The position numbers and the translations under genes are program-made. 64,000 bases of DNA from Fulvivirga marina (GTDB taxonomy: Bacteria; Bacteroidota; Bacteroidia; Cytophagales; Cyclobacteriaceae). Shown one piece after another: positions 1 to 64,000 of this stretch. The stretch covers positions 1-64,000 of the forward strand of contig NZ_JAEUGD010000031.1 of the NCBI RefSeq assembly GCF_016775155.1, in the 5' to 3' direction. Under the pieces are notes generated by a model. That model was not told the DNA's origin, ran no database searches, and saw only the letters and a program-made list of their open reading frames with translations. Position 1 is the stretch's first letter, and each line of letters begins with the position of its first letter.

Positions 1-312
1 GATGCTATTAATTTTGATAGCATAGTCGATGTTTTTGGTTGCATCGATGTTGTTTTGGGTCAATCCAAAGTAGCGCTCGTTCCCTGTGGGGTAGACGGTG
101 AATTCTGCCCAGCCGTCGGTGTCTGCGGCTAATATTTCTGCTGATGCTGCTCCTCCATTGTCTGTTCCCCAGCCTCCGGTTTTGCGCAGGGTATTGTCTG
201 TCTGCACTTCTACACCTACCAGGTCGGTCCAGGTGATGGGGTTTTGGGCGTGGCTGTTATAACCAATGAACAGCAGGAATATCAGTATGTATTTATTGTT
301 AGGGTTGTTCAT
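1..312 (-). CDS. Secreted RHS-associated protein, N-terminal part (runs off window)
   Basis: The ATG is at 312 and the frame stays open for 104 codons to the window edge, so the C-terminal part is missing. The first 22 residues form a signal peptide (hydrophobic ILIFLLFIG, then HAQ). The following segment (TWTDLVGVEV, then GGWGTDNGGAAS, DGWAEFTV, YFGLTQNN) resembles a beta-rich module that I recall from Bacteroidota RHS-type proteins. It lies 10 bases behind the truncated RHS gene upstream and is probably cotranscribed with it. Either it holds the missing RHS core further on, or it is a separate secreted protein; the sequence outside the window would decide. The function is not known. Confidence 0.75.
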   Translation of the reverse strand, partial: MNNPNNKYILIFLLFIGYNSHAQNPITWTDLVGVEVQTDNTLRKTGGWGTDNGGAASAEILAADTDGWAEFTVYPTGNERYFGLTQNNIDATKNIDYAIKINSI

Positions 313-322
313 GTTTTATGCT

Positions 323-3300
323 TTAGTTCTCCACGGATACGCCATTCAGCGGGTTGTTGTACAATAGGTCCATTCCGAAAAGGTCAGGGGTGGGGTCGTC
401 AACATTAACTCCGGTCTCCTCCTGAAGTGTGCTGTTGTTCAGGCTTTGCAGCCAGCCTCGGATGTTATACCGGTAATCGATGGATTGGTGTGGTGTTCCG
501 TTCTCTATGTGCAGGTTCTTCTCAATCTGTTCACCCAGTTCGTTGTATTTGTTCTCGGCGAGTAGCACTTCTTCCTGCTCCACGTCATCTTTGGTCAGTT
601 TATGATAGCCCCGCAGCAACCTTCCGGCGTGATCGTATTCATACCGTCTGTCTATTCTCAGCGATTCTGTTTGCCCTTTTGAATAGTAAGATGATGTCAA
701 CAATACTCTTCCTGCAAAATCATAGGTGGTGGTCTGGTTACTCAAAAGGTCTTCTGATTTGGTCACCGACATGGTCTCTCTGTACTTGTTGTCATAATAT
801 GTTGCTGTAAGTATCCAGGGGGACTTAGGGTCTGTGTCTTTTATCTTGCTCCCGGTAACAAGATTTTTGACCCTGTCAAAGGAAGAAGTCCGGTGGTCAA
901 ACTCTTCGCTAAATTCGGCCAGGTTTAGGAAGGAGTAGTCATCATAATAAGTTACTGTCAGGTAAGCATTACTTTCCGGGACTGAAGGGTAAGTGTTATT
1001 GGTGTACCCGTGTACTACCGTACCGCGCTGCTCATACAATACCGACATGGCGGCCACTTCGTTTCGCAGCTGGCCTGTCGTTTTTGTTCCCATATCTGTA
1101 ATACCGGTCAAAACAGGCCTGTCGAGCTGGTCATATTTTGTGAAGGTCCATTCGTTTTTTCCTGCTGCACGTTGCGCTCCATCTTGTGTTAGCACGAGCC
1201 TGTCTCGTACATCATAGACTATATACTCCCAGTCGGCTCCCGGCACTTTTTTGGTGATCATGCGCTTTCGGGCATCATATTGATACTGAAAGGCCCACTG
1301 GGCCAGGAGCTCAGTATTGAGGTTATTGCCTTCATTCACTTTTTTACTGGCCATGGGTGGCAGGACGAATCTCAGGTTACCAAAGTCATCGTAAATATAG
1401 TAGGTATCGGCCCACTTTTCGGTTTCTCCATTTTCATGTGTTTGCACTTTTTTCAGTATGGTTTTTCCTTCCTTATCTGTATACTCGATCACCTGATGTT
1501 TTTGCTCATCGGTGGTAACTTCTTTGAAAAGTGTGTTTTCGGCATAGTAGGTGTTCGCTCCATTAGTGTCTTTGTACACTGGGCTCTCATTCTCAATTTG
1601 CCAGAGTAGCACTTCTCTGGCTACATTGCTCATCCGCTTATTATGGATGCCTTTGTTGCTGATGGTGCCGGCCTCTCCGGTCCAGCTTTCTCCGGGCGCA
1701 TGTTGGACTTTGGCTCGCTGAGTGGGTGCTCTTTCTATTTCTGTATATGCAAATGGATAGTAAGAGTCTGCTACAGCTGTAGGGGAAGCGGCATTATAAA
1801 AGTCATGTTGTTCGGCATAGGGCTGGGTCTTCACATTGCCGTCGTTTGCTGAAGACCGGTAAGGCAGGTAGGCTCTGGGCATATTACCGGAAGCATCATA
1901 CTCCCGGGGTGCTACGAGATCGGTTTTCTGGGGTGTGGCCTGCTTATCTACCTCCTGAATCGTCCGCCCCAGTCCGTCAAGGTACTGGGTATTGACCGCT
2001 ACCTGAGCAATGTCGTTAGCATCGGTCACATTCTCCTTCAGGTAGGTAAATGTTCTGACATAATTGGGATTGGTTATGGTTTTGCCCAGGTGTGGCTGGA
2101 GGTCGTAGATTTCTACGGCTGTACTACCTGCATCGCATCCATCCGAATTAAGTGCTTTTAATACATATATTCCCGGTTGATCAACTGTTCTGTCCTGCGC
2201 TCCCATACCTGCTCCCTGGTCAAGCCAATAGTATGCAAAATCTGACCTTAAATTGTAGGGTAATAGTTGATACTGTGTGTTGTTTATCTTTTTAACTGTT
2301 GGCGCATCGGGTTCAAAGTAATAGGGCTGATATACATCAACATAAGCCGAACTGGTATTCTCACAACCTTCTCCACTAACTGTTTTCAGGTTAAATGTTT
2401 GGCCTGACTTTAATTTTGGGGTAATCAATGGGTTCTCGGATCCTAAATCCTTTCCTGACTCGTCTGTCCAATACACATAATTGAAAACATGTGTTTCTGC
2501 GGTTAGTCTGGCTGTTTTATTGTAACATACGGTTTCTGTGTATGTAATGCCTGCTTCGGGAATATGCTTAGGTGCTGCGGTAATCATCTTTGTATTACTA
2601 TCCAGGTTCCAGCAAAGTGTGAGGTTATGACGGGCTCTGAGGTAATATTGTTTTCTGGTATCTGTTTCCAACACGGTGATCGGATTTCGGGTATCGGTGG
2701 TTTCCGTTCCTGTTGCTGAGGTTTGCCAATAATAAGTAAACATTCCTGAGGGTTGGGGCATGCTAATTATGGACTGACCGCATTGATTATCGACTGTTGC
2801 TGTAGCGACAACTGGTCGATCATATACATTAAAAGTTAATGGGGGGGTCGAGCGTTTTAGTGTATTGGAACAGCTGTTGGTGTAAACTACTTTCCTTATA
2901 AACTCGAGGGATTCACTGGCATCTGCAGGCAAGTGCGATGCAGGTACATAAAGATCCTCATTGGTATGTCCGCTGATAAGCTCAAACGCTCCTCCGTTTC
3001 TGGACATATGCCATTCGTACCCTACTAAGGTTCCTCCACTGACTGAGGCAGGGGTCACACTTTGAATATGCCTGCCGTTGGTCATAAATTCATCTAATGA
3101 GCAGTAGTTGCCGCCTCCACTTATTTGCCCCGGATCGGCTGTTGGGTCTGAGACAACATATACTTGTACTGTGGGTGATTTAATTGTACATATCCAGGGG
3201 TCCTTAGTTTTAATGGTTGCATAATAACTACCTCCTCCAACGGTAGCTGTTCTTCCAAATTTGTTAATCGTGGTATTGGTATTGGCATCAAACCATTCAG

Positions 3301-4021
3301 CTTTTATTTGTTTTTGGTCCCAATAGGCTGCATCAGCTGAAAGTTCCAACGTCGCTGAATTTCCTACACAAATATTGGCGCCTATAAAACTGGAAATATC
3401 AGGATAATATCGTTCAACAGTTACTCCATAGATAGATTTATCACTCCACAACTGGGTTTCAGTATTATATGCTTGTAGGTAATAATTTTCATCTGGTTTA
3501 ACCGATTTCGAAGCACTATATCCCTCACTGGTGCTTTTTGTCTGGCCATTTTTCTGCCAATACCACCTGACATTGGCTGGCGGCGTACCATTGTGCTGAA
3601 CAAAATGTTTAAGTTGACCATTACACCCCTCCACCTGAGAGGGTGAAGGCGGCCGGTTTGGTGGCTGAATGATTGTAATACTCTTTGTCCCGGAAGCTGT
3701 TCCTCCATTCAAATAACCTGTAGCAATAACGGTTCCGCTACTTCCTGTTCCCCATTTAACGGTTACCTCCGTATCATTTTGTGAAATTTTACTACCTCCG
3801 GTAACATCCCATGTCCCAACAGTGCCATCATGAACCCAGTATTTGGCGGTTGTACCGGGCATCAGTGTGGTTGATTTATCAGAGTAAATAGCAAAGGTGT
3901 AGGTCTCCTCTCCCCCTCCTCCGTCAATAGGTGGGGCGGCTGTTTCCTGAGCATAGGATAGTGTACCTATAATCAAAAAGGGCAATACTAGGTGATGCTT
4001 TAAATAGCTTAATATTTTCAT
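323..4021 (-). CDS. Secreted Ig-like/DUF6443 RHS-repeat protein, C-terminally short
   Basis: A large exported protein of 1232 residues. The start is placed at the ATG at 4021 because it gives a clean signal peptide (MKILSYLKHHL, then LSYAQ); upstream in-frame ATGs only add an unlikely 31-residue leader. The first ~650 residues are a series of Ig-like/PKD-type beta modules rich in Cys, Gly and Tyr. A DUF6443-like segment follows (YVRTFTYLKE, LDGLGRTIQEV), then YD/RHS repeats such as YDARKRM, YDVRDRLV, YDHAGRLLRG and YNIRGWLQSLN. The protein stops at LLYNNPLNGVSVEN, where relatives usually continue into YNGNI-type repeats and the RHS core, so it looks truncated. It follows another RHS-type gene after 37 bases. 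Its role (adhesin, shell or toxin delivery) is unproven. Confidence 0.85.
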   Translation of the reverse strand: MKILSYLKHHLVLPFLIIGTLSYAQETAAPPIDGGGGEETYTFAIYSDKSTTLMPGTTAKYWVHDGTVGTWDVTGGSKISQNDTEVTVKWGTGSSGTVIATGYLNGGTASGTKSITIIQPPNRPPSPSQVEGCNGQLKHFVQHNGTPPANVRWYWQKNGQTKSTSEGYSASKSVKPDENYYLQAYNTETQLWSDKSIYGVTVERYYPDISSFIGANICVGNSATLELSADAAYWDQKQIKAEWFDANTNTTINKFGRTATVGGGSYYATIKTKDPWICTIKSPTVQVYVVSDPTADPGQISGGGNYCSLDEFMTNGRHIQSVTPASVSGGTLVGYEWHMSRNGGAFELISGHTNEDLYVPASHLPADASESLEFIRKVVYTNSCSNTLKRSTPPLTFNVYDRPVVATATVDNQCGQSIISMPQPSGMFTYYWQTSATGTETTDTRNPITVLETDTRKQYYLRARHNLTLCWNLDSNTKMITAAPKHIPEAGITYTETVCYNKTARLTAETHVFNYVYWTDESGKDLGSENPLITPKLKSGQTFNLKTVSGEGCENTSSAYVDVYQPYYFEPDAPTVKKINNTQYQLLPYNLRSDFAYYWLDQGAGMGAQDRTVDQPGIYVLKALNSDGCDAGSTAVEIYDLQPHLGKTITNPNYVRTFTYLKENVTDANDIAQVAVNTQYLDGLGRTIQEVDKQATPQKTDLVAPREYDASGNMPRAYLPYRSSANDGNVKTQPYAEQHDFYNAASPTAVADSYYPFAYTEIERAPTQRAKVQHAPGESWTGEAGTISNKGIHNKRMSNVAREVLLWQIENESPVYKDTNGANTYYAENTLFKEVTTDEQKHQVIEYTDKEGKTILKKVQTHENGETEKWADTYYIYDDFGNLRFVLPPMASKKVNEGNNLNTELLAQWAFQYQYDARKRMITKKVPGADWEYIVYDVRDRLVLTQDGAQRAAGKNEWTFTKYDQLDRPVLTGITDMGTKTTGQLRNEVAAMSVLYEQRGTVVHGYTNNTYPSVPESNAYLTVTYYDDYSFLNLAEFSEEFDHRTSSFDRVKNLVTGSKIKDTDPKSPWILTATYYDNKYRETMSVTKSEDLLSNQTTTYDFAGRVLLTSSYYSKGQTESLRIDRRYEYDHAGRLLRGYHKLTKDDVEQEEVLLAENKYNELGEQIEKNLHIENGTPHQSIDYRYNIRGWLQSLNNSTLQEETGVNVDDPTPDLFGMDLLYNNPLNGVSVEN

Positions 4022-4058
4022 GATTATATCAGAATTCATATTTGGAAGTAAGGAGTAA

Positions 4059-7000
4059 TTATTGACCAGCATAGTTATACTCATATCGCTGGACAGGATG
4101 ACGGTCATCATCACTTACAAGAATCAACCTGCCTAATCCATCGTATTTATAATATGTGCTGATGTTGTTGGCATCGGTCTTTGATGTTAATCCTACCTCT
4201 TCTTTGTAGGTATAAGTGGTCATCAAGGCTCCTTCGGGGTATACTCTGATTTCATCAAGCTTTGATCCTGGGCTTGATATGTTTCTTGTGAAAGCCAACT
4301 CTCCGCTGAATAGCCACTCTGAACCATTCCAGTACCAATAGCTTAGTTTTAGCTGACTGATATTGGTGGGGTTAAAAGAAGAGGGAATAGTGTAGCTGCC
4401 TGAATTATGATAGTATCGACCTGTTTTGGCTTTGGACTCATCCAATGTGCCTTCTTTCTCAAAGCTGTTATAGAAAATATGATCGATTACTGCATTTTTA
4501 ACCTCTGCAATCGGCTTTGTATCATTGTATCCCCATAAATAGGCTGTCTGGCGATTTCCTATCTTCGTAATTTGTTTCACCTTATCGGTCTGATCATTAT
4601 ACCGGACTTGTGTTTCCAGGGTGTGGTCTGTATAGTCAATTCCTGTCGGATCATGGGGCTCCGGAGCTTTAAGCAGGTCAGATCGGTAACCATACACATC
4701 TAATGGCTGCCCATTGGAATTATAGCTGGTTATCTGCCCTTCTACTTGGTTTCCATTAACTACCTTTTGGGTTTTTATGGGTACCGTAACTATATTATTG
4801 TTCTTTAGGGCACTGAAAGAGGTGCTTGTATAATCATCAGGGTAGGTAACATAGCTTTCAATGATCTCAGGATTTGCATTCCCGGAATTTTCGGTCTTCA
4901 TGTAAGTTGTCTGAAGGTGTTCAGGGTTGTCATACCTGTAGTAAGTGGTTTTAATCACGGGGTTTGCGCCTTTGTCATCAAAAAGTGAGTCTACTGTGGT
5001 TTCTAAATAGCGCCATTTGGAGCGGGCTTTAAATACGGCAAAATCATAATAAAGTGGATCGTCGTTCTCCACTTCCAGGCTGTTACCAAATCCATCGGTA
5101 CCTATTGCGGAAGAATAAAAATTATATTTCCTGGCAGAAAATCCTTTGATTTCCTGATCAAGCCGGTTGTCTGGCATGTAGTCATTATCTATCGTTCTTA
5201 CACTAATAAATCTGTCTCCTACCCATTTTTGGTATACTGTTCTCAGTTCTTCTCCTTGCCCAAAAGTATTGGTGTTTGGGGTGCCGGCAAGAGGATCGCC
5301 ATTATATACCTGTGGGTCGTTTTCGGCATCTGAAATTGTGTTGAAATAGTGAATGGTCCTTCCATATTCTGCGTTTTCACCAAAACCCTCTATTACTGTT
5401 TTATATGTTATGTGATTGCCTTGCAAGGAATACAGCGGCTTAAATGTATTGGAGCTTAGGGCTGCATAGGTGCATGTGGATATTTCTGAAGTTGTTTCTT
5501 TCCTTATAGTATTTACCCATATATCGGCCTTGGGCAGTTCTATTACTCCGGTGGAGCAATCGGGGCATGAGGGGGTACCGTAATAAATCTTCTTCACTTG
5601 TTGCTCTCCTGCCCCGTCATCTGTAATTATTTTAGAAACACGTACTCCTCCTACTTCTATGTTTGCTTTCTCCACTTTGGTAGCTCCTTTGCGGTACTGA
5701 AAAGTAATATCTGTTTCAATACACGGCCTGCTAATCTTAAGAGTGGCCATATAAGTATGTCCTGCTTCAATATCAAAAAACACTCGCCCGTCTTGTGTGT
5801 TTGGCGTGAAAATATATTCATCTCCAATCAAAGTTCTATAGTGTGGTGGGTTAAGTGTTTCTTTGTAAAATGACACCCGTTGATCTGTCGTTTTATTATA
5901 GACTTTGAAGGTTGCGCTGATCCAATGATCAGGATCTGCACCCTGATAGCATGAGTCTCCATGCACATTAAAACTAATGCTTTTATGGATCTCCACTTCC
6001 TGATCACTATAAATGCCAGTCATCTCATAGCTATCTACAATACCCCCAAAACCATTACTGCCATCAACATTATCAGATACCAGCTTTAAATGGGCGTCTG
6101 TGGTATAGGTTGCCAGGGTAGTTTTTGTATCATAATAGGAATGTGGTTCATAGAAAAATTCATTGTATCCACCCGTAGGGTAGGTCACTTGACGAAGCAT
6201 GCCTTTTTTGGCGTGTGCACCTGATGGGGATTTATCACCTCCGATATTTTGGTAAACGCCCTTAATTGTAGGGGGTAGGTATGGGATGGCGTCATAAAAA
6301 TCTAAAGTTTTGCCTATGTAGATATCGCCAAGTTCATTGGGAACAAGGAAGGAATTATCTTTACCATTAAAATACCCCCAATAATCCTGTGCGTAAGAAA
6401 ACCTGGCCGGTAGCTGATTCGGCGAATAATATGTGAAAGCATAAGGTGGCTTTGACTCTCCGTTACTACCTGTTTCTGAAACGCTGGTCAGAAATAGTCT
6501 TCCCAGGTCCTCTGCCTGATGGGTAATATCTTTGTTTTGGAAAAGTGTACTTGCATAGGCTGTATAACCCAGGTTAATCTTTTTCACAATGCTTCCGTCC
6601 TGATCGTTCAATACGGTGATGCTGTCCAGTTTTGGGGTGAGTATCCCGGCTGAATAAGTAAAGTTTACACTAAAATGGCTTTGTGGAGAATAAATACGCT
6701 GAAGCACTGAGGTAGTCATATGGGCCGTGGTAAATTCGGGACTCACGTCATCTCCTGTTCCGTTGTAACACGCTGGCCCCGCCTGCACATTTTCATAAAC
6801 GAGTTTTGAAAAAGATTGTGAGATACTGGCATTATAGCTATAGGCAGATTTTGTGTATTCAAATATGATTTCGTCTCCTGTTGGGTGTATGATTCTGTCG
6901 ATATACCAGGCATTTTCAACGTCGTAAGGGGGTGTGGGAACTCCGTTATTGGTTTTGGTACTTCGATAAAGACCTACTTCGCCTGCATTATGCGCACCAA

Positions 7001-7613
7001 AAGTGTATATCACTCCTCTTGAATCTGTAATTCTTATTTCCGGGCTGGCATCGTTCGGATCATATGGGTCTGAAAATGAACTTAATAATTCAATTTTCAA
7101 GGGTGAGGGATCAATCATTACTGCCTCGCCGTTATTATCGATATAAAACTTACCGTAGTTGCCCAGAAAGTTAAAGGCGAAGATGTCTGGCTGAGCATCG
7201 CCTTCCAGGTGATTTACCTGACGGAGAAATATCAGCATTTCATCTGAGTCGTATGGCGCATCTGGCATTTGCCAGCGGTTAGCCAAATCTCCGTCTGGCT
7301 TGTCTCTCGCCATTCTGGTGACGGCCCCTCCCGCGCTTAGAACCCATCCGAGTCCGACATGTGAGGGTAGTTCATCGACTTTTATCCCATTGGAGCTATA
7401 ATTCAAAGAAATGGGTACTGTTAAATTGCCGCCTGAATATTCATAAACAGGTACAGAAAGTTGAAGGGTCCCGGTATTCAATCCGACCGGAACGTGCCCA
7501 TACTTACCCAGAGCGGCTGCATTGGGAGATGCCGGCAGAAAATCTTCCTGGGCCTTTAATGAACCTCCTATGACAACAGATAAAACCAAAATACAGACTA
7601 AAATCCTGATCAT
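4059..7613 (-). CDS. Secreted RHS/YD-repeat protein
   Basis: An 1184-residue exported protein with a signal peptide (MIRILVCILVLSVVIGGSL, then KAQ). The N-terminal block has the pattern of Bacteroidota RHS-type proteins: SPNAAALGKYG, GLNTGTLQLSVP, ISLNYSSNGIKVDE and VGLGWVLSAGG. The middle is beta-rich and includes a CPDCSTG pair of cysteines. The end holds a few YD repeats (YYKYDGLGRLILVSDDD, YEYNYAG) and then stops without an RHS core or a visible type IX sorting domain. It is the first gene of a three-gene minus-strand run. The start ATG at 7613 is followed directly by the signal peptide. The molecular function is unknown; shell-like scaffolding for a partner in the same operon is an inference. 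Confidence 0.85.
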   Translation of the reverse strand: MIRILVCILVLSVVIGGSLKAQEDFLPASPNAAALGKYGHVPVGLNTGTLQLSVPVYEYSGGNLTVPISLNYSSNGIKVDELPSHVGLGWVLSAGGAVTRMARDKPDGDLANRWQMPDAPYDSDEMLIFLRQVNHLEGDAQPDIFAFNFLGNYGKFYIDNNGEAVMIDPSPLKIELLSSFSDPYDPNDASPEIRITDSRGVIYTFGAHNAGEVGLYRSTKTNNGVPTPPYDVENAWYIDRIIHPTGDEIIFEYTKSAYSYNASISQSFSKLVYENVQAGPACYNGTGDDVSPEFTTAHMTTSVLQRIYSPQSHFSVNFTYSAGILTPKLDSITVLNDQDGSIVKKINLGYTAYASTLFQNKDITHQAEDLGRLFLTSVSETGSNGESKPPYAFTYYSPNQLPARFSYAQDYWGYFNGKDNSFLVPNELGDIYIGKTLDFYDAIPYLPPTIKGVYQNIGGDKSPSGAHAKKGMLRQVTYPTGGYNEFFYEPHSYYDTKTTLATYTTDAHLKLVSDNVDGSNGFGGIVDSYEMTGIYSDQEVEIHKSISFNVHGDSCYQGADPDHWISATFKVYNKTTDQRVSFYKETLNPPHYRTLIGDEYIFTPNTQDGRVFFDIEAGHTYMATLKISRPCIETDITFQYRKGATKVEKANIEVGGVRVSKIITDDGAGEQQVKKIYYGTPSCPDCSTGVIELPKADIWVNTIRKETTSEISTCTYAALSSNTFKPLYSLQGNHITYKTVIEGFGENAEYGRTIHYFNTISDAENDPQVYNGDPLAGTPNTNTFGQGEELRTVYQKWVGDRFISVRTIDNDYMPDNRLDQEIKGFSARKYNFYSSAIGTDGFGNSLEVENDDPLYYDFAVFKARSKWRYLETTVDSLFDDKGANPVIKTTYYRYDNPEHLQTTYMKTENSGNANPEIIESYVTYPDDYTSTSFSALKNNNIVTVPIKTQKVVNGNQVEGQITSYNSNGQPLDVYGYRSDLLKAPEPHDPTGIDYTDHTLETQVRYNDQTDKVKQITKIGNRQTAYLWGYNDTKPIAEVKNAVIDHIFYNSFEKEGTLDESKAKTGRYYHNSGSYTIPSSFNPTNISQLKLSYWYWNGSEWLFSGELAFTRNISSPGSKLDEIRVYPEGALMTTYTYKEEVGLTSKTDANNISTYYKYDGLGRLILVSDDDRHPVQRYEYNYAGQ

Positions 7614-7884
7614 AAATGCATTAATAATTTAAAAATAAATTGGTTTGTTTATAAAAATAAACTACAAGAATAATATAATTATTTTATAAATAAAAACTAA
7701 CCTAAAAATGATTTACCAAGTAACTTACTATCAGTTACATAACTTTGAACCTCTAAAAAGACACGTGGATTTTGAAACATTTAACCTATAGCGGCCATCC
7801 AGTAATAGTAGTAACTTCAGTAAGTTTTTGTAAACAAAAGTTTAAATGGTCAATGGGGCTTCGACCAAAAAAAAAGGAGTTGAA
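7614..7884. other. AT-rich intergenic region upstream of the RHS genes
   Basis: No convincing gene is present. The stretch is very AT-rich and should hold the promoter of the minus-strand RHS genes, but no exact TAnnTTTG box was found for that direction. Short perfect inverted repeats occur at 7647-7662 (GTTTAT/ATAAAC) and 7720-7738 (GTAACT/AGTTAC). A plus-strand TAACTTTG box at 7740-7747 points into a short open frame that I do not trust. Confidence 0.4.
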
Positions 7885-8008
7885 AGAGGCTGATACAAAA
7901 GTCCTGTTCGTCATTCAAAACTTAATTTTGAAATCCCCTTTAAAATGCATAGAAGCTAATGTGGAGATTTCTGAATAACGCCTGGAAATGACTTTTGCTA
8001 CAGCCTCT
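7885..8008. repeat. MITE-like element with 19-bp terminal inverted repeats (copy 1)
   Basis: The ends at 7885-7903 and 7990-8008 are inverted copies of each other: AGAGGCTGATACAAAAGTC against AGAGGCTGTAGCAAAAGTC, 16 of 19 bases identical. The element is 124 bp long, non-coding, and has internal TCATTC and GAAATGAC-type sequence. AGAGGCTGT-type ends on short non-autonomous repeats are, as I recall, frequent in Bacteroidota genomes. A related copy lies at 11271-11397. No clear target-site duplication was seen. Confidence 0.7.
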
Positions 8009-8136
8009 AAAAGCCAACAATATGCTTTAAAATAATAGTAAAATTTCGAAGAGACTAGAAACATCATCTGGGAGATATGTATGTGCATACCTCCCACGAT
8101 GACTTCAACCTAAACCCACTTTAGGGTTACCTTTTT

Positions 8137-8442
8137 CTATATTAAAGAAGTGCTTTCGTCAGCGGTCAATAAACTTCTTCTAAACTGAAGGTTTACTTTC
8201 TCCCGCTTCAATAGTCTATTTTCGTTTTCAAGATCTTCCAGTAAGTCTTTAAACCTTCTGTCGTAGTATGACAGACGCCCATCCTCGGAGAGTTCATTTC
8301 TCAACCTGGCATCACCCAGCTTACTTATAAAATCAACATTGGCTTCAAAGTATTCCTGAGCTATCGAATCCATTTTAGATGTTAGCTCTTCCATGCTGTC
8401 AATAATCTTCTGATAATGTTCTGATTTGTCCTGCTTCTTCAC
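8137..8442 (-). CDS. Hypothetical coiled-coil protein
   Basis: A 101-residue, highly charged, predicted helical protein with a GTG start at 8442. Two heptad-like stretches are visible, around residues 10-45 (IIDSMEELTSKMDSIAQEYF) and 66-90 (FKDLLEDLENENRLLKREK). There is no signal peptide, membrane segment or cysteine. It is transcribed divergently from the XRE regulator next door, across a 225-base gap, so the regulator may control it. I do not recognise a family. An in-frame ATG inside the gene exists but would remove part of the first helix. Confidence 0.6.
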   Translation of the reverse strand: MKKQDKSEHYQKIIDSMEELTSKMDSIAQEYFEANVDFISKLGDARLRNELSEDGRLSYYDRRFKDLLEDLENENRLLKREKVNLQFRRSLLTADESTSLI

Positions 8443-8625
8443 GTTGTTGGTAGTTTGAAAGTTTAAGGTTTAAGTTATCTTGCTGATCTGTTACACTTTA
8501 GAATGGAGATATAAAAAAAGGTAGGTCTATTGCGTTTTTTTAGGGTGGTCAAGCCTTCAATGACCTGATTTTTATCTTCTTTTTTTATATCTTTGATATC
8601 TCTTAAATGTGTAAAAAATCATAAA

Positions 8626-8643
8626 CTTGATTTTTTTATCAAG
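8626..8643. promoter_or_regulatory. Probable XRE operator 1
   Basis: A perfect palindrome: CTTGAT, six T, ATCAAG. It contains the core TTGA-N8-TCAA (8627-8642) and sits just upstream of the XRE gene. An identical core spacing recurs 41 bp downstream, about four helical turns away, as expected for cooperative repressor binding. The role is inferred. Confidence 0.6.
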
Positions 8644-8667
8644 TCGATACGCTAAAATAATCATATA

Positions 8668-8683
8668 TTGACAAAAAAGTCAA
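8668..8683. promoter_or_regulatory. Probable XRE operator 2, overlapping the start codon
   Basis: A perfect inverted repeat: TTGAC, six A, GTCAA, again TTGA-N8-TCAA. Its first three bases are the TTG start codon of the XRE gene. Together with the site at 8626-8643 it suggests autorepression. The role is inferred from position and symmetry. Confidence 0.6.
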
Positions 8684-9162
8684 CTTTTGCAAGAAATTTT
8701 AGATACTTCAGAGAAAAAGCGCAGCTTGGTCAGGAAGCACTGGCTCAAAAGATTGGCGTAAACGTCAGAACTATATCTGTTTACGAGACTGGCAAAGGGT
8801 ATCCTAAGGTTGACTTGCTCATTAAAATAAGTAGCATACTTGGCGTACCGGTGGAACATTTCTTTGCTGACAGTCCGGAAAATGCAGGAAGGACCAACAA
8901 GCCTTCAACCACAGGCTTATCCTTATCTGAAGATAGTGACGCTTATGAAACTGTTCAAAGGTATAGAAATGCCATTAAGGCATGTAAACATTTAATAGAA
9001 AACGGGAATGCTGAGGCCGGTCAGAGCTTGATCAATTCTTTTTCATCAGCCGTTGATGAACTGGAAACCATCTATATGAGAAATAAGGAAATAGAAGCGA
9101 AACTTCGATATGCCACAGAACTGATCAGCTCCATAGCCAATGGCGGCAAGCCATTCAAATAA
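8668..9162 (+). CDS. XRE-family helix-turn-helix transcriptional regulator
   Basis: A 164-residue DNA-binding protein. Residues ~6-60 are a Cro/CI-type HTH (FREKAQLGQEALAQKIGV, then TISVYETGKGYPKVDLLIKI, ILGVPVEHFF). Residues ~85-160 are predicted helical and may mediate dimer formation. The start is a TTG at 8668; no in-frame ATG precedes the HTH and no clear ribosome binding site is visible. Two palindromes of the form TTGA-N8-TCAA, one covering the start codon, suggest it represses its own gene and perhaps the divergent coiled-coil gene. It converges on the TPR lipoprotein gene 21 bases downstream. No phage or toxin genes accompany it. Confidence 0.85.
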   Translation: MTKKSTFARNFRYFREKAQLGQEALAQKIGVNVRTISVYETGKGYPKVDLLIKISSILGVPVEHFFADSPENAGRTNKPSTTGLSLSEDSDAYETVQRYRNAIKACKHLIENGNAEAGQSLINSFSSAVDELETIYMRNKEIEAKLRYATELISSIANGGKPFK

Positions 9163-9183
9163 ATAGGCAAGAATTTTAATTAA

Positions 9184-10596
9184 TTAATTCGGAATACTTT
9201 CAAGCACATCTCTAACCTCTAAACACACATCCTTCCATTCATCTCTATTTCTTTTGGTTCGTCTATAGTTAACCGTATAAATAAACCCAAGAATAGCTGC
9301 TATAATAAGTAAAATACCCAATGATAGCGCAATGTTGCTAATGAGTTCCCTTTGCTCTACCTCTGCCTTTTTTTCTTTGATCTGGTTATCCAACTCTATT
9401 GAAAGCCCAAGAGCTGCCTGAAGAGATTTGAAGTTTGCCTTTTCTAAAAGTTCTTCTTCCAACGAATCCTGCATACCATCAATACTAAATGCGGTTTCAT
9501 ATTTTGCAACACCTACTGGCTTCCCTGAATTTTGCAAAAACTTGTATGATACTCTGATTAGATCAATAGTCTCCTGAAGCGATTCATTGATAACATCTTT
9601 GTCAGCCACATCTATGGCTTTCTCAAGATAAACAGTGGCCTGCTGGTGATCCCCCTGCACTTGAAACAGCTCAGCAGTCATGTTGTGAATATCTACCAAA
9701 ACCAGATTATCTTTAATATATGAAGATAGTTCCAACGATTTTTCGAGCCACCGTTGTGCTTCTGAATAATTTCCCTGATCCATATAGGCCTCACCTATAT
9801 TAGCATAAGCAATTGCTTGTTTTTCCTCAACTTTTTCACCAGTACCCAAATATTCCAGTGACAGTTGATAATTATGAATAGCAGCCTTATAGTCTGTTTG
9901 TAGATATTTAACTGTTCCTATCTGGTTGTAAATACGGTTAAAATAATAATCCTGCTTATCCTCAATGGTTCCGGCAAGTTCTAATGCTTTTTGAAAAAAG
10001 CGCTCTGCTTTATTAAAATCAGGGTCTTTTTTAAAGAAGTTACAAATACCAAGATTAAGTGTTGCAATAATCTGTCTGGTAGGATCTCCTGAATTCAAAT
10101 GAGTCTGGTACGCTTTATAAAAAAACTTTTCTGCATATTCATAATTCCCTGTTGTTGCAAATATATCCCCCAGGTTGGACAAGGCGCTGGCTGCCAACTT
10201 TACTTCATTAATTTTATCAAAAGAGCTTATTGACGTTAAATAATAATCAACTGCTTTAACATAATCGCTATTCCTACTATTTATCAATGCTCTACCAAAA
10301 TTAGCTTTACCCAGAAGTAGATCATTTTCCAATTCAACTGCTAGATCCGCCTGTTTGTCCAAATATGAAAGTGCCAAATCTTCATTGGTAGCCCTACTTT
10401 GTTTGTAAAGAGCCCAATATATCTCCAATTTAAAGCTATTATCTTCTGTTGATTCCAACAAGGTCACAAGTTCTGCAGAGTTTTCCGGTAGAGGCTGAGG
10501 TTTGGGGGCAACTTCTTTATCCTCACAAGCCAGCAAGCTTATAAAAAGCAGGGCATAAATTAACGGGTATTTAATTTTCAATATTTCAACAAGCAT
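9184..10596 (-). CDS. TPR lipoprotein with C-terminal membrane helix
   Basis: A 470-residue protein with a lipoprotein signal (ALLFISLLAC, lipid-bearing Cys24). Residues ~60-350 hold about seven tetratricopeptide repeats (for example ALSNLGDIFATTGNYEYAEK and AYANIGEAYMDQGNYSEAQR). A membrane helix lies at ~418-442, followed by a short basic tail. The layout matches the sensor part of Bacteroidota TPR histidine kinases or TPR-LuxR regulators, but no kinase or DNA-binding domain follows. It may pass a signal to a separate partner. A lipid anchor plus a second helix is an odd topology. The sequence just after the lipid Cys resembles that of the small lipoprotein encoded upstream. Confidence 0.85.
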   Translation of the reverse strand: MLVEILKIKYPLIYALLFISLLACEDKEVAPKPQPLPENSAELVTLLESTEDNSFKLEIYWALYKQSRATNEDLALSYLDKQADLAVELENDLLLGKANFGRALINSRNSDYVKAVDYYLTSISSFDKINEVKLAASALSNLGDIFATTGNYEYAEKFFYKAYQTHLNSGDPTRQIIATLNLGICNFFKKDPDFNKAERFFQKALELAGTIEDKQDYYFNRIYNQIGTVKYLQTDYKAAIHNYQLSLEYLGTGEKVEEKQAIAYANIGEAYMDQGNYSEAQRWLEKSLELSSYIKDNLVLVDIHNMTAELFQVQGDHQQATVYLEKAIDVADKDVINESLQETIDLIRVSYKFLQNSGKPVGVAKYETAFSIDGMQDSLEEELLEKANFKSLQAALGLSIELDNQIKEKKAEVEQRELISNIALSLGILLIIAAILGFIYTVNYRRTKRNRDEWKDVCLEVRDVLESIPN

Positions 10597-10632
10597 GAGT
10601 AGGTTGATTAGGTTCTAGCCTCTCAAAGGTGC

Positions 10633-10640
10633 CAAATTTA
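10633..10640 (-). promoter_or_regulatory. Promoter -7 box for the TPR lipoprotein gene
   Basis: TAAATTTG on the minus strand matches the Bacteroidota -7 consensus TAnnTTTG and lies 36 bases before the ATG at 10596. A TTG about 17 bases further upstream could serve as the -33 element. Confidence 0.5.
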
Positions 10641-10707
10641 TCATCGAATATAAACACCAATCTAGGCAAATCCTTACATCGTTAAGTTAAACATAAAAAA
10701 ACATCGT

Positions 10708-10869
10708 TCAGTTTATGTCGTCTTTTTCAGTGCCGTTCCCAGTGGCATATTGAGATTCACTCCCCTCTAAAGGTTGCGGGACCACTTCTTCTGACTCATC
10801 AGTACAAGCTGAGAATCCTAGGCCAGTGAAAGTTACAGCAAAAATGATCAGTAAATTTCTAAGTCTCAT
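10708..10869 (-). CDS. Small lipoprotein, 53 residues
   Basis: A short gene with ATG at 10869 and TGA at 10708-10710. The product starts MRLRNLLIIFAVTFTGLGFS, then the lipobox Cys22 and TDESEEVVPQPLEGSES, ending GTEKDDIN. The mature peptide would be only ~32 residues, acidic and lipid-anchored. Its region after the Cys (C-T-D-E, EEVVPQPLE) resembles that of the TPR lipoprotein downstream (C-E-D-K, EVAPKPQPLPE). A TATTTTTG box sits 25 bases upstream. It may partner or compete with the TPR lipoprotein; this is inference. The lipobox and the promoter make a chance frame unlikely. Confidence 0.65.
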   Translation of the reverse strand: MRLRNLLIIFAVTFTGLGFSACTDESEEVVPQPLEGSESQYATGNGTEKDDIN

Positions 10870-10894
10870 AGTGATTGTGTTTTATTAATTAAAG

Positions 10895-10902
10895 CAAAAA
10901 TA
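10895..10902 (-). promoter_or_regulatory. Promoter -7 box for the small lipoprotein gene
   Basis: TATTTTTG on the minus strand fits TAnnTTTG and lies 25 bases before the ATG at 10869. No clear -33 element was seen. Confidence 0.45.
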
Positions 10903-11270
10903 AACGGAATATTGTTTAGATAATAAATGTTTATGTCCTCCAAAGCACCTCTGTAAAGTCTTAATAGTAGTTATACCGTTTAACTGAATAAAACCATTAA
11001 GCACTGAGTTGATCAGGAAAGCAAAGCACAATATGAGAAAAAAATGTCGTAAGATGAAGTTCTGCAGGCCCAAAAAGAGTCAAAAAATCGCAATTACCCA
11101 ACAAAACTTACATCAAAAGTACCCTTTCATAAAATCAGAACGATCAATTTATTAAGAAATAATAATATTCTGAACCAGAGATTTTAGAGGTAATGGTGAT
11201 TTTTCACGACATTCCAATAAAGTTAATTTATTTTTCAAAGCCATATAAAAAGTGGCTTAAAACATTATAA
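10903..11270. other. Intergenic region without a recognised gene
   Basis: AT-rich sequence between the small lipoprotein promoter and the second MITE-like repeat. I see no credible coding region, RNA or strong hairpin. It may contain upstream promoter elements of the lipoprotein gene. Confidence 0.4.
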
Positions 11271-11397
11271 AGACCGTCTAAAAGGTTATTTTCTACCTTC
11301 ATTCTGAGCTTGTTACGGAATCTCCTTATTAGCTCAGGGTATTTCACGCGACCCTAAATCAAGTTTGGAATGACTAATGACACATTTTAGACGGCCT
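11271..11397. repeat. MITE-like element (copy 2)
   Basis: The ends at 11271-11283 and 11385-11397 are inverted copies (AGACCGTCTAAAA against AGGCCGTCTAAAA, 12 of 13). Read outward the right end is AAGAGGCCGTCTAAAA, sharing the AGAGGC(C/T)GT start with copy 1 at 7885-8008, and the length (127 bp) is nearly the same. The interior has TTCATTCTGAGCTTGTTAC and TTGGAATGAC, typical of short interspersed Bacteroidota repeats. It lies just behind the aminopeptidase gene. Confidence 0.65.
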
Positions 11398-11416
11398 CTT
11401 AACCTTTATAATAAGG

Positions 11417-12832
11417 TTATACCTTGGCGATAACTTGTTCGCTATTTACAGCTTCAGTTCGAACAGCTTCAACTTCTTCAGAAGACCTTACCAAGGGCTT
11501 ACCTAAAAGGTCACTCCCCTCATCCGTGATCACATAATCATCCTCAACACGAATGCCTCCGAAATCTCTGTAGCTCTCAAGCTCCTGATAGTTAATAAAC
11601 TCCTCAAACTTATTATCAGCCTTATACATATCAATCAGCTCCGGAATAATATAAATACCGGGCTCAATGGTAACTACATAGCCTTTCTCAACTGCTTTAC
11701 CCAGCCTCAAAGACTTCAGACCAAACTCTTTACTCTTCACCAAAGTATCTGTATACCCAATATACTGCTCTCCGAAGTTTTCCATATCATGAACATCAAG
11801 TCCCATCATGTGACCTAGTCCGCATTGGAAGAACATAGTATGTGCACCGGCGTTCACTGCTTCATCAGCATTACCTTTCATAATACCCACTTCTGTCAAC
11901 CCCTCAACTAATTTTTTGGCCGCCAGCAGGTGAATGTCTTTAAACACTGCTCCTGGCTTTAAAGCATCAACTGCCGCAGAATGAGACTTGTGTACGATAT
12001 CATACAATGCTTTTTGCCTGGTATCAAAACTCCCTCCTACCGGGAAGGTTCTTGTCATATCTCCCGCATAATTCCTTGGAGATTCGGTACCTCCGTCGAA
12101 AAGAAGCATATCACCTTCTTTAAGCGTGTTGCCATAATAATGATTGTGCAGAATGCTACCATTGATGGTCATAATTGGCGGAAAGGAAAGATGCACATTA
12201 TTTTCTGCAGCTGTTCTCACGGCCACCCCAACAAGCTCATGTTCCTTCAGGCCAGGTCTTGCGGCTTTCATTACAGCCAAATGCATTTCACTGGTGATAG
12301 TTACTGCTTTATTGATCTCTTCCAGCTCTTCCGCTGATTTAATGGATCGCTGCTGCGCTATAGCTTTGATCAGCTCAACAGAATATGCTGATGAAGCTTC
12401 CTCAACACTTTTTCCAGTCCAGCTACTCAGCTTCACTGCATGTTCGGGTCTATATGGAGGAAGGTACAATGTTGAAGCGTTTATATGCTCGGCTATACGT
12501 GATGTAGGGAGCACGTCAGTAGCAGCAACTTTTTCAGCAAGTTCTGCCAAAGATGGCTGTGGCCCTGTCCAGACTATATCATCGATACTTAATTCATTAC
12601 CGAAAATAATGTCCCTGTCATTGTCAATATCAATTAGCGCACAAAGCCCTGGCAGGTTTAGTCCGAAGTAATACAGAAATGTACTATCCTGACGGAAAGG
12701 ATACCAGTTATCCTTAAAATTGATACTGCTCTCTTCGTTACCGAGTATCAACACCACACCTTTGCCCAATTTTTTCTTCAGGCCATCGCGGCGCTCTTTA
12801 TACGTTTGTGATGCAAATAGATTTATTTCCAT
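11417..12832 (-). CDS. pepP: Xaa-Pro aminopeptidase (M24B family)
   Basis: A 471-residue cytoplasmic metallopeptidase that releases the N-terminal residue from peptides with proline in second position. The N-terminal creatinase-like domain covers ~1-170 and the pita-bread catalytic domain ~175-460. The five metal ligands are visible: Asp in FDGGTES (~245), Asp in GDMTRTF (~257), His in GLGHMMGLDVHD (~341), Glu in TIEPGIY (~389) and Glu in GGIRVEDD (~428). The length fits the family. It heads a minus-strand run with a YCF48-like protein and dipeptidyl peptidase IV, which together would process proline-rich peptides. A short hairpin (AACCTT/AAGGTT, 11401-11418) overlaps its stop codon. Confidence 0.93.
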   Translation of the reverse strand: MEINLFASQTYKERRDGLKKKLGKGVVLILGNEESSINFKDNWYPFRQDSTFLYYFGLNLPGLCALIDIDNDRDIIFGNELSIDDIVWTGPQPSLAELAEKVAATDVLPTSRIAEHINASTLYLPPYRPEHAVKLSSWTGKSVEEASSAYSVELIKAIAQQRSIKSAEELEEINKAVTITSEMHLAVMKAARPGLKEHELVGVAVRTAAENNVHLSFPPIMTINGSILHNHYYGNTLKEGDMLLFDGGTESPRNYAGDMTRTFPVGGSFDTRQKALYDIVHKSHSAAVDALKPGAVFKDIHLLAAKKLVEGLTEVGIMKGNADEAVNAGAHTMFFQCGLGHMMGLDVHDMENFGEQYIGYTDTLVKSKEFGLKSLRLGKAVEKGYVVTIEPGIYIIPELIDMYKADNKFEEFINYQELESYRDFGGIRVEDDYVITDEGSDLLGKPLVRSSEEVEAVRTEAVNSEQVIAKV

Positions 12833-12845
12833 AATAAAAACTTAT

Positions 12846-13853
12846 TTATTTATCAATAATCATTTTCCCAATTCTTCCTCCTGAACCCGCAGCCCAAACT
12901 ACACCATGTGTTGCGACATCTAAGGTATGAAATCCCTGACCATTTATCTTCATCCAACTATGACCTTTATCTAAAGAATATTCGGAACCTGACGGGCCAG
13001 ACACAAGAATTACATCATTTACAAACCGTATAGCAGATCTAAAAGGCAGCTTTTGCCCTTTGTAAACAGTCCAACTATTGCCTTTATCCTGTGAGTATAT
13101 CACATTTTTATCACCAGGGATTGCCTCATCAGTATAATCACCTCCTACCGCCACACCCATGCCCGTATCAGAAAATGCCATGGAAAATATCCCCTGCGAC
13201 GCAGCTCCTTGTAGTATGGGTGAACCTGTAACCACCCAGAAGACTCCCCTATCAGCAGAATGGAATATACGGGCGACTGAGCCTCCCGTGCCCACCCACA
13301 CGTGATCACCCAGCACTGTAATATGACTACCACTGGCAGCAAAACCATATTCACCTGCTACAATTTCAGGAAGATCTGTTACTCGCTGCCATGACTCTCC
13401 ACCATCTTTTGTGGTCATAATAAATAGCTTACCTTCTACAGGATCTCCGGTTAATATACCTTCCTGGTCATTCCAAAAAGCTATTCCGTTAAAAAATCCT
13501 TTGGGGTATTCATTCTCCAAAACAACTCTCCAGGTAGCTCCTCCGTCAGTTGTTTTATAGATTTTAGATTTGTCTCCTTCTCCCGCACTCATTACAATTG
13601 CCGTATCCGGTCCAAAGGCCTGAATGTCACGAAATTCAGCATCAGGAACATCTACCAGATCAAAGTACTTCCAGCTGCTGCCACCATCTATCGTTTTAGC
13701 CAGCACACTGTTGCTCCCACCAACCCAGCATACTTTTTCATCTACAGCCGCTATACCTCGAAGTGAAGTATCTTTGTCGAGATTATACAGCTGCCACGAC
13801 AACCCTGTAGTGCTACTTAACACCAAGGTCAACACAAGTTGAAAATAACTCAT
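12846..13853 (-). CDS. YCF48/BNR-like beta-propeller protein
   Basis: A 335-residue protein with repeated Asp-box type motifs (TIDGGSSWKYF, TTDGGATWRVV, TKDGGESWQRV, SQDKGNSWTVY, SLDKGHSWMKI), which form a BNR or YCF48-like beta propeller, as in photosystem assembly factors and many secreted Bacteroidota proteins. A hydrophobic N-terminus (FQLVLTLVLSSTTGLS) suggests export, though the signal peptide is short. It starts 3 bases after the DPP IV gene and ends 13 bases before pepP, so the three are probably one operon. The propeller likely binds protein or polysaccharide; no catalytic sialidase residues were identified. Confidence 0.75.
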   Translation of the reverse strand: MSYFQLVLTLVLSSTTGLSWQLYNLDKDTSLRGIAAVDEKVCWVGGSNSVLAKTIDGGSSWKYFDLVDVPDAEFRDIQAFGPDTAIVMSAGEGDKSKIYKTTDGGATWRVVLENEYPKGFFNGIAFWNDQEGILTGDPVEGKLFIMTTKDGGESWQRVTDLPEIVAGEYGFAASGSHITVLGDHVWVGTGGSVARIFHSADRGVFWVVTGSPILQGAASQGIFSMAFSDTGMGVAVGGDYTDEAIPGDKNVIYSQDKGNSWTVYKGQKLPFRSAIRFVNDVILVSGPSGSEYSLDKGHSWMKINGQGFHTLDVATHGVVWAAGSGGRIGKMIIDK

Positions 13854-13856
13854 AAT

Positions 13857-16112
13857 TTATTGAGGACCAGCTGGCAAATGTGCTTTCAAATAATGAGTGA
13901 GTGTTTCCCGTAAATGTCTGGAGGTATTCTCCCCTTCGTAAATACCATGTGAACGGTTAGGATAAGACATCAAAGAGAATAATTTATTATACTTGATTAG
14001 TTCATTGATCAACATTTCTGCATGCTGGTAATGCACATTATCATCACCTGTACCATGCACCAGCAGCAAATCACCTTTCAGATTTTTAGCAAAATTGATA
14101 GGTGATCCTTTTTCGTATCCTTCAGGGTTTTCAGAAGGTATCCCTGAATAGCGCTCCTGATATATATTGTCATATAATAACTGGTTGGTTACCGGTGCTA
14201 CAGACATACCCATTTTATAAAGGTCAGGATATCTGAACAGAGCATTCAGGGTCATGGCCCCTCCTCCACTCCAGCCCCATATACCTATACGATCCGGATC
14301 AACGAATTTGTAGTTTCCAATAATATTTTTAACCGCAGCGGCCTGATCAGCCGATGACAACACCCCGATCTGACCATATACACATTTTCTAAACTCCCTG
14401 CCTTTGGGCCCGGGAGTACCACGATTATCTACGCTCATCACTATATAACCCTGCTGTGTCAGCATTAAATGCCACAAGTAGGTAGAACCTCCCCAACTAT
14501 CCAGTACTGTCTGACTCCACGGCTCACCATAAACATGAAAGAGTACGGGATACTTCTTGGAAGGGTCAAAATCTACAGGTTTGATCATATAGGCATCCAA
14601 AGAAACCCCCTCACCATTGTCGACGGTAAAAAACTCTACGGGCTGCTTATCAAGTGCATCCAGTTTCGTCTTAAGCTCTTCATTCGTGATCATGGTACGG
14701 ATAACCTTATGATCAGGGAGTGAAACAAGGCTTGTCACCGGAGGTACACCTGCCCTGGAATAGGTATGCACTGCATATTTGCCATTAGGCGCTATGTCAT
14801 AATTATGGGTGCCTGCCTGAGAATCAGGTGATACCTTTTGCTGTTTCGATTTGCCTGACAGCTTTGTTCTATACAAGTAGCGCTGGGTAGGGTTGGTTGG
14901 TGAGGCCATATAGTAAAGCCAGCCACCTTTTTCATCTATGAGTTTGATTTCTATCATATCCTGCCCTTCCGGTGTAATGCGCTGTTCGGTTTTACCGTCT
15001 GCAGAAATAGTATAAGCAGTTTTCCAGCCGCTCTTCTCGCTTACCCATGTAAACTCTTTTCCTTTGTTCAAGTATTGGAAGTCATTAACCACTTCAAGCC
15101 AGGCCGTCTCTTTATCTTCATAGATAACTTTTGTAATCCCCATTTTTACATCTGCCTTGGTCACTCTGTTATGATTTTGAGCTCTGTTCAGATGTTGCAT
15201 CAGAATAGACTCAGAGTCAGGGGTCCAGATCATGCGTGGAATATAATTTTGCCTGGGGTCCCCTGGCATATGCATCCAGGTAGTCGGCCCACCAGAAGCG
15301 CTAACAACACCTACTTTGCATTCAGAAGGGGTCTCTCCTGCTTTAGGGTATTGAACAGGTATAATATGAGAGTAGACCGAATCAGTATTATTGATCATGT
15401 AAAAGTTCCGAATAGCAGTGGCATCGATACGCCAATATGCTATTGACCTGCTATCAGGACTCCACTTAAAACCATCTCTACAACTAAACTCTTCTTCATA
15501 AGCCCAGTCAAAGGTTCCGTTAATAATCCTTTCACTACCATCAGAGGTTAGCTGAACAATATCATTGGCTCCCAGTGATTCTACATAAATATTGTGCTCT
15601 CTAACGTACGCTACTTTCTGTCCGTCAGGTGAAAACTTTGCAAACATCAGCGTAGAAGGTTTTGCTTCGCTACCTCCCAACTGCCGAAGGGTTTTCTTTT
15701 GGGTATCATACACCCAGTAATCTCCCTTGGTGTTGTATCTCCATACTCTTTGAGAATTGGTGAAGATCAACAGTTTGGTTTTATCGGGCGACCAATAATA
15801 ATTCTCAATAAAAACAGGGTCATTTTTACCCTCAGGAATAAGGACTGACGCTGATATAAGGATGGCTTTCTCTCCATTAGCTGTATTATATTTCACCAGA
15901 TCACGAGCTACAGGATGAGAAGCTGACTTTTCCAACCTGATGTAACTCTCCCCTTCGTCAAACCAGCGTATGGGACCGAGCCATTCAGGGCTAAATTCAT
16001 ATTTTGTAAATATCCGGTCCAGATCAAGCCTGGACTGAGACTGAACGGATAAAGGTAAAGTAATGGCTATTAGCAGGGTAGCCATACTAGCAATGTTTCT
16101 GAAACGTGACAT
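13857..16112 (-). CDS. Dipeptidyl peptidase IV (S9B)
   Basis: A 751-residue exported serine peptidase that cleaves X-Pro or X-Ala dipeptides from peptide N-termini. A signal peptide lies at residues 1-25 (LLIAITLPLSVQSQS). The N-terminal eight-bladed propeller carries the EE motif in WAYEEEFSCRDGF, which anchors the substrate N-terminus. The alpha/beta hydrolase domain has the nucleophile Ser ~615 in GWSGGGAM, Asp ~690 in HGTGDDNVH and His ~722 in NRSHGIYEG. The length is typical. It works naturally with the Xaa-Pro aminopeptidase in the same run. The periplasmic location follows from the signal peptide. Confidence 0.93.
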   Translation of the reverse strand: MSRFRNIASMATLLIAITLPLSVQSQSRLDLDRIFTKYEFSPEWLGPIRWFDEGESYIRLEKSASHPVARDLVKYNTANGEKAILISASVLIPEGKNDPVFIENYYWSPDKTKLLIFTNSQRVWRYNTKGDYWVYDTQKKTLRQLGGSEAKPSTLMFAKFSPDGQKVAYVREHNIYVESLGANDIVQLTSDGSERIINGTFDWAYEEEFSCRDGFKWSPDSRSIAYWRIDATAIRNFYMINNTDSVYSHIIPVQYPKAGETPSECKVGVVSASGGPTTWMHMPGDPRQNYIPRMIWTPDSESILMQHLNRAQNHNRVTKADVKMGITKVIYEDKETAWLEVVNDFQYLNKGKEFTWVSEKSGWKTAYTISADGKTEQRITPEGQDMIEIKLIDEKGGWLYYMASPTNPTQRYLYRTKLSGKSKQQKVSPDSQAGTHNYDIAPNGKYAVHTYSRAGVPPVTSLVSLPDHKVIRTMITNEELKTKLDALDKQPVEFFTVDNGEGVSLDAYMIKPVDFDPSKKYPVLFHVYGEPWSQTVLDSWGGSTYLWHLMLTQQGYIVMSVDNRGTPGPKGREFRKCVYGQIGVLSSADQAAAVKNIIGNYKFVDPDRIGIWGWSGGGAMTLNALFRYPDLYKMGMSVAPVTNQLLYDNIYQERYSGIPSENPEGYEKGSPINFAKNLKGDLLLVHGTGDDNVHYQHAEMLINELIKYNKLFSLMSYPNRSHGIYEGENTSRHLRETLTHYLKAHLPAGPQ

Positions 16113-16132
16113 TAAATTTGTAAATTGGTTTG

Positions 16133-18469
16133 TTATAAAGACTCAAACTCTTCCTGTGTCAGTACGTTACTGTACTGGTCAGTATTTGCATCGCGGGTTA
16201 TCACACTTACGTACCGGACTTCTCCATGTGAATCCCTTATTGGGTTCATATAGTAGAACCTATAGTTTTCGCTATCCTTGAGCTGACTTTTAATGGCAAA
16301 CTGAAGCCGCTCTCCACCAAGTACTTTCTCATAATGTTTTTCCCACAGGCCTCTGTGGCTTCCCAATTTCTCCAAAAGGTTATCACCCACACTCATCTCA
16401 AATTGAGTACCCTGGTATCGTTTCTCTAACACATCATTGATCAGCACAATGTTATAATGACTGTCAAACACCAAAACGGAGTCCCCTGCCTGGTTAAGGA
16501 GTACTTCCATAAGCATTTGGTTTTGTTCTACTAGTTTTTGAGTACGCTTCATCTCCTCCTGAGTAGCCTCCATTTCTTCCATATTTTGGCGCATCTCTTC
16601 TTCCTGTGCACGTAGTTCTTCCGACTGCTGTTGAGACTGCTCTAGTAACACTCTCGTACGCTGGTTTGTTTTTAGTGTAGAAACCGTTGAGGCCAGGCTT
16701 TCTGCAAGCTTCTCAACAAACTCTATTTTATACTCGGGTACCACTTCAAAAGACGCAAACTCCATTACACCAAGCACTTCCTCTTCCAGTTTAACAGGAA
16801 CGAGAAATACATGCGTAGGTGGTGCCACACCCAACCCGGAAGTAATATGGATATAATCCTCAGGAAGCTCTGTTAGCGAAATTCGTTGTTTTTCTTTATA
16901 GCATTGTCCAACCAACCCTTCATCCAACTCTACTCTTTTCTCAATAAATTTCTTTCTTTCATAGGCATATGCAGCCACCAGTTCCAAATAAGTTCTATCT
17001 TCTTCATCATTGTCTATAACAAAAAGGCCAGCCTGGTTTACCCCGATATACTTGACCATTTCGCTAACAACTTTAATGTAGAACTCTTCCATTTCCCCTT
17101 CATTCAACCTCAGTATCTCTGTAAATTTTGCCAATCCACGGTTGATCCAACTGCGACGTTCGTCCTCTTTTTTAGACTCTTTGAGGCTTTCCCTCATAGA
17201 TATTAGCGACTTTCCTAAAATATCCTGATCTCCTGCTACTTCATGTGCCAGATCTAAATTACCTGATCCTATGCTTTTAGCAAACTCCACCTTGTTATTC
17301 AGGTCATCTATTAACGCATTAGCAGAAATGCTTATTTCTCCTACTTCATCATCAGTAGGGTTGGATACTTTTTTTGAAAGGTCAATATCTCCCTGGGCTA
17401 TTTCCTTAATTAAGGCATTAACTCTGTTTAGAGGCTTGGTTATATTATTGGATATTTTCCAGAGCACAAGAGCTATTATTGTAATACCCAAAATTGCTAT
17501 CAACAGAGACCTTAACATACTGCTATTCACCTCTGTCAGGATTACATCTCTAGGCACTACTATACCAATAGCCCACGGATAATAAGAATTCCCCAACTCT
17601 ATAGGGGCAAGTGCCAAAAGATAAACCTCTCCGGAATCCGATATCCTGGTATCAACCATAAAAGATTGGCCCTGACTTACTTTTGCATCCAGTTCGTGCA
17701 GATCAACAATTTCAGGCAAGATCATTTCATCCATTTTCTTACCTATTAACTCTTTATTTGGGTGAGACACAAAAGTGCCGTTATTAGAGATAAGGAATAT
17801 CTGTGATTGGTCGAAGGGCTTAAAGTCAGAAACATACTGGAAGTGCTCCAAAGAAATATCCACACCCCCAACACCACCAAACTCTCCGTCAATAAGAATA
17901 GGGGCACATATTGAAGTTCCAAAAACGTCGTTGCGCTCATCCCCGGCGTCACTATATTTTGTATAGTAGTACGGATCATTCACCTCTTCACGTTTTTCCA
18001 ACTTTAACCTCAAATAACTACTACCTCTCAAATCTCCCTGAAGGTTTGCCGAATCAATCGCTGGCGGTCCCTGATGGTAAAAAGTATAACGTTTCCTGCC
18101 ATAGCCCAGATTCCAGGTTGGCTCAAAATGATTAAGTTCTATGCTCAGCCAGGCACTGTGGTAGCTATCTTCGCCCTCAACAATACCTGAAAGCATTCCT
18201 TTGATAAAGTTTTCCCTGGCAGCCCCTGATGAATCCTTATAAACAGCCGTAGCATTGGCAATAGCCCGCGACAACCCAATATCTTCATTCATTCTTGCCT
18301 TCACCTCATTAGCTACTTCTTCTACATAACTGAATGCCAACTTCTCATTATCCTCGATGGCCTGTTGTCTAAGACTAAAAATGATATATCCGATACAAAC
18401 AAGAAAAATCACCGTCACTACCGGCATGATTTGCAGCAGTAGTTTGTACTTCAGTCCTCTTAATTTCAC
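16133..18469 (-). CDS. Cache-HAMP-GAF-PAS membrane receptor without output domain
   Basis: A 778-residue sensory protein. TM1 is at ~11-33, followed by an extracytoplasmic double-Cache domain (~40-300, with VFGTSICAPIL and GGVGGVDISLEHF), TM2 at ~315-338 (SLLIAILGITIIALVLW) and HAMP at ~335-390. A GAF domain covers ~445-595, a glutamate/glutamine-rich coiled coil (SEELRAQEEEMRQNMEEM) ~605-655 and a PAS domain ~655-765. No histidine kinase, GGDEF, EAL, phosphatase or methyl-accepting signalling tip follows. It may signal through protein contact with a separate regulator. It lies 20 bases upstream of DPP IV on the same strand. Confidence 0.87.
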   Translation of the reverse strand: MKLRGLKYKLLLQIMPVVTVIFLVCIGYIIFSLRQQAIEDNEKLAFSYVEEVANEVKARMNEDIGLSRAIANATAVYKDSSGAARENFIKGMLSGIVEGEDSYHSAWLSIELNHFEPTWNLGYGRKRYTFYHQGPPAIDSANLQGDLRGSSYLRLKLEKREEVNDPYYYTKYSDAGDERNDVFGTSICAPILIDGEFGGVGGVDISLEHFQYVSDFKPFDQSQIFLISNNGTFVSHPNKELIGKKMDEMILPEIVDLHELDAKVSQGQSFMVDTRISDSGEVYLLALAPIELGNSYYPWAIGIVVPRDVILTEVNSSMLRSLLIAILGITIIALVLWKISNNITKPLNRVNALIKEIAQGDIDLSKKVSNPTDDEVGEISISANALIDDLNNKVEFAKSIGSGNLDLAHEVAGDQDILGKSLISMRESLKESKKEDERRSWINRGLAKFTEILRLNEGEMEEFYIKVVSEMVKYIGVNQAGLFVIDNDEEDRTYLELVAAYAYERKKFIEKRVELDEGLVGQCYKEKQRISLTELPEDYIHITSGLGVAPPTHVFLVPVKLEEEVLGVMEFASFEVVPEYKIEFVEKLAESLASTVSTLKTNQRTRVLLEQSQQQSEELRAQEEEMRQNMEEMEATQEEMKRTQKLVEQNQMLMEVLLNQAGDSVLVFDSHYNIVLINDVLEKRYQGTQFEMSVGDNLLEKLGSHRGLWEKHYEKVLGGERLQFAIKSQLKDSENYRFYYMNPIRDSHGEVRYVSVITRDANTDQYSNVLTQEEFESL

Positions 18470-18657
18470 TTGGTATTAATTCTTTTAATCAGAAAATATG
18501 GTAATATAACTCTCAACAAGATACATTCAAAACTATTTGCATTTTTCATTATGAAGTTCAGTTGCATTGTGCTAAAGGAGTGAAAGTAAAAGTCTTCCAT
18601 CCTAATTTCACAGCGAATGAAGGTCGAATTTATTGAAATATTTTATGAAGGGACGGG

Positions 18658-18665
18658 TAGCTTTG
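18658..18665 (+). promoter_or_regulatory. Promoter -7 box for the thioesterase operon
   Basis: TAGCTTTG fits TAnnTTTG. A TTG at 18633-18635 lies 22 bases upstream as a possible -33 element, and the ATG is 55 bases downstream. Confidence 0.5.
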
Positions 18666-18720
18666 CAAAAGGTATTAAATTAGATACCAGAATAAACAAT
18701 CTCATTTTACATCATAAAAC

Positions 18721-19284
18721 ATGAAACATTCGGGACGTACCGTAAAGCACTCAAAAACAACCATTACTGAATTAATGATCCCTTCTTATGCTAACTTCGG
18801 AGGAAAAATACACGGTGGCATTCTACTGTCACTCATAGATAAGGTGGCCTATGCATGTGCCTCAAAACATGCTGGTAACTACTGTGTGACCGTGTCTGTA
18901 GATGGTGTTGAGTTTTTGCAACCTGTAGAGGTGGGAGACCTGGTATCTTTACATGCCTCTGTAAACTATGCCGGAAGAACCTCTATGGTAGTAGGTATCA
19001 AGGTAATCGCCGAAAATGTAAAACATAGTTCTGTAAAACACACCAACACCTCATATGTAACGATGGTGGCCAAGGATGATGACAATAAGCCTACTCCAGT
19101 TCCTCCTCTTATCCTGGAAGATAAAGAAGAAGTAAGAAGGTTCGTAGAAGCACTTAAAAGAAAGGAGCTAAAGTTCTCATTTAATCAAAAAATGGATGAA
19201 ACCAAATCATCACTAAACCTTGAGCAAGCACTTGACATGCTAGAAGACCAGCGTTGTATTGTTAAACTCGATGGCCAGGTCTGA
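18721..19284 (+). CDS. Acyl-CoA thioesterase (hotdog fold)
   Basis: A 187-residue cytoplasmic enzyme that hydrolyses acyl-CoA to free fatty acid and CoA. The hotdog core at ~10-130 shows the YciA/ACOT pattern (YANFGGKIHGGILLSLIDKV, VSVDGVEFLQPVEVGDLV, NYAGRTSMVVGIKV, where the helix-borne catalytic acid is expected at Asp40). A charged ~50-residue tail follows. Its neighbour, a PlsC-type acyltransferase 60 bases downstream, also uses acyl donors, so the pair probably works in lipid turnover. The substrate chain length cannot be read from sequence. Confidence 0.85.
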   Translation: MKHSGRTVKHSKTTITELMIPSYANFGGKIHGGILLSLIDKVAYACASKHAGNYCVTVSVDGVEFLQPVEVGDLVSLHASVNYAGRTSMVVGIKVIAENVKHSSVKHTNTSYVTMVAKDDDNKPTPVPPLILEDKEEVRRFVEALKRKELKFSFNQKMDETKSSLNLEQALDMLEDQRCIVKLDGQV

Positions 19285-19344
19285 CAGCTTACCCTTTAAT
19301 GGGTATAAAAATCTCGTTAATTTTACGTATCCTTACATTCCTGC

Positions 19345-20124
19345 ATGTTTTTAGCAAAGCGAATTATAGAAAAACGGAATCATTTTAGTTTAATGAAGAT
19401 CATTAGAGGCCTCCATGCCGGTTATGCTGTATTTACGTTCTCTCTAACTTTTTTAATTTTCCTCCCTTTACTAATGATCCCGGTATATTTCCCCCGGCAG
19501 TTTCACCTTGTAGGTGTATTTAACCGGTGGTGGGCCAGGGTATTCCTTACCCTTATATTCATACCATTTAAAAACGAGTACCGTGCTAAGCTGGACAAAA
19601 ACAAACCTTACATTTTTTGTCCCAATCACTTTTCATACCTGGATATACCAGCTATGGGACTCAATAAGGTCAACAGCATATTTGTGGGTAAAAGTGATAT
19701 GGAGAAGATTCCCCTTTTCGGCTTTATGTACAAAAAATTGCATATAACTGTAAACCGCGGCAGTCTGAAAAGCAGATACGGCACCTTTCTAAGAAGCTGT
19801 CTGGCCATTGATGAGGGCAAAAGCCTGATGATTTTCCCCGAAGGTGGTATTCTCACTGCTAACCCTCCGGAAATGACACGTTTTAAAGATGGCCCTTTCA
19901 GGACGGCCATTGAAAAACAAATTGCTATTATCCCTGTCACTATTCCTTATAATTGGATAATTTTGCCCGATTCTAGTTTTTTGCCCCGAAGACATGAAAT
20001 GAAAATCATCTATCATGAACCGATAGAAACTCAGGGCTTAACACTGGCTGATATGCCAGCATTGAAGCAAAAAACTTATGAAGTCATTAACTCAGAACTT
20101 AAAAAGCATCTGAATGAACATTGA
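19345..20124 (+). CDS. 1-acyl-glycerol-3-phosphate acyltransferase family (PlsC-like)
   Basis: A 259-residue membrane-associated acyltransferase. A hydrophobic segment at ~30-52 (FTFSLTFLIFLPLLMIPVYF) anchors it. The family motifs are present: HX4D as NHFSYLD (~residue 92), the glycerophosphate-binding stretch near VNRGSLKSR, FPEGG (~171) and the proline-containing motif IIPVTIPYNW. It adds the second acyl chain to lysophosphatidate or acylates a related lipid such as an ornithine lipid precursor. The gene end overlaps gatC by 11 bases. Either of two nearby ATGs could start it; I take the first. Confidence 0.87.
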   Translation: MFLAKRIIEKRNHFSLMKIIRGLHAGYAVFTFSLTFLIFLPLLMIPVYFPRQFHLVGVFNRWWARVFLTLIFIPFKNEYRAKLDKNKPYIFCPNHFSYLDIPAMGLNKVNSIFVGKSDMEKIPLFGFMYKKLHITVNRGSLKSRYGTFLRSCLAIDEGKSLMIFPEGGILTANPPEMTRFKDGPFRTAIEKQIAIIPVTIPYNWIILPDSSFLPRRHEMKIIYHEPIETQGLTLADMPALKQKTYEVINSELKKHLNEH

Positions 20125-20401
20125 TAAAGAACTTTTGAACAAAATTGCCCACCTGGCAAGATTGGAGTTTGATGAAAATACCGCAGATGAGATGATGTCG
20201 GACATGAGCAAAATCATCACTTGGGTAGAAAAACTTAATGAAGTGGATACTGAAGGTGTAGAGCCTTTAACCACAATGTCTCATGAAGTAAATGCTTTGA
20301 GAGAAGATGAACAAAAACCTCACCTTAGTCATGAAAGAGCTTTGAAAAATGCACCTAAAAAAGACTCTGACTATTTCAGGGTGCCTAAGGTAATGGAGTA
20401 A
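20114..20401 (+). CDS. gatC: Asp-tRNA(Asn)/Glu-tRNA(Gln) amidotransferase subunit C
   Basis: A 95-residue subunit that stabilises the GatCAB complex, which converts Glu-tRNA(Gln) and Asp-tRNA(Asn) to the amides. The family pattern is clear: LLNKIAHLARLEFDEN near the start, WVEKLNEVDTEGVEPLTT in the middle, LREDE and DYFRVPKVME at the C-terminus. The length is typical. The start overlaps the acyltransferase gene by 11 bases, which suggests translational coupling. gatA and gatB are not in the window. Confidence 0.93.
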   Translation: MNIDKELLNKIAHLARLEFDENTADEMMSDMSKIITWVEKLNEVDTEGVEPLTTMSHEVNALREDEQKPHLSHERALKNAPKKDSDYFRVPKVME

Positions 20402-20407
20402 CACATT

Positions 20408-23400
20408 ATGCAATCGAAATTTTTCTGGAAACACTGGTCAGCCCCATACAAACAATTATACATCGGGCTAATAACTATTGCCTTGACCAGTCTGGCTTGG
20501 TTTGGTTATAATTACCTCACTGGTCCCGACGCTATACTGGGTTGGGACATAATGGCTAAAACAGAACATATAAATGTACTGATAGACTCTTTTAAGATTG
20601 GGCCTTTCAGCCTTACCACCTCAGCTAATAATACGCTCTTTTTACAGCAGTACAATGGTAGTGCCCCTAATATCAACACAACTTCTTACTATACTTTCTT
20701 GGGAGTTAGTACAGTATGCATAATCCTGCTACTTACGATAGTTACTACCCTCCCTCGCTTCTGGTATTTTGTAGGCATAGCATTGTTTGCGGTAGTACTT
20801 GTTAACTTCAAATTCGAGTTACTGTTACTTTTCGAAAGTGAGAAAAAATTAGGGCTTACCCTGGCTTTAGTTTTATACCTGCCCGCATCTTATTTTTTTA
20901 ACAGTATAAAGCCAAACACAAGTTTTATTACCAGACTAGCATCCTTTGCAGGCGTAACTGCTATTCTGGCAGTAATCATTGGTTTATTCTCATCTGTAGA
21001 TACGCCTTTTTTGTATCTTGCTACGTATGGAATGATCAATCCACTGATAATCAGTCTAATATTTATACTTATAGTAGCTCATGAGATCATTGCTGCTTTT
21101 ATCTATTTACTTACTAGTTCTGGCACTGGTACTGGCAAAAATGCTATCTCTCATTTTTATATCATTACTACAATCTATCTGGCCAATTTGGTGCTGGCTT
21201 ATCTCTATGAAACCCACGTCATAAATTGGGATTTCATTTATGTGAACCTTTTTCTGCTTTTACTCATCTCCACCATTCTTGGTATCTGGGGGTTCCGTCA
21301 GCGTGAAGAACAGTATAAATATTTATTTAATTTCTACCCTTTTGGAGCCATAGCGTTTCTTGCCATGGCTATTTGCTGCTTTCTAACCCTGGGGCACTTT
21401 ATGGCAACTTTCAATGACCCTGCCATTGAAATTTTCAGAGACTTCATCATTTATTCGCACCTCGGTTACGGGGCCATTTTTGTTATATATATCACCAGCA
21501 ACTTCCTTGATCCACTCAAAAGGAACTTGCAGGTATACAAGGTGCTATATAAACCTACAAGCATGCCCTACTTCACATTCCGGTTAGCCGGACTAATCGC
21601 TTTCATTGCATTTATGGTAAAGTCTAACTGGGAAGTACCGGTAAATCAGGGTATATCAGCCTACTATAATGGGATTGGAGACCTTCACTGGCAAAACAAC
21701 GAAAGTGGTCTTGCTGAAACTTATTATGAGGAAGCTGCAATCTTTGGTTACAATAACCACAAGTCGCATTATATGTTAGGACACATCGCTCTGCAAAGAA
21801 AAGATGATGTAAAAGCTGCTGTATACTACAAAGCTGCTATTGCTAAAAACCCAACCCCTCAGAGTTATGTTAACCTGAGCAATATATATATGGAGCAATC
21901 CAGGTTCTTCGATGCGCTTTTTGCTCTTAACCAGGGTTTGGAGATGGCACCTGACAATGGGGCTATCCTTAACAATATTGGTATTACGTATGCTAAGACC
22001 AACATTATTGACACTGCAGCCTTTTACCTTAATGAGGCTTATGAGCAACGAAAAACCCGCCAGGCAGCGGGCAGCAATCTGCTGGCTCTTATTGCTCAAA
22101 ATGACATCAACATTAACCCTGACTCTGTACTGGCGGGTTTTGATATCTCAGAAGATAAGATTTCCGTAAACAACAGCTTTGTCTTAAAAAATAAGGCTCA
22201 GCAGCATTATGATTATGACAAAAGCTTTTTCCCTCAGGACTCATCCTTATCTTTTCTCGACGCGTCTATCGTATACAATGAGGCATTTAATCAACTGTTT
22301 AGCTCAGACTCATTAGAAATCAGCTTACTTAAAAAGTATACTGACTATGCCAACAACATCAATTTCAGCGAAAAGCTAAAGTTGGCAGCATACCTTAACC
22401 TCTATAAAAACAAGCAGGTATCACATGCCTTTAAACAGCTGAACTGGCTCGCCAACACCAGCACATTCAATGCAGGCGAATACTTTAATATGGTCGGTTT
22501 ATGGGCTCTTGAGCAAGAGGCTCCCTATGTCGCTGCTGATTATTTCAAATGGGCTACTGACCGTAATTTCAATAATGCGAAGTTTAACCTGGCCATCGCC
22601 CTGACGGAAGACCAAAAAATAGAGGAAGCCAAGGCGGTATGGCTGGAGTTGCTTCAAATAGGTGATAATAAAGTAAAAGATATTTCCAAAAATATGCTGA
22701 CGGTGCTATCAGCAGATGAAGCAACATATAACAAGGCGTCAGACCAGCAAAAGCATCTTTACCTGAGATATCTGTTAGACTATTCTGACACTACCACATT
22801 CGATCAACTCATTGAAACGGTAGAGAACACTGACATTAAAGGCCAGGCCATACTCGATATGTCTAAGAAGCTCTGGAGAAAAGGCATGGATTCCAAAGCC
22901 ATCGAATATTACGGCAGGCTTACCGGCACTGAGATCAATGACCCTGTCCTTTTTGATAAAATCCAATGGTATGAACTAAAAATGCTAGCGGCTCAGGGTA
23001 ACATCAGAGGTCTGTCTACAAAAATCAACCAGGGCATTGAATTCGACAATGAGCACCAGTTGGAAAAGCTTTACTTCACGGCACTGATCAATGAAGCGAG
23101 TAGTGACACTACTAAGGCAGAACAAAACTATAAGCTTATTGCTTACAGAAACCCTTTTATGGAGGAAATGACAATAGCTGCCGCAAACTATCTTGGAATA
23201 AAGGATAAATTTGAAGCCTATAACATTCTGCTAAATGGTATAGAAATCAACCCAAAGTCAGTAAAACTACTTAAAGCTTACATTTTACAATGTGCAAGGG
23301 TACAACTTAACAACTATGCAGAACTAAGCCTTGAAGATTTAAGACTTTTAATTTCGGACAAAGAGTACAGCATATTTGTCAATGACTACCAAATATTGGT

Positions 23401-23434
23401 TAAGAAAGTAGAAGAAGCAGAGCGAAATTTTTAG
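20408..23434 (+). CDS. Large polytopic membrane protein with C-terminal TPR domain
   Basis: A 1008-residue protein. The first ~410 residues contain about eleven predicted membrane helices (for example YIGLITIALTSLAWFGYNYL, GIALFAVVLVNF, LFLLLLISTILGIWGF). The remaining ~590 residues are soluble and built from tetratricopeptide repeats (YYNGIGDLHWQNNESGLAET, YVNLSNIYMEQSRFFDALFA, ILNNIGITYAKTNIIDTAAF). It follows gatC after 6 bases. The topology, a membrane platform with a long helical solenoid, fits a scaffold or assembly factor. I recognise similar Cytophagales proteins but no assigned function. Confidence 0.85.
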   Translation: MQSKFFWKHWSAPYKQLYIGLITIALTSLAWFGYNYLTGPDAILGWDIMAKTEHINVLIDSFKIGPFSLTTSANNTLFLQQYNGSAPNINTTSYYTFLGVSTVCIILLLTIVTTLPRFWYFVGIALFAVVLVNFKFELLLLFESEKKLGLTLALVLYLPASYFFNSIKPNTSFITRLASFAGVTAILAVIIGLFSSVDTPFLYLATYGMINPLIISLIFILIVAHEIIAAFIYLLTSSGTGTGKNAISHFYIITTIYLANLVLAYLYETHVINWDFIYVNLFLLLLISTILGIWGFRQREEQYKYLFNFYPFGAIAFLAMAICCFLTLGHFMATFNDPAIEIFRDFIIYSHLGYGAIFVIYITSNFLDPLKRNLQVYKVLYKPTSMPYFTFRLAGLIAFIAFMVKSNWEVPVNQGISAYYNGIGDLHWQNNESGLAETYYEEAAIFGYNNHKSHYMLGHIALQRKDDVKAAVYYKAAIAKNPTPQSYVNLSNIYMEQSRFFDALFALNQGLEMAPDNGAILNNIGITYAKTNIIDTAAFYLNEAYEQRKTRQAAGSNLLALIAQNDININPDSVLAGFDISEDKISVNNSFVLKNKAQQHYDYDKSFFPQDSSLSFLDASIVYNEAFNQLFSSDSLEISLLKKYTDYANNINFSEKLKLAAYLNLYKNKQVSHAFKQLNWLANTSTFNAGEYFNMVGLWALEQEAPYVAADYFKWATDRNFNNAKFNLAIALTEDQKIEEAKAVWLELLQIGDNKVKDISKNMLTVLSADEATYNKASDQQKHLYLRYLLDYSDTTTFDQLIETVENTDIKGQAILDMSKKLWRKGMDSKAIEYYGRLTGTEINDPVLFDKIQWYELKMLAAQGNIRGLSTKINQGIEFDNEHQLEKLYFTALINEASSDTTKAEQNYKLIAYRNPFMEEMTIAAANYLGIKDKFEAYNILLNGIEINPKSVKLLKAYILQCARVQLNNYAELSLEDLRLLISDKEYSIFVNDYQILVKKVEEAERNF

Positions 23435-23473
23435 AAATTTGCAGCCGATTTTAATAGGAAACTACATAATCAC

Positions 23474-23481
23474 TACCTTTG
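23474..23481 (+). promoter_or_regulatory. Promoter -7 box for gcvT
   Basis: TACCTTTG fits TAnnTTTG and lies 26 bases before the gcvT start codon. A -33 element at the usual distance is not obvious. Confidence 0.5.
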
Positions 23482-23507
23482 ACACCCTTAAACACTGATA
23501 TAGACTT

Positions 23508-24590
23508 ATGGAATTAAAGAAAATCCAGCTTAACGATCTTCATGAAGGCCTTGGTGCTAAAATGGTACCTTTTGCAGGTTATAATATGCCTGTACGATAT
23601 TCATCCGACATAGAAGAGCATATGACTGTGCGCAATGGCGTAGGTATGTTCGATGTATCGCACATGGGTGAATTCATGGTTAGAGGTTCTAAGGCACTCG
23701 ACCTGATACAGAGAGTTACCAGCAACGATGCTTCTAAGCTTGAAGACGGTAAAGCCCAATACTCTTGTTTGCCTAATGATAAAGGCGGTATTGTAGATGA
23801 TCTTTTAGTTTATAAGTTGAAAGATGAAGAATATATGTTGGTAGTAAATGCTTCTAACATAGAAAAAGACTGGAACTGGATCTCTCAGCACAATTCAGAA
23901 GGTGCAGAAATGGAAAACATTTCCGATAGCATCTCTCTTTTTGCCGTACAGGGCCCCAAAGCTACTGCTGTACTTCAAAAGTTAACAGACACCAATCTCT
24001 CTGAGGTTAAATTTTATACTTTTACTCATGGTGAGTTCGCTGGAGTAAAAGATGTGATCATGTCTGCCACTGGATATACTGGAGCCGGAGGCTTTGAGCT
24101 ATATATCAAGAATGAAGATGCCGAAGAGGTGTGGAATAAAATTATGGAAGCTGGCCGGGAAGAAGGTATTAAACCTATTGGCCTGGGTGCCAGAGATACT
24201 TTGAGACTTGAAATGGGCTACTGCCTTTATGGTAATGACATTGATGATACTACTTCTCCTTTGGAAGCAGGCTTGGGCTGGATCACTAAATTCACCAAGG
24301 ACTTTATCAATGCCGATAACCTCAAGAAACAAAAGGAAGAAGGCGTAACCAGAAAGCTTGTAGGGTTTAAAATGGTTGACAAGGGTATTCCTCGCCATGA
24401 TTACATTATAGAAGATGCTGAAGGAAATGAAATAGGCAAAGTAACCTCTGGTACGATGTCTCCTGTTCTCAACCAGGGTATCGGACTGGGCTATGTAACC
24501 AAAGAATTTTCAGCACCTGGCAGTGAAATTTATATTGCCGTAAGAAACAGAAAACTTAAAGCAGAGGTCAATAAACTTCCGTTAATTTAA
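23508..24590 (+). CDS. gcvT: Glycine cleavage system aminomethyltransferase (T protein)
   Basis: A 360-residue cytoplasmic enzyme that moves the methylene group from aminomethylated GcvH to tetrahydrofolate, releasing ammonia. Family signatures are present: [22 protein letters not shown] (~45-57), [30 protein letters not shown] (~190) with the folate-binding Glu, [21 protein letters not shown] (in family position ~225-245) and the C-terminal barrel with [19 protein letters not shown]. The length is typical. It has its own promoter, and gcvH and gcvP are not adjacent, so it is a stand-alone gene here. Confidence 0.95.
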
Positions 24591-24609
24591 TATATCCTTT
24601 CAATTAGTA

Positions 24610-24650
24610 AACCATGATAAAGCTGAATCCCCTTCAATTTTATCATGGTT
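24610..24650. promoter_or_regulatory. Perfect 12-bp stem-loop between gcvT and comB
   Basis: AACCATGATAAA at 24610-24621 pairs perfectly with TTTATCATGGTT at 24639-24650 around a 17-base loop. No T-run follows on either strand, so it is not a textbook intrinsic terminator. It ends 18 bases before the preferred comB start and could be a leader structure, an operator or a 3-prime end of gcvT mRNA. Confidence 0.5.
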
Positions 24651-24668
24651 AAAATAAAATGTGCCTAT

Positions 24669-25391
24669 ATGAAAACCATCGATGTTTGTCTTAGCCCCGA
24701 TCTCATTCATCTTTTTAATGTCAAAAACAAAGTAATTGTAGTAGTAGACATCTTAAGAGCAACTTCATGCATGACCACAGGCATGGCTTATGGGATAAAA
24801 AGTATTAAGCCATTTTCTTCATTGGAAGAATGTCAGCAGATGAAAAGTAAGGGGTATTACATAGCGGGAGAGCGCAATGGAGAAAAAGTTGATGATTTTG
24901 ATCTGGGTAACTCTCCTTTCGACTACATGAACCCTAATTTAAAGGGCAAAAATGTAGCAGTAACCACTACCAATGGCACGGTGGCCATTGAAAAATCACA
25001 AGAGGCAGATGAGATCGTAATTGGCTCTTTCCTAAACATTTCGGCAGTTGCTCAATACCTTTGCGAGCAGGAAAAAGATGTGCTTATCTTCTGCGCTGGA
25101 TGGAAAGGTAAGGTCAACATGGAAGACTCACTATTTGCAGGTGCGCTAGTTGAAAGGTTGCAGAATGACTTTGCCAATGAGTGTGATGCTCCATTAATCG
25201 TACAGGCCGCATATCAGGAAATGAGCCATAATTTACTAGCACTCGTGCAAAGTTCGTCACACGCAAAAAGGCTACAGAAACTCAACATCTACGAAGACAT
25301 CGAGTATTGCTTGAAATTAGATGAGTATGACGTGGTACCTGTAATTAGAAATGGAGAGATAGTGCTTCTAAAAGAGCCCACCATCTCATAA
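24669..25391 (+). CDS. 2-phosphosulfolactate phosphatase family (ComB-like)
   Basis: About 240 residues. ComB enzymes remove phosphate from 2-phosphosulfolactate in a Mg-dependent reaction. Matching features are VVDILRATSCMTTGMAYG near the N-terminus, YYIAGERNGEKVDDFDLGNSPF and VAVTTTNGTVAIEKSQEADE, followed by VLIFCAGWKGKVNMEDSLFAG. The start is placed at the ATG at 24669 because it directly precedes the family beginning (KTIDVCLSPDL); the other candidate at 24645 lies inside a perfect hairpin. In non-methanogens the product may serve sulfolactate metabolism, but the true substrate here is uncertain. Confidence 0.85.
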   Translation: MKTIDVCLSPDLIHLFNVKNKVIVVVDILRATSCMTTGMAYGIKSIKPFSSLEECQQMKSKGYYIAGERNGEKVDDFDLGNSPFDYMNPNLKGKNVAVTTTNGTVAIEKSQEADEIVIGSFLNISAVAQYLCEQEKDVLIFCAGWKGKVNMEDSLFAGALVERLQNDFANECDAPLIVQAAYQEMSHNLLALVQSSSHAKRLQKLNIYEDIEYCLKLDEYDVVPVIRNGEIVLLKEPTIS

Positions 25392-25403
25392 AGTCTGAGA
25401 CCG

Positions 25404-25730
25404 TTACTTCAATTTTTCGTTGTTTTTGTGGCGGTCTTTATCTCTGATATTCTTTTTTTCCAGGTTCTTTTTAAAAGCTTCTGTTAAGTCTATTCCTGTC
25501 TGATTGGCTAAGCAGATCAACACCCATAGAACATCTGCCATTTCATCGCCAAGATCCTTTTGCTTATCAGATTCCTTCTCTGACTGCTCTCCATAACGGC
25601 GAGCCATGATCCTGGCTACTTCTCCAACCTCTTCAGTGAGGATGGCTGTATTGGTAAGCTCATTAAAATATCGCACCCCAGTTGTATTGATCCATTGGTC
25701 AACAATCTCCTGCGCTTCTTTAATTGTCAT
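25404..25730 (-). CDS. MazG-like nucleotide pyrophosphohydrolase
   Basis: A 108-residue, all-alpha NTP pyrophosphatase. The metal-binding pattern of the MazG/dUTPase-like fold is visible: EEVGEVARIMARRYGEQ (EExxE, ~32-36) and DLGDEMADVLWVLICLANQ (ExxD, ~62-66). It hydrolyses nucleoside triphosphates to monophosphates and pyrophosphate, usually clearing unwanted nucleotides. It is a single-domain protein, unlike the two-domain E. coli MazG. A very lysine-rich tail follows. It lies 28 bases downstream of dtd on the same strand and converges with the ComB-like gene. Confidence 0.88.
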   Translation of the reverse strand: MTIKEAQEIVDQWINTTGVRYFNELTNTAILTEEVGEVARIMARRYGEQSEKESDKQKDLGDEMADVLWVLICLANQTGIDLTEAFKKNLEKKNIRDKDRHKNNEKLK

Positions 25731-25758
25731 AAGTAATACTCTTAGGTTATTTTGCCAC

Positions 25759-26211
25759 CTATTTTTTATCTTTTGTATCCACTATAATGGTTACGGGCCC
25801 ATCATTAACAAGGCCTACCTTCATATCTGCACCAAACTCACCGGTTTCGATAGATTTACCGATCTCACCTTCCATTTTCGTAATAAATCTCTCATAAAGT
25901 GGTATGGCTACATCTGGCTTTGCGGCTTTAATGTATGAAGGCCTGTTACCCTTTTTAGTACTCGCATGCAGAGTAAACTGACTAATCAATAATAAGTCTC
26001 CCCCCACGTCCAACAGACTTCTGTTCATCACTTCATTTTCATCTTCGAAGATTCTCATATTCGCTATTTTCCGCGTAAGCCACTGTATATCCTCTTCACC
26101 ATCCTCATCCTCGATTCCCAACAGCACCAGTAACCCATGACCAATTTCACCCTTTATTTCCCCATCTATTTTCACCGAAGATTCTGACACCCTCTGAACA
26201 ACTGCAATCAT
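25759..26211 (-). CDS. dtd: D-aminoacyl-tRNA deacylase
   Basis: A 150-residue cytoplasmic enzyme that hydrolyses D-aminoacyl-tRNAs and prevents D-amino acids from entering proteins. It starts with MIAVVQRVSESSVKI, carries the active-site SQFTL motif (~residue 78-82) and the cross-subunit motif NDGPVTIIVDT with the Gly-cis-Pro pair (~137-139). Length and order are typical of the family. It sits 12 bases behind an NAD(P)-binding protein gene, with the MazG-like gene downstream. Both dtd and MazG are quality-control enzymes. Confidence 0.95.
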   Translation of the reverse strand: MIAVVQRVSESSVKIDGEIKGEIGHGLLVLLGIEDEDGEEDIQWLTRKIANMRIFEDENEVMNRSLLDVGGDLLLISQFTLHASTKKGNRPSYIKAAKPDVAIPLYERFITKMEGEIGKSIETGEFGADMKVGLVNDGPVTIIVDTKDKK

Positions 26212-26223
26212 AAAAAATCTATA

Positions 26224-26877
26224 TTAATATTGTTGTAGTTCTTTTGATTCATGAATATGCCTTCCAGCATTACTTTGTCTGGCAATAGCAAACATTGCCC
26301 TGGCTACCCTGACTGAGTCAATAGCTTCATATTTTTTAAGTGGGCCTAAAAAAATGAATCCAAAAACCTTAAAGAAAGCTTTACCCAAAATCTCCCCCAG
26401 CCTCTTTTCTTGACGAGGTCCCATTAATAGTGAGGGTCTGAAAATATGATAACATTTGAATCCCACCGATGCTATAGCCTCCTCTACCTCTCCTTTAACT
26501 TTATTGTAAAAAATTGAAGAAATAGCATTTGCCCCCAAAGCTGAGATAAGCAGGAACTGTTGAGCTCCATTTGTATGGGCAAACTTAGCTATTTGGTAAG
26601 GATAAGTGAAATCAACCTGCCTGAACATATCTTTGCTACCAGCCTTTTTCATGGTTGTACCCAGACAGCAGTAGATATCATCTGCCTTGATTTGAGAAGC
26701 ATAGCCTTCCAGGTCTTCAAAGTCAACCAACAAATTAACCAACTTCTCTCCATGCTTTTTAATAGGTCTGCGTGTAAGTACTATCACCTTGTCGTAATAG
26801 TCCTCCCTAAGTATCAGACCTAAAAGCTGCTCACCTACCAAACCTGTCGCGCCAGCTATCAATGCCGTCTTGCTCAT
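26224..26877 (-). CDS. NAD(P)-binding atypical SDR, TIP30-like
   Basis: A 217-residue Rossmann-fold protein. The nucleotide-binding motif is GATGLVGEQLL at residues ~8-18, followed by VIVLTRRPIKK, DDIYCCLGTTMKKAGS and a VDFTYPYQIAKFA segment. SALGANAISSIFYNKVKGEVE (Tyr-x3-Lys as YNKVK) gives the SDR catalytic pair, and FRPSLLMGPR is the usual C-terminal landmark. It resembles the HTATIP2/TIP30 and YbjT-type oxidoreductases. The substrate is unknown. It probably shares a transcript with dtd downstream. Confidence 0.85.
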   Translation of the reverse strand: MSKTALIAGATGLVGEQLLGLILREDYYDKVIVLTRRPIKKHGEKLVNLLVDFEDLEGYASQIKADDIYCCLGTTMKKAGSKDMFRQVDFTYPYQIAKFAHTNGAQQFLLISALGANAISSIFYNKVKGEVEEAIASVGFKCYHIFRPSLLMGPRQEKRLGEILGKAFFKVFGFIFLGPLKKYEAIDSVRVARAMFAIARQSNAGRHIHESKELQQY

Positions 26878-26918
26878 AGGGCTTTATTATTTATACATAA
26901 AAGATAAAATACTGGACT

Positions 26919-27332
26919 CTAGCTCCCCTCAACCGCCTGTTCTTCCTCCCAAAGTATATATCGGTCTATCTCTTCTTTAAGACTGCTATAGACCCACACC
27001 ACTACTGAAAAGTCGTCAACAAAACCAGTAATGGGAATAAAGTCAGGAATAAGGTCGATAGGCGTCACAAAATAAACTAAAGCCGCCACCAAAAGAAGAA
27101 GACTCTGCCACCTTACATCCCGGTATTCTCCGCTCCTATAGGCTTTCACCATTCTTATGATCACTTTTATCCTGTCTATGAACTTAGTATCCCGGAGCTT
27201 GGATACGTCAATATCCTTCAGCTTATCCCCTGAAGCTTTCATCAGGTTACGTAACCTTTCCTGGTTCTTTAAAATGTTGGTTGCTCGCTGCTTAGCTCTA
27301 TTAAAAAATTCGTTTCCATTCACATTTTCCAT
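26919..27332 (-). CDS. DUF1232 (YkvA-like) membrane protein
   Basis: A 137-residue protein. The conserved DUF1232 stretch is LLLVAALVYFVTPIDLIPDF (~80-100), then IPITGFVDDFSVVVWVY. The core motif D-L-I-P-D-F-I-P and the two short hydrophobic segments define the family, first seen in B. subtilis YkvA. A charged helical N-terminus of ~55 residues precedes it. The biochemical function of the family is not known. It is 41 bases upstream of the SDR gene on the same strand. Confidence 0.88.
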   Translation of the reverse strand: MENVNGNEFFNRAKQRATNILKNQERLRNLMKASGDKLKDIDVSKLRDTKFIDRIKVIIRMVKAYRSGEYRDVRWQSLLLLVAALVYFVTPIDLIPDFIPITGFVDDFSVVVWVYSSLKEEIDRYILWEEEQAVEGS

Positions 27333-27373
27333 AAGTCATTGCTTATTTATAGGTTGTCAACGTGGGCACACGC

Positions 27374-27895
27374 CTAAAAAGTTTGTCGTATCTCATTTTT
27401 AACCTGGGTCAGCGCATGCTGAATGGGATCAAAGTCCTTTTCAACAGCCATTTCAAAAAGCTGCTTGGCCACATCAATGCTGGTAGCATTTTCAGGTAAC
27501 CTACTGGTTGCCTCGTTTACCATCACAATCAGGTCTTCCTTGGCTGACTTTACCAATTCCCAGGCTTCCTCACTCATATAGAGCTGCTGAGATACATTAT
27601 GATTATATTCTTCGCGTATTTCATTGAGTAGTATCTGTTGAAATTCCCGCGCTGTGTATTGACCATTGTTTAACCTCACCACCAAGTTATTAAGAGCAAT
27701 ACGCTCCAGAAAAAGGCAGACCCGCTCATAGGCGTGCAAACGGTTGGGTAAAACAGTCTCAATACTTTTGCTTCTAATTTCCATCCGCTGCTTTTCAAGC
27801 TCCTTATCAAGAAACGACTTTACCACCAGATACATTGCATACAACACTACAGTGGCAGGTATCAAAAGCTTTCCAAATTCTACTACTACTTCCAT
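27374..27895 (-). CDS. Conserved hypothetical protein with N-terminal membrane helix
   Basis: About 173 residues when started at the ATG at 27895 (MEVVVEFGKLLIP). An earlier frame start would add 22 residues of low-complexity leader. One membrane helix lies at ~8-26 (GKLLIPATVVLYAMYLVVKS), followed by a charged helical domain (RLHAYERVCLFLERI, QILLNEIREEYNHNVSQQLY, WELVKSAKEDLIVMVNEA). I have seen similar proteins in Bacteroidota but know no function. It is divergent from the sigma factor gene and starts the minus-strand run leading to DUF1232 and dtd. Confidence 0.75.
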   Translation of the reverse strand: MEVVVEFGKLLIPATVVLYAMYLVVKSFLDKELEKQRMEIRSKSIETVLPNRLHAYERVCLFLERIALNNLVVRLNNGQYTAREFQQILLNEIREEYNHNVSQQLYMSEEAWELVKSAKEDLIVMVNEATSRLPENATSIDVAKQLFEMAVEKDFDPIQHALTQVKNEIRQTF

Positions 27896-28031
27896 ATATT
27901 CATGTTCATTATTTGACTCTAAATTAATAAATTTAGACGCTGTTAAAACAATAATGATCAAATTGCATTTAACGGCTCACAATTTTTTAATGTATTTGTT
28001 GTTTACTTTTTTTAACTATCTCTACTATTAA

Positions 28032-28610
28032 GTGGCCCATCTTGACAATGACCAAATAATCCTTCGACTAAAGCAAGACGACTCATCATGCCTTGAGGAT
28101 TTAGTGGTTGCTTATAAAAGCTATTGCGTTAATGGATTAAAGAAAAAAACCAAGTGCTCTGATGAAGAAGCTGAAGACTTGTTTATCGATGCTCTTCTGG
28201 AGTTGAGAGACAAAGTGCTTTCAGACAAACTGGACCATTTGCTAAATGCCAAAAGCTATATCTTTGGCATTTGTTACAATAAGTGGTTATCAGCACAACG
28301 CCTGAAAAACAAAACAATCTTTACGTCAATTGATGCAGAGGGCTACTATCAACAATACCTTAAAGATGATTCAAGCCTTGACCTTGAAGATCTGGAATAT
28401 AAAATGCAACTCCTGAACATCACCAACCGGGCCCTGGGGACGATAGGTGAGAAATGTTATAAGCTTATAAAATATTTTTATATTGAAAAACGGAGTATGG
28501 AAGACATCGCTAATATCATGGGGTTTGCAAGCGCCGATGTAGCTAAGACTTCTAAATCAAGATGTTTTAAAAAGCTGGTTGAAAAAACTAAAGAGCTTGA
28601 AAAACTATAA
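28032..28610 (+). CDS. ECF-type RNA polymerase sigma factor
   Basis: A 192-residue sigma-70 family protein. Region 2 spans ~10-85 (CLEDLVVAYKSYCVNGL, DEEAEDLFIDALLELRDKV, SYIFGICYNKWLSAQRLKNK) and region 4 ~130-185 (CYKLIKYFYIEKRSMEDIAN, with an HTH near MGFASADVAKTSKSRCFKKL). It starts with GTG at 28032; no in-frame ATG lies near. It is followed after one base by a membrane TPR protein that probably acts as its regulator, then by a small HTH protein and a CHAT/TPR gene. Its targets are unknown. Confidence 0.88.
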   Translation: MAHLDNDQIILRLKQDDSSCLEDLVVAYKSYCVNGLKKKTKCSDEEAEDLFIDALLELRDKVLSDKLDHLLNAKSYIFGICYNKWLSAQRLKNKTIFTSIDAEGYYQQYLKDDSSLDLEDLEYKMQLLNITNRALGTIGEKCYKLIKYFYIEKRSMEDIANIMGFASADVAKTSKSRCFKKLVEKTKELEKL

Positions 28611-28611
28611 C

Positions 28612-29331
28612 ATGCAAGAAGAGAAACATAGGGCCCTGATAGATAAGTATCTTACTGATACTTTAACCGAAGGCGAAAAGAAAGATTTTATCCTTCTTAT
28701 GGAAAACCCGGAATTTAAAGAAGCTGTGCTTCATGAAAAGCACATAGTGGCCGCACTTAAAGCTAAAGAAAAAGCTAAGCTAAAGGCCAATCTAAAAAGC
28801 TTTTCATCCCGTATCCCTACTACACCTCAACAAACCAGTAATACCAAAAGGCTATGGATGGCGGCGGCTTCTGTCATATTGATTGTCTCCATCGGGTATT
28901 TCATTTACATGAATAACCAGCCTATAAGTAATCAGTTCATAAATTATTATGAACCATACCCAGCAGTAACGATTCAAAGAGGTGAAGGGGAAAAGATAAG
29001 CAAAGCGCTTCAATTATATAGTGAAGAGAAATACCAGGAAGCCGTAGATGAACTTACCAGTTTAGCCAGCCCTGACCAACAGGCTTACTACTTATACCTA
29101 GGCAATTGCTATCTCCAGCTAGATGAAACTCAAAAAGCCATTACTACTTTCGAGAAATTGATAGAAATAAGCAACGACTCTATTTTGACACAACACAGCC
29201 AATGGTACCTGGCTATGGCTCACCTTAAAGCCAACCAATCAGAGCCCTTAAAGATACTTCTTCGGAACATCATCAACCAAAATGGCATGTATTCTGAGCT
29301 TGCCCATAATCTCTTGAAAGAAATAGATTAA
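28612..29331 (+). CDS. Membrane-anchored TPR protein, probable sigma regulator
   Basis: A 239-residue protein started at the ATG at 28612, one base after the sigma factor stop. The N-terminal ~78 residues are cytoplasmic and helical (HRALIDKYLTDTLTEGEKKD, then a lysine-rich stretch). A membrane helix lies at ~80-100 (WMAAASVILIVSIGYFIYM), followed by an extracytoplasmic part with two to three TPR-like repeats (ALQLYSEEKYQEAVDELTSL, YYLYLGNCYLQLDETQKAIT). The topology is that of a single-pass anti-sigma factor, though no zinc-binding motif is visible. Tight coupling to the sigma gene supports that role; it is an inference. Confidence 0.82.
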   Translation: MQEEKHRALIDKYLTDTLTEGEKKDFILLMENPEFKEAVLHEKHIVAALKAKEKAKLKANLKSFSSRIPTTPQQTSNTKRLWMAAASVILIVSIGYFIYMNNQPISNQFINYYEPYPAVTIQRGEGEKISKALQLYSEEKYQEAVDELTSLASPDQQAYYLYLGNCYLQLDETQKAITTFEKLIEISNDSILTQHSQWYLAMAHLKANQSEPLKILLRNIINQNGMYSELAHNLLKEID

Positions 29332-29409
29332 TATATCGAAATAGAACCACTCTCTCTGTTTACTTTTCCATATCAAAAGCACTACTTTTAAAACTAAGTG
29401 ATAAACAGT

Positions 29410-29685
29410 ATGGCTTTTAAATTCGAACAATATCTTAATAATATCGAACGACTGGATCAGCTTATTAGATTAAAATGCACTGGCTCACCAGAATCGCTAT
29501 CAACACGATTAAACATATCAAGAAGTACATTGTACAGACACCTTGAGATCATGCGCATAATAGGTGCCCCCATAACTTACTGTACAAAATATGAGAGCTT
29601 TGTCTACGAATATCCTGTGGATTTCAACTTTGGATTTTCACCTAAATACCGTACGCCCGGTAGGTCTTCCCTTTCTTTGACCTGA
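29410..29685 (+). CDS. Small HTH DNA-binding protein
   Basis: About 91 residues from the ATG at 29410 (a GTG at 29398 would add four). The N-terminal half carries a winged-helix/HTH-11 type motif: NNIERLDQLIRLKCTGSPES, then LSTRLNISRSTLYRHLEIMR and GAPITYCTKYESFVYEY. This pattern is common in small Bacteroidota regulators that accompany TPR and CHAT-type or kinase loci. There is no effector domain. It stands between the sigma/TPR pair and the CHAT gene and may control one of them. Confidence 0.75.
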   Translation: MAFKFEQYLNNIERLDQLIRLKCTGSPESLSTRLNISRSTLYRHLEIMRIIGAPITYCTKYESFVYEYPVDFNFGFSPKYRTPGRSSLSLT

Positions 29686-29899
29686 TCAGGACGAACATCA
29701 GATTCAATCTGGATCGCTATTGTCTTAGTAACCTTACCCGCTTCGCCCCGAACTACAAACTTTCAACAACCAGATTTTCTAACCTAATCAACCAACGATC
29801 AGGATCAATGTTCAGAGATAGAAAGAGCAAGGCAAATAGAGTTGAATAATTTTTAATTCAGGAAACCTTAAAGCTGAAAGGAGTGTTCATATCATTCGC
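29686..29899. other. Intergenic region upstream of the CHAT gene
   Basis: No coding region or hairpin terminator was recognised. The far end carries the promoter of the CHAT/TPR gene. The sequence is less AT-rich around 29720-29790. Confidence 0.35.
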
Positions 29900-29907
29900 T
29901 AAATTTG
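29900..29907 (+). promoter_or_regulatory. Promoter -7 box for the CHAT/TPR gene
   Basis: TAAATTTG fits TAnnTTTG and lies 46 bases before the ATG at 29954. It implies that the CHAT gene has its own transcription unit. Confidence 0.45.
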
Positions 29908-29953
29908 CAGCAATTCAACTGCTTTTTAACGCATTCCACGACTTTAAGCCAAT

Positions 29954-30457
29954 ATGCTCAAGTATTATTTGCTCGTTTTTGTTCTTGCCATATTTACATA
30001 CAGCTCGCCCCCATCATTTGGACAGAATGACTATCTAAAGTCTTTTGACCATCACTACAGCCACGCTCAGTTTGACTCATGTATTCAACTGATCAAAAAA
30101 GTCCTCCCTCGCTATCAAAACAACCCCTCTCAAAAAATAAAACTGCTCAACCTGTTGGGCAAGAGCTATGCGCGTAATTATCAATATGAGGAAGGTCAGG
30201 AAGCCTACACTAAAGCGGCAGCACTGAACAAAGAACGTGGCACCCTCTCAAAGGACGACTACATAGCCAGCTTATTGGGAATTTGTGATGTTTATGCAGC
30301 AGATATGCAAACGGATTCTATGAAAGTTCTACTAGACAGGGTAGAGCTTATGATAGATAAGGACAATAGGCATTATGGGCATTTTCTTTTGAATAGAGGA
30401 AGGGAAAATTTTGAGTTTAACACACTATTGGCAAAAGGTATTTTCTACAAGCTTTAA
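29954..30457 (+). CDS. N-terminal fragment of the TPR-CHAT gene
   Basis: A 167-residue readable piece: signal peptide (residues 1-24), then helical repeats (LLGKSYARNYQYEEGQEAYT, YIASLLGICDVYAADMQTDS). It ends abruptly at GIFYKL, where the next repeat is continued in another frame. If the frameshift is real, a short secreted TPR peptide could still be made. Confidence 0.6.
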   Translation: MLKYYLLVFVLAIFTYSSPPSFGQNDYLKSFDHHYSHAQFDSCIQLIKKVLPRYQNNPSQKIKLLNLLGKSYARNYQYEEGQEAYTKAAALNKERGTLSKDDYIASLLGICDVYAADMQTDSMKVLLDRVELMIDKDNRHYGHFLLNRGRENFEFNTLLAKGIFYKL

Positions 30458-30761
30458 ACTCATTATCACAACGGAATCATTTAATTATTGAAGCTCATAT
30501 TTCCCTTGGGCAAATATATAATTTTCAGATAACACGACCTTATGATAGTGCCGATCATCATATTTCCAAAGCAATACAGTTAGCTCATGAACAATTTAAC
30601 TCAGATCAAACAGCTCTTTTACAATGCTTTATCCATAAAGCTAATTATTTGAGAGTAACCCATAGTGTGGATAGCGCAATTTCCTTTTTGGAAACAAATG
30701 CCTTCAAGAATCTAAATAACACCACAAGAGTCATTCTATATTTTAAAGTGAAATTTATGAA

Positions 30762-32555
30762 ATGATGAGTTTATGTTATGAGTTCAATGGCAATGATAAA
30801 AGACAATTGGAATGTGCCAAATATAATATCAATATTAAAACCAAATTACTAAATCCAAATCACCCCCAAATCGCAAAGGCCTATATTAGACTTGCGAGAG
30901 CATTTGCAAAATTAGAAATGCTTGCTCAATCTAACCTGTCAAATATTGGTTATAGAATTAATGAAAGCCTTATTCAAAGTGGAGAATATTATAGAATTAT
31001 AGAGGCGTACCAAAGAACACTTTTTACACTATATAATTTATCTCTAAATAAGTCTCACCTCGCAGAAGCATATTTAACATCCGAGATAACAAAAGCTAGT
31101 ACAATCCACCAATCCCAATACTACTATTCTTCAGTTAAATACTTAGGCATATCCGAAGACTTAATTACTGAAGAAGCCATTTTAAAAAAGGAGCTAAGTT
31201 TTCTACAGTCAAAAAAAATAGAATTAGTAAAAAACAATGCTAATCAAACCGAGATTCATAAGGTACAAAACAAATTATTCAATAAGCATAAATCCTATGA
31301 CAGTCTAATCTCACACCTCGAACAAAACTACCCCGAATACTATAACCTCAAATACAATTTCGATGTGTTGTCAATAGAAGAAGTACAACAAAAACTTAAG
31401 TCTAATGAAGCATTGATAGAATATTTTAATGGGAATGATCAAACCTATGTATTTACCATCACAAAAGACACTGCCACATTCCAGGCTATGCCCTTGGTAA
31501 AATATGATCGTATAGAAAAACTTAGAAATACACTGACCAACTCTGCTCTTAAAAACCCATCTCAAGCCTACATGGATTATTCAAAAGCAGCCTATCAACT
31601 CTTTAAAGAAATCCTGGCCACCCCACTTAAAAATATTGATACTACAAAGATCAACACCCTTAGAATAATACCTGATGGTTTACTGGGACTCATCCCTTTT
31701 GAAACACTATTAACTCAACCTGTTCATAAACAAGCAGAAGACTACCGTAGTTTACCCTATCTCTTCAAAAAATTTAATATTAGCTATGGATATTCTGCCA
31801 CATCTATGTTCAAGTTCAATGAACATAAAAAGTCAGTGAGTTCAGCCCAGGTCCTGGCTTTTGCTCCTTCAGAGTTAACTCCTTCTGTAAAAACTGCTGA
31901 TCTGGCCCCATTAAAGTCGAACCTTCAGGAAGTGTTCCACCTCAATAACTATTTTGACCATCATAATTTGACAGGGGAAGAAGCCACGGAAACAGCATTC
32001 AAAGAAAAAATAAAAGACTATCCCATCGCTCACCTGGCCATGCATGCCATCATTGACGACGAAGACCCCATGTACTCCAAGCTGTTGTTCGCACCCTCAA
32101 AAGATACTTTGGAAGACGGTATGCTCCACACCTTCGAGCTGTACAACATGCGCCTGAATACGCAAATGGTAGTACTCAGTGCTTGTAATACAGGAAGCGG
32201 AAAATTACAAAAAGGAGAAGGGGTAATTGCCTATGCGGGCAGCCCTTCTGTGGTTATGAGCCACTGGGCCGTGGACGACAAGTCTACTGCTGAGCTCATG
32301 AAGCACTTTTACAAACATTTAAGCAATGGTCACCCAAAGGATGTAGCGCTACGCAATGCCAAGCTGGATTTCTTAAAAAATGCTCCTCCCATCTATCACC
32401 ACCCTTACTACTGGAACAATTTTGTGGTAATGGGCGACCCCGCGCCTGTTGCAAGCGAATGGTATGGATGGAAAATCGTGGTTGCTCTACGTACGGCAAT
32501 GTTCTTTGCCATGATACTAGCCATTTCCAACAGACACAAAATGATTAAGTACTGA
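30762..32555 (+). CDS. C-terminal CHAT fragment of the TPR-CHAT gene
   Basis: A 597-residue open frame. It begins inside the TPR region, has a coiled segment (~120-185), then a CHAT peptidase domain (~190-565). The domain shows IPDGLLGLIPFETLL, the His motif HLAMHA, the Cys motif LSACNTGSG and AYAGSPSVVMSHWAVDDKST. A membrane helix near ~575-590 (VALRTAMFFAMILAI) ends it. CHAT proteins are caspase-like cysteine proteases, often used in signalling or cell death. On its own this piece lacks a signal peptide, so activity in this strain is uncertain. Confidence 0.65.
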   Translation: MMSLCYEFNGNDKRQLECAKYNINIKTKLLNPNHPQIAKAYIRLARAFAKLEMLAQSNLSNIGYRINESLIQSGEYYRIIEAYQRTLFTLYNLSLNKSHLAEAYLTSEITKASTIHQSQYYYSSVKYLGISEDLITEEAILKKELSFLQSKKIELVKNNANQTEIHKVQNKLFNKHKSYDSLISHLEQNYPEYYNLKYNFDVLSIEEVQQKLKSNEALIEYFNGNDQTYVFTITKDTATFQAMPLVKYDRIEKLRNTLTNSALKNPSQAYMDYSKAAYQLFKEILATPLKNIDTTKINTLRIIPDGLLGLIPFETLLTQPVHKQAEDYRSLPYLFKKFNISYGYSATSMFKFNEHKKSVSSAQVLAFAPSELTPSVKTADLAPLKSNLQEVFHLNNYFDHHNLTGEEATETAFKEKIKDYPIAHLAMHAIIDDEDPMYSKLLFAPSKDTLEDGMLHTFELYNMRLNTQMVVLSACNTGSGKLQKGEGVIAYAGSPSVVMSHWAVDDKSTAELMKHFYKHLSNGHPKDVALRNAKLDFLKNAPPIYHHPYYWNNFVVMGDPAPVASEWYGWKIVVALRTAMFFAMILAISNRHKMIKY

Positions 32556-32616
32556 AATTAATTCTAAGTTTTTTAAGTTTACAGGAGAAGAGTAAAACTT
32601 TCTTAGAAAGAGAGAT

Positions 32617-32937
32617 ATGATAGATAGTATTCAGCCAGTAACACTTACGGACAAAGCCATAGAGGAGGTTCGTAACATCATGACCAACAAAAATATACCA
32701 GGAGGTTATTCGTTGCGCATCGGTATAAAAGGAAGTGGAGGATGCTCAGGGTTCAACTATTTGTTGGGTTTTGACAAGAAGAAGGATACAGATTTGGCGT
32801 ACGAGGTCAATGGCATACCTGTTATAGTCGAAAAAAAACATACCATGTACTTACTGGGGCTGGAAGTAGACTTTTATGAAGGTTCTGATGCCCGGGGCTT
32901 CACTTTTGTAAAACCTGAAGAAAATAAACAGGATTAA
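32617..32937 (+). CDS. IscA/HesB-like protein lacking the C-terminal CxC
   Basis: A 106-residue protein of the A-type iron-sulfur carrier fold: TDKAIEEVRNIM, YSLRIGIKGSGGCSGFNYLL with the first conserved Cys, then LGLEVDFYEGSDARGFTF. Normal members end in a CGCG motif two residues apart; here the chain stops at KPEENKQD and that pair is absent. With one Cys left, classical cluster binding is doubtful, and it may act with a partner. It lies 61 bases behind the CHAT gene on the same strand and converges with folB, 2 bases away. Confidence 0.85.
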   Translation: MIDSIQPVTLTDKAIEEVRNIMTNKNIPGGYSLRIGIKGSGGCSGFNYLLGFDKKKDTDLAYEVNGIPVIVEKKHTMYLLGLEVDFYEGSDARGFTFVKPEENKQD

Positions 32938-32939
32938 GC

Positions 32940-33296
32940 TTACCTTTTCTTTTTTACTGTTATAGTTGCCGCTCTGCATTGACCACCTATAGGCGGATCA
33001 AACTTCGAAAGGCTTACTTTCACCTTTTTAACAGCCGGCACCTCATCCAATACCCTGGTTATTATTCTATTCACAACATGTTCAAGGAGCTTGGAGGGTT
33101 GTTCCATTTCATCCTTTACAATTGCGTATAACTGCTCGTAATCAACTGTCCCCTCTAACTCATCCTTTTTTGAAGCATGCGCAAAGTTAGTTTTCACAGA
33201 AATATTAACTTCAAACTTATTTCCTTTTTGCCTCTCCTCATCATAATAGCCATGATAGGCTTTGAAAAGCAACCCTTCAAGGGATATTTTACCCAT
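32940..33296 (-). CDS. folB: Dihydroneopterin aldolase
   Basis: A 118-residue cytoplasmic enzyme of folate synthesis that cleaves 7,8-dihydroneopterin to 6-hydroxymethyl-dihydropterin and glycolaldehyde. Family marks: ISLEGLLFKAYHGYYDEE (with the Tyr/Glu pocket), VDYEQLYAIV, LLEHVVNRI and the catalytic Lys region VKVSLSKFDPPIGG. The ATG overlaps the divIVA stop by one base (TAATG), so translation is coupled. Length and order are typical. Confidence 0.93.
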   Translation of the reverse strand: MGKISLEGLLFKAYHGYYDEERQKGNKFEVNISVKTNFAHASKKDELEGTVDYEQLYAIVKDEMEQPSKLLEHVVNRIITRVLDEVPAVKKVKVSLSKFDPPIGGQCRAATITVKKKR

Positions 33297-34081
33297 TACT
33301 CAATATCATCAAAAAATGAAGTACTTTCTTTACTCACCTTACTCTCTTTGGATTCACCAGGCTTTTGCTTCAGGGGCTCCTTTACCGCATTTGCAACTAC
33401 AGTTTCTTCCTGCTGTTGCTCCTCATCCGCACTTTCTTCAACCTCTGGAATCTCTTCAGCAGAAATGGCCTTATAACTATTTTGAAGTTTGACAGAAGTC
33501 TTTGCTGCCTTATCTACTGCTTCTCTTTTTACACGTAATAACTCGGCCTCTACATCAAATTTCTTAACCTGAGACTTGACTCTATCAGCTTTCTGTAATG
33601 CATCATTGGCAAAGCTCTTGATATCAGAGACAAGATCATCTTTTACATTCTCAAGTAACTTGTATACTTGGGCCATACTGCGGATCTGGTCCTCCATCTC
33701 ATCAATGGTATTCTTTGACTTAATCTCGGCCTCCTCAATCATATCTTTTGCCTTGCTTTTGGCGTCATTTAAAACAGCTTCCGCCTTCATCTGAGTTTCA
33801 CGCATATGAAGCTCCGCTGTTTTAGTGGCTTGATCAATCATACTGGCCCCGGTATCTTCCGCGGTTTTCAGAGTTTTGAACAGTGAATTTTCAACTTCAC
33901 GAAGCTTTTCAACCTCCTTTTCAGAGGCCTGTAGTTTTATTTTAAGTTCTTTATTTTCATCAATCAGCTTCTCCCACTCCTGAGACATCGTGACCAAAAA
34001 AGCATTGACCTCATCTTTGTCTAACCCTCGAAAAACTTTCTCAAATGTTTTTTGGCGTATTTCTAATGGTGTAATCTTCAT
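33296..34081 (-). CDS. DivIVA-domain protein
   Basis: A 261-residue coiled-coil protein. The N-terminal DivIVA motif is ITPLEIRQKTFEKVFRGLDK, then DEVNAFLVTMSQEWEKLIDEN. The region ~45-190 is one long predicted coiled coil, and the acidic tail (EIPEVEESADEEQQQEE) ends in FFDDIE. DivIVA proteins sense negative membrane curvature at poles and septa and recruit partners for division or growth. The gene is coupled to folB downstream and lies 24 bases after a WD40 gene. In Bacteroidota the exact role is not established. Confidence 0.88.
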   Translation of the reverse strand: MKITPLEIRQKTFEKVFRGLDKDEVNAFLVTMSQEWEKLIDENKELKIKLQASEKEVEKLREVENSLFKTLKTAEDTGASMIDQATKTAELHMRETQMKAEAVLNDAKSKAKDMIEEAEIKSKNTIDEMEDQIRSMAQVYKLLENVKDDLVSDIKSFANDALQKADRVKSQVKKFDVEAELLRVKREAVDKAAKTSVKLQNSYKAISAEEIPEVEESADEEQQQEETVVANAVKEPLKQKPGESKESKVSKESTSFFDDIE

Positions 34082-34105
34082 AATGTCATATCATTAAACC
34101 AACTT

Positions 34106-35023
34106 TCAACTATCAAACTCAATATCCCAGACCGATATTGCCCTGTCATCACTGGCACTCACCAATAAATCCTTGTACGACGACCAGAGCAGTTTGTTCA
34201 CCGAAGTTCCGTGCCCGGCATGTCTCGCTTTGTCTATTACTTTCAACAACCTAAAAGCATGAGTATCCCAGATTTTTATGGATTTATCCATGCTACAAGT
34301 TACAAAATGTTTACCATCCGGACTAAAATCAAGGTTATTAATCGCATACATATGCGCTACAATATCTTCCAGCTCCAAATAGCCTGCCTGGACATCCCAA
34401 ATTTTCAGGTGAGCATCTCGACCAGCAGTAACAAGCAATTGACCATCTGGCGAATATTTAACTGTGAAAACCGAATTTTCATGACCTTCAAGCTCCCTGA
34501 CAAGCTGATAATCATCCAAATTAAATATACGCACTTTATTATCACTATAACCTACAGCCATCTCTCTACTTTGCTCATTAATAGCAATGGCACGAGCACT
34601 TTTTAATGAATTGTTAATTTTGTAGACCACATGCAAACTCTTCAAGTCCACCACAGTCACCGTACCAGAGGCATCACTAACATATAAGTGGTTCTCAAAA
34701 GAGTTTATGTCAAAAATGGCGTGATCTGTCATCTTCAAAGACCCTACTTCCTCTTTCTTCTCCCAATCTAATAGGTGGATACCGTCATAATTATGTCCAG
34801 CCACCAGCAAATTCTGATTTTTCAGATAATGAAGGGAATAAACCGAATTAGGTAACTTGGCTATGAGCTGCCCGTTTTCTGACTCCATGAGGTTCCAGAA
34901 CACTACCATACCGTCTCCTGCTCCTGAAAAAAACATATGATCATATTGGGTTCTTTCCAATGTGTAAACACAATCATTATGACCAGTGAAGGTTTTGAGT
35001 TTGGAAACGTTAACTTTACCCAT
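34106..35023 (-). CDS. WD40-repeat protein
   Basis: A 305-residue propeller of about seven WD40 blades. Repeats end in typical pairs: HNDCVYTLERTQYDHMFFSG, ENSVFTVKYSPDGQLLVTAG followed by HLKIWD, FSPDGKHFVTCSMDKSIKIW and LVSASDDRAISVWDIEFDS. There is no signal peptide or enzyme domain, so it is probably a cytoplasmic protein-binding scaffold. It heads a minus-strand run with divIVA and folB and is divergent from the phosphopantetheinyl transferase gene. Partner unknown. Confidence 0.87.
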   Translation of the reverse strand: MGKVNVSKLKTFTGHNDCVYTLERTQYDHMFFSGAGDGMVVFWNLMESENGQLIAKLPNSVYSLHYLKNQNLLVAGHNYDGIHLLDWEKKEEVGSLKMTDHAIFDINSFENHLYVSDASGTVTVVDLKSLHVVYKINNSLKSARAIAINEQSREMAVGYSDNKVRIFNLDDYQLVRELEGHENSVFTVKYSPDGQLLVTAGRDAHLKIWDVQAGYLELEDIVAHMYAINNLDFSPDGKHFVTCSMDKSIKIWDTHAFRLLKVIDKARHAGHGTSVNKLLWSSYKDLLVSASDDRAISVWDIEFDS

Positions 35024-35090
35024 CGATCGTTGTTTTCAAGTTAAAATCTAATTTTAAAGCAAAGAAGCAAGTTTTCCAGTCAGTTATCAA

Positions 35091-35723
35091 ATGCCGATAC
35101 ATAAAATAGAAGAAATAAATACAACCCGGTATCTCGCGATATGGCATATTGAAGAGAGTATCGAAGAATTAACCAGGCTACTAGACCCGGCAGATACCGA
35201 CAAAAGTATTCTGGAGGGTTTTAGAAGTGATAAAAAGAAGTTTGAATGGCTAGCAGGCAGGGTCTGCATAAAAAGTCTTTGTAAAGTTATGGGCATCTAT
35301 TACAAGGGGCTAACAAAAAATAACAATGGCAAACCTTTTCTTATTGAAAGCACGGCAGAAGTATCTATGTCACATTCATACCCATATGTAGCCGCCCTCA
35401 TAGATAGCACCGAAGATATAGGTATTGACCTGGAGCAACCCAAAGAAAAGCTTCGAAGAGTCGCTCACAAATTTTTATCTGACCACGAATTAAACGCTGC
35501 AAGTGATCAAATAAATGCCTTGTGCATTTATTGGTGCGCAAAGGAAACACTCTATAAAATTTGTGATCAGCACATCAATTTCAGAGAGCAGATGGCAGTG
35601 GAAGACTTTGAATTATGTGATCGGGGACATACGGTTGGCAAAGTAATTGTAAACAATATTGTGAAAAGCTATAAATTAGAATTTAGGATAGAAAAAGATT
35701 ATATTCTGACTTTTAACCTATAG
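35091..35723 (+). CDS. 4'-phosphopantetheinyl transferase family protein
   Basis: A 210-residue Sfp-type enzyme that transfers phosphopantetheine from CoA to a Ser of acyl or peptidyl carrier proteins. The family marks are the P-binding MSHSYPYVAALI, the metal site GIDLEQPKEKLRRVAHKF and WCAKETLYKICD with the conserved KE pair. Its length fits a pseudo-dimeric Sfp-like enzyme. A redoxin gene follows 15 bases later. No carrier-protein gene is in the window, so the target (fatty acid ACP or a secondary-metabolite carrier) is open. Confidence 0.88.
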   Translation: MPIHKIEEINTTRYLAIWHIEESIEELTRLLDPADTDKSILEGFRSDKKKFEWLAGRVCIKSLCKVMGIYYKGLTKNNNGKPFLIESTAEVSMSHSYPYVAALIDSTEDIGIDLEQPKEKLRRVAHKFLSDHELNAASDQINALCIYWCAKETLYKICDQHINFREQMAVEDFELCDRGHTVGKVIVNNIVKSYKLEFRIEKDYILTFNL

Positions 35724-35738
35724 CCAAAGTATAACGTC

Positions 35739-36305
35739 ATGAGAAATTTATTATTTATAGGTCTTATTGCATTTGTAACAACGGCTGCTCTCGGACAAAA
35801 AATCAACAACTTTACCTTAACAGATGTTAAGACAAAAAAGCAGGTTTCCCTAGATGACTATAAAACTGCCAAAGGTGTTGTGGTGATTTTCACCAGCAAT
35901 GTATGTCCATACGCCGTTTATTATGAAGGACGTATCACTCAGTTAATCTCTGAATATAAAAGTAAAGGCATACAATTTATACTCATAAACTCGCACACGG
36001 AAGCCAAAGAGTCGGAAGCAGAAATGGCTAACAAAATATCAACATGGGGGCTTAATGTACCTTACTTAGCTGATAAAGATCAAAGTGTGCTCTCTCAGTT
36101 TGGAGCACGCAAAAGCCCTGAGGTATTCCTTTTAAAAAATAACGGAAGCTTCTCCATTTTTTACAATGGTGCAATAGATAACAATCCTCAGGTTGCTACC
36201 GACGTAAAGGAGCAATATCTAAAGGAGAACATCAATCTTCTGTTACAGGGAAAACCTGCTAAATCAGGCGGCCGCCCTATTGGGTGTATGGTAAAGAGAG
36301 GCTAA
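35739..36305 (+). CDS. Exported thioredoxin-like (redoxin) protein
   Basis: A 188-residue protein with a signal peptide (LLFIGLIAFVTTAALGQ). The thioredoxin/AhpC-TSA fold shows FTSNVCPYAVYYEGRI, where a single Cys stands at the active position, and PEVFLLKNNGSF with the usual cis-Pro. A second Cys lies at the end (RPIGCMVKRG). The lack of a CxxC pair argues for a peroxiredoxin-like or resolving-Cys mechanism rather than a disulfide isomerase. It overlaps the SirB1-like gene by four bases at their ends. Confidence 0.83.
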   Translation: MRNLLFIGLIAFVTTAALGQKINNFTLTDVKTKKQVSLDDYKTAKGVVVIFTSNVCPYAVYYEGRITQLISEYKSKGIQFILINSHTEAKESEAEMANKISTWGLNVPYLADKDQSVLSQFGARKSPEVFLLKNNGSFSIFYNGAIDNNPQVATDVKEQYLKENINLLLQGKPAKSGGRPIGCMVKRG

Positions 36306-37162
36306 AGTCCCAGGTCACTCCCTTTAGATACTAATTGAAGTAGGGTTTTAACCTCCTCTGATTTCGAATGATCACCAATTTTATCGAATGAGTTGACAAG
36401 GTTTCTCAAAGACCTGAGGACAATATCCTGATTACTGCAGGGCTGATAAAAAGTATCTTGAGGGTTAATACGCAACTCTGCAATATAGTTGTCAATATCT
36501 TCCTTTGAGAAGATCAGTCCCCTGTTGAATGCATTGATATAAAACTGAGAGAAATTCTCACTCTCAGGCTTAAAGGTGAGAATAAAAAGGTTGGGCAAGT
36601 TCACCCCATATACAGGCATTTTAAGTTTTTGAGCTACAAGCATGTAGAGTACACATAAAGATATAGGGTTACCCTTCCTTGTTTCCAGCACCACATTGAT
36701 CATTGAATTTCCAGGCGAATGGAAGTTTTTAGTATTTGCCCCAAATTTCAGCTTACTAAATATGACACTATTCAGCAGTTTTACCTGATCATAAGGGTGT
36801 ATATCAATTTTGAATTCCAGCCATGCCTCATAGTAGATCTGTTCCAAATCCTGCCTCAACTTCTGAAGCTCCAGATCGGGGTATTGATAAGTAGCCACCA
36901 ACCACATACCTTCCAAAAGGTCGTTATCTTCTTTTTCAAACCAGGCTACAAGCTTATTTTTAAGAATATCAAATTGAAGTATATGGATTAAATCCTCTAT
37001 CCTGCTCTGAACTAACGGATTAAGATTACTCTCCCATTCTGTTTCTAGAAACGGAATAATTTCTTCACCTAATGAAATGATTTTTTCCTCTACATGGGAA
37101 ATGATCTGAGCATCTTCATCATCAAGCAAAGATACTAATGCCTTTAGTTCGCTTTCTTCCAT
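36302..37162 (-). CDS. SirB1-like transglutaminase-family protein
   Basis: A 286-residue protein with the Transglut-core2 (SirB1) pattern. The motif GNPISLCVLYMLVAQKLKMP, then VYGVNLPNLFIL is the family hallmark, with a Cys in place of the usual catalytic residue region. The N-terminal ~110 residues are acidic and helical; the C-terminus has a TPR-like part (VLRSLRNLVNSFDKIGDHSK). Family members are thought to be protein-binding rather than cross-linking. No neighbour suggests a pathway; it converges with the redoxin gene. Confidence 0.85.
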   Translation of the reverse strand: MEESELKALVSLLDDEDAQIISHVEEKIISLGEEIIPFLETEWESNLNPLVQSRIEDLIHILQFDILKNKLVAWFEKEDNDLLEGMWLVATYQYPDLELQKLRQDLEQIYYEAWLEFKIDIHPYDQVKLLNSVIFSKLKFGANTKNFHSPGNSMINVVLETRKGNPISLCVLYMLVAQKLKMPVYGVNLPNLFILTFKPESENFSQFYINAFNRGLIFSKEDIDNYIAELRINPQDTFYQPCSNQDIVLRSLRNLVNSFDKIGDHSKSEEVKTLLQLVSKGSDLGL

Positions 37163-37299
37163 ATGCTGGTAATGAATGAAAAATAAAGGTTAAGAGATAA
37201 GTAGCGCACTACTTTCCTTAACCTTCTGTTCCAAAATTTAGTAATTTATTCTTTATTAAGTAATGATTCTACTCAGAACAATTTTCAAGCCGAATATTA

Positions 37300-38925
37300 T
37301 CAGGTTTGGATTACTCCAACATTAAACTTATCTACCGGAGCATGATTAGCAGCCTCAATACCCATCGAAATCACCTTTCTTGTCTCTAAAGGATCGATAA
37401 TACCATCTACCCAAAGACGTGCAGCTGCATAATAGGGGCTTAACTCCTCATTGTATTTATCGGTAATCTCCTTAAGCAGATTATCTTCTTCTTCTTTAGT
37501 GATCTCCTTACCTTGAGCTTTTAAAGTAGCCACTTTGATCTGCAAAAGTGTTTTGGCAGCCGAGGCCCCACTCATTACCGCTATTTGCGCCGTTGGCCAG
37601 GCATAAATCAGCCTGGGGTCGTATGCTTTGCCACACATAGCATAATTACCTGCACCATATGAGTTACCTATGACAATAGTAAACTTCGGCACGGTAGAGT
37701 TGGCCATCGCATTGACCATTTTGGCACCATCTTTTATGATACCACCATGTTCCGCCTTACTTCCAACCATAAAACCACTCACATCTTGCAAAAATACCAA
37801 TGGAATTTTACGTTGATTACAGTTCATAATGAACCTGGCAGCCTTATCAGCAGCATCTGAATATATAACTCCCCCCATCTGCATCTCTCCTTTTTTCGAC
37901 TTAACCACTTTACGCTGATTAGCTACTATTCCAACTGCCCAGCCATCTATACGCCCGTATCCGCAAACTATAGTCTTTCCATAAAGCTCTTTGTATTCAT
38001 CAAACTCAGAGTTATCTACAAGTCTTTTTATGATGTCCACTGTGTCATATGGCTTTACCCTGTCCGCAGGCAAAATACCATAGATTTCTTCTGCCTTCTC
38101 TTTAGGTAAGGCAGCCTCTACACGATCAAACCCCGCCTTTTCATCATGACCTATTTTATTGAAAATTGACTTGATATAATCAAGACATGCTTCGTCACTT
38201 TCAAATTTGTTATCTGTAACCCCGGAAATTTCGCAATGCGTAGTAGCTCCCCCAAGAGTTTCATTATCAATATCTTCTCCTACGGCTGCCTTTACCAGAT
38301 ATGAACCAGCCAAGAAGATAGAACCTGTTTTATCAACTATCATTGCCTCATCCGACATGATAGGCAGATAAGCTCCTCCGGCTACACAGCTACCCATAAT
38401 AGCCGCTATTTGCACAATACCCATAGAAGACATTTTTGCATTGTTTCTAAACTGTCTTCCAAAGTGCTCTTTATCAGGAAATATCTCATTTTGCATAGGA
38501 AGAAATACACCCGCACTATCTACAAGATATATTATAGGCAGGCGATTCTCCATGGCAATTTCCTGCGCTCGAAGATTCTTCTTTGCCGTAATCGGAAACC
38601 AAGCCCCAGCCTTTACCGTCGCGTCATTAGCGACAATCATACACTGCCTGCCTTGAACGTAACCAATTCCGGTAACAACACCACCGGAAGGGCAGCCCCC
38701 AACATCCTGATACATACCTTCTCCGGCCAGAACTCCTACTTCAAGAAATTCGCTCCCCTCATCAATCAAATAATTAATACGTTCTCTTGCTGTTAGTTTT
38801 CCTTTTTTGTGATGGGCCTCTATCTTTTTTTCACCACCACCCATTTGGGTCTTTTGAACTTTGATTTTCAGCTGATACAATAGTTGCTTAACACTATCTT
38901 CGTTTTTATTGAATTCTAAATCCAT
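37300..38925 (-). CDS. Acyl-CoA carboxylase carboxyltransferase subunit, MCC beta type
   Basis: A 541-residue biotin-dependent carboxyltransferase subunit. It resembles methylcrotonyl-CoA carboxylase beta: KLTARERINYLIDEGSEFLE, ANDATVKAGAWFPITAKKNL, LVDSAGVFLPMQ, the oxyanion GG pairs near GSCVAGGAYLPIM and GNSYGAGNYAMCGKAYDPR. It would carboxylate methylcrotonyl-CoA in leucine breakdown. No biotin carrier or carboxylase subunit is adjacent. It is a separate paralogue of the propionyl-type subunit at 55.4-57.0 kb. It sits alone between the SirB1-like and MlaD genes. Confidence 0.9.
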   Translation of the reverse strand: MDLEFNKNEDSVKQLLYQLKIKVQKTQMGGGEKKIEAHHKKGKLTARERINYLIDEGSEFLEVGVLAGEGMYQDVGGCPSGGVVTGIGYVQGRQCMIVANDATVKAGAWFPITAKKNLRAQEIAMENRLPIIYLVDSAGVFLPMQNEIFPDKEHFGRQFRNNAKMSSMGIVQIAAIMGSCVAGGAYLPIMSDEAMIVDKTGSIFLAGSYLVKAAVGEDIDNETLGGATTHCEISGVTDNKFESDEACLDYIKSIFNKIGHDEKAGFDRVEAALPKEKAEEIYGILPADRVKPYDTVDIIKRLVDNSEFDEYKELYGKTIVCGYGRIDGWAVGIVANQRKVVKSKKGEMQMGGVIYSDAADKAARFIMNCNQRKIPLVFLQDVSGFMVGSKAEHGGIIKDGAKMVNAMANSTVPKFTIVIGNSYGAGNYAMCGKAYDPRLIYAWPTAQIAVMSGASAAKTLLQIKVATLKAQGKEITKEEEDNLLKEITDKYNEELSPYYAAARLWVDGIIDPLETRKVISMGIEAANHAPVDKFNVGVIQT

Positions 38926-38994
38926 TCAACTTATGGGGTTTAATTTTTTTCGCAAGTTATGTTATCAGGGATAAAAATCAGTCCTTTGAAACAC

Positions 38995-39963
38995 TTAGTT
39001 TTCCTTTTCTTCCTTTTTTGCGGCTTTTCTTCTGTCCTTGGCTATTTTCTTCTTACTCTTGCCAAGAGGAGAAAAAAAGTGTTTCGGCTGAGTGTCCATA
39101 TGGATTAACAATTTATCCAGATTCTCAACTGCTTTATTAAGGTTAACATATAAGGAATCACTGTTAATCAATTTACCAAGGGTACCGTCATTATTAGAAA
39201 ACCGCTCAATTGTCTGATTCAATTTAGCTAGTGTGGTATTAGCTTCTTTGATAGTCTTATTGAGCTCCAGACGTTTTAGGGAATCACTAAATACAGCCAG
39301 ATTGTTTAGCATAGGTCGGCTGGATTTTAGTGTTATGTTGAGTTCCTTTCCTACCTGATCAAAGGTAGCCGTAATTTCATCAAGATTTTCCTTTGTACCT
39401 GCTATTGTGGAGTTTAGAAGTATGGGTGTCTTTTGAAAACCATCCATCATACGGTTAAGCTTATCACTATTACCGGTAAGGTTATCCAAAATTGTGTTGA
39501 TCTTTTTTATAGTAACTTCGAGGCTGTTCGCAACTGGCTGAGCACTTTCTGCCAGTATATCAGCTATTCCCCTATCGAGCACCGCAATTATAGTATCTCC
39601 AGGCTGATGAGGGTCGGTAATATCACCCGTGCTTAGAAGAATGGATTTATTACCCAAAAAATCACCTGTAAGCGTTGCCATTGCCGAATCACCAAGAATA
39701 ACATCACCGCTAAGATCAAGTTCAACAAGAATTTTGTTTTGTTCATTCTGAAGGAGTGAAATCCTGCTGACTCGCCCAACAACAAAACCATTTACAAATA
39801 CGGGATTTGAAACATTAAGACCATCTACGTTTTCATAGATAGCATAGTACTTATCGTTTGAAGAGAAAAAATCTATGCCTTTAAGGTAATTAAATCCTAA
39901 ATAAAGGATGGCAATGCTGAACACCATAAACAAGCCAACCTTGAATTCCTTTGATACCTTCAC
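38995..39963 (-). CDS. MlaD/MCE-domain lipid transport protein
   Basis: A 322-residue periplasmic protein anchored by one N-terminal helix (LFMVFSIAILYLGFNYL). The MCE domain lies at ~38-115 (YAIYENVDGLNVSNPVFVNG, VGRVSRISLL, LTGDFLGNKSILLSTG). The rest is helical (INTILDNLTGNSDKLNRMMD), then a lysine-rich tail (KKKIAKDRRKAAKK). Such proteins form rings that shuttle phospholipids between inner and outer membrane. It follows the amidase gene after 10 bases, with an LptD-like gene divergent beyond it, a coherent envelope cluster. The permease and ATPase genes are not nearby. Confidence 0.9.
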   Translation of the reverse strand: MKVSKEFKVGLFMVFSIAILYLGFNYLKGIDFFSSNDKYYAIYENVDGLNVSNPVFVNGFVVGRVSRISLLQNEQNKILVELDLSGDVILGDSAMATLTGDFLGNKSILLSTGDITDPHQPGDTIIAVLDRGIADILAESAQPVANSLEVTIKKINTILDNLTGNSDKLNRMMDGFQKTPILLNSTIAGTKENLDEITATFDQVGKELNITLKSSRPMLNNLAVFSDSLKRLELNKTIKEANTTLAKLNQTIERFSNNDGTLGKLINSDSLYVNLNKAVENLDKLLIHMDTQPKHFFSPLGKSKKKIAKDRRKAAKKEEKEN

Positions 39964-39973
39964 CTATTCGTTA

Positions 39974-40756
39974 TTAGTTTAATGATTCTATATCGCTTTT
40001 GTAATCTCTGAATGCCCTGAAAATTCCAGAGGCTATATTTGCTTTAATTGATGAATTATTAAGTTCCTTTTCTTCTTTAGGATTTGTCAAATAACCTATT
40101 TCAACCAACACACTAGGCATGGCTGTCCTCCATAGCACCCAGAAACCAGCCTGCTTAACTCCTCTGCTCTTTCTACCTGCCCGTTTACCAAACTGATTTT
40201 CAATATTACTTGCTAGGTACAAACTATTTTCAATATATGCACTCTGAGTGAGAGAAAATAAGATATGTGATTCAGGAGAGTTCGGATCGAAACCTTCGTA
40301 CTTTTCCTCATACCCTTCTTCATATAGAATTACTGAATTTTCGCGTTTAGCTACATCCAGATTGCCCTCTGATTTATGTGGTCCCATAACGTAAGTTTCA
40401 GTACCATAGATACTACTCTTACCTACTGCATTTACATGTATGGAGATGAATACATCCGCATGATTTTTATTAGCTATATGTGCTCTTTGTTCAAGTTCAA
40501 CAAAATTGTCATCCTTTCTGGTATAGACAACCTTTACATCAGGCAGGTATTCCTTGATATATTTCCCCAGCTGCAGTGCTACATCGAGCGCTATGTCCTT
40601 TTCTTCGCTAAACTGACCGTGTGTTCCAGGGTCATGACCTCCATGGCCGGCATCTATAACAACAGTCTTTACCGTAAAATCTGATCGTCTATGCCCGCTT
40701 GAAGAAGTTAGCAAGGTTATTGCTAGGAGAAGGAATACAATGGCAATATTCTTCAC
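39974..40756 (-). CDS. N-acetylmuramoyl-L-alanine amidase (Amidase_3)
   Basis: About 260 residues from the GTG at 40756, which directly precedes a signal anchor (KNIAIVFLLLAITLLTSSSG). An ATG at 40897 would add a basic 47-residue leader and overlap the divergent gene. The catalytic domain shows VVIDAGHGGHDPGTHG, EEKDIALDVALQLG, ISIHVNA and VLVEIGYLTN, which supply the zinc ligands and catalytic Glu. The enzyme cuts the lactyl amide between MurNAc and the peptide stem, so it acts in cell division or wall turnover. It is next to mlaD. Confidence 0.9.
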   Translation of the reverse strand: MKNIAIVFLLLAITLLTSSSGHRRSDFTVKTVVIDAGHGGHDPGTHGQFSEEKDIALDVALQLGKYIKEYLPDVKVVYTRKDDNFVELEQRAHIANKNHADVFISIHVNAVGKSSIYGTETYVMGPHKSEGNLDVAKRENSVILYEEGYEEKYEGFDPNSPESHILFSLTQSAYIENSLYLASNIENQFGKRAGRKSRGVKQAGFWVLWRTAMPSVLVEIGYLTNPKEEKELNNSSIKANIASGIFRAFRDYKSDIESLN

Positions 40757-40772
40757 AATCTTTCGCTTCTTA

Positions 40773-40792
40773 AAAGTTATTCCGATAACTTT
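40773..40792. promoter_or_regulatory. Palindrome between divergent amidase and LptD-like genes
   Basis: AAAGTTAT at 40773-40780 and ATAACTTT at 40785-40792 pair perfectly around TCCG. The site lies in the short gap between the preferred starts of the two divergent genes and contains TAACTTT on both strands, close to a TAnnTTTG box. A shared operator or paired promoter is inferred. Confidence 0.45.
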
Positions 40793-40841
40793 ACGCAAAA
40801 TTGTAAATTTTTCTCTAAAACCGAAAAATACGTTATATAAA

Positions 40842-43580
40842 TTGGAATCATGCGGCTTTTCGAAGTATAGTTTACTTTGTTTTTTTTGGTTTTTCATCTC
40901 TATAGGTTACGCTCAAAATCCTGAAAAAAATATAAATTCCAGTAAGGAACTACTAGGCAAACAAACCATAGCTGCTGATACTACCATTAACAGTGATAGC
41001 ACTACAATAGTTACAGACTCTTCATCTACTGACTCTGCCATTACTCCACCGGCACCTGACAGTGATATTGAGACTACCATCAATTACTCTGCCAGAGATT
41101 CCATTAATTTTTCCGTGGATTCAAAGATCGTGAAGTTATACGGAGATGCCAAAATTGACTATGGTGCAATAAAGCTTGAAGCCAACCATATTGTAATAGA
41201 TTACAACAAAAATACACTCACCGCTCATGGGCGAAAAGATTCATTAGGGAGAAAGGTCGGCTATCCTATATTTAAAAATGGGACCGAGGTTTATGAGACC
41301 AAAGACATTACCTACAACTTCAAAACAGGTAGAGCAAGAATAACCGAAGTAGTTACCCAACAGGGTGAAGGCTACCTACATGGTGAGACTGTATTTAAAA
41401 ACTCTCGAAATGAACTTTTCAGTATAAACAACTCATACACCACCTGCGACCTGGCAGAGCCTCATTACCGAATAAGAGCCAAGAGAACGAAGGCCATCCC
41501 AGATGACAAGATTGTTTCAGGGCCATTCCACCTGGAAATCAACGATGTACCTACTCCTTTAGGTTTTTTCTTTGGTATGTTTCCCGCTAAAAACGAAGCT
41601 TCATCAGGCATAATAATACCAACATATGGTGAAGAAAGAAGAAGGGGCTTTTTTCTCAGAGGTGGAGGATACTTTTTTGACATTAACGAATATGTAAAGG
41701 CTACCCTGAGAGGTGACATCTACTCTAAAGGAGGACACGGTCTGGATCTGAATACCGTCTACAAAAAAAGATATTCCTATAATGGAAATTTCAATTTCAC
41801 CTACACTAAACTCAAAGCTTCAGATAATATAGAAGACAAGAGTTCAAGCAATGACTACCGCCTTACCTGGAGCCATTCACCTGAATCTAAAGGAACAAGT
41901 AGGTTTTCAGCTTCAGTGAACGCCGCAACCTCCACCTACAACCAGAACAATTATCTGGGATTTGATGTTGATCAAAGCAATCAAAGGTTAAACAACTTTA
42001 CCAGAAAGTTGAGCTCGAACATTTCCTACTCAAAAACATTCCAGGGCACACCTTTCTCTATGGGTCTAAGCATGCGCCACAACCAGGACGTATCCACAAG
42101 ACAGGTAGACTTATTGTTACCTTCTTTAACCTTTAACATGGCTAACGTTTATCCATTTAGAGGAAAATCAGGAAGCTCAAATTCATGGATAGACAAGATA
42201 AATGTAAGATATACACTGGCCGGAACCAATGAAGTAACAAACAATCTGGGAAGAATAGGCTCCGATGCATCACAGGATAGTATTGCTCCTCTTAACTTTG
42301 ACACTTTTGGCACTTTCCTGAAAAATTCTGAAAAGGGTTTTAAACATACCGTTCCCCTTAGCACATCTTTTAAGGTATTTAAGTATTTTACAGCAACTCC
42401 ATCAATTAGCTATGAAGAAAAGTGGTACTTCGAAAAGCTACTTTGGGGGCTGGACCCTGACAATGTTAATAATGCAATTGTTATCGACACACTCAATGGC
42501 TTCAACAGGGTTTACTCCTACAGCCTTAGCACAGGGTTTAATACAAGGCTATATGGAACACATTTTTTCAAGAAAGGCCGTATAAAGGCCATAAGACATG
42601 TAATGAACCCAAGTTTATCATTCTCATACCGACCTGATTTCAGTGATGAGAAATATGGATATTTTGACCGGGTAGTAATTCAGGAAGGTGAGAGAGCAGG
42701 TGAGGAAATTGTTAAATCAAAGTATCAGGGCTTTGTTTATGGTGGCCCTTCCATAGGGGAAAGCGGAAGCATAGGACTTTCCATAAATAACACACTTGAA
42801 ATGAAAGTGGACTCAAAAAAAGACACTGTGGATCAGGCTGTGAAAGTCCCCATACTCAACAACTTTGGACTGAGTACTTCTTATAATATCGTTGCTGATT
42901 CCTTCAAGCTATCCAATATTAGCCTAAGGGCGAACACTTCGGTCTTCAACAAAAAGCTCAACATCAATGTCAACGGAAGTATCAATCCATATGTGTGGAT
43001 ATTAGACAGTACGACAGTAAACTCTAGAGACCAGTCTACTATTTACTATCAACACCGCATTGATAGATATACCTGGAATAATGGACAGGGTATTGGTCAA
43101 CTTTCCAGTGCATCCATTGCTTTGAGCACCAATTTAAGTGCAAGGGGAAGGGAAAAGGATGCAAAAACAACAGATAGAATTAATGACTCAGGTCTTAACG
43201 AGCAAGATAAGCAGTTCCTGCTCAATGACCCCAGCACATATGTTGACTTTAGCATACCATGGAATTTACGGGTTAACTACAGTTTAAACTATTCCAAGCA
43301 AGGCTTTAAGGATGCACTAATTACTCAGACCCTCAGGCTTTCCGGAGACTTTTCGTTAACCGATAAATGGAAAGTAACATTTAATACCGGATACGACTTT
43401 GAGAAAAAAGATGTAACACCAACTACCTTGGGGATTTCCAGAGATTTACATTGCTGGGAGATGAATCTTAACTGGACACCTTTTGGGGCATACACCAACT
43501 ATAACTTCGTTATCAGGGTAAAATCGTCTTTACTACAAGACCTGAAGCTCAACAGAACCAGAAGTTTCTACGACAATTAA
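40842..43580 (+). CDS. LptD-like outer-membrane LPS assembly protein
   Basis: About 912 residues from the TTG at 40842, which begins a standard signal peptide (ESCGFSKYSLLCFFWFFISI, then GYAQ). An upstream ATG at 40740 would overlap the amidase gene and bury the signal. An OstA-like periplasmic segment follows at ~80-230 (LYGDAKIDYGAIKLEANHIV, ITYNFKTGRARITEVVTQQGEG, with Cys in YTTCDLAEPHYRI), then a large beta barrel of alternating aromatic strands. LptD inserts lipopolysaccharide into the outer leaflet. Sequence similarity to the Bacteroidota putative LptD family is clear; partner LptE is not in the window. Confidence 0.87.
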   Translation: MESCGFSKYSLLCFFWFFISIGYAQNPEKNINSSKELLGKQTIAADTTINSDSTTIVTDSSSTDSAITPPAPDSDIETTINYSARDSINFSVDSKIVKLYGDAKIDYGAIKLEANHIVIDYNKNTLTAHGRKDSLGRKVGYPIFKNGTEVYETKDITYNFKTGRARITEVVTQQGEGYLHGETVFKNSRNELFSINNSYTTCDLAEPHYRIRAKRTKAIPDDKIVSGPFHLEINDVPTPLGFFFGMFPAKNEASSGIIIPTYGEERRRGFFLRGGGYFFDINEYVKATLRGDIYSKGGHGLDLNTVYKKRYSYNGNFNFTYTKLKASDNIEDKSSSNDYRLTWSHSPESKGTSRFSASVNAATSTYNQNNYLGFDVDQSNQRLNNFTRKLSSNISYSKTFQGTPFSMGLSMRHNQDVSTRQVDLLLPSLTFNMANVYPFRGKSGSSNSWIDKINVRYTLAGTNEVTNNLGRIGSDASQDSIAPLNFDTFGTFLKNSEKGFKHTVPLSTSFKVFKYFTATPSISYEEKWYFEKLLWGLDPDNVNNAIVIDTLNGFNRVYSYSLSTGFNTRLYGTHFFKKGRIKAIRHVMNPSLSFSYRPDFSDEKYGYFDRVVIQEGERAGEEIVKSKYQGFVYGGPSIGESGSIGLSINNTLEMKVDSKKDTVDQAVKVPILNNFGLSTSYNIVADSFKLSNISLRANTSVFNKKLNINVNGSINPYVWILDSTTVNSRDQSTIYYQHRIDRYTWNNGQGIGQLSSASIALSTNLSARGREKDAKTTDRINDSGLNEQDKQFLLNDPSTYVDFSIPWNLRVNYSLNYSKQGFKDALITQTLRLSGDFSLTDKWKVTFNTGYDFEKKDVTPTTLGISRDLHCWEMNLNWTPFGAYTNYNFVIRVKSSLLQDLKLNRTRSFYDN

Positions 43581-43630
43581 CACTTCACTTTGAGCAAATG
43601 GGGCTTGACCTATTCATATAAATAACAAGC

Positions 43631-43665
43631 AAAAAAAGAGCAGCTTTATCACGAAAGCTGCTCTT
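43631..43665 (-). terminator. Intrinsic terminator of lysS
   Basis: A perfect 12-bp stem (AAGAGCAGCTTT/AAAGCTGCTCTT, 43636-43665) with a 6-base loop is followed on the minus strand by seven T. It lies 22 bases past the lysS stop. On the plus strand no T-run follows, so it serves mainly lysS. Confidence 0.85.
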
Positions 43666-43686
43666 CGAATATATAATATGCTGATT

Positions 43687-45420
43687 TTATTCTTCAGTCC
43701 AGCTCTTAACCTCTTCGATATCCGGATTTTTCACACCTTCCAACTTCATTTTCTTTCTCATGCCACAAACGTCATTAAAAAGCTTATTAGGGTTTGCTTC
43801 TTTCAGTTGCTTAATGGTTGAAATACCCAACTTCTGCATGATTGGAATCAACTCTTCTCTAACTCCTGCATTTTTATAATCCTCTGCAGTCGCCACTTCA
43901 ACTTTCTTCTCAGGGCGTAACTGAGGAAAGAAAAGCACATCCTGAATTGAGTTTGAGTTAGTCATAATCATACTCAACCTGTCAATACCAACCCCTAGAC
44001 CAGCCGTCGGCGGCATACCATATTCCAATGCGCGTAAGAAATCTTCATCGAGAGTCATAGCCTCTTCATCCCCTCGCTTACCCAGTTCTAACTGCTCTTC
44101 AAATCTCTTTCTCTGGTCTATTGGATCATTCAGCTCTGAGAATGCATTACATATTTCCTTACCATTAGCAATAGCCTCAAAACGCTCAACCAAACCTTCC
44201 TTAGAACGGTGCTTTTTAGCCAGAGGAGACATTTCTACCGGATAGTCAGTAATGAAAGTGGGTTGTATTAGCTGTCCTTCACACTTCTCACCAAAAATCT
44301 CGTCTATCAGCTTTCCTTTGCCCATGGTTTCATCTATGGGCACATCTAACTCTTTAGCTGTTTTCCTTAACTCAGCCTCATCCATTTCAGAAATATCAAT
44401 ACCAGTAAAGTGTTCGATGGCCTCAAACATGGTAAAGCGCTTCCATGGCCTCTTAAAGTCAAGCACATTCTCACCAACTTGTACTTTAGTAGTACCATGA
44501 AGATCCATTGCCACTTTCTCTATCATCTCCTCCACGAGATCCATCATCCAGTTGTAGTCTTTATAAGCAACATACAACTCAACCTGAGTAAACTCCGGAT
44601 TATGAAACCTAGACATCCCCTCATTTCTGAAGTCTTTAGAAAACTCATAAACTCCGTCAAAACCTCCAACGATCAATCTCTTTAAATATAATTCATTCGC
44701 AATACGCAGGTATAAAGTCATATCAAGCGTATTATGGTGTGTTTTAAAAGGCTTTGCCGCAGCTCCTCCGTATAGTGGCTGAAGTATTGGTGTCTCAACT
44801 TCCAAATAGCCTCTGTCATTAAGATACTCTCTCATGGAGTTGACCAATTTAGTCCTTTTAACGAAAGCATCTTTTACATGTGAGTTGACAATTAAATCAA
44901 CATAACGCTGTCTATACCTTAATTCAGGATCTGAAAACGCATCATGTTTCACAACATTTCCATCCTCATCTTTCGTTTCTTTTACTACAGGAAGTGGCTT
45001 CAAAGATTTTGACAACACCTTTAGCTCAGTAACATGAATAGATATTTCACCGGTCTGCGTAGTAAAAACGTATCCTTTCACTCCAATGATATCTCCAATA
45101 TCAAGAAGTTTTTTAAACACTGTATTGTAGAGAGTTTTATCCTCCTCCGGACAGATATCATCTCTTCTAAGGTATATCTGGATACGGCCTGTAGAATCCT
45201 GAATTTCAGCAAAAGCAGCCGAACCCATGATCCTTCTACTCATTAAGCGACCTGCAATGGAAATATTCTTATAGTCAATCTTCTGCTTTTCATAGTTTTC
45301 ATGAATTTCCTTGGCAGAAACATTAACATTATACAACTCTGACGGGTATGGATCTATACCCAACTCTTCCAGTTTTTTTCTGGCTTCTCGTCTTACGATT
45401 TCCTGTTCGCTTAACTGCAT
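43687..45420 (-). CDS. lysS: Lysyl-tRNA synthetase, class II
   Basis: A 577-residue enzyme that charges tRNA(Lys). An OB-fold anticodon-binding domain lies at ~55-170 ([20 protein letters not shown]), followed by the class II catalytic domain with motif 2 [20 protein letters not shown] and motif 3 [19 protein letters not shown]. After the usual end ([10 protein letters not shown]) a ~75-residue helical tail follows, which I recall from Bacteroidota LysS. The start is put at the ATG at 45420 because a TAnnTTTG promoter box lies between it and the earlier in-frame start at 45534. It has its own terminator. Confidence 0.95.
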
Positions 45421-45454
45421 AGTATTATAATTACCTTTAAAACTTAATAAGGCG

Positions 45455-45462
45455 CAAAGATA
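45455..45462 (-). promoter_or_regulatory. Promoter -7 box for lysS
   Basis: TATCTTTG on the minus strand fits TAnnTTTG and lies 34 bases before the lysS ATG. Confidence 0.55.
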
Positions 45463-45547
45463 GATGAAAGATATTAGAATTGGTATTGTTTTAACCAATA
45501 GCACTTTACTCCGCATAACAACGGAGTAAAGCAAAGTTTCCAGATTA

Positions 45548-46726
45548 TTAGTTTTCTCTTCTCTTCAGTTCTTTTCTGATCAGAGACAATTCCCGGCTGC
45601 TTTGACCTGCCACAGAAGTATTTTCTTCCGCACGTCTGAACAAATAAGGCATTACAGAATTTATCGGACCGTAAGGAACATACTTAGCCACATTATATCC
45701 AGCCTTAGCCAAGTTGAAAGATATGTTGTCGCTCATTCCATAAAGTTGCGCAAAATAAACCCTCGGATCATCGTTGTTCATACTATGCTTCTCCATAAGC
45801 AGCGCCAGGTAATAGTTGCTATACTCGTTATGTGAACCACACACAAGGCTTACCCGTTGTTTGTTATCGATGCAAAAAGCTAACGCCTGATTAAACTGAT
45901 TATCAGTAGCATCTTTAGTAGGCTGGATCGGGCTAGGGTATCCCATTTCTTCTGCTCTTTCACGTTCTTTCTCCATGTATGCTCCCCTTACTAGTTTTGC
46001 TCCTAAATAGTAGTTATTCATTGCTGCATAATGGAAGGCCTTACGAAGATTTTCGAGCATATTTACACGATACATCTGGTAGGTATTATAAACTATAGCT
46101 CTTTGTTGATTATATTTCTCCATCATCTCAGCTGCCAACTCATCTATAGGGTCCTGTATCCATGAATCTTCAGCATCAATTAGAATAGGTACACCTGACT
46201 CAAAGGCATATTTACAAACTTCATTTACTCGATTTCTAATTCGATCATATGCAGCTTTCTCCTTTTCAGTCAGCTCTTTCCCTTCTTGTATTTTCTGAAA
46301 AAGCGTAGAACTACCCAGTCCGGTAGGTTTGAAAACACAGAATGGTATATGCCTGGACTCCTTTGCCTTAGTGATTGTCTTAAGAATTTCTTCCTTAGTA
46401 TTATTAAAACTATGCTCATTTTCCTCTCCTTCAACAGAGTAATCCAATATTGTACCTATTCGATAGGTAGCAAGCTCATTGATAGTATGCTGGCTGTCCT
46501 CTATGTTTTCTCCTCCGCAAAAATGCTCAAAAACCGTATTCTTTATTAGCCCTTTTATTGGAAGATGAAGTTTGAGTGCAAACTTTACTGAGCCTGTAGC
46601 CACCCTGGACACAAATGGGTTGTTCATTACAGAAAACATAAGATTAGCCTTTCTAAGTGCTTTGTTTGACTTGGCCTCAAATGCTACTGAGGTATCATCA
46701 AAAGAGATGTTGGACTTTAACTGCAT
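45548..46726 (-). CDS. Proline dehydrogenase
   Basis: A 392-residue FAD enzyme that oxidises proline to pyrroline-5-carboxylate. The barrel signatures include [57 protein letters not shown] and the FAD/substrate-binding C-terminus with [20 protein letters not shown]. It is a stand-alone enzyme, not a PutA fusion. The ATG at 46726 is chosen because the promoter box lies between it and the earlier in-frame ATG. It fits with the proline-releasing peptidases of the 11-16 kb region. Confidence 0.93.
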
Positions 46727-46748
46727 AGGAGAATTAAATTTTCGGGTA

Positions 46749-46756
46749 CAAAGATA
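46749..46756 (-). promoter_or_regulatory. Promoter -7 box for proline dehydrogenase
   Basis: TATCTTTG on the minus strand fits TAnnTTTG and lies 22 bases before the ATG at 46726, giving a short leader. Confidence 0.55.
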
Positions 46757-46910
46757 TAAATTAACCAATTCCGTCCTGTTTTTTTATTTTTTAAATATCT
46801 TTAAATCACCAAAAAAGCAACAGAATTTTGTGATTCTGACACCATTGCAAAGCAGGCTCCTCAAATCAAAATACAAGGTATAAAAATAAAAGGCTGTAAA
46901 TCGAATAGGT

Positions 46911-47984
46911 ATGAAAACAGGTGAATGGAAAAGCAGATTTCAAAAGCCATGGATCATTGCAGGACCATGCAGTGCCGAATCTGAAGAGCAATTGCTTAAA
47001 ACAACAAAGGCAGTATCAGCTTTAGGGGTTGAGGTAATCCGAGCAGGTGTATGGAAACCCCGAACACGCCCTAACTCCTTTGAAGGAATTGGCCTTAAGG
47101 CTTTAGAATGGATCCAAAATATCAAAAAGGAGGTTAATGTCAAGTTCATTACGGAAGTTGCAAGTGCCCAACATGTAGAGCTTGCCCTGAAACATGACCT
47201 AGACATGGTATGGCTTGGTGCCAGAACGACGGTAAACCCTTTTACTGTACAGGAAATTGCCGATGCCCTTAAAGGAAGCTATCTCCCCGTACTCATAAAA
47301 AACCCTGTAAACCCGGATCTGGCATTGTGGATGGGTGCTATTGAAAGAATTGCAAATGCAGACCTCCATGAAATCGGAGCCATTCACCGTGGCTTCTCTT
47401 CTTTCAGAAAATCTAAGTATCGCAATGAACCGGTTTGGCAGATTCCTATTGAACTCAAGGCAAATTTCCCTCATATACCACTGATATGCGATCCAAGTCA
47501 TATTGGAGGAAACAGAGATATGATTTATGACATTTCTCAAAAGGCATTGGACATGGGGTATGATGGCTTAATGATCGAAACTCACCCTGATCCTGACAAT
47601 GCCTTAAGTGATTCAAAGCAACAGATAACACCCGAGCGGTTAGATGAAATAAAAGGAAAGCTAAAAATAAGGCAAACGACTTCCGATAATGTATTATTCA
47701 AAACTCGACTTGAGGAACTAAGAAACAAAATTGACAGTGTTGATCATGATCTTATTGAGACTTTATCAATTAGAATGAAACTCATAGAGCAAATAGGGGA
47801 ATATAAAAAGAAAAACAATGTCACCATATTTCAGCTCGAAAGGTGGAATGAAATTATAAGAACTCGACCTCGGTGGGCAGAAGCTCTTGATTTACGAAAA
47901 GATTTTATCGAAGAAATTTACAAACAGATTCATTCTGAATCATTAAGAAACCAAACAGAAATACTGAATAAACAGAAACCGTGA
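46911..47984 (+). CDS. Bifunctional DAHP synthase / chorismate mutase
   Basis: A 357-residue fusion. Residues ~1-250 are a type I DAHP synthase-like barrel (IIAGPCSAESEEQLL, IRAGVWKPRTRPNSFEGIG, GARTTVNPFTVQEIADAL, IHRGFSSFRKSKYRNEP, CDPSHIGGNRDMI) that joins phosphoenolpyruvate and erythrose 4-phosphate. Residues ~265-345 are a chorismate mutase type II domain (LEELRNKIDSVDHDLIETLS, RMKLIEQIGEYKKKNNVTIF). The mutase may give feedback control by aromatic products. The gene overlaps aroB by four bases, and aroA lies downstream, forming a shikimate cluster. Confidence 0.93.
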   Translation: MKTGEWKSRFQKPWIIAGPCSAESEEQLLKTTKAVSALGVEVIRAGVWKPRTRPNSFEGIGLKALEWIQNIKKEVNVKFITEVASAQHVELALKHDLDMVWLGARTTVNPFTVQEIADALKGSYLPVLIKNPVNPDLALWMGAIERIANADLHEIGAIHRGFSSFRKSKYRNEPVWQIPIELKANFPHIPLICDPSHIGGNRDMIYDISQKALDMGYDGLMIETHPDPDNALSDSKQQITPERLDEIKGKLKIRQTTSDNVLFKTRLEELRNKIDSVDHDLIETLSIRMKLIEQIGEYKKKNNVTIFQLERWNEIIRTRPRWAEALDLRKDFIEEIYKQIHSESLRNQTEILNKQKP

Positions 47985-49018
47985 CTATAGACAATATCAT
48001 TATAACCGGAAATGTGTCAGAAGTTCTCAATGACATTCTGAATAAAGAGAATTACAGTAAAATCGCTGTTTTAGTGGATGAGAATACACTAGCTCATTGT
48101 TACCCACTTATAAAAAGTAACCTGCCCCAGCATACACTTATACAGATCAAAAGTGGGGAAATAAACAAAACACTGAATACATGTACTCATGTATGGCAAG
48201 AACTAACAGATCAGAGTTTTGACAGGAAATCACTTTTCATCAATTTAGGTGGCGGTGTTATTGGAGATCTTGGCGGTTTTTGTGCAGGAACATATAAAAG
48301 GGGTATTGATTTCATCAATCTGCCTACTACATTATTATCTCAGGTTGACGCCAGCGTTGGAGGCAAATTAGGTATTGATTTTAATGGTTTCAAAAATCAC
48401 ATTGGCCTGTTTCAAGAACCTAAGAATGTTTTAATAGACTTGAATTTCCTTAAGACCTTGCCAGAACAGGAATTAAGATCTGGCTTTGCGGAGATCCTAA
48501 AACACCATTTAATCGCAGATCGCACTGGTTGGGAAGGCTTAAAGCACAAAACATTCGAGGCTATGGACTGGACAACTTCTGTACCACATTCTGTTCAAAT
48601 AAAGCATAAAATCGTTACTGAAGATCCACATGAAAGTGGTTTGAGAAAAGCTTTAAATTTTGGCCATACCATAGGTCATGGCATAGAAAGCTATTTACTA
48701 AATAGCGGCAGGGCTATACTTCATGGAGAGGCCGTTGCTGCTGGTATCATTTGCGAAGCATATCTAAGCTATAAAAGAGAGCTTATAACAGAAGAAGAGC
48801 TAAATGACATTACACAATTTATTCAGAGCATTTATGAAAAAATAAATCTTTCTGACCTGGACAGAGAAGAGGTCTGCAACTACCTCATGCAAGACAAAAA
48901 AAATAGAGACAATAACATACTCGCCGTACTCCTTAACGGAATAGGTAGTGTAGTATGGGACCAGTCACTGGACAGACAAGAGTCACTAGACTCACTGGTA
49001 TTTTATGACAAACTCTAA
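47981..49018 (+). CDS. aroB: 3-dehydroquinate synthase
   Basis: A 345-residue NAD-dependent enzyme converting DAHP to 3-dehydroquinate. Signatures: INLGGGVIGDLGGFCAGTYK, GIDFINLPTTLLSQVDASVG, KLGIDFNGFKNHIGLFQEP, the metal-binding His region LNFGHTIGHGIE and ILHGEAVAAGI. It starts with GTG overlapping the upstream stop by four bases, so translation is coupled. It provides the substrate for the next step of the shikimate pathway. Confidence 0.93.
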   Translation: MTIDNIIITGNVSEVLNDILNKENYSKIAVLVDENTLAHCYPLIKSNLPQHTLIQIKSGEINKTLNTCTHVWQELTDQSFDRKSLFINLGGGVIGDLGGFCAGTYKRGIDFINLPTTLLSQVDASVGGKLGIDFNGFKNHIGLFQEPKNVLIDLNFLKTLPEQELRSGFAEILKHHLIADRTGWEGLKHKTFEAMDWTTSVPHSVQIKHKIVTEDPHESGLRKALNFGHTIGHGIESYLLNSGRAILHGEAVAAGIICEAYLSYKRELITEEELNDITQFIQSIYEKINLSDLDREEVCNYLMQDKKNRDNNILAVLLNGIGSVVWDQSLDRQESLDSLVFYDKL

Positions 49019-49194
49019 ATATAAAACACCTCTGAATCGTCGTATTGTTCAGCAGTAAGATTGGTTTTTAGTTTTTCGTATTTACCGGAAATATATTGCC
49101 TGGTCTTTTTACCATTACGGCCGGTCGCGACCACGGCAACTGCAGCTCCTGCAGCTAGCCCAAGAGCTATAGCCAACTTTCTTCTTGTTATCAT
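49015..49194 (-). CDS. Small membrane protein (YtxH-like), 59 residues
   Basis: A short gene on the strand opposite the aro cluster, from ATG at 49194 to TAG at 49015. The product starts MITRRKLAIALGLAAGAAVA, continuing VVATGRNGKKTRQY and ending in a charged helix (KLKTNLTAEQYDD). One membrane helix at ~7-24 plus a basic, then acidic tail fits YtxH-type envelope proteins or short phage-shock-like anchors. It overlaps the end of aroB by four bases. The clean signal-anchor pattern supports it being real; function is unknown. Confidence 0.6.
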   Translation of the reverse strand: MITRRKLAIALGLAAGAAVAVVATGRNGKKTRQYISGKYEKLKTNLTAEQYDDSEVFYI

Positions 49195-49288
49195 GCTTTA
49201 GGTTATTTTCAAGAACCACCACATAAAGCGTACCAATTTATGTTTTTAAACCATTTTCAATTAATATTGTCCTAAACAAATCCTGCTA

Positions 49289-50521
49289 ATGTCAACTAAC
49301 CATACACTTCATATAGAGAAAAAAAGCACTATTAACTCCACCGTTATAGAGCTTCCTGCATCAAAAAGCATTGCCAACAGAGCTTTGATATTAGACGCAC
49401 TGGCAGGAGGAAAATCGCACCTAACTAACGTATCTGAAGCGCGGGATACAAAGACAATGCAAAGATTATTGGGATCAGATACCCCAATATGGGATGTTCT
49501 TGATGCCGGAACTACTATGAGATTTCTTACTGCATATGCTGCTGTTACTACTACAAAAACATTAACAGGAACCAAACGTATGCAGGAGCGCCCTATAAAA
49601 ATATTAGCAGACGCTCTCAAAGAACTAGGTGCGAACATTGAATATTTGGCAAATGACGGGTATCCTCCAATGAAAGTCACTCCCATAAATCAACAGGTGA
49701 CCAATAAAATAGCTATAAGAGGGGATGTCAGCAGTCAATATATCTCAGCGCTTATGATGATTGCAGCCTCTTTGCCGGAGGGACTTGAAATAGAATTAAC
49801 TGGTCATATTGGAAGCAAACCCTATATAAATATGACCATGGCTGTGATGAAAGCTTTTGGCATAAAAGCTGAGTGGAATAACCACATCATTAAAATCCCT
49901 CATCAGCAATATCAAGCAACTGAATACCGAATAGAACCAGACTGGTCAGCTGCAAGCTACTGGTATGGCTTTGTAGCTTTGAGTGATAATGCTCATGTAA
50001 TCCTCAAAGATTTAAAGGATGACTCTATTCAGGGAGACCGACAGATAGTTGATTATATGACCCAGCTTGGAGTAATGACAAACTTCACTACCGATGGGGC
50101 GCAGCTATCCAAGTGCGAGCATATAAATGAAGTAGCATTTAACTTCACTGACTGCCCTGATATGGCTCAAACTGTAGCCGTGATATGTGCAGCAAAAGGC
50201 ATAACTTGCCAAATGACAGGTTTGGAAAGCCTGCGTATTAAGGAAACAGACCGCATTCTCGCGTTACAAAATGAGCTAGCCAAATTTGGTGCTAACTTAG
50301 AAGAAAAAGATAGTACATGGAAGGTAGTGCCAACTACTACAGAAACCACTAATGACCTGATTGAATTTGAAACTTATCACGATCATAGGATGGCTATGGC
50401 CTTTGCTCCATTAAGTACCATTGCTCCTGTAAATATCAAAGACCCCGAAGTTGTTAATAAATCATACCCGCGATTCTGGGAGGATATGAAAAAGGCTGGT
50501 TTTAGACTATCAGAGCTGTAG
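49289..50521 (+). CDS. aroA: 5-enolpyruvylshikimate-3-phosphate synthase
   Basis: A 410-residue enzyme that transfers enolpyruvyl from PEP to shikimate 3-phosphate. Signatures: LPASKSIANRALILDALAGG, DAGTTMRFLTAYAAV, RMQERPIKILADALKELGAN, GDVSSQYISALMMIA, SLRIKETDRILALQNELAKF and the C-terminal YHDHRMAMAFAPL. The length is on the short side for the family but all motif regions are present. Its 3-prime end overlaps the BtuF-like gene by 12 bases from the opposite strand. Confidence 0.93.
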   Translation: MSTNHTLHIEKKSTINSTVIELPASKSIANRALILDALAGGKSHLTNVSEARDTKTMQRLLGSDTPIWDVLDAGTTMRFLTAYAAVTTTKTLTGTKRMQERPIKILADALKELGANIEYLANDGYPPMKVTPINQQVTNKIAIRGDVSSQYISALMMIAASLPEGLEIELTGHIGSKPYINMTMAVMKAFGIKAEWNNHIIKIPHQQYQATEYRIEPDWSAASYWYGFVALSDNAHVILKDLKDDSIQGDRQIVDYMTQLGVMTNFTTDGAQLSKCEHINEVAFNFTDCPDMAQTVAVICAAKGITCQMTGLESLRIKETDRILALQNELAKFGANLEEKDSTWKVVPTTTETTNDLIEFETYHDHRMAMAFAPLSTIAPVNIKDPEVVNKSYPRFWEDMKKAGFRLSEL

Positions 50522-51295
50522 CTGGTTGAAATATTCCACAGCTCTCATTAAACGGCTACCATACCAGGAAAACATTTCACCATTCACAATCTTAACCTCT
50601 GCATCAGGGTAAATAGCCTGAACATTATTGATATGTTTTTGTTTAAAGGGGTAAGGTTCTGATGATAACAAAACAAGCTCTGGCTGTAATGATTCAATGT
50701 CCTTATGAGATAACTCCGGGTACCGGTCCAATTCATTAGCCAGGTTTTCTAGCCCCAACTTTCCCAGTATTTCATTGATAAAAGTATTACCTCCTGCTAC
50801 CATGTATGGTTTTTGCCAGATAAAGTAAAGTACTTTCTTTGAGATTTGCTTTTTTATGCACTTAAAGCCATTTACAATCTTATCTCGTATTTCAATTGCC
50901 TTATTTTCGGTTTCGGTAAGGCAGCCAATAGCAACTATCATTTCAAGAGCATCTTCAAAGGTAACAATATCGCTCATCCATACAGGATACCTTTCTTTGA
51001 GTTCTTCAATACCCTCTTTATAATTTTCTTCTTTATTGCCAATTATCAGGTCTGGATTCAGATTCTTAATTTTATCAAAGTCAAACCTCTTGGTACCACC
51101 TACCTTTACTCTATCTTTCACCTTGGAAGAGGGGTAAATACAAAATTTAGTAACACCAACAACTTGTTGCTCTAAACCAAGGTCAAATAATAACTCTGTT
51201 TGTGAAGGAACTAAAGATATGATCCTGGGACTACGAGGCACTGTTACCTCGCAGCCCATTTGATCATAAGTCGTTTTCCAATTGACACCTTGCAT
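50510..51295 (-). CDS. BtuF/FepB-like helical-backbone metal receptor, no signal peptide
   Basis: A 261-residue protein with the two-lobe substrate-binding fold of cobalamin or siderophore ABC transporters: PRIISLVPSQTELLFDLGLE, VVGVTKFCIYPSS, DFDKIKNLNPDLIIGNKEEN and LSHKDIESLQPELVLLSSEP. The N-terminus (QGVNWKTTYDQMGCEVTVP) has no signal peptide or lipobox, so export is not apparent. The promoter box lies only four bases before the ATG, which suggests a leaderless mRNA or a start further down. No permease gene is adjacent. It may bind a metal complex in the cytoplasm. Confidence 0.85.
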   Translation of the reverse strand: MQGVNWKTTYDQMGCEVTVPRSPRIISLVPSQTELLFDLGLEQQVVGVTKFCIYPSSKVKDRVKVGGTKRFDFDKIKNLNPDLIIGNKEENYKEGIEELKERYPVWMSDIVTFEDALEMIVAIGCLTETENKAIEIRDKIVNGFKCIKKQISKKVLYFIWQKPYMVAGGNTFINEILGKLGLENLANELDRYPELSHKDIESLQPELVLLSSEPYPFKQKHINNVQAIYPDAEVKIVNGEMFSWYGSRLMRAVEYFNQLQL

Positions 51296-51299
51296 AATG

Positions 51300-51307
51300 C
51301 AAAGATA
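51300..51307 (-). promoter_or_regulatory. Promoter -7 box for the BtuF-like gene
   Basis: TATCTTTG on the minus strand fits TAnnTTTG. It is only four bases from the ATG at 51295, so transcription would start at or inside the first codon. Confidence 0.45.
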
Positions 51308-51549
51308 TCTGTTTAGATAGGAATATTAAAAAATACCATAAAAGACTCATTTATGGTGGTCCTATTAAAAAATCAGGCATCGCAAATGGTAAAGGACTGG
51401 CCTCTACCATAGTTAGTCAATCTCCTTTATTTCCACCTAGTTGTCTCCGACTTTCCAATAATATTAAACCTAACCACCGAACCTTTTGCGTTATTCGGTA
51501 AATGAAAACATCGAAAACTTTGAGACCGGCTACCGATACCCTGTTACTT

Positions 51550-52092
51550 TTAGATTAGAATGGCCATACTAGAAAGCTGACCTGATACTTTCAATCTTGA
51601 AGCTTCAATAGCTTTTTGATTAAGTTCAAACGCCAATTTGTCGTTGATTGTCCTGAAATTAATGCCACTTCCTCTTTCACCCAAACCTGCCTTATCTGTA
51701 ATAAGCAGTGTAGACGAAGAGCCCAATTTAGACTTAATAGCATCAAACTCTCTACTACTTCCCTTGGCAACATACAGAATTTCGCAACTCGAAATGTCTG
51801 CCAATGAATTGAACTTCTTAACGGTAAACTTTTTGTTACCTCTAAGCTTACCTCCATACCAGCTATTCAAAGTGGTATAAACCTCATCATCACCAATTAC
51901 TCCAATAACAAAAGCCTCTCCTCCGTTTGCCTCAGGCCACTGGATGTACTTGATGAAATTATAAATCATCATCGAGTGGATTTCATGAATAGGTCTTTCC
52001 TGTGCATGAGTTGGCAATACAATCACGACGGCTAAAAAGATTGGAAGTAAAACTTTAGTTGTAAACTTCATCATAAAATTAAATTGTTTCAT
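51550..52092 (-). CDS. YfiR-family protein 1
   Basis: A 180-residue exported protein of the YfiR (DUF4154) type. A signal peptide (VLLPIFLAVVIVLPTHAQ) is followed by the family pattern EIHSMMIYNFIKYIQWPEAN, FVIGVIGDDEVYTTLNSWYG, CEILYVAKGSSREF and STLLITDKAGLGERGSGINF, and the chain ends in SSMAILI. YfiR proteins in proteobacteria restrain a diguanylate cyclase from the periplasm. Two close paralogues follow upstream (52296-52820, 53030-53554). It has its own promoter box. No cyclase lies nearby. Confidence 0.9.
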   Translation of the reverse strand: MKQFNFMMKFTTKVLLPIFLAVVIVLPTHAQERPIHEIHSMMIYNFIKYIQWPEANGGEAFVIGVIGDDEVYTTLNSWYGGKLRGNKKFTVKKFNSLADISSCEILYVAKGSSREFDAIKSKLGSSSTLLITDKAGLGERGSGINFRTINDKLAFELNQKAIEASRLKVSGQLSSMAILI

Positions 52093-52107
52093 TCCATCAA
52101 TATCTTA

Positions 52108-52115
52108 CAAATGTA
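52108..52115 (-). promoter_or_regulatory. Promoter -7 box for yfiR-like gene 1
   Basis: TACATTTG on the minus strand fits TAnnTTTG, 15 bases before the ATG at 52092. Confidence 0.45.
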
Positions 52116-52138
52116 ATGCCAAAAGTTCACAAAAACAG

Positions 52139-52170
52139 AAACGCTCCAATTCATAAGAAAAAGAGCGTTT
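52139..52170 (-). terminator. Probable terminator behind yfiR-like gene 2
   Basis: AAACGCTC at 52139-52146 pairs with GAGCGTTT at 52163-52170 around a 16-base loop; CTGTTTTTG follows on the minus strand. It is 125 bases past the stop of the second YfiR gene, so the assignment is moderate. Confidence 0.5.
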
Positions 52171-52295
52171 AATTCATTTAATCATACCTCACCGCTTAGT
52201 TCCACAATCCCAATCTGATATCCTTTTTGTCACAGTGGGAATATAAACGGCAAAATCAAGACTAATCAGCAAAAAATCTTACATATTTAAAATCA

Positions 52296-52820
52296 TCAAA
52301 TTAACTTTGCAATTGAAGTCAGCTGACTCGAAACTTTTAACTTAGCCGCATCAACGGCTGATTGATTCAGCTCAATTGAAAGCTTGTTTCCTTCAGTGAC
52401 GAAATTAATACCACTGCCTTCTTTGCCCAGACCAGGTTTGTCAGTAATTAATAAGGTAGAAGCGCTACCAAGTTTGGCTTTAATTTCATCAAATTGTCTA
52501 CTATTACTTTTTCCTATATATAGTATATGACATTTTTGAATTTCTGCTGGTGAACCAAACTTCTTGATAACAAATTTTTTATTTCCTCTCTCCTGCCCAC
52601 CATACCATTGACTTAAGGTTTTATAAACATCGTCACTTCCTATAACTCCCACTACAAAATCCTGAGAAGGCTGATAACCGGGCCACTGGATATATTTTGT
52701 AAAGTTATAAATCATCATAGCATGAATTTCATGAATAGGACGGTTTTGCGAATATCCAAATAGCGGCACGAGTAATAATGCAAGTGCCATTGCACACGTA
52801 ATAAATATTGATCTTTTCAT
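52296..52820 (-). CDS. YfiR-family protein 2
   Basis: A 174-residue exported paralogue (signal peptide FITCAMALALLLVPLFGYSQ) with the same order of motifs as its neighbours: EIHAMMIYNFTKYIQWPGYQ, VIGSDDVYKTLSQWYGGQER, CHILYIGKSNSRQF and TLLITDKPGLGKEGSGINF, ending LTSIAKLI. It lacks an exact TAnnTTTG box; the closest candidate has one extra base in the spacer. The conserved ends of the three paralogues and their equal lengths point to tandem duplication. Confidence 0.9.
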   Translation of the reverse strand: MKRSIFITCAMALALLLVPLFGYSQNRPIHEIHAMMIYNFTKYIQWPGYQPSQDFVVGVIGSDDVYKTLSQWYGGQERGNKKFVIKKFGSPAEIQKCHILYIGKSNSRQFDEIKAKLGSASTLLITDKPGLGKEGSGINFVTEGNKLSIELNQSAVDAAKLKVSSQLTSIAKLI

Positions 52821-52978
52821 ACATTTAAAAAATTAAAGGGTCGCAAAATATATCTATCAAAACAATAAAAATGAATCAAAAAATAAGCTAAAAAATATCT
52901 ATAAGGTAATCATTTTAAATGACATTCACTAACCTCGAATTTTATAGCACCTCTTTCCAATCCCAATTCAACCAAATA

Positions 52979-53012
52979 AAAAAGCCCAATAATCTCGATT
53001 ATTGGGCTTTTT
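52979..53012. terminator. Strong bidirectional hairpin terminator
   Basis: A 15-bp perfect stem (AAAAAGCCCAATAAT/ATTATTGGGCTTTTT) with a CTCG loop, flanked by A and T runs. It lies 18 bases after the stop of the third YfiR gene on the minus strand and separates it from the second. Confidence 0.9.
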
Positions 53013-53029
53013 ATAAGTATTGTAATTTT

Positions 53030-53554
53030 TCAAATCAAAATTGCCATAGAAGTTAGCTGGCCGGAAATTTTCAAATTTGACTTCTCAATAGCAGACTGAT
53101 TTAATTCAAACTTCAATCTATTATCGACTACTTTAAAGTTTATGCAACTGCCTTTTGCTCCCAATCCACTCTTATTAGTAATGGTGAGAACAGACTGATT
53201 TTCCACTTTAGTTCTTATTTCATCAAACTGATTACTAGCAGAAGCACCTATGTACAAAAGTTGACAGCCACTAATCTCAGATGGAGAGTTTAACTTTTTA
53301 ATTGTAAATGTTTTATCTCCCCTAGTTTTGTTACCATACCATGTATTGAGGGTTTTAAAAACCTCATCGTCACCCATCACTCCGATCACAAAATCACCAG
53401 TATTCTTCTCGCCAGGCCACTGAATATATTTTAGAAAATTGTATATCATCATAGAGTGTAGCTCATGCTCAGGCCTATCTTGAGCATAAGAACTAGAAGA
53501 CAAAGACATCCCTATGATTAAAAATAAAACGCAGATGTTAAAAATCTTTCTCAT
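53030..53554 (-). CDS. YfiR-family protein 3
   Basis: A 174-residue exported paralogue (signal peptide ICVLFLIIGMSLSSSSYAQ). Motifs: ELHSMMIYNFLKYIQWPGEK, VIGVMGDDEVFKTLNTWYGN, CQLLYIGASASNQF and VLTITNKSGLGAKGSCINF. Compared with copies 1 and 2 it has GSC where they have GSG. It is a separate transcription unit with a promoter at 53589-53596 and a strong terminator behind it. Function as in the family; the partner is unknown. Confidence 0.9.
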   Translation of the reverse strand: MRKIFNICVLFLIIGMSLSSSSYAQDRPEHELHSMMIYNFLKYIQWPGEKNTGDFVIGVMGDDEVFKTLNTWYGNKTRGDKTFTIKKLNSPSEISGCQLLYIGASASNQFDEIRTKVENQSVLTITNKSGLGAKGSCINFKVVDNRLKFELNQSAIEKSNLKISGQLTSMAILI

Positions 53555-53588
53555 TGATATTAGGGGCTTTATAATAAAACATGATTTA

Positions 53589-53596
53589 CAAAGATA
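53589..53596 (-). promoter_or_regulatory. Promoter for yfiR-like gene 3
   Basis: TATCTTTG on the minus strand, with a TTG 17 bases further upstream (53614-53616) as -33 element. The ATG is 34 bases downstream. Confidence 0.6.
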
Positions 53597-53635
53597 GTCA
53601 AAATCCTCATTTCCAAGACCTAACTGATCTATTTA

Positions 53636-54706
53636 TCACTTAATATATCTAAAATCGTGCCCAGCTTGCAGTTTTAACAAGAAATGGTATATAAGTTTTA
53701 TTACATTTTCAACATCATCTTTATGTGTAGTTTCAACTGTGGTATGCATATACTTTAACGGCAAGGATATCAAAGCAGAAGCCACGCCATCACTTGAATA
53801 TGCGAAGGCATCAGTATCAGTACCAGTAGCTCTTGATGCTGCAGCTCTCTGGAAAGGTATTTTATTATCATTAGCAGCTTCGATCACCATTTTCAGTAAA
53901 TTATTCTGCACAGCAGGTCCATAGGTAAGTACCGGTCCCTTACCTGCTTTTTGCAATCCACTCTCTATTTTAGAGTACATAGGAGACGATGTTTCATGAC
54001 AAACATCCGTAACAATAGCTACATCAGGCTTTATTCTTTCAGCTATCATCTCTGCACCTCTCAGACCAACCTCTTCCTGAACAGCATTTACAATATAAAG
54101 CCCAAATGGCAGATCCTTTTTATCCTCTTTCAACCTTCTGACCACCTCAGCAATCATAAAACCACCAATCCTATTATCCAAGGCTCGCCCTACAAGGAAC
54201 TTTTTATTTAATTCCATCAATTCATCGTCAAAGGTCATCACACAGCCGACATGCACACCTAGTCCCTCTACTTCTGCCTTACTTTGGCAACCTACATCCA
54301 CAAAGATGTTCTTCATTGTCGGTTTCTCTTCATTCTCTTTATTCCTAACATGTATTGCTGGCCAACCAAAGACCCCCTTCACTATACCCTTCTCTGTATA
54401 AATATTAACTCGCTTGGAAGGAGCAATTTGATGGTCCGACCCACCATTCCTTGTCACGTAAATGTAACCTTCATCAGTTATATAATTCACAAACCATGAA
54501 ATCTCATCAGCATGCGCTTCAATCACAACCTTATATTCGGCCTCGGGGTTAATCACTCCTACTACAGATCCATAAGTATCAGTGAAGTAACTGTCAATGT
54601 AAGGTTTGATATAATCTAACCATATTTTCTGTCCTGATGACTCAAAACCTGTAGGTGATGAGTTGTTCAAGTATTCTTCTAAAAAATTTTTACTCTTCTT
54701 ATCCAT
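53636..54706 (-). CDS. M42-family metallopeptidase
   Basis: A 356-residue cytosolic aminopeptidase of the M42 (glutamyl aminopeptidase, tetrahedral) family. Metal and catalytic residues are visible in EAHADEISWFV (His, Asp), GRALDNRIGGFM (bridging Asp), AVQEEVGLRGAEM (Glu-Glu), IVTDVCHETSSP (Asp) and the final His in KYMHTTVETTHKDD. The enzyme removes N-terminal residues from peptides. It follows an SDR gene after 12 bases and a propionyl-type carboxylase subunit beyond that, so a small operon is likely. Confidence 0.92.
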   Translation of the reverse strand: MDKKSKNFLEEYLNNSSPTGFESSGQKIWLDYIKPYIDSYFTDTYGSVVGVINPEAEYKVVIEAHADEISWFVNYITDEGYIYVTRNGGSDHQIAPSKRVNIYTEKGIVKGVFGWPAIHVRNKENEEKPTMKNIFVDVGCQSKAEVEGLGVHVGCVMTFDDELMELNKKFLVGRALDNRIGGFMIAEVVRRLKEDKKDLPFGLYIVNAVQEEVGLRGAEMIAERIKPDVAIVTDVCHETSSPMYSKIESGLQKAGKGPVLTYGPAVQNNLLKMVIEAANDNKIPFQRAAASRATGTDTDAFAYSSDGVASALISLPLKYMHTTVETTHKDDVENVIKLIYHFLLKLQAGHDFRYIK

Positions 54707-54718
54707 TTTTCTAATCTA

Positions 54719-55417
54719 TTAAACTGATCGTGTCAATCCTCCATCAATTTTTATATTCTGCCCGGTAATGTATGCTGCCGAATCAGACACCAAAAAAACT
54801 ACGGTTTTTGCAACCTCATCAACTGTTCCTGCTCTTTTCATTGGAATACTTTGGAGCATTAACTCATCTACTTCATAACTATTAATAAATCCTGGAAGCA
54901 GATTGTTCATCCTAATATTATCGGAGGCATACCTATCAGCAAACAGTTTCATGTAGCTTCCAAGACCTGCTCTTAGTACTGAGGAAACGGGAAAACTAGC
55001 TGATGGTTCATAGGCAGCAAAAGTAGAAATGTTTATAAATACCCCTCTACCCTGTTTTTGCATGATGGGAGTAACTAACTGAGCCATTTTTGCAACATTC
55101 AAAAGCACCAGATTAAGTCCATGATACCAGTCCTCTTCAGGTATCTCCAAAAGATCACCTTTCGCAGGATGCCCGGTATTATTGATGACAGCATCAATTC
55201 TTCCAAACTTCCCAAGTGTTGCATTCACCAGCTTCTTCAAGTCGTTTTTATCTGTTACGGACCCCTGAATACCCAGTCCTCCAAGCTCTTCAGCCAGATC
55301 AAGGATATCTTCGGAACGAGACATAAGTGCAACTTTATACCCTTGATGGGAAAGTTCTCGAGCACATGCAGCTCCCATGCCCTTACCAGCAGCTGTTATT
55401 ATTGCAACCCTGTCCAC
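54719..55417 (-). CDS. Short-chain dehydrogenase family protein with altered active site
   Basis: A 232-residue Rossmann protein. The cofactor motif reads AAGKGMGAACA (usual form TGxxxGxG), and NNTG and DGG near the end are typical of SDRs. The catalytic Ser is seen in INISTFAAYEPS, but the usual Tyr-x3-Lys is replaced: the aligned place reads SSVLRAGL, giving Ser and Arg. Either a distinct mechanism or a non-catalytic role follows. The GTG start shares one base with the stop of the carboxylase gene upstream (TAGTG), so translation is coupled. Confidence 0.85.
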   Translation of the reverse strand: MDRVAIITAAGKGMGAACARELSHQGYKVALMSRSEDILDLAEELGGLGIQGSVTDKNDLKKLVNATLGKFGRIDAVINNTGHPAKGDLLEIPEEDWYHGLNLVLLNVAKMAQLVTPIMQKQGRGVFINISTFAAYEPSASFPVSSVLRAGLGSYMKLFADRYASDNIRMNNLLPGFINSYEVDELMLQSIPMKRAGTVDEVAKTVVFLVSDSAAYITGQNIKIDGGLTRSV

Positions 55418-57006
55418 TAGAGAGGGATGTTACCGTGTTTCTTTTTAGGTAATGTTGCCACCTTATTTTCCAGCATTTTAAAGGCTTTTATTAACTTGGC
55501 TCTTGTCTCCTCTGGCATAATTACCTCATCAATATACCCTCGGTGAGCTGCTCTGTATGGATTAGCAAACTTTTCGGTATAGTCATCAACCTTCTCCTGA
55601 AGTTTAGCCTCCGGATCACTGGCCTCAGCTATTTCCCTTTTAAATATTATTTCGGCAGCACCTTTTGCTCCCATTACTGCAATTTCTGCAGTGGGCCATG
55701 CATAATTCATGTCAGCTCCGATATGCTTGGAGTTCATCACATCATAAGCACCACCATAAGCCTTGCGGGTAATTACTGTAATTCTAGGCACAGTAGCCTC
55801 ACTAAATGCATATAATAGTTTGGCACCGTTGGTTATGATACCATTCCATTCCTGATCAGTTCCTGGCAAAAAACCAGGGACATCTTCAAGCACAAGTAAA
55901 GGAATATTAAAACAATCGCAGAAACGAACAAATCTGGCACCTTTGGTACTGGCATCAATATCCAATACACCTGCAAGGGAAGCTGGTTGATTGCCTACTA
56001 CTCCAATACTCCTACCCCCAATTCTGGCAAAACCTACAACGATATTCTCTGCAAAGTTTTTATGAACTTCCATAAAGCTATCAGAGTCAACTAGCGCCTC
56101 TACCACTTCCCTCATATCATAAGGTTGATTAGGGTTATCTGGAATAATGTCATTCAGAGCCGCTACAATTTCATCAGAATCACTTTCATATGCTTCTATA
56201 GGTGCGTCATCTTCACAGTTTTGCGGCATATAGCTGAGCAGCCTCTTTATATCATTTATACAAGCAACCTCATTTGGGCATGCAAAATGAGTTACTCCAC
56301 TTTTTGCACTATGCGCACTAGCCCCTCCAAGTTCCTCTGCTGTAACGGTTTCCTGAGTTACAGTTTTAACAACATTAGGACCTGTAACAAACATGTAGGA
56401 TGTATTCTCAACCATCAAGATAAAATCTGTAATAGCTGGTGAGTATACCGCACCTCCTGCACAAGGCCCCATAATAGCCGAGATTTGTGGCACCACTCCA
56501 GACGCCAATGTATTTCTGTAGAAAATGTCAGCATACCCCCCAAGGGAAACTACGCCTTCCTGTATTCTCGCACCTCCAGAATCATTTAAGCCTATTACTG
56601 GGGCACCATTTTTCATGGCTAAATCCATGATCTTTACGATTTTCTCTGCATGGGTCTCCGACAGCGACCCTCCAAAAACGGTAAAGTCCTGAGAAAACAC
56701 ATACACCAAACGTCCGTTTACTGTACCATAACCAGTAACCACCCCATCTCCCGGGTAATATTCTTTCTCCAGTCCGAAATCCTTACAACGGTGCATTACA
56801 AACTTTCCTATCTCCTCAAACGACCCTTCATCAAGAAGTAAATGAACCCGCTCTCGAGCTGTTAGCTTTCCCTTTTTATGCTGAGATTCAATTCTTTTTT
56901 CACCACCTCCAAGTAAGGCTTCTTTATTTTTATCGCCCAAAAGAGCGAACTTCTCCTTTTTTGTAGGCAACGTGTAAATAGGCTTTTTCTGTTTGTTATC
57001 CTCCAT
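55417..57006 (-). CDS. Acyl-CoA carboxylase beta subunit, propionyl-CoA type
   Basis: A 529-residue carboxyltransferase subunit from the ATG at 57006; a start at 57033 would overlap the promoter. Signatures: [77 protein letters not shown] and [33 protein letters not shown] and [19 protein letters not shown]. It makes methylmalonyl-CoA from propionyl-CoA with a biotin partner not in the window. It is coupled to the SDR gene. Confidence 0.93.
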
Positions 57007-57030
57007 TCTTCGATGTTTTTTTGAGAATTT

Positions 57031-57059
57031 CAAAGATAAATAAATTGAAACGGATTCAA
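57031..57059 (-). promoter_or_regulatory. Promoter for the propionyl-CoA carboxylase operon
   Basis: TATCTTTG (57031-57038) with TTG (57057-57059) at an 18-base spacing on the minus strand, matching the Bacteroidota TTG-N18-TAnnTTTG pattern. The ATG is 24 bases downstream. Confidence 0.7.
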
Positions 57060-57149
57060 GTGTTTATCCGTTTTTTTCAGTTCACCGATAGCTTTGTCAA
57101 ACGCCTTCGGTAATACCAAAACCGCACCTATCATTAATATTCATTTCTT

Positions 57150-57157
57150 TATATTTG
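57150..57157 (+). promoter_or_regulatory. Promoter -7 box for ppx
   Basis: TATATTTG fits TAnnTTTG, 16 bases before the ATG at 57174. A second box, TAGCTTTG, is at 57089-57096, so either or both may be used. Confidence 0.45.
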
Positions 57158-57173
57158 GCTAATTTTTTAAGAT

Positions 57174-58106
57174 ATGGCAGAAAACATTGCAATAATTGAT
57201 TGTGGCACAAATACCTTTCACTTGCTGGTGGTCAGGCAAAGTAATTCAGAATTTGAAACACTCCACAAGGAAAAAGTCTCAGTAAGGGTTGGTAAAGGAG
57301 GGATTAGCAAAAAACAATTAATGCCGGATGCCATAAACAGAGCAGCAAATACAATCCAGCATTTTAAAGACGTACTGACAGGCTTTGAAGTTGACCGCGT
57401 ATTTGCATTTGCCACCAGCGCATTTCGCAATGCGACTAATGGGGAAGAAACCAGAAAAATCATACTGGCTAAAACGGGGATTGATATTAAAATTATCTCA
57501 GGACCAAAGGAAGCTGAACTAATTTTTAGAGGTGTTAACTCCGCACTTGATATTGGGAATAAACCAGCGCTAATAATGGATATTGGCGGGGGAAGTGTCG
57601 AGTTTGTTATTGGTCAACATAACAAAATATTTTGGAAGCAAAGCTTTGAAATTGGAGCCCAGCGTCTTCTGGACCTGTTCCATAAGACCGACCCTATACA
57701 ATCTGAAGAAATAGCTAAGCTTGAAAATTATTTAAAAACAAATCTTGTGGAACTTGTTGTGCAAATCAAAAAATATAATCCTCAAGTTCTAATTGGCTCC
57801 TCAGGCACCTTCGATACATTAAGCGACATTTACTGTGAGGAGAACGGTTTTATAAAAAATGAGAATGATGGCGAAACCCCACTATCTTTGGAAGGGTATT
57901 TTAAAATACACCATAGTTTGCTATCAAAAGCAATGGGTGAAAGAATGAAGATTCCGGGCATGATTGAAATGAGGGTTGATATGATTGTAGTGGCATCTTG
58001 TCTCATCAACTTCCTACTTAAACTACACTCATTCAATGACATAAGAGTATCCACCTACGCATTAAAGGAAGGTGTTCTAGATCAGATACTTGAAGGGCAT
58101 TTTTAA
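57174..58106 (+). CDS. ppx: Exopolyphosphatase (Ppx/GppA family)
   Basis: A 310-residue enzyme of the ASKHA fold that removes phosphate from polyphosphate or pppGpp. Signatures: IAIIDCGTNTFHLLVVRQ near the start, VFAFATSAFRNATNGEET, ISGPKEAELIFRGVNSAL and MDIGGGSVEFVIG, all in the N-terminal two domains. It lacks the C-terminal HD-like domain of E. coli Ppx, so it is a short form. Its own promoter box is just upstream. The substrate preference cannot be told from sequence. Confidence 0.9.
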   Translation: MAENIAIIDCGTNTFHLLVVRQSNSEFETLHKEKVSVRVGKGGISKKQLMPDAINRAANTIQHFKDVLTGFEVDRVFAFATSAFRNATNGEETRKIILAKTGIDIKIISGPKEAELIFRGVNSALDIGNKPALIMDIGGGSVEFVIGQHNKIFWKQSFEIGAQRLLDLFHKTDPIQSEEIAKLENYLKTNLVELVVQIKKYNPQVLIGSSGTFDTLSDIYCEENGFIKNENDGETPLSLEGYFKIHHSLLSKAMGERMKIPGMIEMRVDMIVVASCLINFLLKLHSFNDIRVSTYALKEGVLDQILEGHF

Positions 58107-58137
58107 GCTATACGCTCGTATATTTCGATTATAATAC

Positions 58138-58145
58138 TAATTTTG
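58138..58145 (+). promoter_or_regulatory. Promoter -7 box for the Ldh-family gene
   Basis: TAATTTTG fits TAnnTTTG and lies only seven bases before the ATG at 58153, so the mRNA may be leaderless or nearly so. Confidence 0.45.
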
Positions 58146-58152
58146 CCTGCCT

Positions 58153-59229
58153 ATGGAGGAAATATTTTCAGTTGACAAACTAAGGGAATTTACAATCAAT
58201 ACTTTTTTGGCTATTGGCTGCTCAGAAGCAGATGCAGGCCTTGCTACTGACGTGCTAATAAAAGCAGACCTCAGAGGTATTGACTCACATGGAATTGCTA
58301 GACTTATAGGTTACGTAAGACTATGGGAAGCTGGCAGAATAAACCCTGCCCCAAAAATAAAAGTTGTTCATGAAACACCAAGTACTGCTGTCGTAGATGG
58401 AGACAGTGGACTTGGCTTGATAGTAGCTCCACAGGCTATGAATATTGCCATGGACAAGGCTGACCAAGTCGGCACAGGTTGGGTTTCTGTCAAAAACTCT
58501 AATCATTTCGGCATTGCTGGTTATCATGCAATGATGGCCCTGGAAAGAGATATGGTTGGCATGGCAATGACCAATGCTAGTCCGTTGGTTGCTCCTACCT
58601 TTGCAACAGAACGTATGCTAGGCACAAACCCTATTGCTGTTTCAATCCCCACAAAAGAACAGCCCCCTTTTGTAGCAGATCTCGCAACTACTACAGCTGC
58701 CAATGGAAAGCTTGAAATCCTTCAAAGAAAGGATAGTGAAGCTCCCTACGGTTGGATACAGGATAAAGCAGGAAACCCTTCAAAAGATCCCCACGAGCTA
58801 AAAAACGGCGGTGCGTTACTACCGCTAGGTGGAGATAGAGAACACGGCAGTCATAAAGGGTATGCTTTAGGTTCGATTGTAGATATATTCTCAGCGGTAT
58901 TCTCAGGTGCGAATTATGGTCCGTGGGCACCTCCCTTTGTAAGCTTTCTTCCCTTATCGGAGAATCCTGTTGGCGAAGGGCTTGGTCACTTTCTTGGAGC
59001 CATGCGCATAGACGCTTTCAGACCGGCAGATGAATTCAAGTCTCATATGGATAACTGGATTAGCCGATTTCGTTCCACTGAGGCCATTAAAGGAAAAAAA
59101 GTATTGATACCCGGTGATCCTGAAAGGGAAATAGAAGCCATAAGACAAAACGATGGTATTCCCCTGAACATAAATGTAGTTGAAGACTTAAAATCTGTCG
59201 CCAAAAAACTTAAACTTGAACAACTTTAG
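58153..59229 (+). CDS. Malate/L-lactate dehydrogenase family oxidoreductase
   Basis: A 358-residue NAD(P)-dependent 2-hydroxyacid dehydrogenase of the Ldh2/MDH2 type (not the classical Rossmann family). Matching stretches: DLRGIDSHGIARLIGYVRLW (active-site His), VDGDSGLGLIVAPQAMNIAM, VKNSNHFGIAGYHAMMALE, LGTNPIAVSIPTKEQPPFV, ALGSIVDIFSAVFSGANYGP and the C-terminal AIRQNDGIPLN. Malate, lactate, ureidoglycolate and sulfolactate enzymes are all known in this family; with the ComB-like gene elsewhere in the window, sulfolactate is possible but unproven. It converges with the outer-membrane protein gene, overlapping by three bases. Confidence 0.88.
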   Translation: MEEIFSVDKLREFTINTFLAIGCSEADAGLATDVLIKADLRGIDSHGIARLIGYVRLWEAGRINPAPKIKVVHETPSTAVVDGDSGLGLIVAPQAMNIAMDKADQVGTGWVSVKNSNHFGIAGYHAMMALERDMVGMAMTNASPLVAPTFATERMLGTNPIAVSIPTKEQPPFVADLATTTAANGKLEILQRKDSEAPYGWIQDKAGNPSKDPHELKNGGALLPLGGDREHGSHKGYALGSIVDIFSAVFSGANYGPWAPPFVSFLPLSENPVGEGLGHFLGAMRIDAFRPADEFKSHMDNWISRFRSTEAIKGKKVLIPGDPEREIEAIRQNDGIPLNINVVEDLKSVAKKLKLEQL

Positions 59230-59753
59230 AAAGAGAAATAAACTCTAAAGACCCAGGGTGAATCGTAAGGTCCGTCATTATTGTATGTGAGGTCATACAT
59301 AGCCAGTAAGTTAACAGCACCTCTGTTGCCTAAAGGTTGCGATATTCCTCCTCCCAATAAGAAGCGAGTAGCACTATCCCTATTATCCCTGTCATCCAAA
59401 AGATTAGAATCAAAATTTATATAATCATACTCAGCCTGGGCAAAAAACTGATCAATGCTATAGCGTGTAAAAACATTCCCTCCCCAAAGGTTATCTGATA
59501 TATCGTAATTTTTAAGCTTAACATATTGGTAAGTAACCCCCACCCCGGCAGACCACTGCTGAGTGATCATATACCCTACAATAGGAGATAGTGTAATATT
59601 TGTTTGCTGACTACTTCCTGAAAACCCCATGCCTCCACCAAAAAATATACGATCTTTAAAGGTAGGGTTGTTGTCAAAATCAACATCTTTCTGAGCCATT
59701 ACCAAACTACTGGCAAAACAGTAAAATAATATCAGGAGTATAAGCTTTTTCAT
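59226..59753 (-). CDS. Outer-membrane beta-barrel protein
   Basis: A 175-residue exported protein (signal peptide LILLILFYCFASSLVMAQ). The mature part is built from short alternating strands (RIFFGGGMGFSGSSQQTNIT, WSAGVGVTYQYVKLKNYDIS, FFAQAEYDYINFD) and ends in a C-terminal Phe (WVFRVYFSF), the classic signal for outer-membrane insertion. About eight strands are expected, as in OmpA/OmpX-like barrels. The ATG overlaps the ftsB-like stop by one base (TAATG), so it is coupled. No ligand or function is known. Confidence 0.82.
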   Translation of the reverse strand: MKKLILLILFYCFASSLVMAQKDVDFDNNPTFKDRIFFGGGMGFSGSSQQTNITLSPIVGYMITQQWSAGVGVTYQYVKLKNYDISDNLWGGNVFTRYSIDQFFAQAEYDYINFDSNLLDDRDNRDSATRFLLGGGISQPLGNRGAVNLLAMYDLTYNNDGPYDSPWVFRVYFSF

Positions 59754-60037
59754 TATTCTTCCACAACTACAAACAGATCTTCTGTATCCTTTTTCATGTA
59801 GTACTTTTCTCGAGCAAATTTTTCGAGCAACTCATCATTACTGAGTAGTTCCTCCCTATCTTTCTTTACTTCCTCGATTTTCTGAAGGTAATATGCTTTT
59901 TCATCCTCAAGAGTTTCAAGTTGATTTTTCAACTTTATTTGCGAAACAAGATCATTGGCATCAATAAACAACATCCAAACTAAAAAGAAAAAGCTGAATA
60001 AAAAGAAAAAGTTCTTCGTGAATTTAGGAAGTTTCAT
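59753..60037 (-). CDS. FtsB/DivIC-family septum protein
   Basis: About 94 residues from the ATG at 60037 (a GTG at 60043 would add two). One membrane helix lies at ~8-26 (NFFFLFSFFFLVWMLFIDAN), followed by a coiled coil (KNQLETLEDEKAYYLQKIEE, KKDREELLSNDELLEKFARE) and the family end EKYYMKKDTEDLFVVVEE. FtsB/DivIC links FtsL and FtsQ/DivIB at the division septum. It sits downstream of eno, a conserved neighbourhood in many bacteria, and upstream of an outer-membrane protein gene. Confidence 0.9.
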   Translation of the reverse strand: MKLPKFTKNFFFLFSFFFLVWMLFIDANDLVSQIKLKNQLETLEDEKAYYLQKIEEVKKDREELLSNDELLEKFAREKYYMKKDTEDLFVVVEE

Positions 60038-60091
60038 GACCACTGAAGTTAAAGAAATATACCCTTAATTTAATAAGATATTTTTAATGCT

Positions 60092-60137
60092 AAAAACAAA
60101 AAAGGCTTCCTTTGCAATGTTTGCAAGGGAAGCCTTT
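60092..60137 (-). terminator. Intrinsic terminator of eno
   Basis: AAAGGCTTCCTTTGCAA (60101-60117) pairs with TTGCAAGGGAAGCCTTT (60121-60137), one G-T pair, loop TGT. On the minus strand a T-rich tract follows (60092-60100). It is 14 bases past the eno stop. Confidence 0.88.
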
Positions 60138-60151
60138 GATATAAATATTAC

Positions 60152-61429
<1,278 letters not shown>

Positions 61430-61432
61430 CTA

Positions 61433-62539
61433 TTATTTAGATTTTATTAATTCAACAAATTGATCGAAAAGATAACGTGAATCATGAGGACCTGGGGAAG
61501 CCTCAGGATGATATTGTACAGAAAATGCCTTTTTTCCCATTACATGTATACCAGCTACTGTTTGGTCATTCAAGTGAATATGTGTTGCTTCAACTATATC
61601 AGAGCTTTCTACATCATCCGCAGAAATAGAAAAGCCATGATTTTGTGATGTGATCTCACAAAGTCCGGTTGTAAGATTTTTTACTGGGTGATTTAACCCT
61701 CTATGCCCATGGTGCATTTTATATGTGGTCACTCCACATGCCAGCGCTAGAACCTGATGACCTAAGCATATACCAAATAAGGGGTGATCATCCGCAAGTA
61801 TACTTTTAACCGTTTCCACTGCGTATGACATGGATGCAGGGTCTCCGGGCCCGTTGGAAATAAAATAACCATCAGGATTCCACTCTTTCATTTCCTCATA
61901 AGTAGTCTTTGCAGTAAAAACTTTGCAGTAAACACCCCTGGAAGCCAAGTTACTCAATATACTGGCCTTTACTCCCAAGTCAAGTACTGCCACTTTTACT
62001 GCTGATTGTTCATCACCTACAAAATATGGCTCCTTTGTAGATACTAATGATGACAACTCGAGTCCAACCATAGAGGGCACTTTACCCAACTCAGCCTGTA
62101 AGTCATGTCCCTCTAACTCTGACGAAATGATAGCATTCATGGCACCCTTACTCCTGATGTGCCTTACAAGTTTTCGTGTATCTATATCTGCAATTCCCAC
62201 AACATCATTACGTTCGAGATATTCCTGTAGACTTTCTGTTGCCAACTTTCGACTATACACATAAGAATAGTCATTGACAACTAAACCACTGATTTTAGGA
62301 GAATCTGACTCTTCTTCAACATCAAGAACTCCATAATTGCCTATATGACTATTAGTGTTAACGATAATCTGACCATAATAAGAAGGGTCAGTATATATCT
62401 CCTGATAACCGGTCATACCGGTATTAAAACAAATTTCCCCTCCTCGGGTACCTTTCTTGCCTATTGCGCTACCCTCGAATATTGATCCATCCTCTAGCAA
62501 CAAGTATGCCTTGTCCTTATGTTGTAACTTCATTTGCAT
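61433..62539 (-). CDS. carA: Carbamoyl-phosphate synthase small subunit
   Basis: A 368-residue glutaminase subunit that feeds ammonia to CarB for carbamoyl phosphate in arginine and pyrimidine synthesis. Signatures: FNTGMTGYQEIYTDPSYYGQ, SLQEYLERNDVVGIADIDTR, VLDLGVKASILSNLASRGV, SNGPGDPASM and the glutaminase triad Cys in GICLGHQVLALACG, His and Glu in YHPEASPGPHD. The N-terminus has two nearby Met; I take the first. carB is not in the window. The eno gene follows after six bases. Confidence 0.95.
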   Translation of the reverse strand: MQMKLQHKDKAYLLLEDGSIFEGSAIGKKGTRGGEICFNTGMTGYQEIYTDPSYYGQIIVNTNSHIGNYGVLDVEEESDSPKISGLVVNDYSYVYSRKLATESLQEYLERNDVVGIADIDTRKLVRHIRSKGAMNAIISSELEGHDLQAELGKVPSMVGLELSSLVSTKEPYFVGDEQSAVKVAVLDLGVKASILSNLASRGVYCKVFTAKTTYEEMKEWNPDGYFISNGPGDPASMSYAVETVKSILADDHPLFGICLGHQVLALACGVTTYKMHHGHRGLNHPVKNLTTGLCEITSQNHGFSISADDVESSDIVEATHIHLNDQTVAGIHVMGKKAFSVQYHPEASPGPHDSRYLFDQFVELIKSK

Positions 62540-62591
62540 ATTTTTAACCTTCTAAAGCCGTAGTGTTTTTAAAGCCTTGAAATTGGTGATA

Positions 62592-62599
62592 CAAAAATA
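62592..62599 (-). promoter_or_regulatory. Promoter -7 box for carA-eno
   Basis: TATTTTTG on the minus strand fits TAnnTTTG. It lies inside the T-rich tail of the rplQ terminator hairpin, so termination and re-initiation share bases. Confidence 0.45.
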
Positions 62600-62631
62600 A
62601 AAAAAGGGATTAGATATAAATCCAATCCCTT
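62593..62631 (-). terminator. Terminator behind rplQ
   Basis: AAGGGATT at 62604-62611 pairs with AATCCCTT at 62624-62631 around a 12-base loop, with a T-rich tract on the minus strand. It lies 24 bases after the rplQ stop and would end the rpoA-rplQ transcript. Confidence 0.75.
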
Positions 62632-62654
62632 CAATTTTATAACAATTTTCAATT

Positions 62655-63209
62655 TCACTTTTCTGATTTGCTATCTTCATTGCTATCAGCTTCCGGCTCT
62701 TCTACCTTCTTTTCTTTCTTAGCTTCTGGTTTTGGTGCCTTGGGCTTTTTTTCCTCTGGAGCCTCTGCGGCAGCAGTTTCTGACTTTTTACCTCCTCTAC
62801 GACTTCTCCTAGTCTTAGTCTTATCGGCTTTCTCCCCACCAAGCAATAACTCATTATAATCAACCAACTCTATAATACACATATCTGCATTATCCCCAAG
62901 TCTGTTACCAGTTTTTAAAATCCTAGTATATCCGCCTGGTCTGTTAGTGATCTTTTCGGCAACCTCATCGAACAAAGTTTTTACAGATTGCTTATCGTTA
63001 AGGTATGAGAATACAACTCTTCTAGAGTGAGTCGTATCTTCCTTTGCTTTAGTTAACAAAGGCTCAACATATTTTCTTAAAGCTTTTGCTTTGGCAACTG
63101 TTGTTGTGATCCTTTTGTTAAGGATCAACGAACTTGCCATATTAGAAAGCATGGCTTTTCTATGAGGAGCTGTTCTGCTTAAATGATTAATTTTTTTCCC
63201 GTGTCTCAT
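62655..63209 (-). CDS. rplQ: 50S ribosomal protein L17, long form
   Basis: A 184-residue ribosomal protein. The core is ~118 residues: [80 protein letters not shown] and [12 protein letters not shown] tail of ~65 residues rich in Lys, Glu and Ala ([33 protein letters not shown]) extends it, as I recall for many Bacteroidota L17 proteins. It is cotranscribed with rpoA, five bases upstream. Confidence 0.96.
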
Positions 63210-63214
63210 TTTTA

Positions 63215-64000
63215 CTATTCTTCATCAAGTTTATACTTGGACAAGTCCATACCGAATGTCAAATTCTTGTCCTGAACCAACTGCTCAAGTTCTGCCAAAG
63301 ACTTCTTACCGAAGTTTCTGAATTTCATCATATCGGAAATTTCCAACCTTACAAGGTCTCCAAGAGTTTTAACATCAGCTGCTTTCAGGCAGTTATATGC
63401 TCTTACAGAAAGGTCAAGGTCATTAAGAGAAGTTTTCAAAAGTTTTCTCATGTGAAGCATCTCTTCGTCTACCTGCTCAATTTCTCCACCTTTGTCCGTC
63501 TCCAGTTCAATTGACTTATCTGAGAACAACATAAAGTGCTGAATCAAAATATGAGCCGCCCCTTCCAATGCCTTTTCAGGGTGGATAGACCCGTCAGTTT
63601 CTATATCAAGAACCAGTTGTTCATAATCAGTTTTTTGCTCAACCCTTGTATTTTCAATGCTATATTTCACATTCTTGATAGGTGTGAAGATGGCATCTAT
63701 AGGAATATATCCAAACACTTGCTCAGAAGGTTTATTTTCTTCAGCCGGCACATACCCTCTACCTTTCTCTACAGTCAACTCTACCTCCATATCAACCGAC
63801 TCATCAAGATTACAGATAACCAAATCAGGGTTTAGTATTTCAAAAGCTGACGTACCTTTAGCAATATCTCCTGCTTTGAGTTCCTTTTGATTCTTAACCG
63901 TAATAGTTATTTTGTTATCAAAAGACTCACCTACCTTCTTGAACCTAACCATCTTTAGGTTTAGAATGACTTCAGAAACATCTTCCACCACACCTTCAAT
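63215..64000 (-). CDS. rpoA: RNA polymerase alpha subunit, C-terminal part
   Basis: 261 codons are visible, beginning inside the N-terminal domain with [16 protein letters not shown] at the window edge; about 65 residues are missing. The N-terminal domain includes [27 protein letters not shown] and [20 protein letters not shown]. The C-terminal domain is present ([60 protein letters not shown]), with the DNA- and activator-binding surface. It is the first gene of the rpoA-rplQ pair here, normally part of the ribosomal protein operon. Confidence 0.97.

Follow-up and report, generated by a model that had tools for sequence, protein, structure and literature searches.

A caspase-like protease with a membrane anchor appears to be paired with a predicted sigma-holding membrane protein in many Bacteroidota

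The 64,000-nucleotide stretch of Fulvivirga marina DNA analysed here (contig NZ_JAEUGD010000031.1; hereafter the window) places a sigma factor, a single-pass TPR membrane protein and a caspase-like CHAT protein side by side, and the question is what the last has to do with the other two. The first-pass annotation offered two answers: cleavage of the TPR protein by the CHAT protease could release the sigma factor, or the sigma factor could drive the protease. The former is supported at the level of the family by gene linkage, hydrophobic C-terminal anchors, a conserved linker Arg and correlated change of linker and CHAT residues, although the CHAT copy of the window itself is probably dead. With a probability of about 0.7, we propose that an anchored CHAT protein would carry out site-1 cleavage of the TPR anti-sigma factor and so release the sigma factor, the three genes constituting an envelope-signalling module.

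The sigma factor and the single-pass TPR protein are indeed one base apart, as annotated. The sigma factor (28032..28610, + strand, GTG start, 192 aa) matches TIGR02937 with an E-value of 5.9e-13 and 48.8 bits, above the cut-off of 42.9, which places it in the ECF/sigma-70 family; a Pfam scan of the same protein returned no sigma match. The TPR gene (28612..29331, + strand) starts one base past the sigma stop codon, which ends at 28610, and encodes a protein of 239 aa with Pfam TPR matches and three paralogues in the same genome. The AF2 model of this protein (pLDDT 89) has one long hydrophobic helix, residues 80-101 (28849..28914, + strand), which is also a hydrophobic stretch in the sequence and is assigned as the transmembrane helix. 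It is followed by a coil of residues 113-126, in which Arg123-Gly124 (28978..28983, + strand) is the predicted scissile bond, and by TPR helices at residues 127-238 (28990..29325, + strand), supported by Pfam and the model. We infer a layout in which a helical cytoplasmic N-domain is connected through the transmembrane helix and the linker to periplasmic TPRs. The transmembrane helix and domains of the model, together with the presence of a sigma HMM match beside the TPR-TM gene at 70 of the 80 family loci (the strongest 80 among the matches listed, own genome left out), are consistent with a predicted anti-sigma factor for the adjoining ECF sigma factor. In a comparison of the N-domain with anti-sigma families none scored above its cut-off, NF052375 standing at 0.0042. 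The pair also differs from FecI/FecR, the FecR domain being absent from the window protein and from the 25 commonest of 51 Pfam families to which 50 members gave matches.

The annotation had proposed counting CHAT genes near such pairs, and the count favours a link over chance. Four sigma/TPR pairs were found in the genome of the window, all four beside a CHAT gene. Elsewhere in the family, 43 of 56 well-flanked homologous pairs have a CHAT gene no more than 5 kb away, where 1.93 would be expected, and 13 have none at that distance; for all 80 family loci the linked number is 49. Outside the family, 29 of 40 pairs, taken from rows with six scored candidates per genome, have a CHAT nearby and 11 have none within 5 kb. 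In 60 genomes, both proteins co-occur in 47 (in five of these with weak TPR matches only), the CHAT protein occurs alone in five, the TPR protein alone in none, and eight possess neither. The search profiles had CHAT-linked TPR proteins as seeds, A1 from the four own paralogues, all linked, and A3 from 50 linked proteins. Viewed from the protease, 12 of 37 well-flanked anchored CHATs on named contigs are without a detected pair among 80 named loci, the best 80 of at least 538. The sigma/TPR pair and the CHAT gene are a real module, beyond chance; the anti-sigma and CHAT genes are separate ORFs in the loci examined.

The annotation further grouped four genes into one locus, which is borne out for sigma, TPR and CHAT by their linkage but not for the fourth. 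The small HTH protein is present as described (29410-29685; HTH_11, 1.5e-5), yet it probably has no part in the system. Its gene belongs to a dispersed family with matches in 31 of 60 family genomes, and no significant relative other than itself turned up among the 1575 proteins neighbouring 118 module loci, where the best other match had E 0.16; on these grounds it was rejected as a module component. No other fourth gene recurs to a comparable extent: the clusters found in over 16 of the 118 loci are those of sigma, TPR-TM and CHAT alone, smaller clusters being partly annotated. We also note that the HTH protein gave two weak matches in a PADLOC scan.

The exported TPR-CHAT protein read from the window retains the CHAT domain, the His/Cys dyad and the C-terminal helix, but is not intact. 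The ORF list and the stop map reveal a gene split over three reading frames. The first piece (29954..30457, + strand), an ORF whose frame is closed at 30455, encodes a signal-peptide-like N-terminus and TPR (TPR_2, 9e-4, under the Pfam cut-off). The second (30421..30762, + strand), open in the third frame by the stop map, has no Pfam match. The third (30762..32555, + strand, in the frame given by tblastn) contains the CHAT domain (31587-32438; PF12770, 2.3e-54) and the C-terminal membrane anchor (32466..32528, + strand; approximate limits set by eye on hydropathy). The Glu of alignment column 504 (31929..31931, + strand) is the candidate S1 residue for a P1 Arg. Of two conserved His residues in CHAT, we take the one at 32043..32045 (+ strand) to be catalytic; the catalytic Cys (32184..32186, + strand) is Cys in 103/103, 10/10 and 45/45 CHATs. 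Domain and dyad are those of a CHAT protease of clan CD. The domain also has a six-residue gap relative to three linked paralogues. The gene is probably a pseudogene, although its frame breaks may be due to sequencing error, and the window looks like an open sigma/anti-sigma pair with a decayed protease. Because this copy is probably dead, the case for cleavage by CHAT depends on its paralogues and relatives.

In those relatives, a C-terminal hydrophobic membrane helix is present in 58/58 linked CHATs as against 6/45 unlinked ones (p = 2e-22, a value that ignores descent), and the unanchored CHATs form one clade in the tree. The N-terminus is hydrophobic in 54 of the 58, the other four being cut or broken ORFs. 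The unlinked CHATs derive from 40 stretches, approximately every second of 82 score-ranked rows among the matches listed, with G022 left out; an ECF-like ORF is located somewhere in four of these (L151, L156, L164, L167) and a weak TPR-TM match in L165. The fold of a modelled anchored CHAT matches Csx29 best, as well as DdvA and separase. Csx29 is not known to have a signal peptide or membrane anchor, in contrast to the linked CHATs.

Evidence on the cleavage site comes from 119 pairs (TPR E ≤ 1e-15, TPR ORF at least 190 aa, CHAT ORF at least 400 aa). The juxtamembrane linker Arg is conserved in 104 of them, and R[GS] is found in 90 of the 119 linkers, compared with a mean of 21.7 and a maximum of 34 in shuffles. 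Linker Arg is accompanied by CHAT Glu at column 504 in 100/104 pairs and linker Met by a non-acidic residue in 13/13, where L132, L206 and L226 were scored as Met-type by eye and the aligned column read D, H and N; the p-values of this co-variation ignore descent. The four Arg pairs lacking an acid at the CHAT column are L116, L240 (an odd linker), L279 and L288 (a gap in a fragment), and two non-Arg pairs, L113 and L233, keep the Glu. New Met/Leu loci agree with Glu loss in 5/5 cases, all of the same lineage, and L105 fits too. A second co-varying CHAT residue is an Asp at alignment column 684. In the CHAT model the Glu sits in helix 706-713, which on our reading would be placed like clan CD alpha1, the region setting P1 specificity; alpha1 is named as an S1 determinant in a passage of PMC4357240. 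Nevertheless, shared descent may account for much of the correlation, which lowers our confidence slightly: the best trees need three Arg/Met switches, a single one of which is enforced by well-supported branches, and all five of the new Met/Leu CHATs lie inside the largest Met clade. In a sign test at least six independent pairs are required to reach 0.05. The second tree left out eleven loci, including the Arg exceptions L116, L240 and L288, and thinned half of the Arg rows; the third left out L288, L116, L215 and L097, with the Arg rows thinned likewise. A likeness between Csx29 and the Met type in the S1 pocket was considered and dropped, the Csx29 alignment being gapped at the Glu column.

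In the mechanism that we favour, the single-pass TPR anti-sigma factor would bind the sigma factor through its cytoplasmic N-domain, while the exported TPR-CHAT protease would be anchored in the inner membrane by its C-terminal helix. A periplasmic signal, perhaps sensed via the TPR superhelices, would start signalling, upon which CHAT would cut the linker after Arg, before Gly or Ser (after Met or Leu in certain lineages). A site-2 protease would presumably then degrade what remains in the membrane, releasing the sigma factor. M50 proteases (PF02163) are near-universal (14/14 control genomes), and their presence therefore says little about this last step.

The second answer of the annotation, in which the sigma factor drives transcription of CHAT as a regulon output (effector) and the linker Arg is structural, is unlikely. 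The genes sit together, in four orientations among the 119 pairs, and ECF factors often control neighbouring genes. However, in the upstream regions of 85 loci sigma and CHAT had no excess of shared promoter-like blocks over sigma paired with other neighbouring genes (mean rank 0.476, p = 0.21), a low-power comparison that lends this answer no support, and both the co-variation of Arg/Met with Glu/non-acidic residues and the anchoring of linked CHATs would go unexplained. Slightly less probable again is signalling from CHAT to the anti-sigma factor by TPR-TPR contact without cutting, with protease targets elsewhere: TPRs are present in both partners, but all 113 aligned CHATs of Arg and Met type keep the catalytic Cys, and the co-varying position is one suited to determining substrate specificity. 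A system for cell death or phage defence, with CHAT as the toxin and the sigma pair merely its regulator, seems very improbable. Conflict systems do contain caspase-fold proteins, in some cases alongside genes for ECF sigma factors and TPR proteins, according to sections of PMC8195603. In the PADLOC scan of seven proteins, however, sigma, TPR-TM and CHAT were unmatched, apart from one CHAT that hit a generic TPR model, so that a defence assignment found little support, and ten recurrent-neighbour representatives comprise five that match OmpA, collagen, beta-helix, beta-lactamase or kelch models and five that match nothing. Chance neighbourhood, for which the decayed CHAT of the window might speak, is barely credible given linkage far above expectation that is repeated outside the family.

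The remark in the annotation that no such circuit is described goes too far. In Craspase/CASP (type III-E CRISPR), the TPR-CHAT protease Csx29 cuts Csx30, which binds and inhibits the ECF-like CASP-sigma, as stated in the portion of PMC10028731 consulted, the one paper joining a CHAT domain with an anti-sigma factor among the literature matches listed. As in our loci, TPR-CHAT protease, ECF-like sigma factor and sigma inhibitor are neighbours. By the same portion, Csx29 differs in working with Cas7-11 and being RNA-activated, and the cut in Csx30 falls within a loop of the C-terminal domain, whereas the cut predicted here is outside the cytoplasm and both partners look like membrane proteins. 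Cas7-11, the constant partner in Craspase, has no counterpart among the clusters that exceed 16 of the 118 loci, a comparison that covered recurrent neighbour clusters rather than CRISPR arrays or individual Cas genes. For one Craspase, an excerpt of PMC9729208 reports that the aspartate for P1 Arg in separase is replaced (K670) and that Csx30 is cut after Leu407, a hydrophobic P1 like the Met/Leu type here. CHAT cutting of a sigma inhibitor is thus already known from Craspase, and the membrane-anchored form proposed here would be the new part. A broader proposal, to which we give slightly better than even odds, is that a widespread, non-CRISPR CHAT branch is dedicated to site-1 cleavage of anti-sigma factors. 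Its members would be periplasmic, membrane-anchored and separase-like, a genome would contain several insulated copies, and their P1 specificity (Arg to Met/Leu) would co-evolve with the cognate linker, Craspase being one cytoplasmic member of a wider CHAT-to-sigma theme. If true, a large set of exported but uncharacterised CHAT proteins would gain a function and a natural substrate, envelope signalling in Bacteroidota a clan CD site-1 protease, and P1 specificity a natural series of protease-substrate pairs for residue-by-residue study, and Craspase would be placed in a wider family of CHAT-sigma circuits.

The proposed site-1 cleavage by CHAT also has parallels in other systems. In RseA-DegS-RseP, a single-pass anti-sigma factor is cut near the membrane outside the cytoplasm by a site-1 serine protease; the proposal here shares the single-pass anti-sigma factor and the position of the cut, and differs in that site-1 would be a clan CD cysteine protease. 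CalpL-CalpT-CalpS is likewise a triad of protease, anti-sigma factor and ECF sigma factor, but its protease is of the Lon-SAVED type and activated by cyclic oligoadenylate (parts of PMC11417357). EACC2/caspase neighbourhoods bring together genes for a caspase fold, an ECF sigma factor and TPR (a DUF1822 protein); the proteins are others, and the sections of PMC8195603 seen describe no anchored CHAT with a single-pass anti-sigma factor. DdvA, compared by entry titles and names, is called both “transmembrane anti-sigma factor” and “CHAT domain-containing protein” (PDB 8rot, 8rw5). It is one chain, in contrast to the separate proteins here, and this fusion of anti-sigma factor and CHAT fold supports the link between them.

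The window's sigma factor gene (28032-28610, + strand, with a GTG start in the ORF listing; TIGR02937 of NCBIfam, 5.9e-13) and the gene of a 239-residue TPR membrane protein (28612-29331, + strand; Pfam TPR) lie one base apart, as the first-pass annotation had described. The exported TPR-CHAT gene that it placed downstream stands in part: the CHAT domain (third piece, 30762-32555, + strand; Pfam CHAT, 2.3e-54) and the C-terminal hydrophobic stretch are present, but the gene is not intact. In the stop map, a stop at 30455 closes the frame with the signal-peptide-like and TPR portions; 30421-30762 is free of stops in a second frame, and from 30747 onward the CHAT frame is open. The domain further has a six-residue gap where three linked paralogues read LARGFM, LGRAFQ or LATGFL, and tblastn with six relatives as queries gave matches confined to the third piece. 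As judged from the sequence, this copy is probably a pseudogene. The small HTH_11 protein (29410-29685) is a member of a dispersed family present in 31 of 60 Cyclobacteriaceae genomes, with five matches in its own genome. Across these 60 genomes no link of the HTH gene to the module was seen apart from one relative with an internal stop (G016:C23:442814-443029), located ~1.3 kb from the sigma/TPR pair of locus L074.

The F. marina genome (G000, 6.78 Mb, 8 CHAT genes) encodes three paralogues of the window's TPR membrane protein (E 1e-15 or better) and carries four sigma/TPR pairs including the window's, each with a CHAT gene within ~4 kb in differing orientations. Two weaker anti-sigma-like relatives in this genome (L025 and L026) have no CHAT match in stretches of 14-16 kb. 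A profile built from the four paralogues detected the protein in 47 of the 60 family genomes, own included (E<=1e-6), and CHAT was found in 52 (E<=1e-10). Both occur in 47, five of them with weak TPR matches only (G007, G010, G014, G042, G054), CHAT alone in 5, neither in 8, and the TPR protein alone in none (Fisher p=5e-7). Among the 80 strongest loci of the matches listed, own genome left out, 70 have a sigma ORF adjoining the TPR-TM gene and 49 a CHAT ORF no more than 5 kb away. Outside the family, a 50-row profile was positive at 1e-20 in 50 of 395 phylum genomes, with only six candidates scored per genome. The first-pass annotation had proposed counting CHAT genes within 5 kb of homologous pairs, and the count bears out the association: 43 of the 56 family loci with both flanks of at least 5 kb have one, versus 1.93 expected by chance from CHAT density, as do 29 of 40 loci that the 50-row profile gave outside the family. 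Hosts of linked CHATs include Maribacter, Bizionia, Winogradskyella, Lacinutrix, Belliella and Fulvivirga.

The linked CHATs share a C-terminal hydrophobic stretch. In the first set, which covers 53 loci and counts the own genome, truncated ORFs and also the broken copy of the window, 58/58 CHAT ORFs within 5 kb of a pair have it, all with Lys or Arg among the last 12 residues, versus 6/45 unlinked CHATs, 41 from 40 fetched stretches and 4 from the own genome (Fisher p=2e-22, descent ignored). The remaining 39 unlinked CHATs end at the domain boundary or no more than a few residues from it; in a FastTree phylogeny they form a single supported clade, and the six anchored unlinked ones sit among the linked. 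In the outside-family set, 28 of 29 linked CHATs exceed the same hydropathy threshold, and the sole miss, L206 (by rounded value), sits at it. A hydrophobic N-terminus, by hydropathy only, occurs in both kinds (54/58 linked, 37/41 unlinked). Approached from the protease side, the best 80 of at least 538 contigs by CHAT similarity have an anchored CHAT in 67 cases, 38 of them linked, and an unanchored one in 13, of which one (L251) is linked; with full flanks only, 25/37 anchored are linked versus 1/12 unanchored.

The predicted anti-sigma carries a conserved basic site in its variable linker. After a membrane-proximal Y-F-x-P-Y-P-N consensus comes a column that, over 119 pairs, holds Arg 104 times, Met 10 times and another residue 5 times; the residue that follows is Gly in 58 pairs and Ser in 44 pairs. 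R[GS] occurs in 90/119 linkers, against a mean of 21.7 and a maximum of 34 in shuffles and 10-13/119 in each of five other segments. In a model of the window's TPR protein (pLDDT 89), the TM helix spans 80-101 and is followed by a short helix (105-112) and then by a coil (113-126) that holds the site, whose surrounding block scores about 70; the first TPR helix begins at 127.

This site co-varies with CHAT column 504, a candidate S1 residue. The column is Glu in 100/104 Arg pairs and 45/45 unlinked CHATs, and Leu (9) or Ala (1) in the ten pairs with a 'DPG..M' linker, all ten of which also have Glu at column 684, the Asp of WxVxD. Three further pairs, typed Met by eye from a linker Met beside the aligned column, show Ser in L132 and L206 and Asn in L226, which makes 13/13 Met-type pairs without an acid. 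Exceptions are Arg without Glu in L116, L240, L279 and L288, and Glu without Arg at the column in L113 and L233. A search of 395 class genomes with a Met-type profile led to 8 new loci, five of which have Met (4) or Leu (1) at the site, a neighbouring CHAT and a non-acidic column 504 (Leu, Ala, Thr, Thr, Leu); the others (L302-L304) have no CHAT within the stretch, two of them with Arg-type linkers. L105 has Leu at the site, and its CHAT, slightly more than 5 kb distant, carries Ser. Column 504 is thus non-acidic in 18/18 (13 plus 5) Met/Leu versus 4/104 Arg pairs (p=5e-18, descent ignored). Descent matters here, because all five new CHATs fall in one clade (support 93) with the ten DPG ones. 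L132 with L206, and L226, are placed elsewhere, which gives three site-type changes; a second tree, which leaves out three of the four Arg exceptions, gives four column 504 changes, and well-supported branches force only one.

A full-length model of the L256 CHAT (Maribacter algarum, 917 aa; pLDDT 88.6, pTM 0.85) shows TPR helices and a caspase-like portion, with a helix at the terminus (892-916). By alignment, column 504 maps to Glu709, which is part of helix 706-713, while Asp829, just past strand 819-823, corresponds to column 684. From our own reading of strand and helix order in the model, these would represent alpha1 and L5, respectively. A review ascribes clan CD S1 specificity to alpha1, L4 and L5, and has Asp365 (alpha1) and Glu500 (L5) of MALT1 contact P1 Arg (PMC4357240). 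Foldseek ranks Csx29 first (1.2e-14), followed by DdvA (4.6e-12) and separase (1.6e-11), all with modest TM-scores; DdvA, the second-ranked match to this anchored CHAT, is itself a transmembrane anti-sigma factor. Lys670 of one Craspase replaces separase Asp2151, which serves P1 Arg, and Csx30 is reported to be cut after Leu407 (PMC9729208); for D. ishimotonii Csx30 the cut falls between residues 427 and 429, and cleavage is blocked by deletion of M427 (PMC10028731).

The simplest reading of the linkage, shared anchoring, conserved basic linker site and co-variation is that the anchored CHAT would cut the predicted anti-sigma after the linker Arg. By analogy with known systems, a site-2 protease would then release the sigma factor; the F. 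marina genome has two PF02163 genes, and such genes also occur in 14/14 control genomes. Craspase and DdvA are already known related cases, and the module is a variant on them; to see in such CHATs a general class of site-1 proteases would be a bold reading. The literature searched, mostly outside subscription journals, yielded no account of an anchored CHAT paired with a TPR anti-sigma in Bacteroidota. A low-power comparison of sigma and CHAT upstream regions for a shared promoter found nothing. Apart from sigma, TPR-TM and CHAT, no neighbour cluster occurs in more than 16 of 118 loci. Five of ten scanned cluster representatives match OmpA, collagen, beta-helix, beta-lactamase or kelch and five match nothing; other clusters look housekeeping by eye. 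This neighbour set would fit an envelope regulon.

At L018:7185-9534 (G000:C37), a locus paralogous to the window's, an exported papain-family protein (Peptidase_C1, 5.5e-11) and a small lipoprotein-like gene are placed between the divergent sigma pair and the CHAT. Anchored CHATs without a detected pair nearby occur at L137, L149, L157, L170 and L023, and in three of the genomes concerned (G012, L137/L080; G016, L157/L074; G048, L149/L122) there is also a well-flanked pair that has no CHAT close by, as if the partners acted in trans. On G025:C4, G025:C45, G016:C12 and G016:C34, CHATs have weaker anti-sigma-like matches (E about 1e-7 to 1e-9) no more than 2.2 kb away, which suggests that the system may also include anti-sigmas of greater divergence. 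Two tandem CHAT genes stand beside a single sigma pair at L253, L087, L092 and L058. The ~3.7 Mb genome G022, with 13 TPR-TM matches, has 71 CHAT candidates (32 scored, 32/32 match), many in a row on contig C190, which is a strong expansion.
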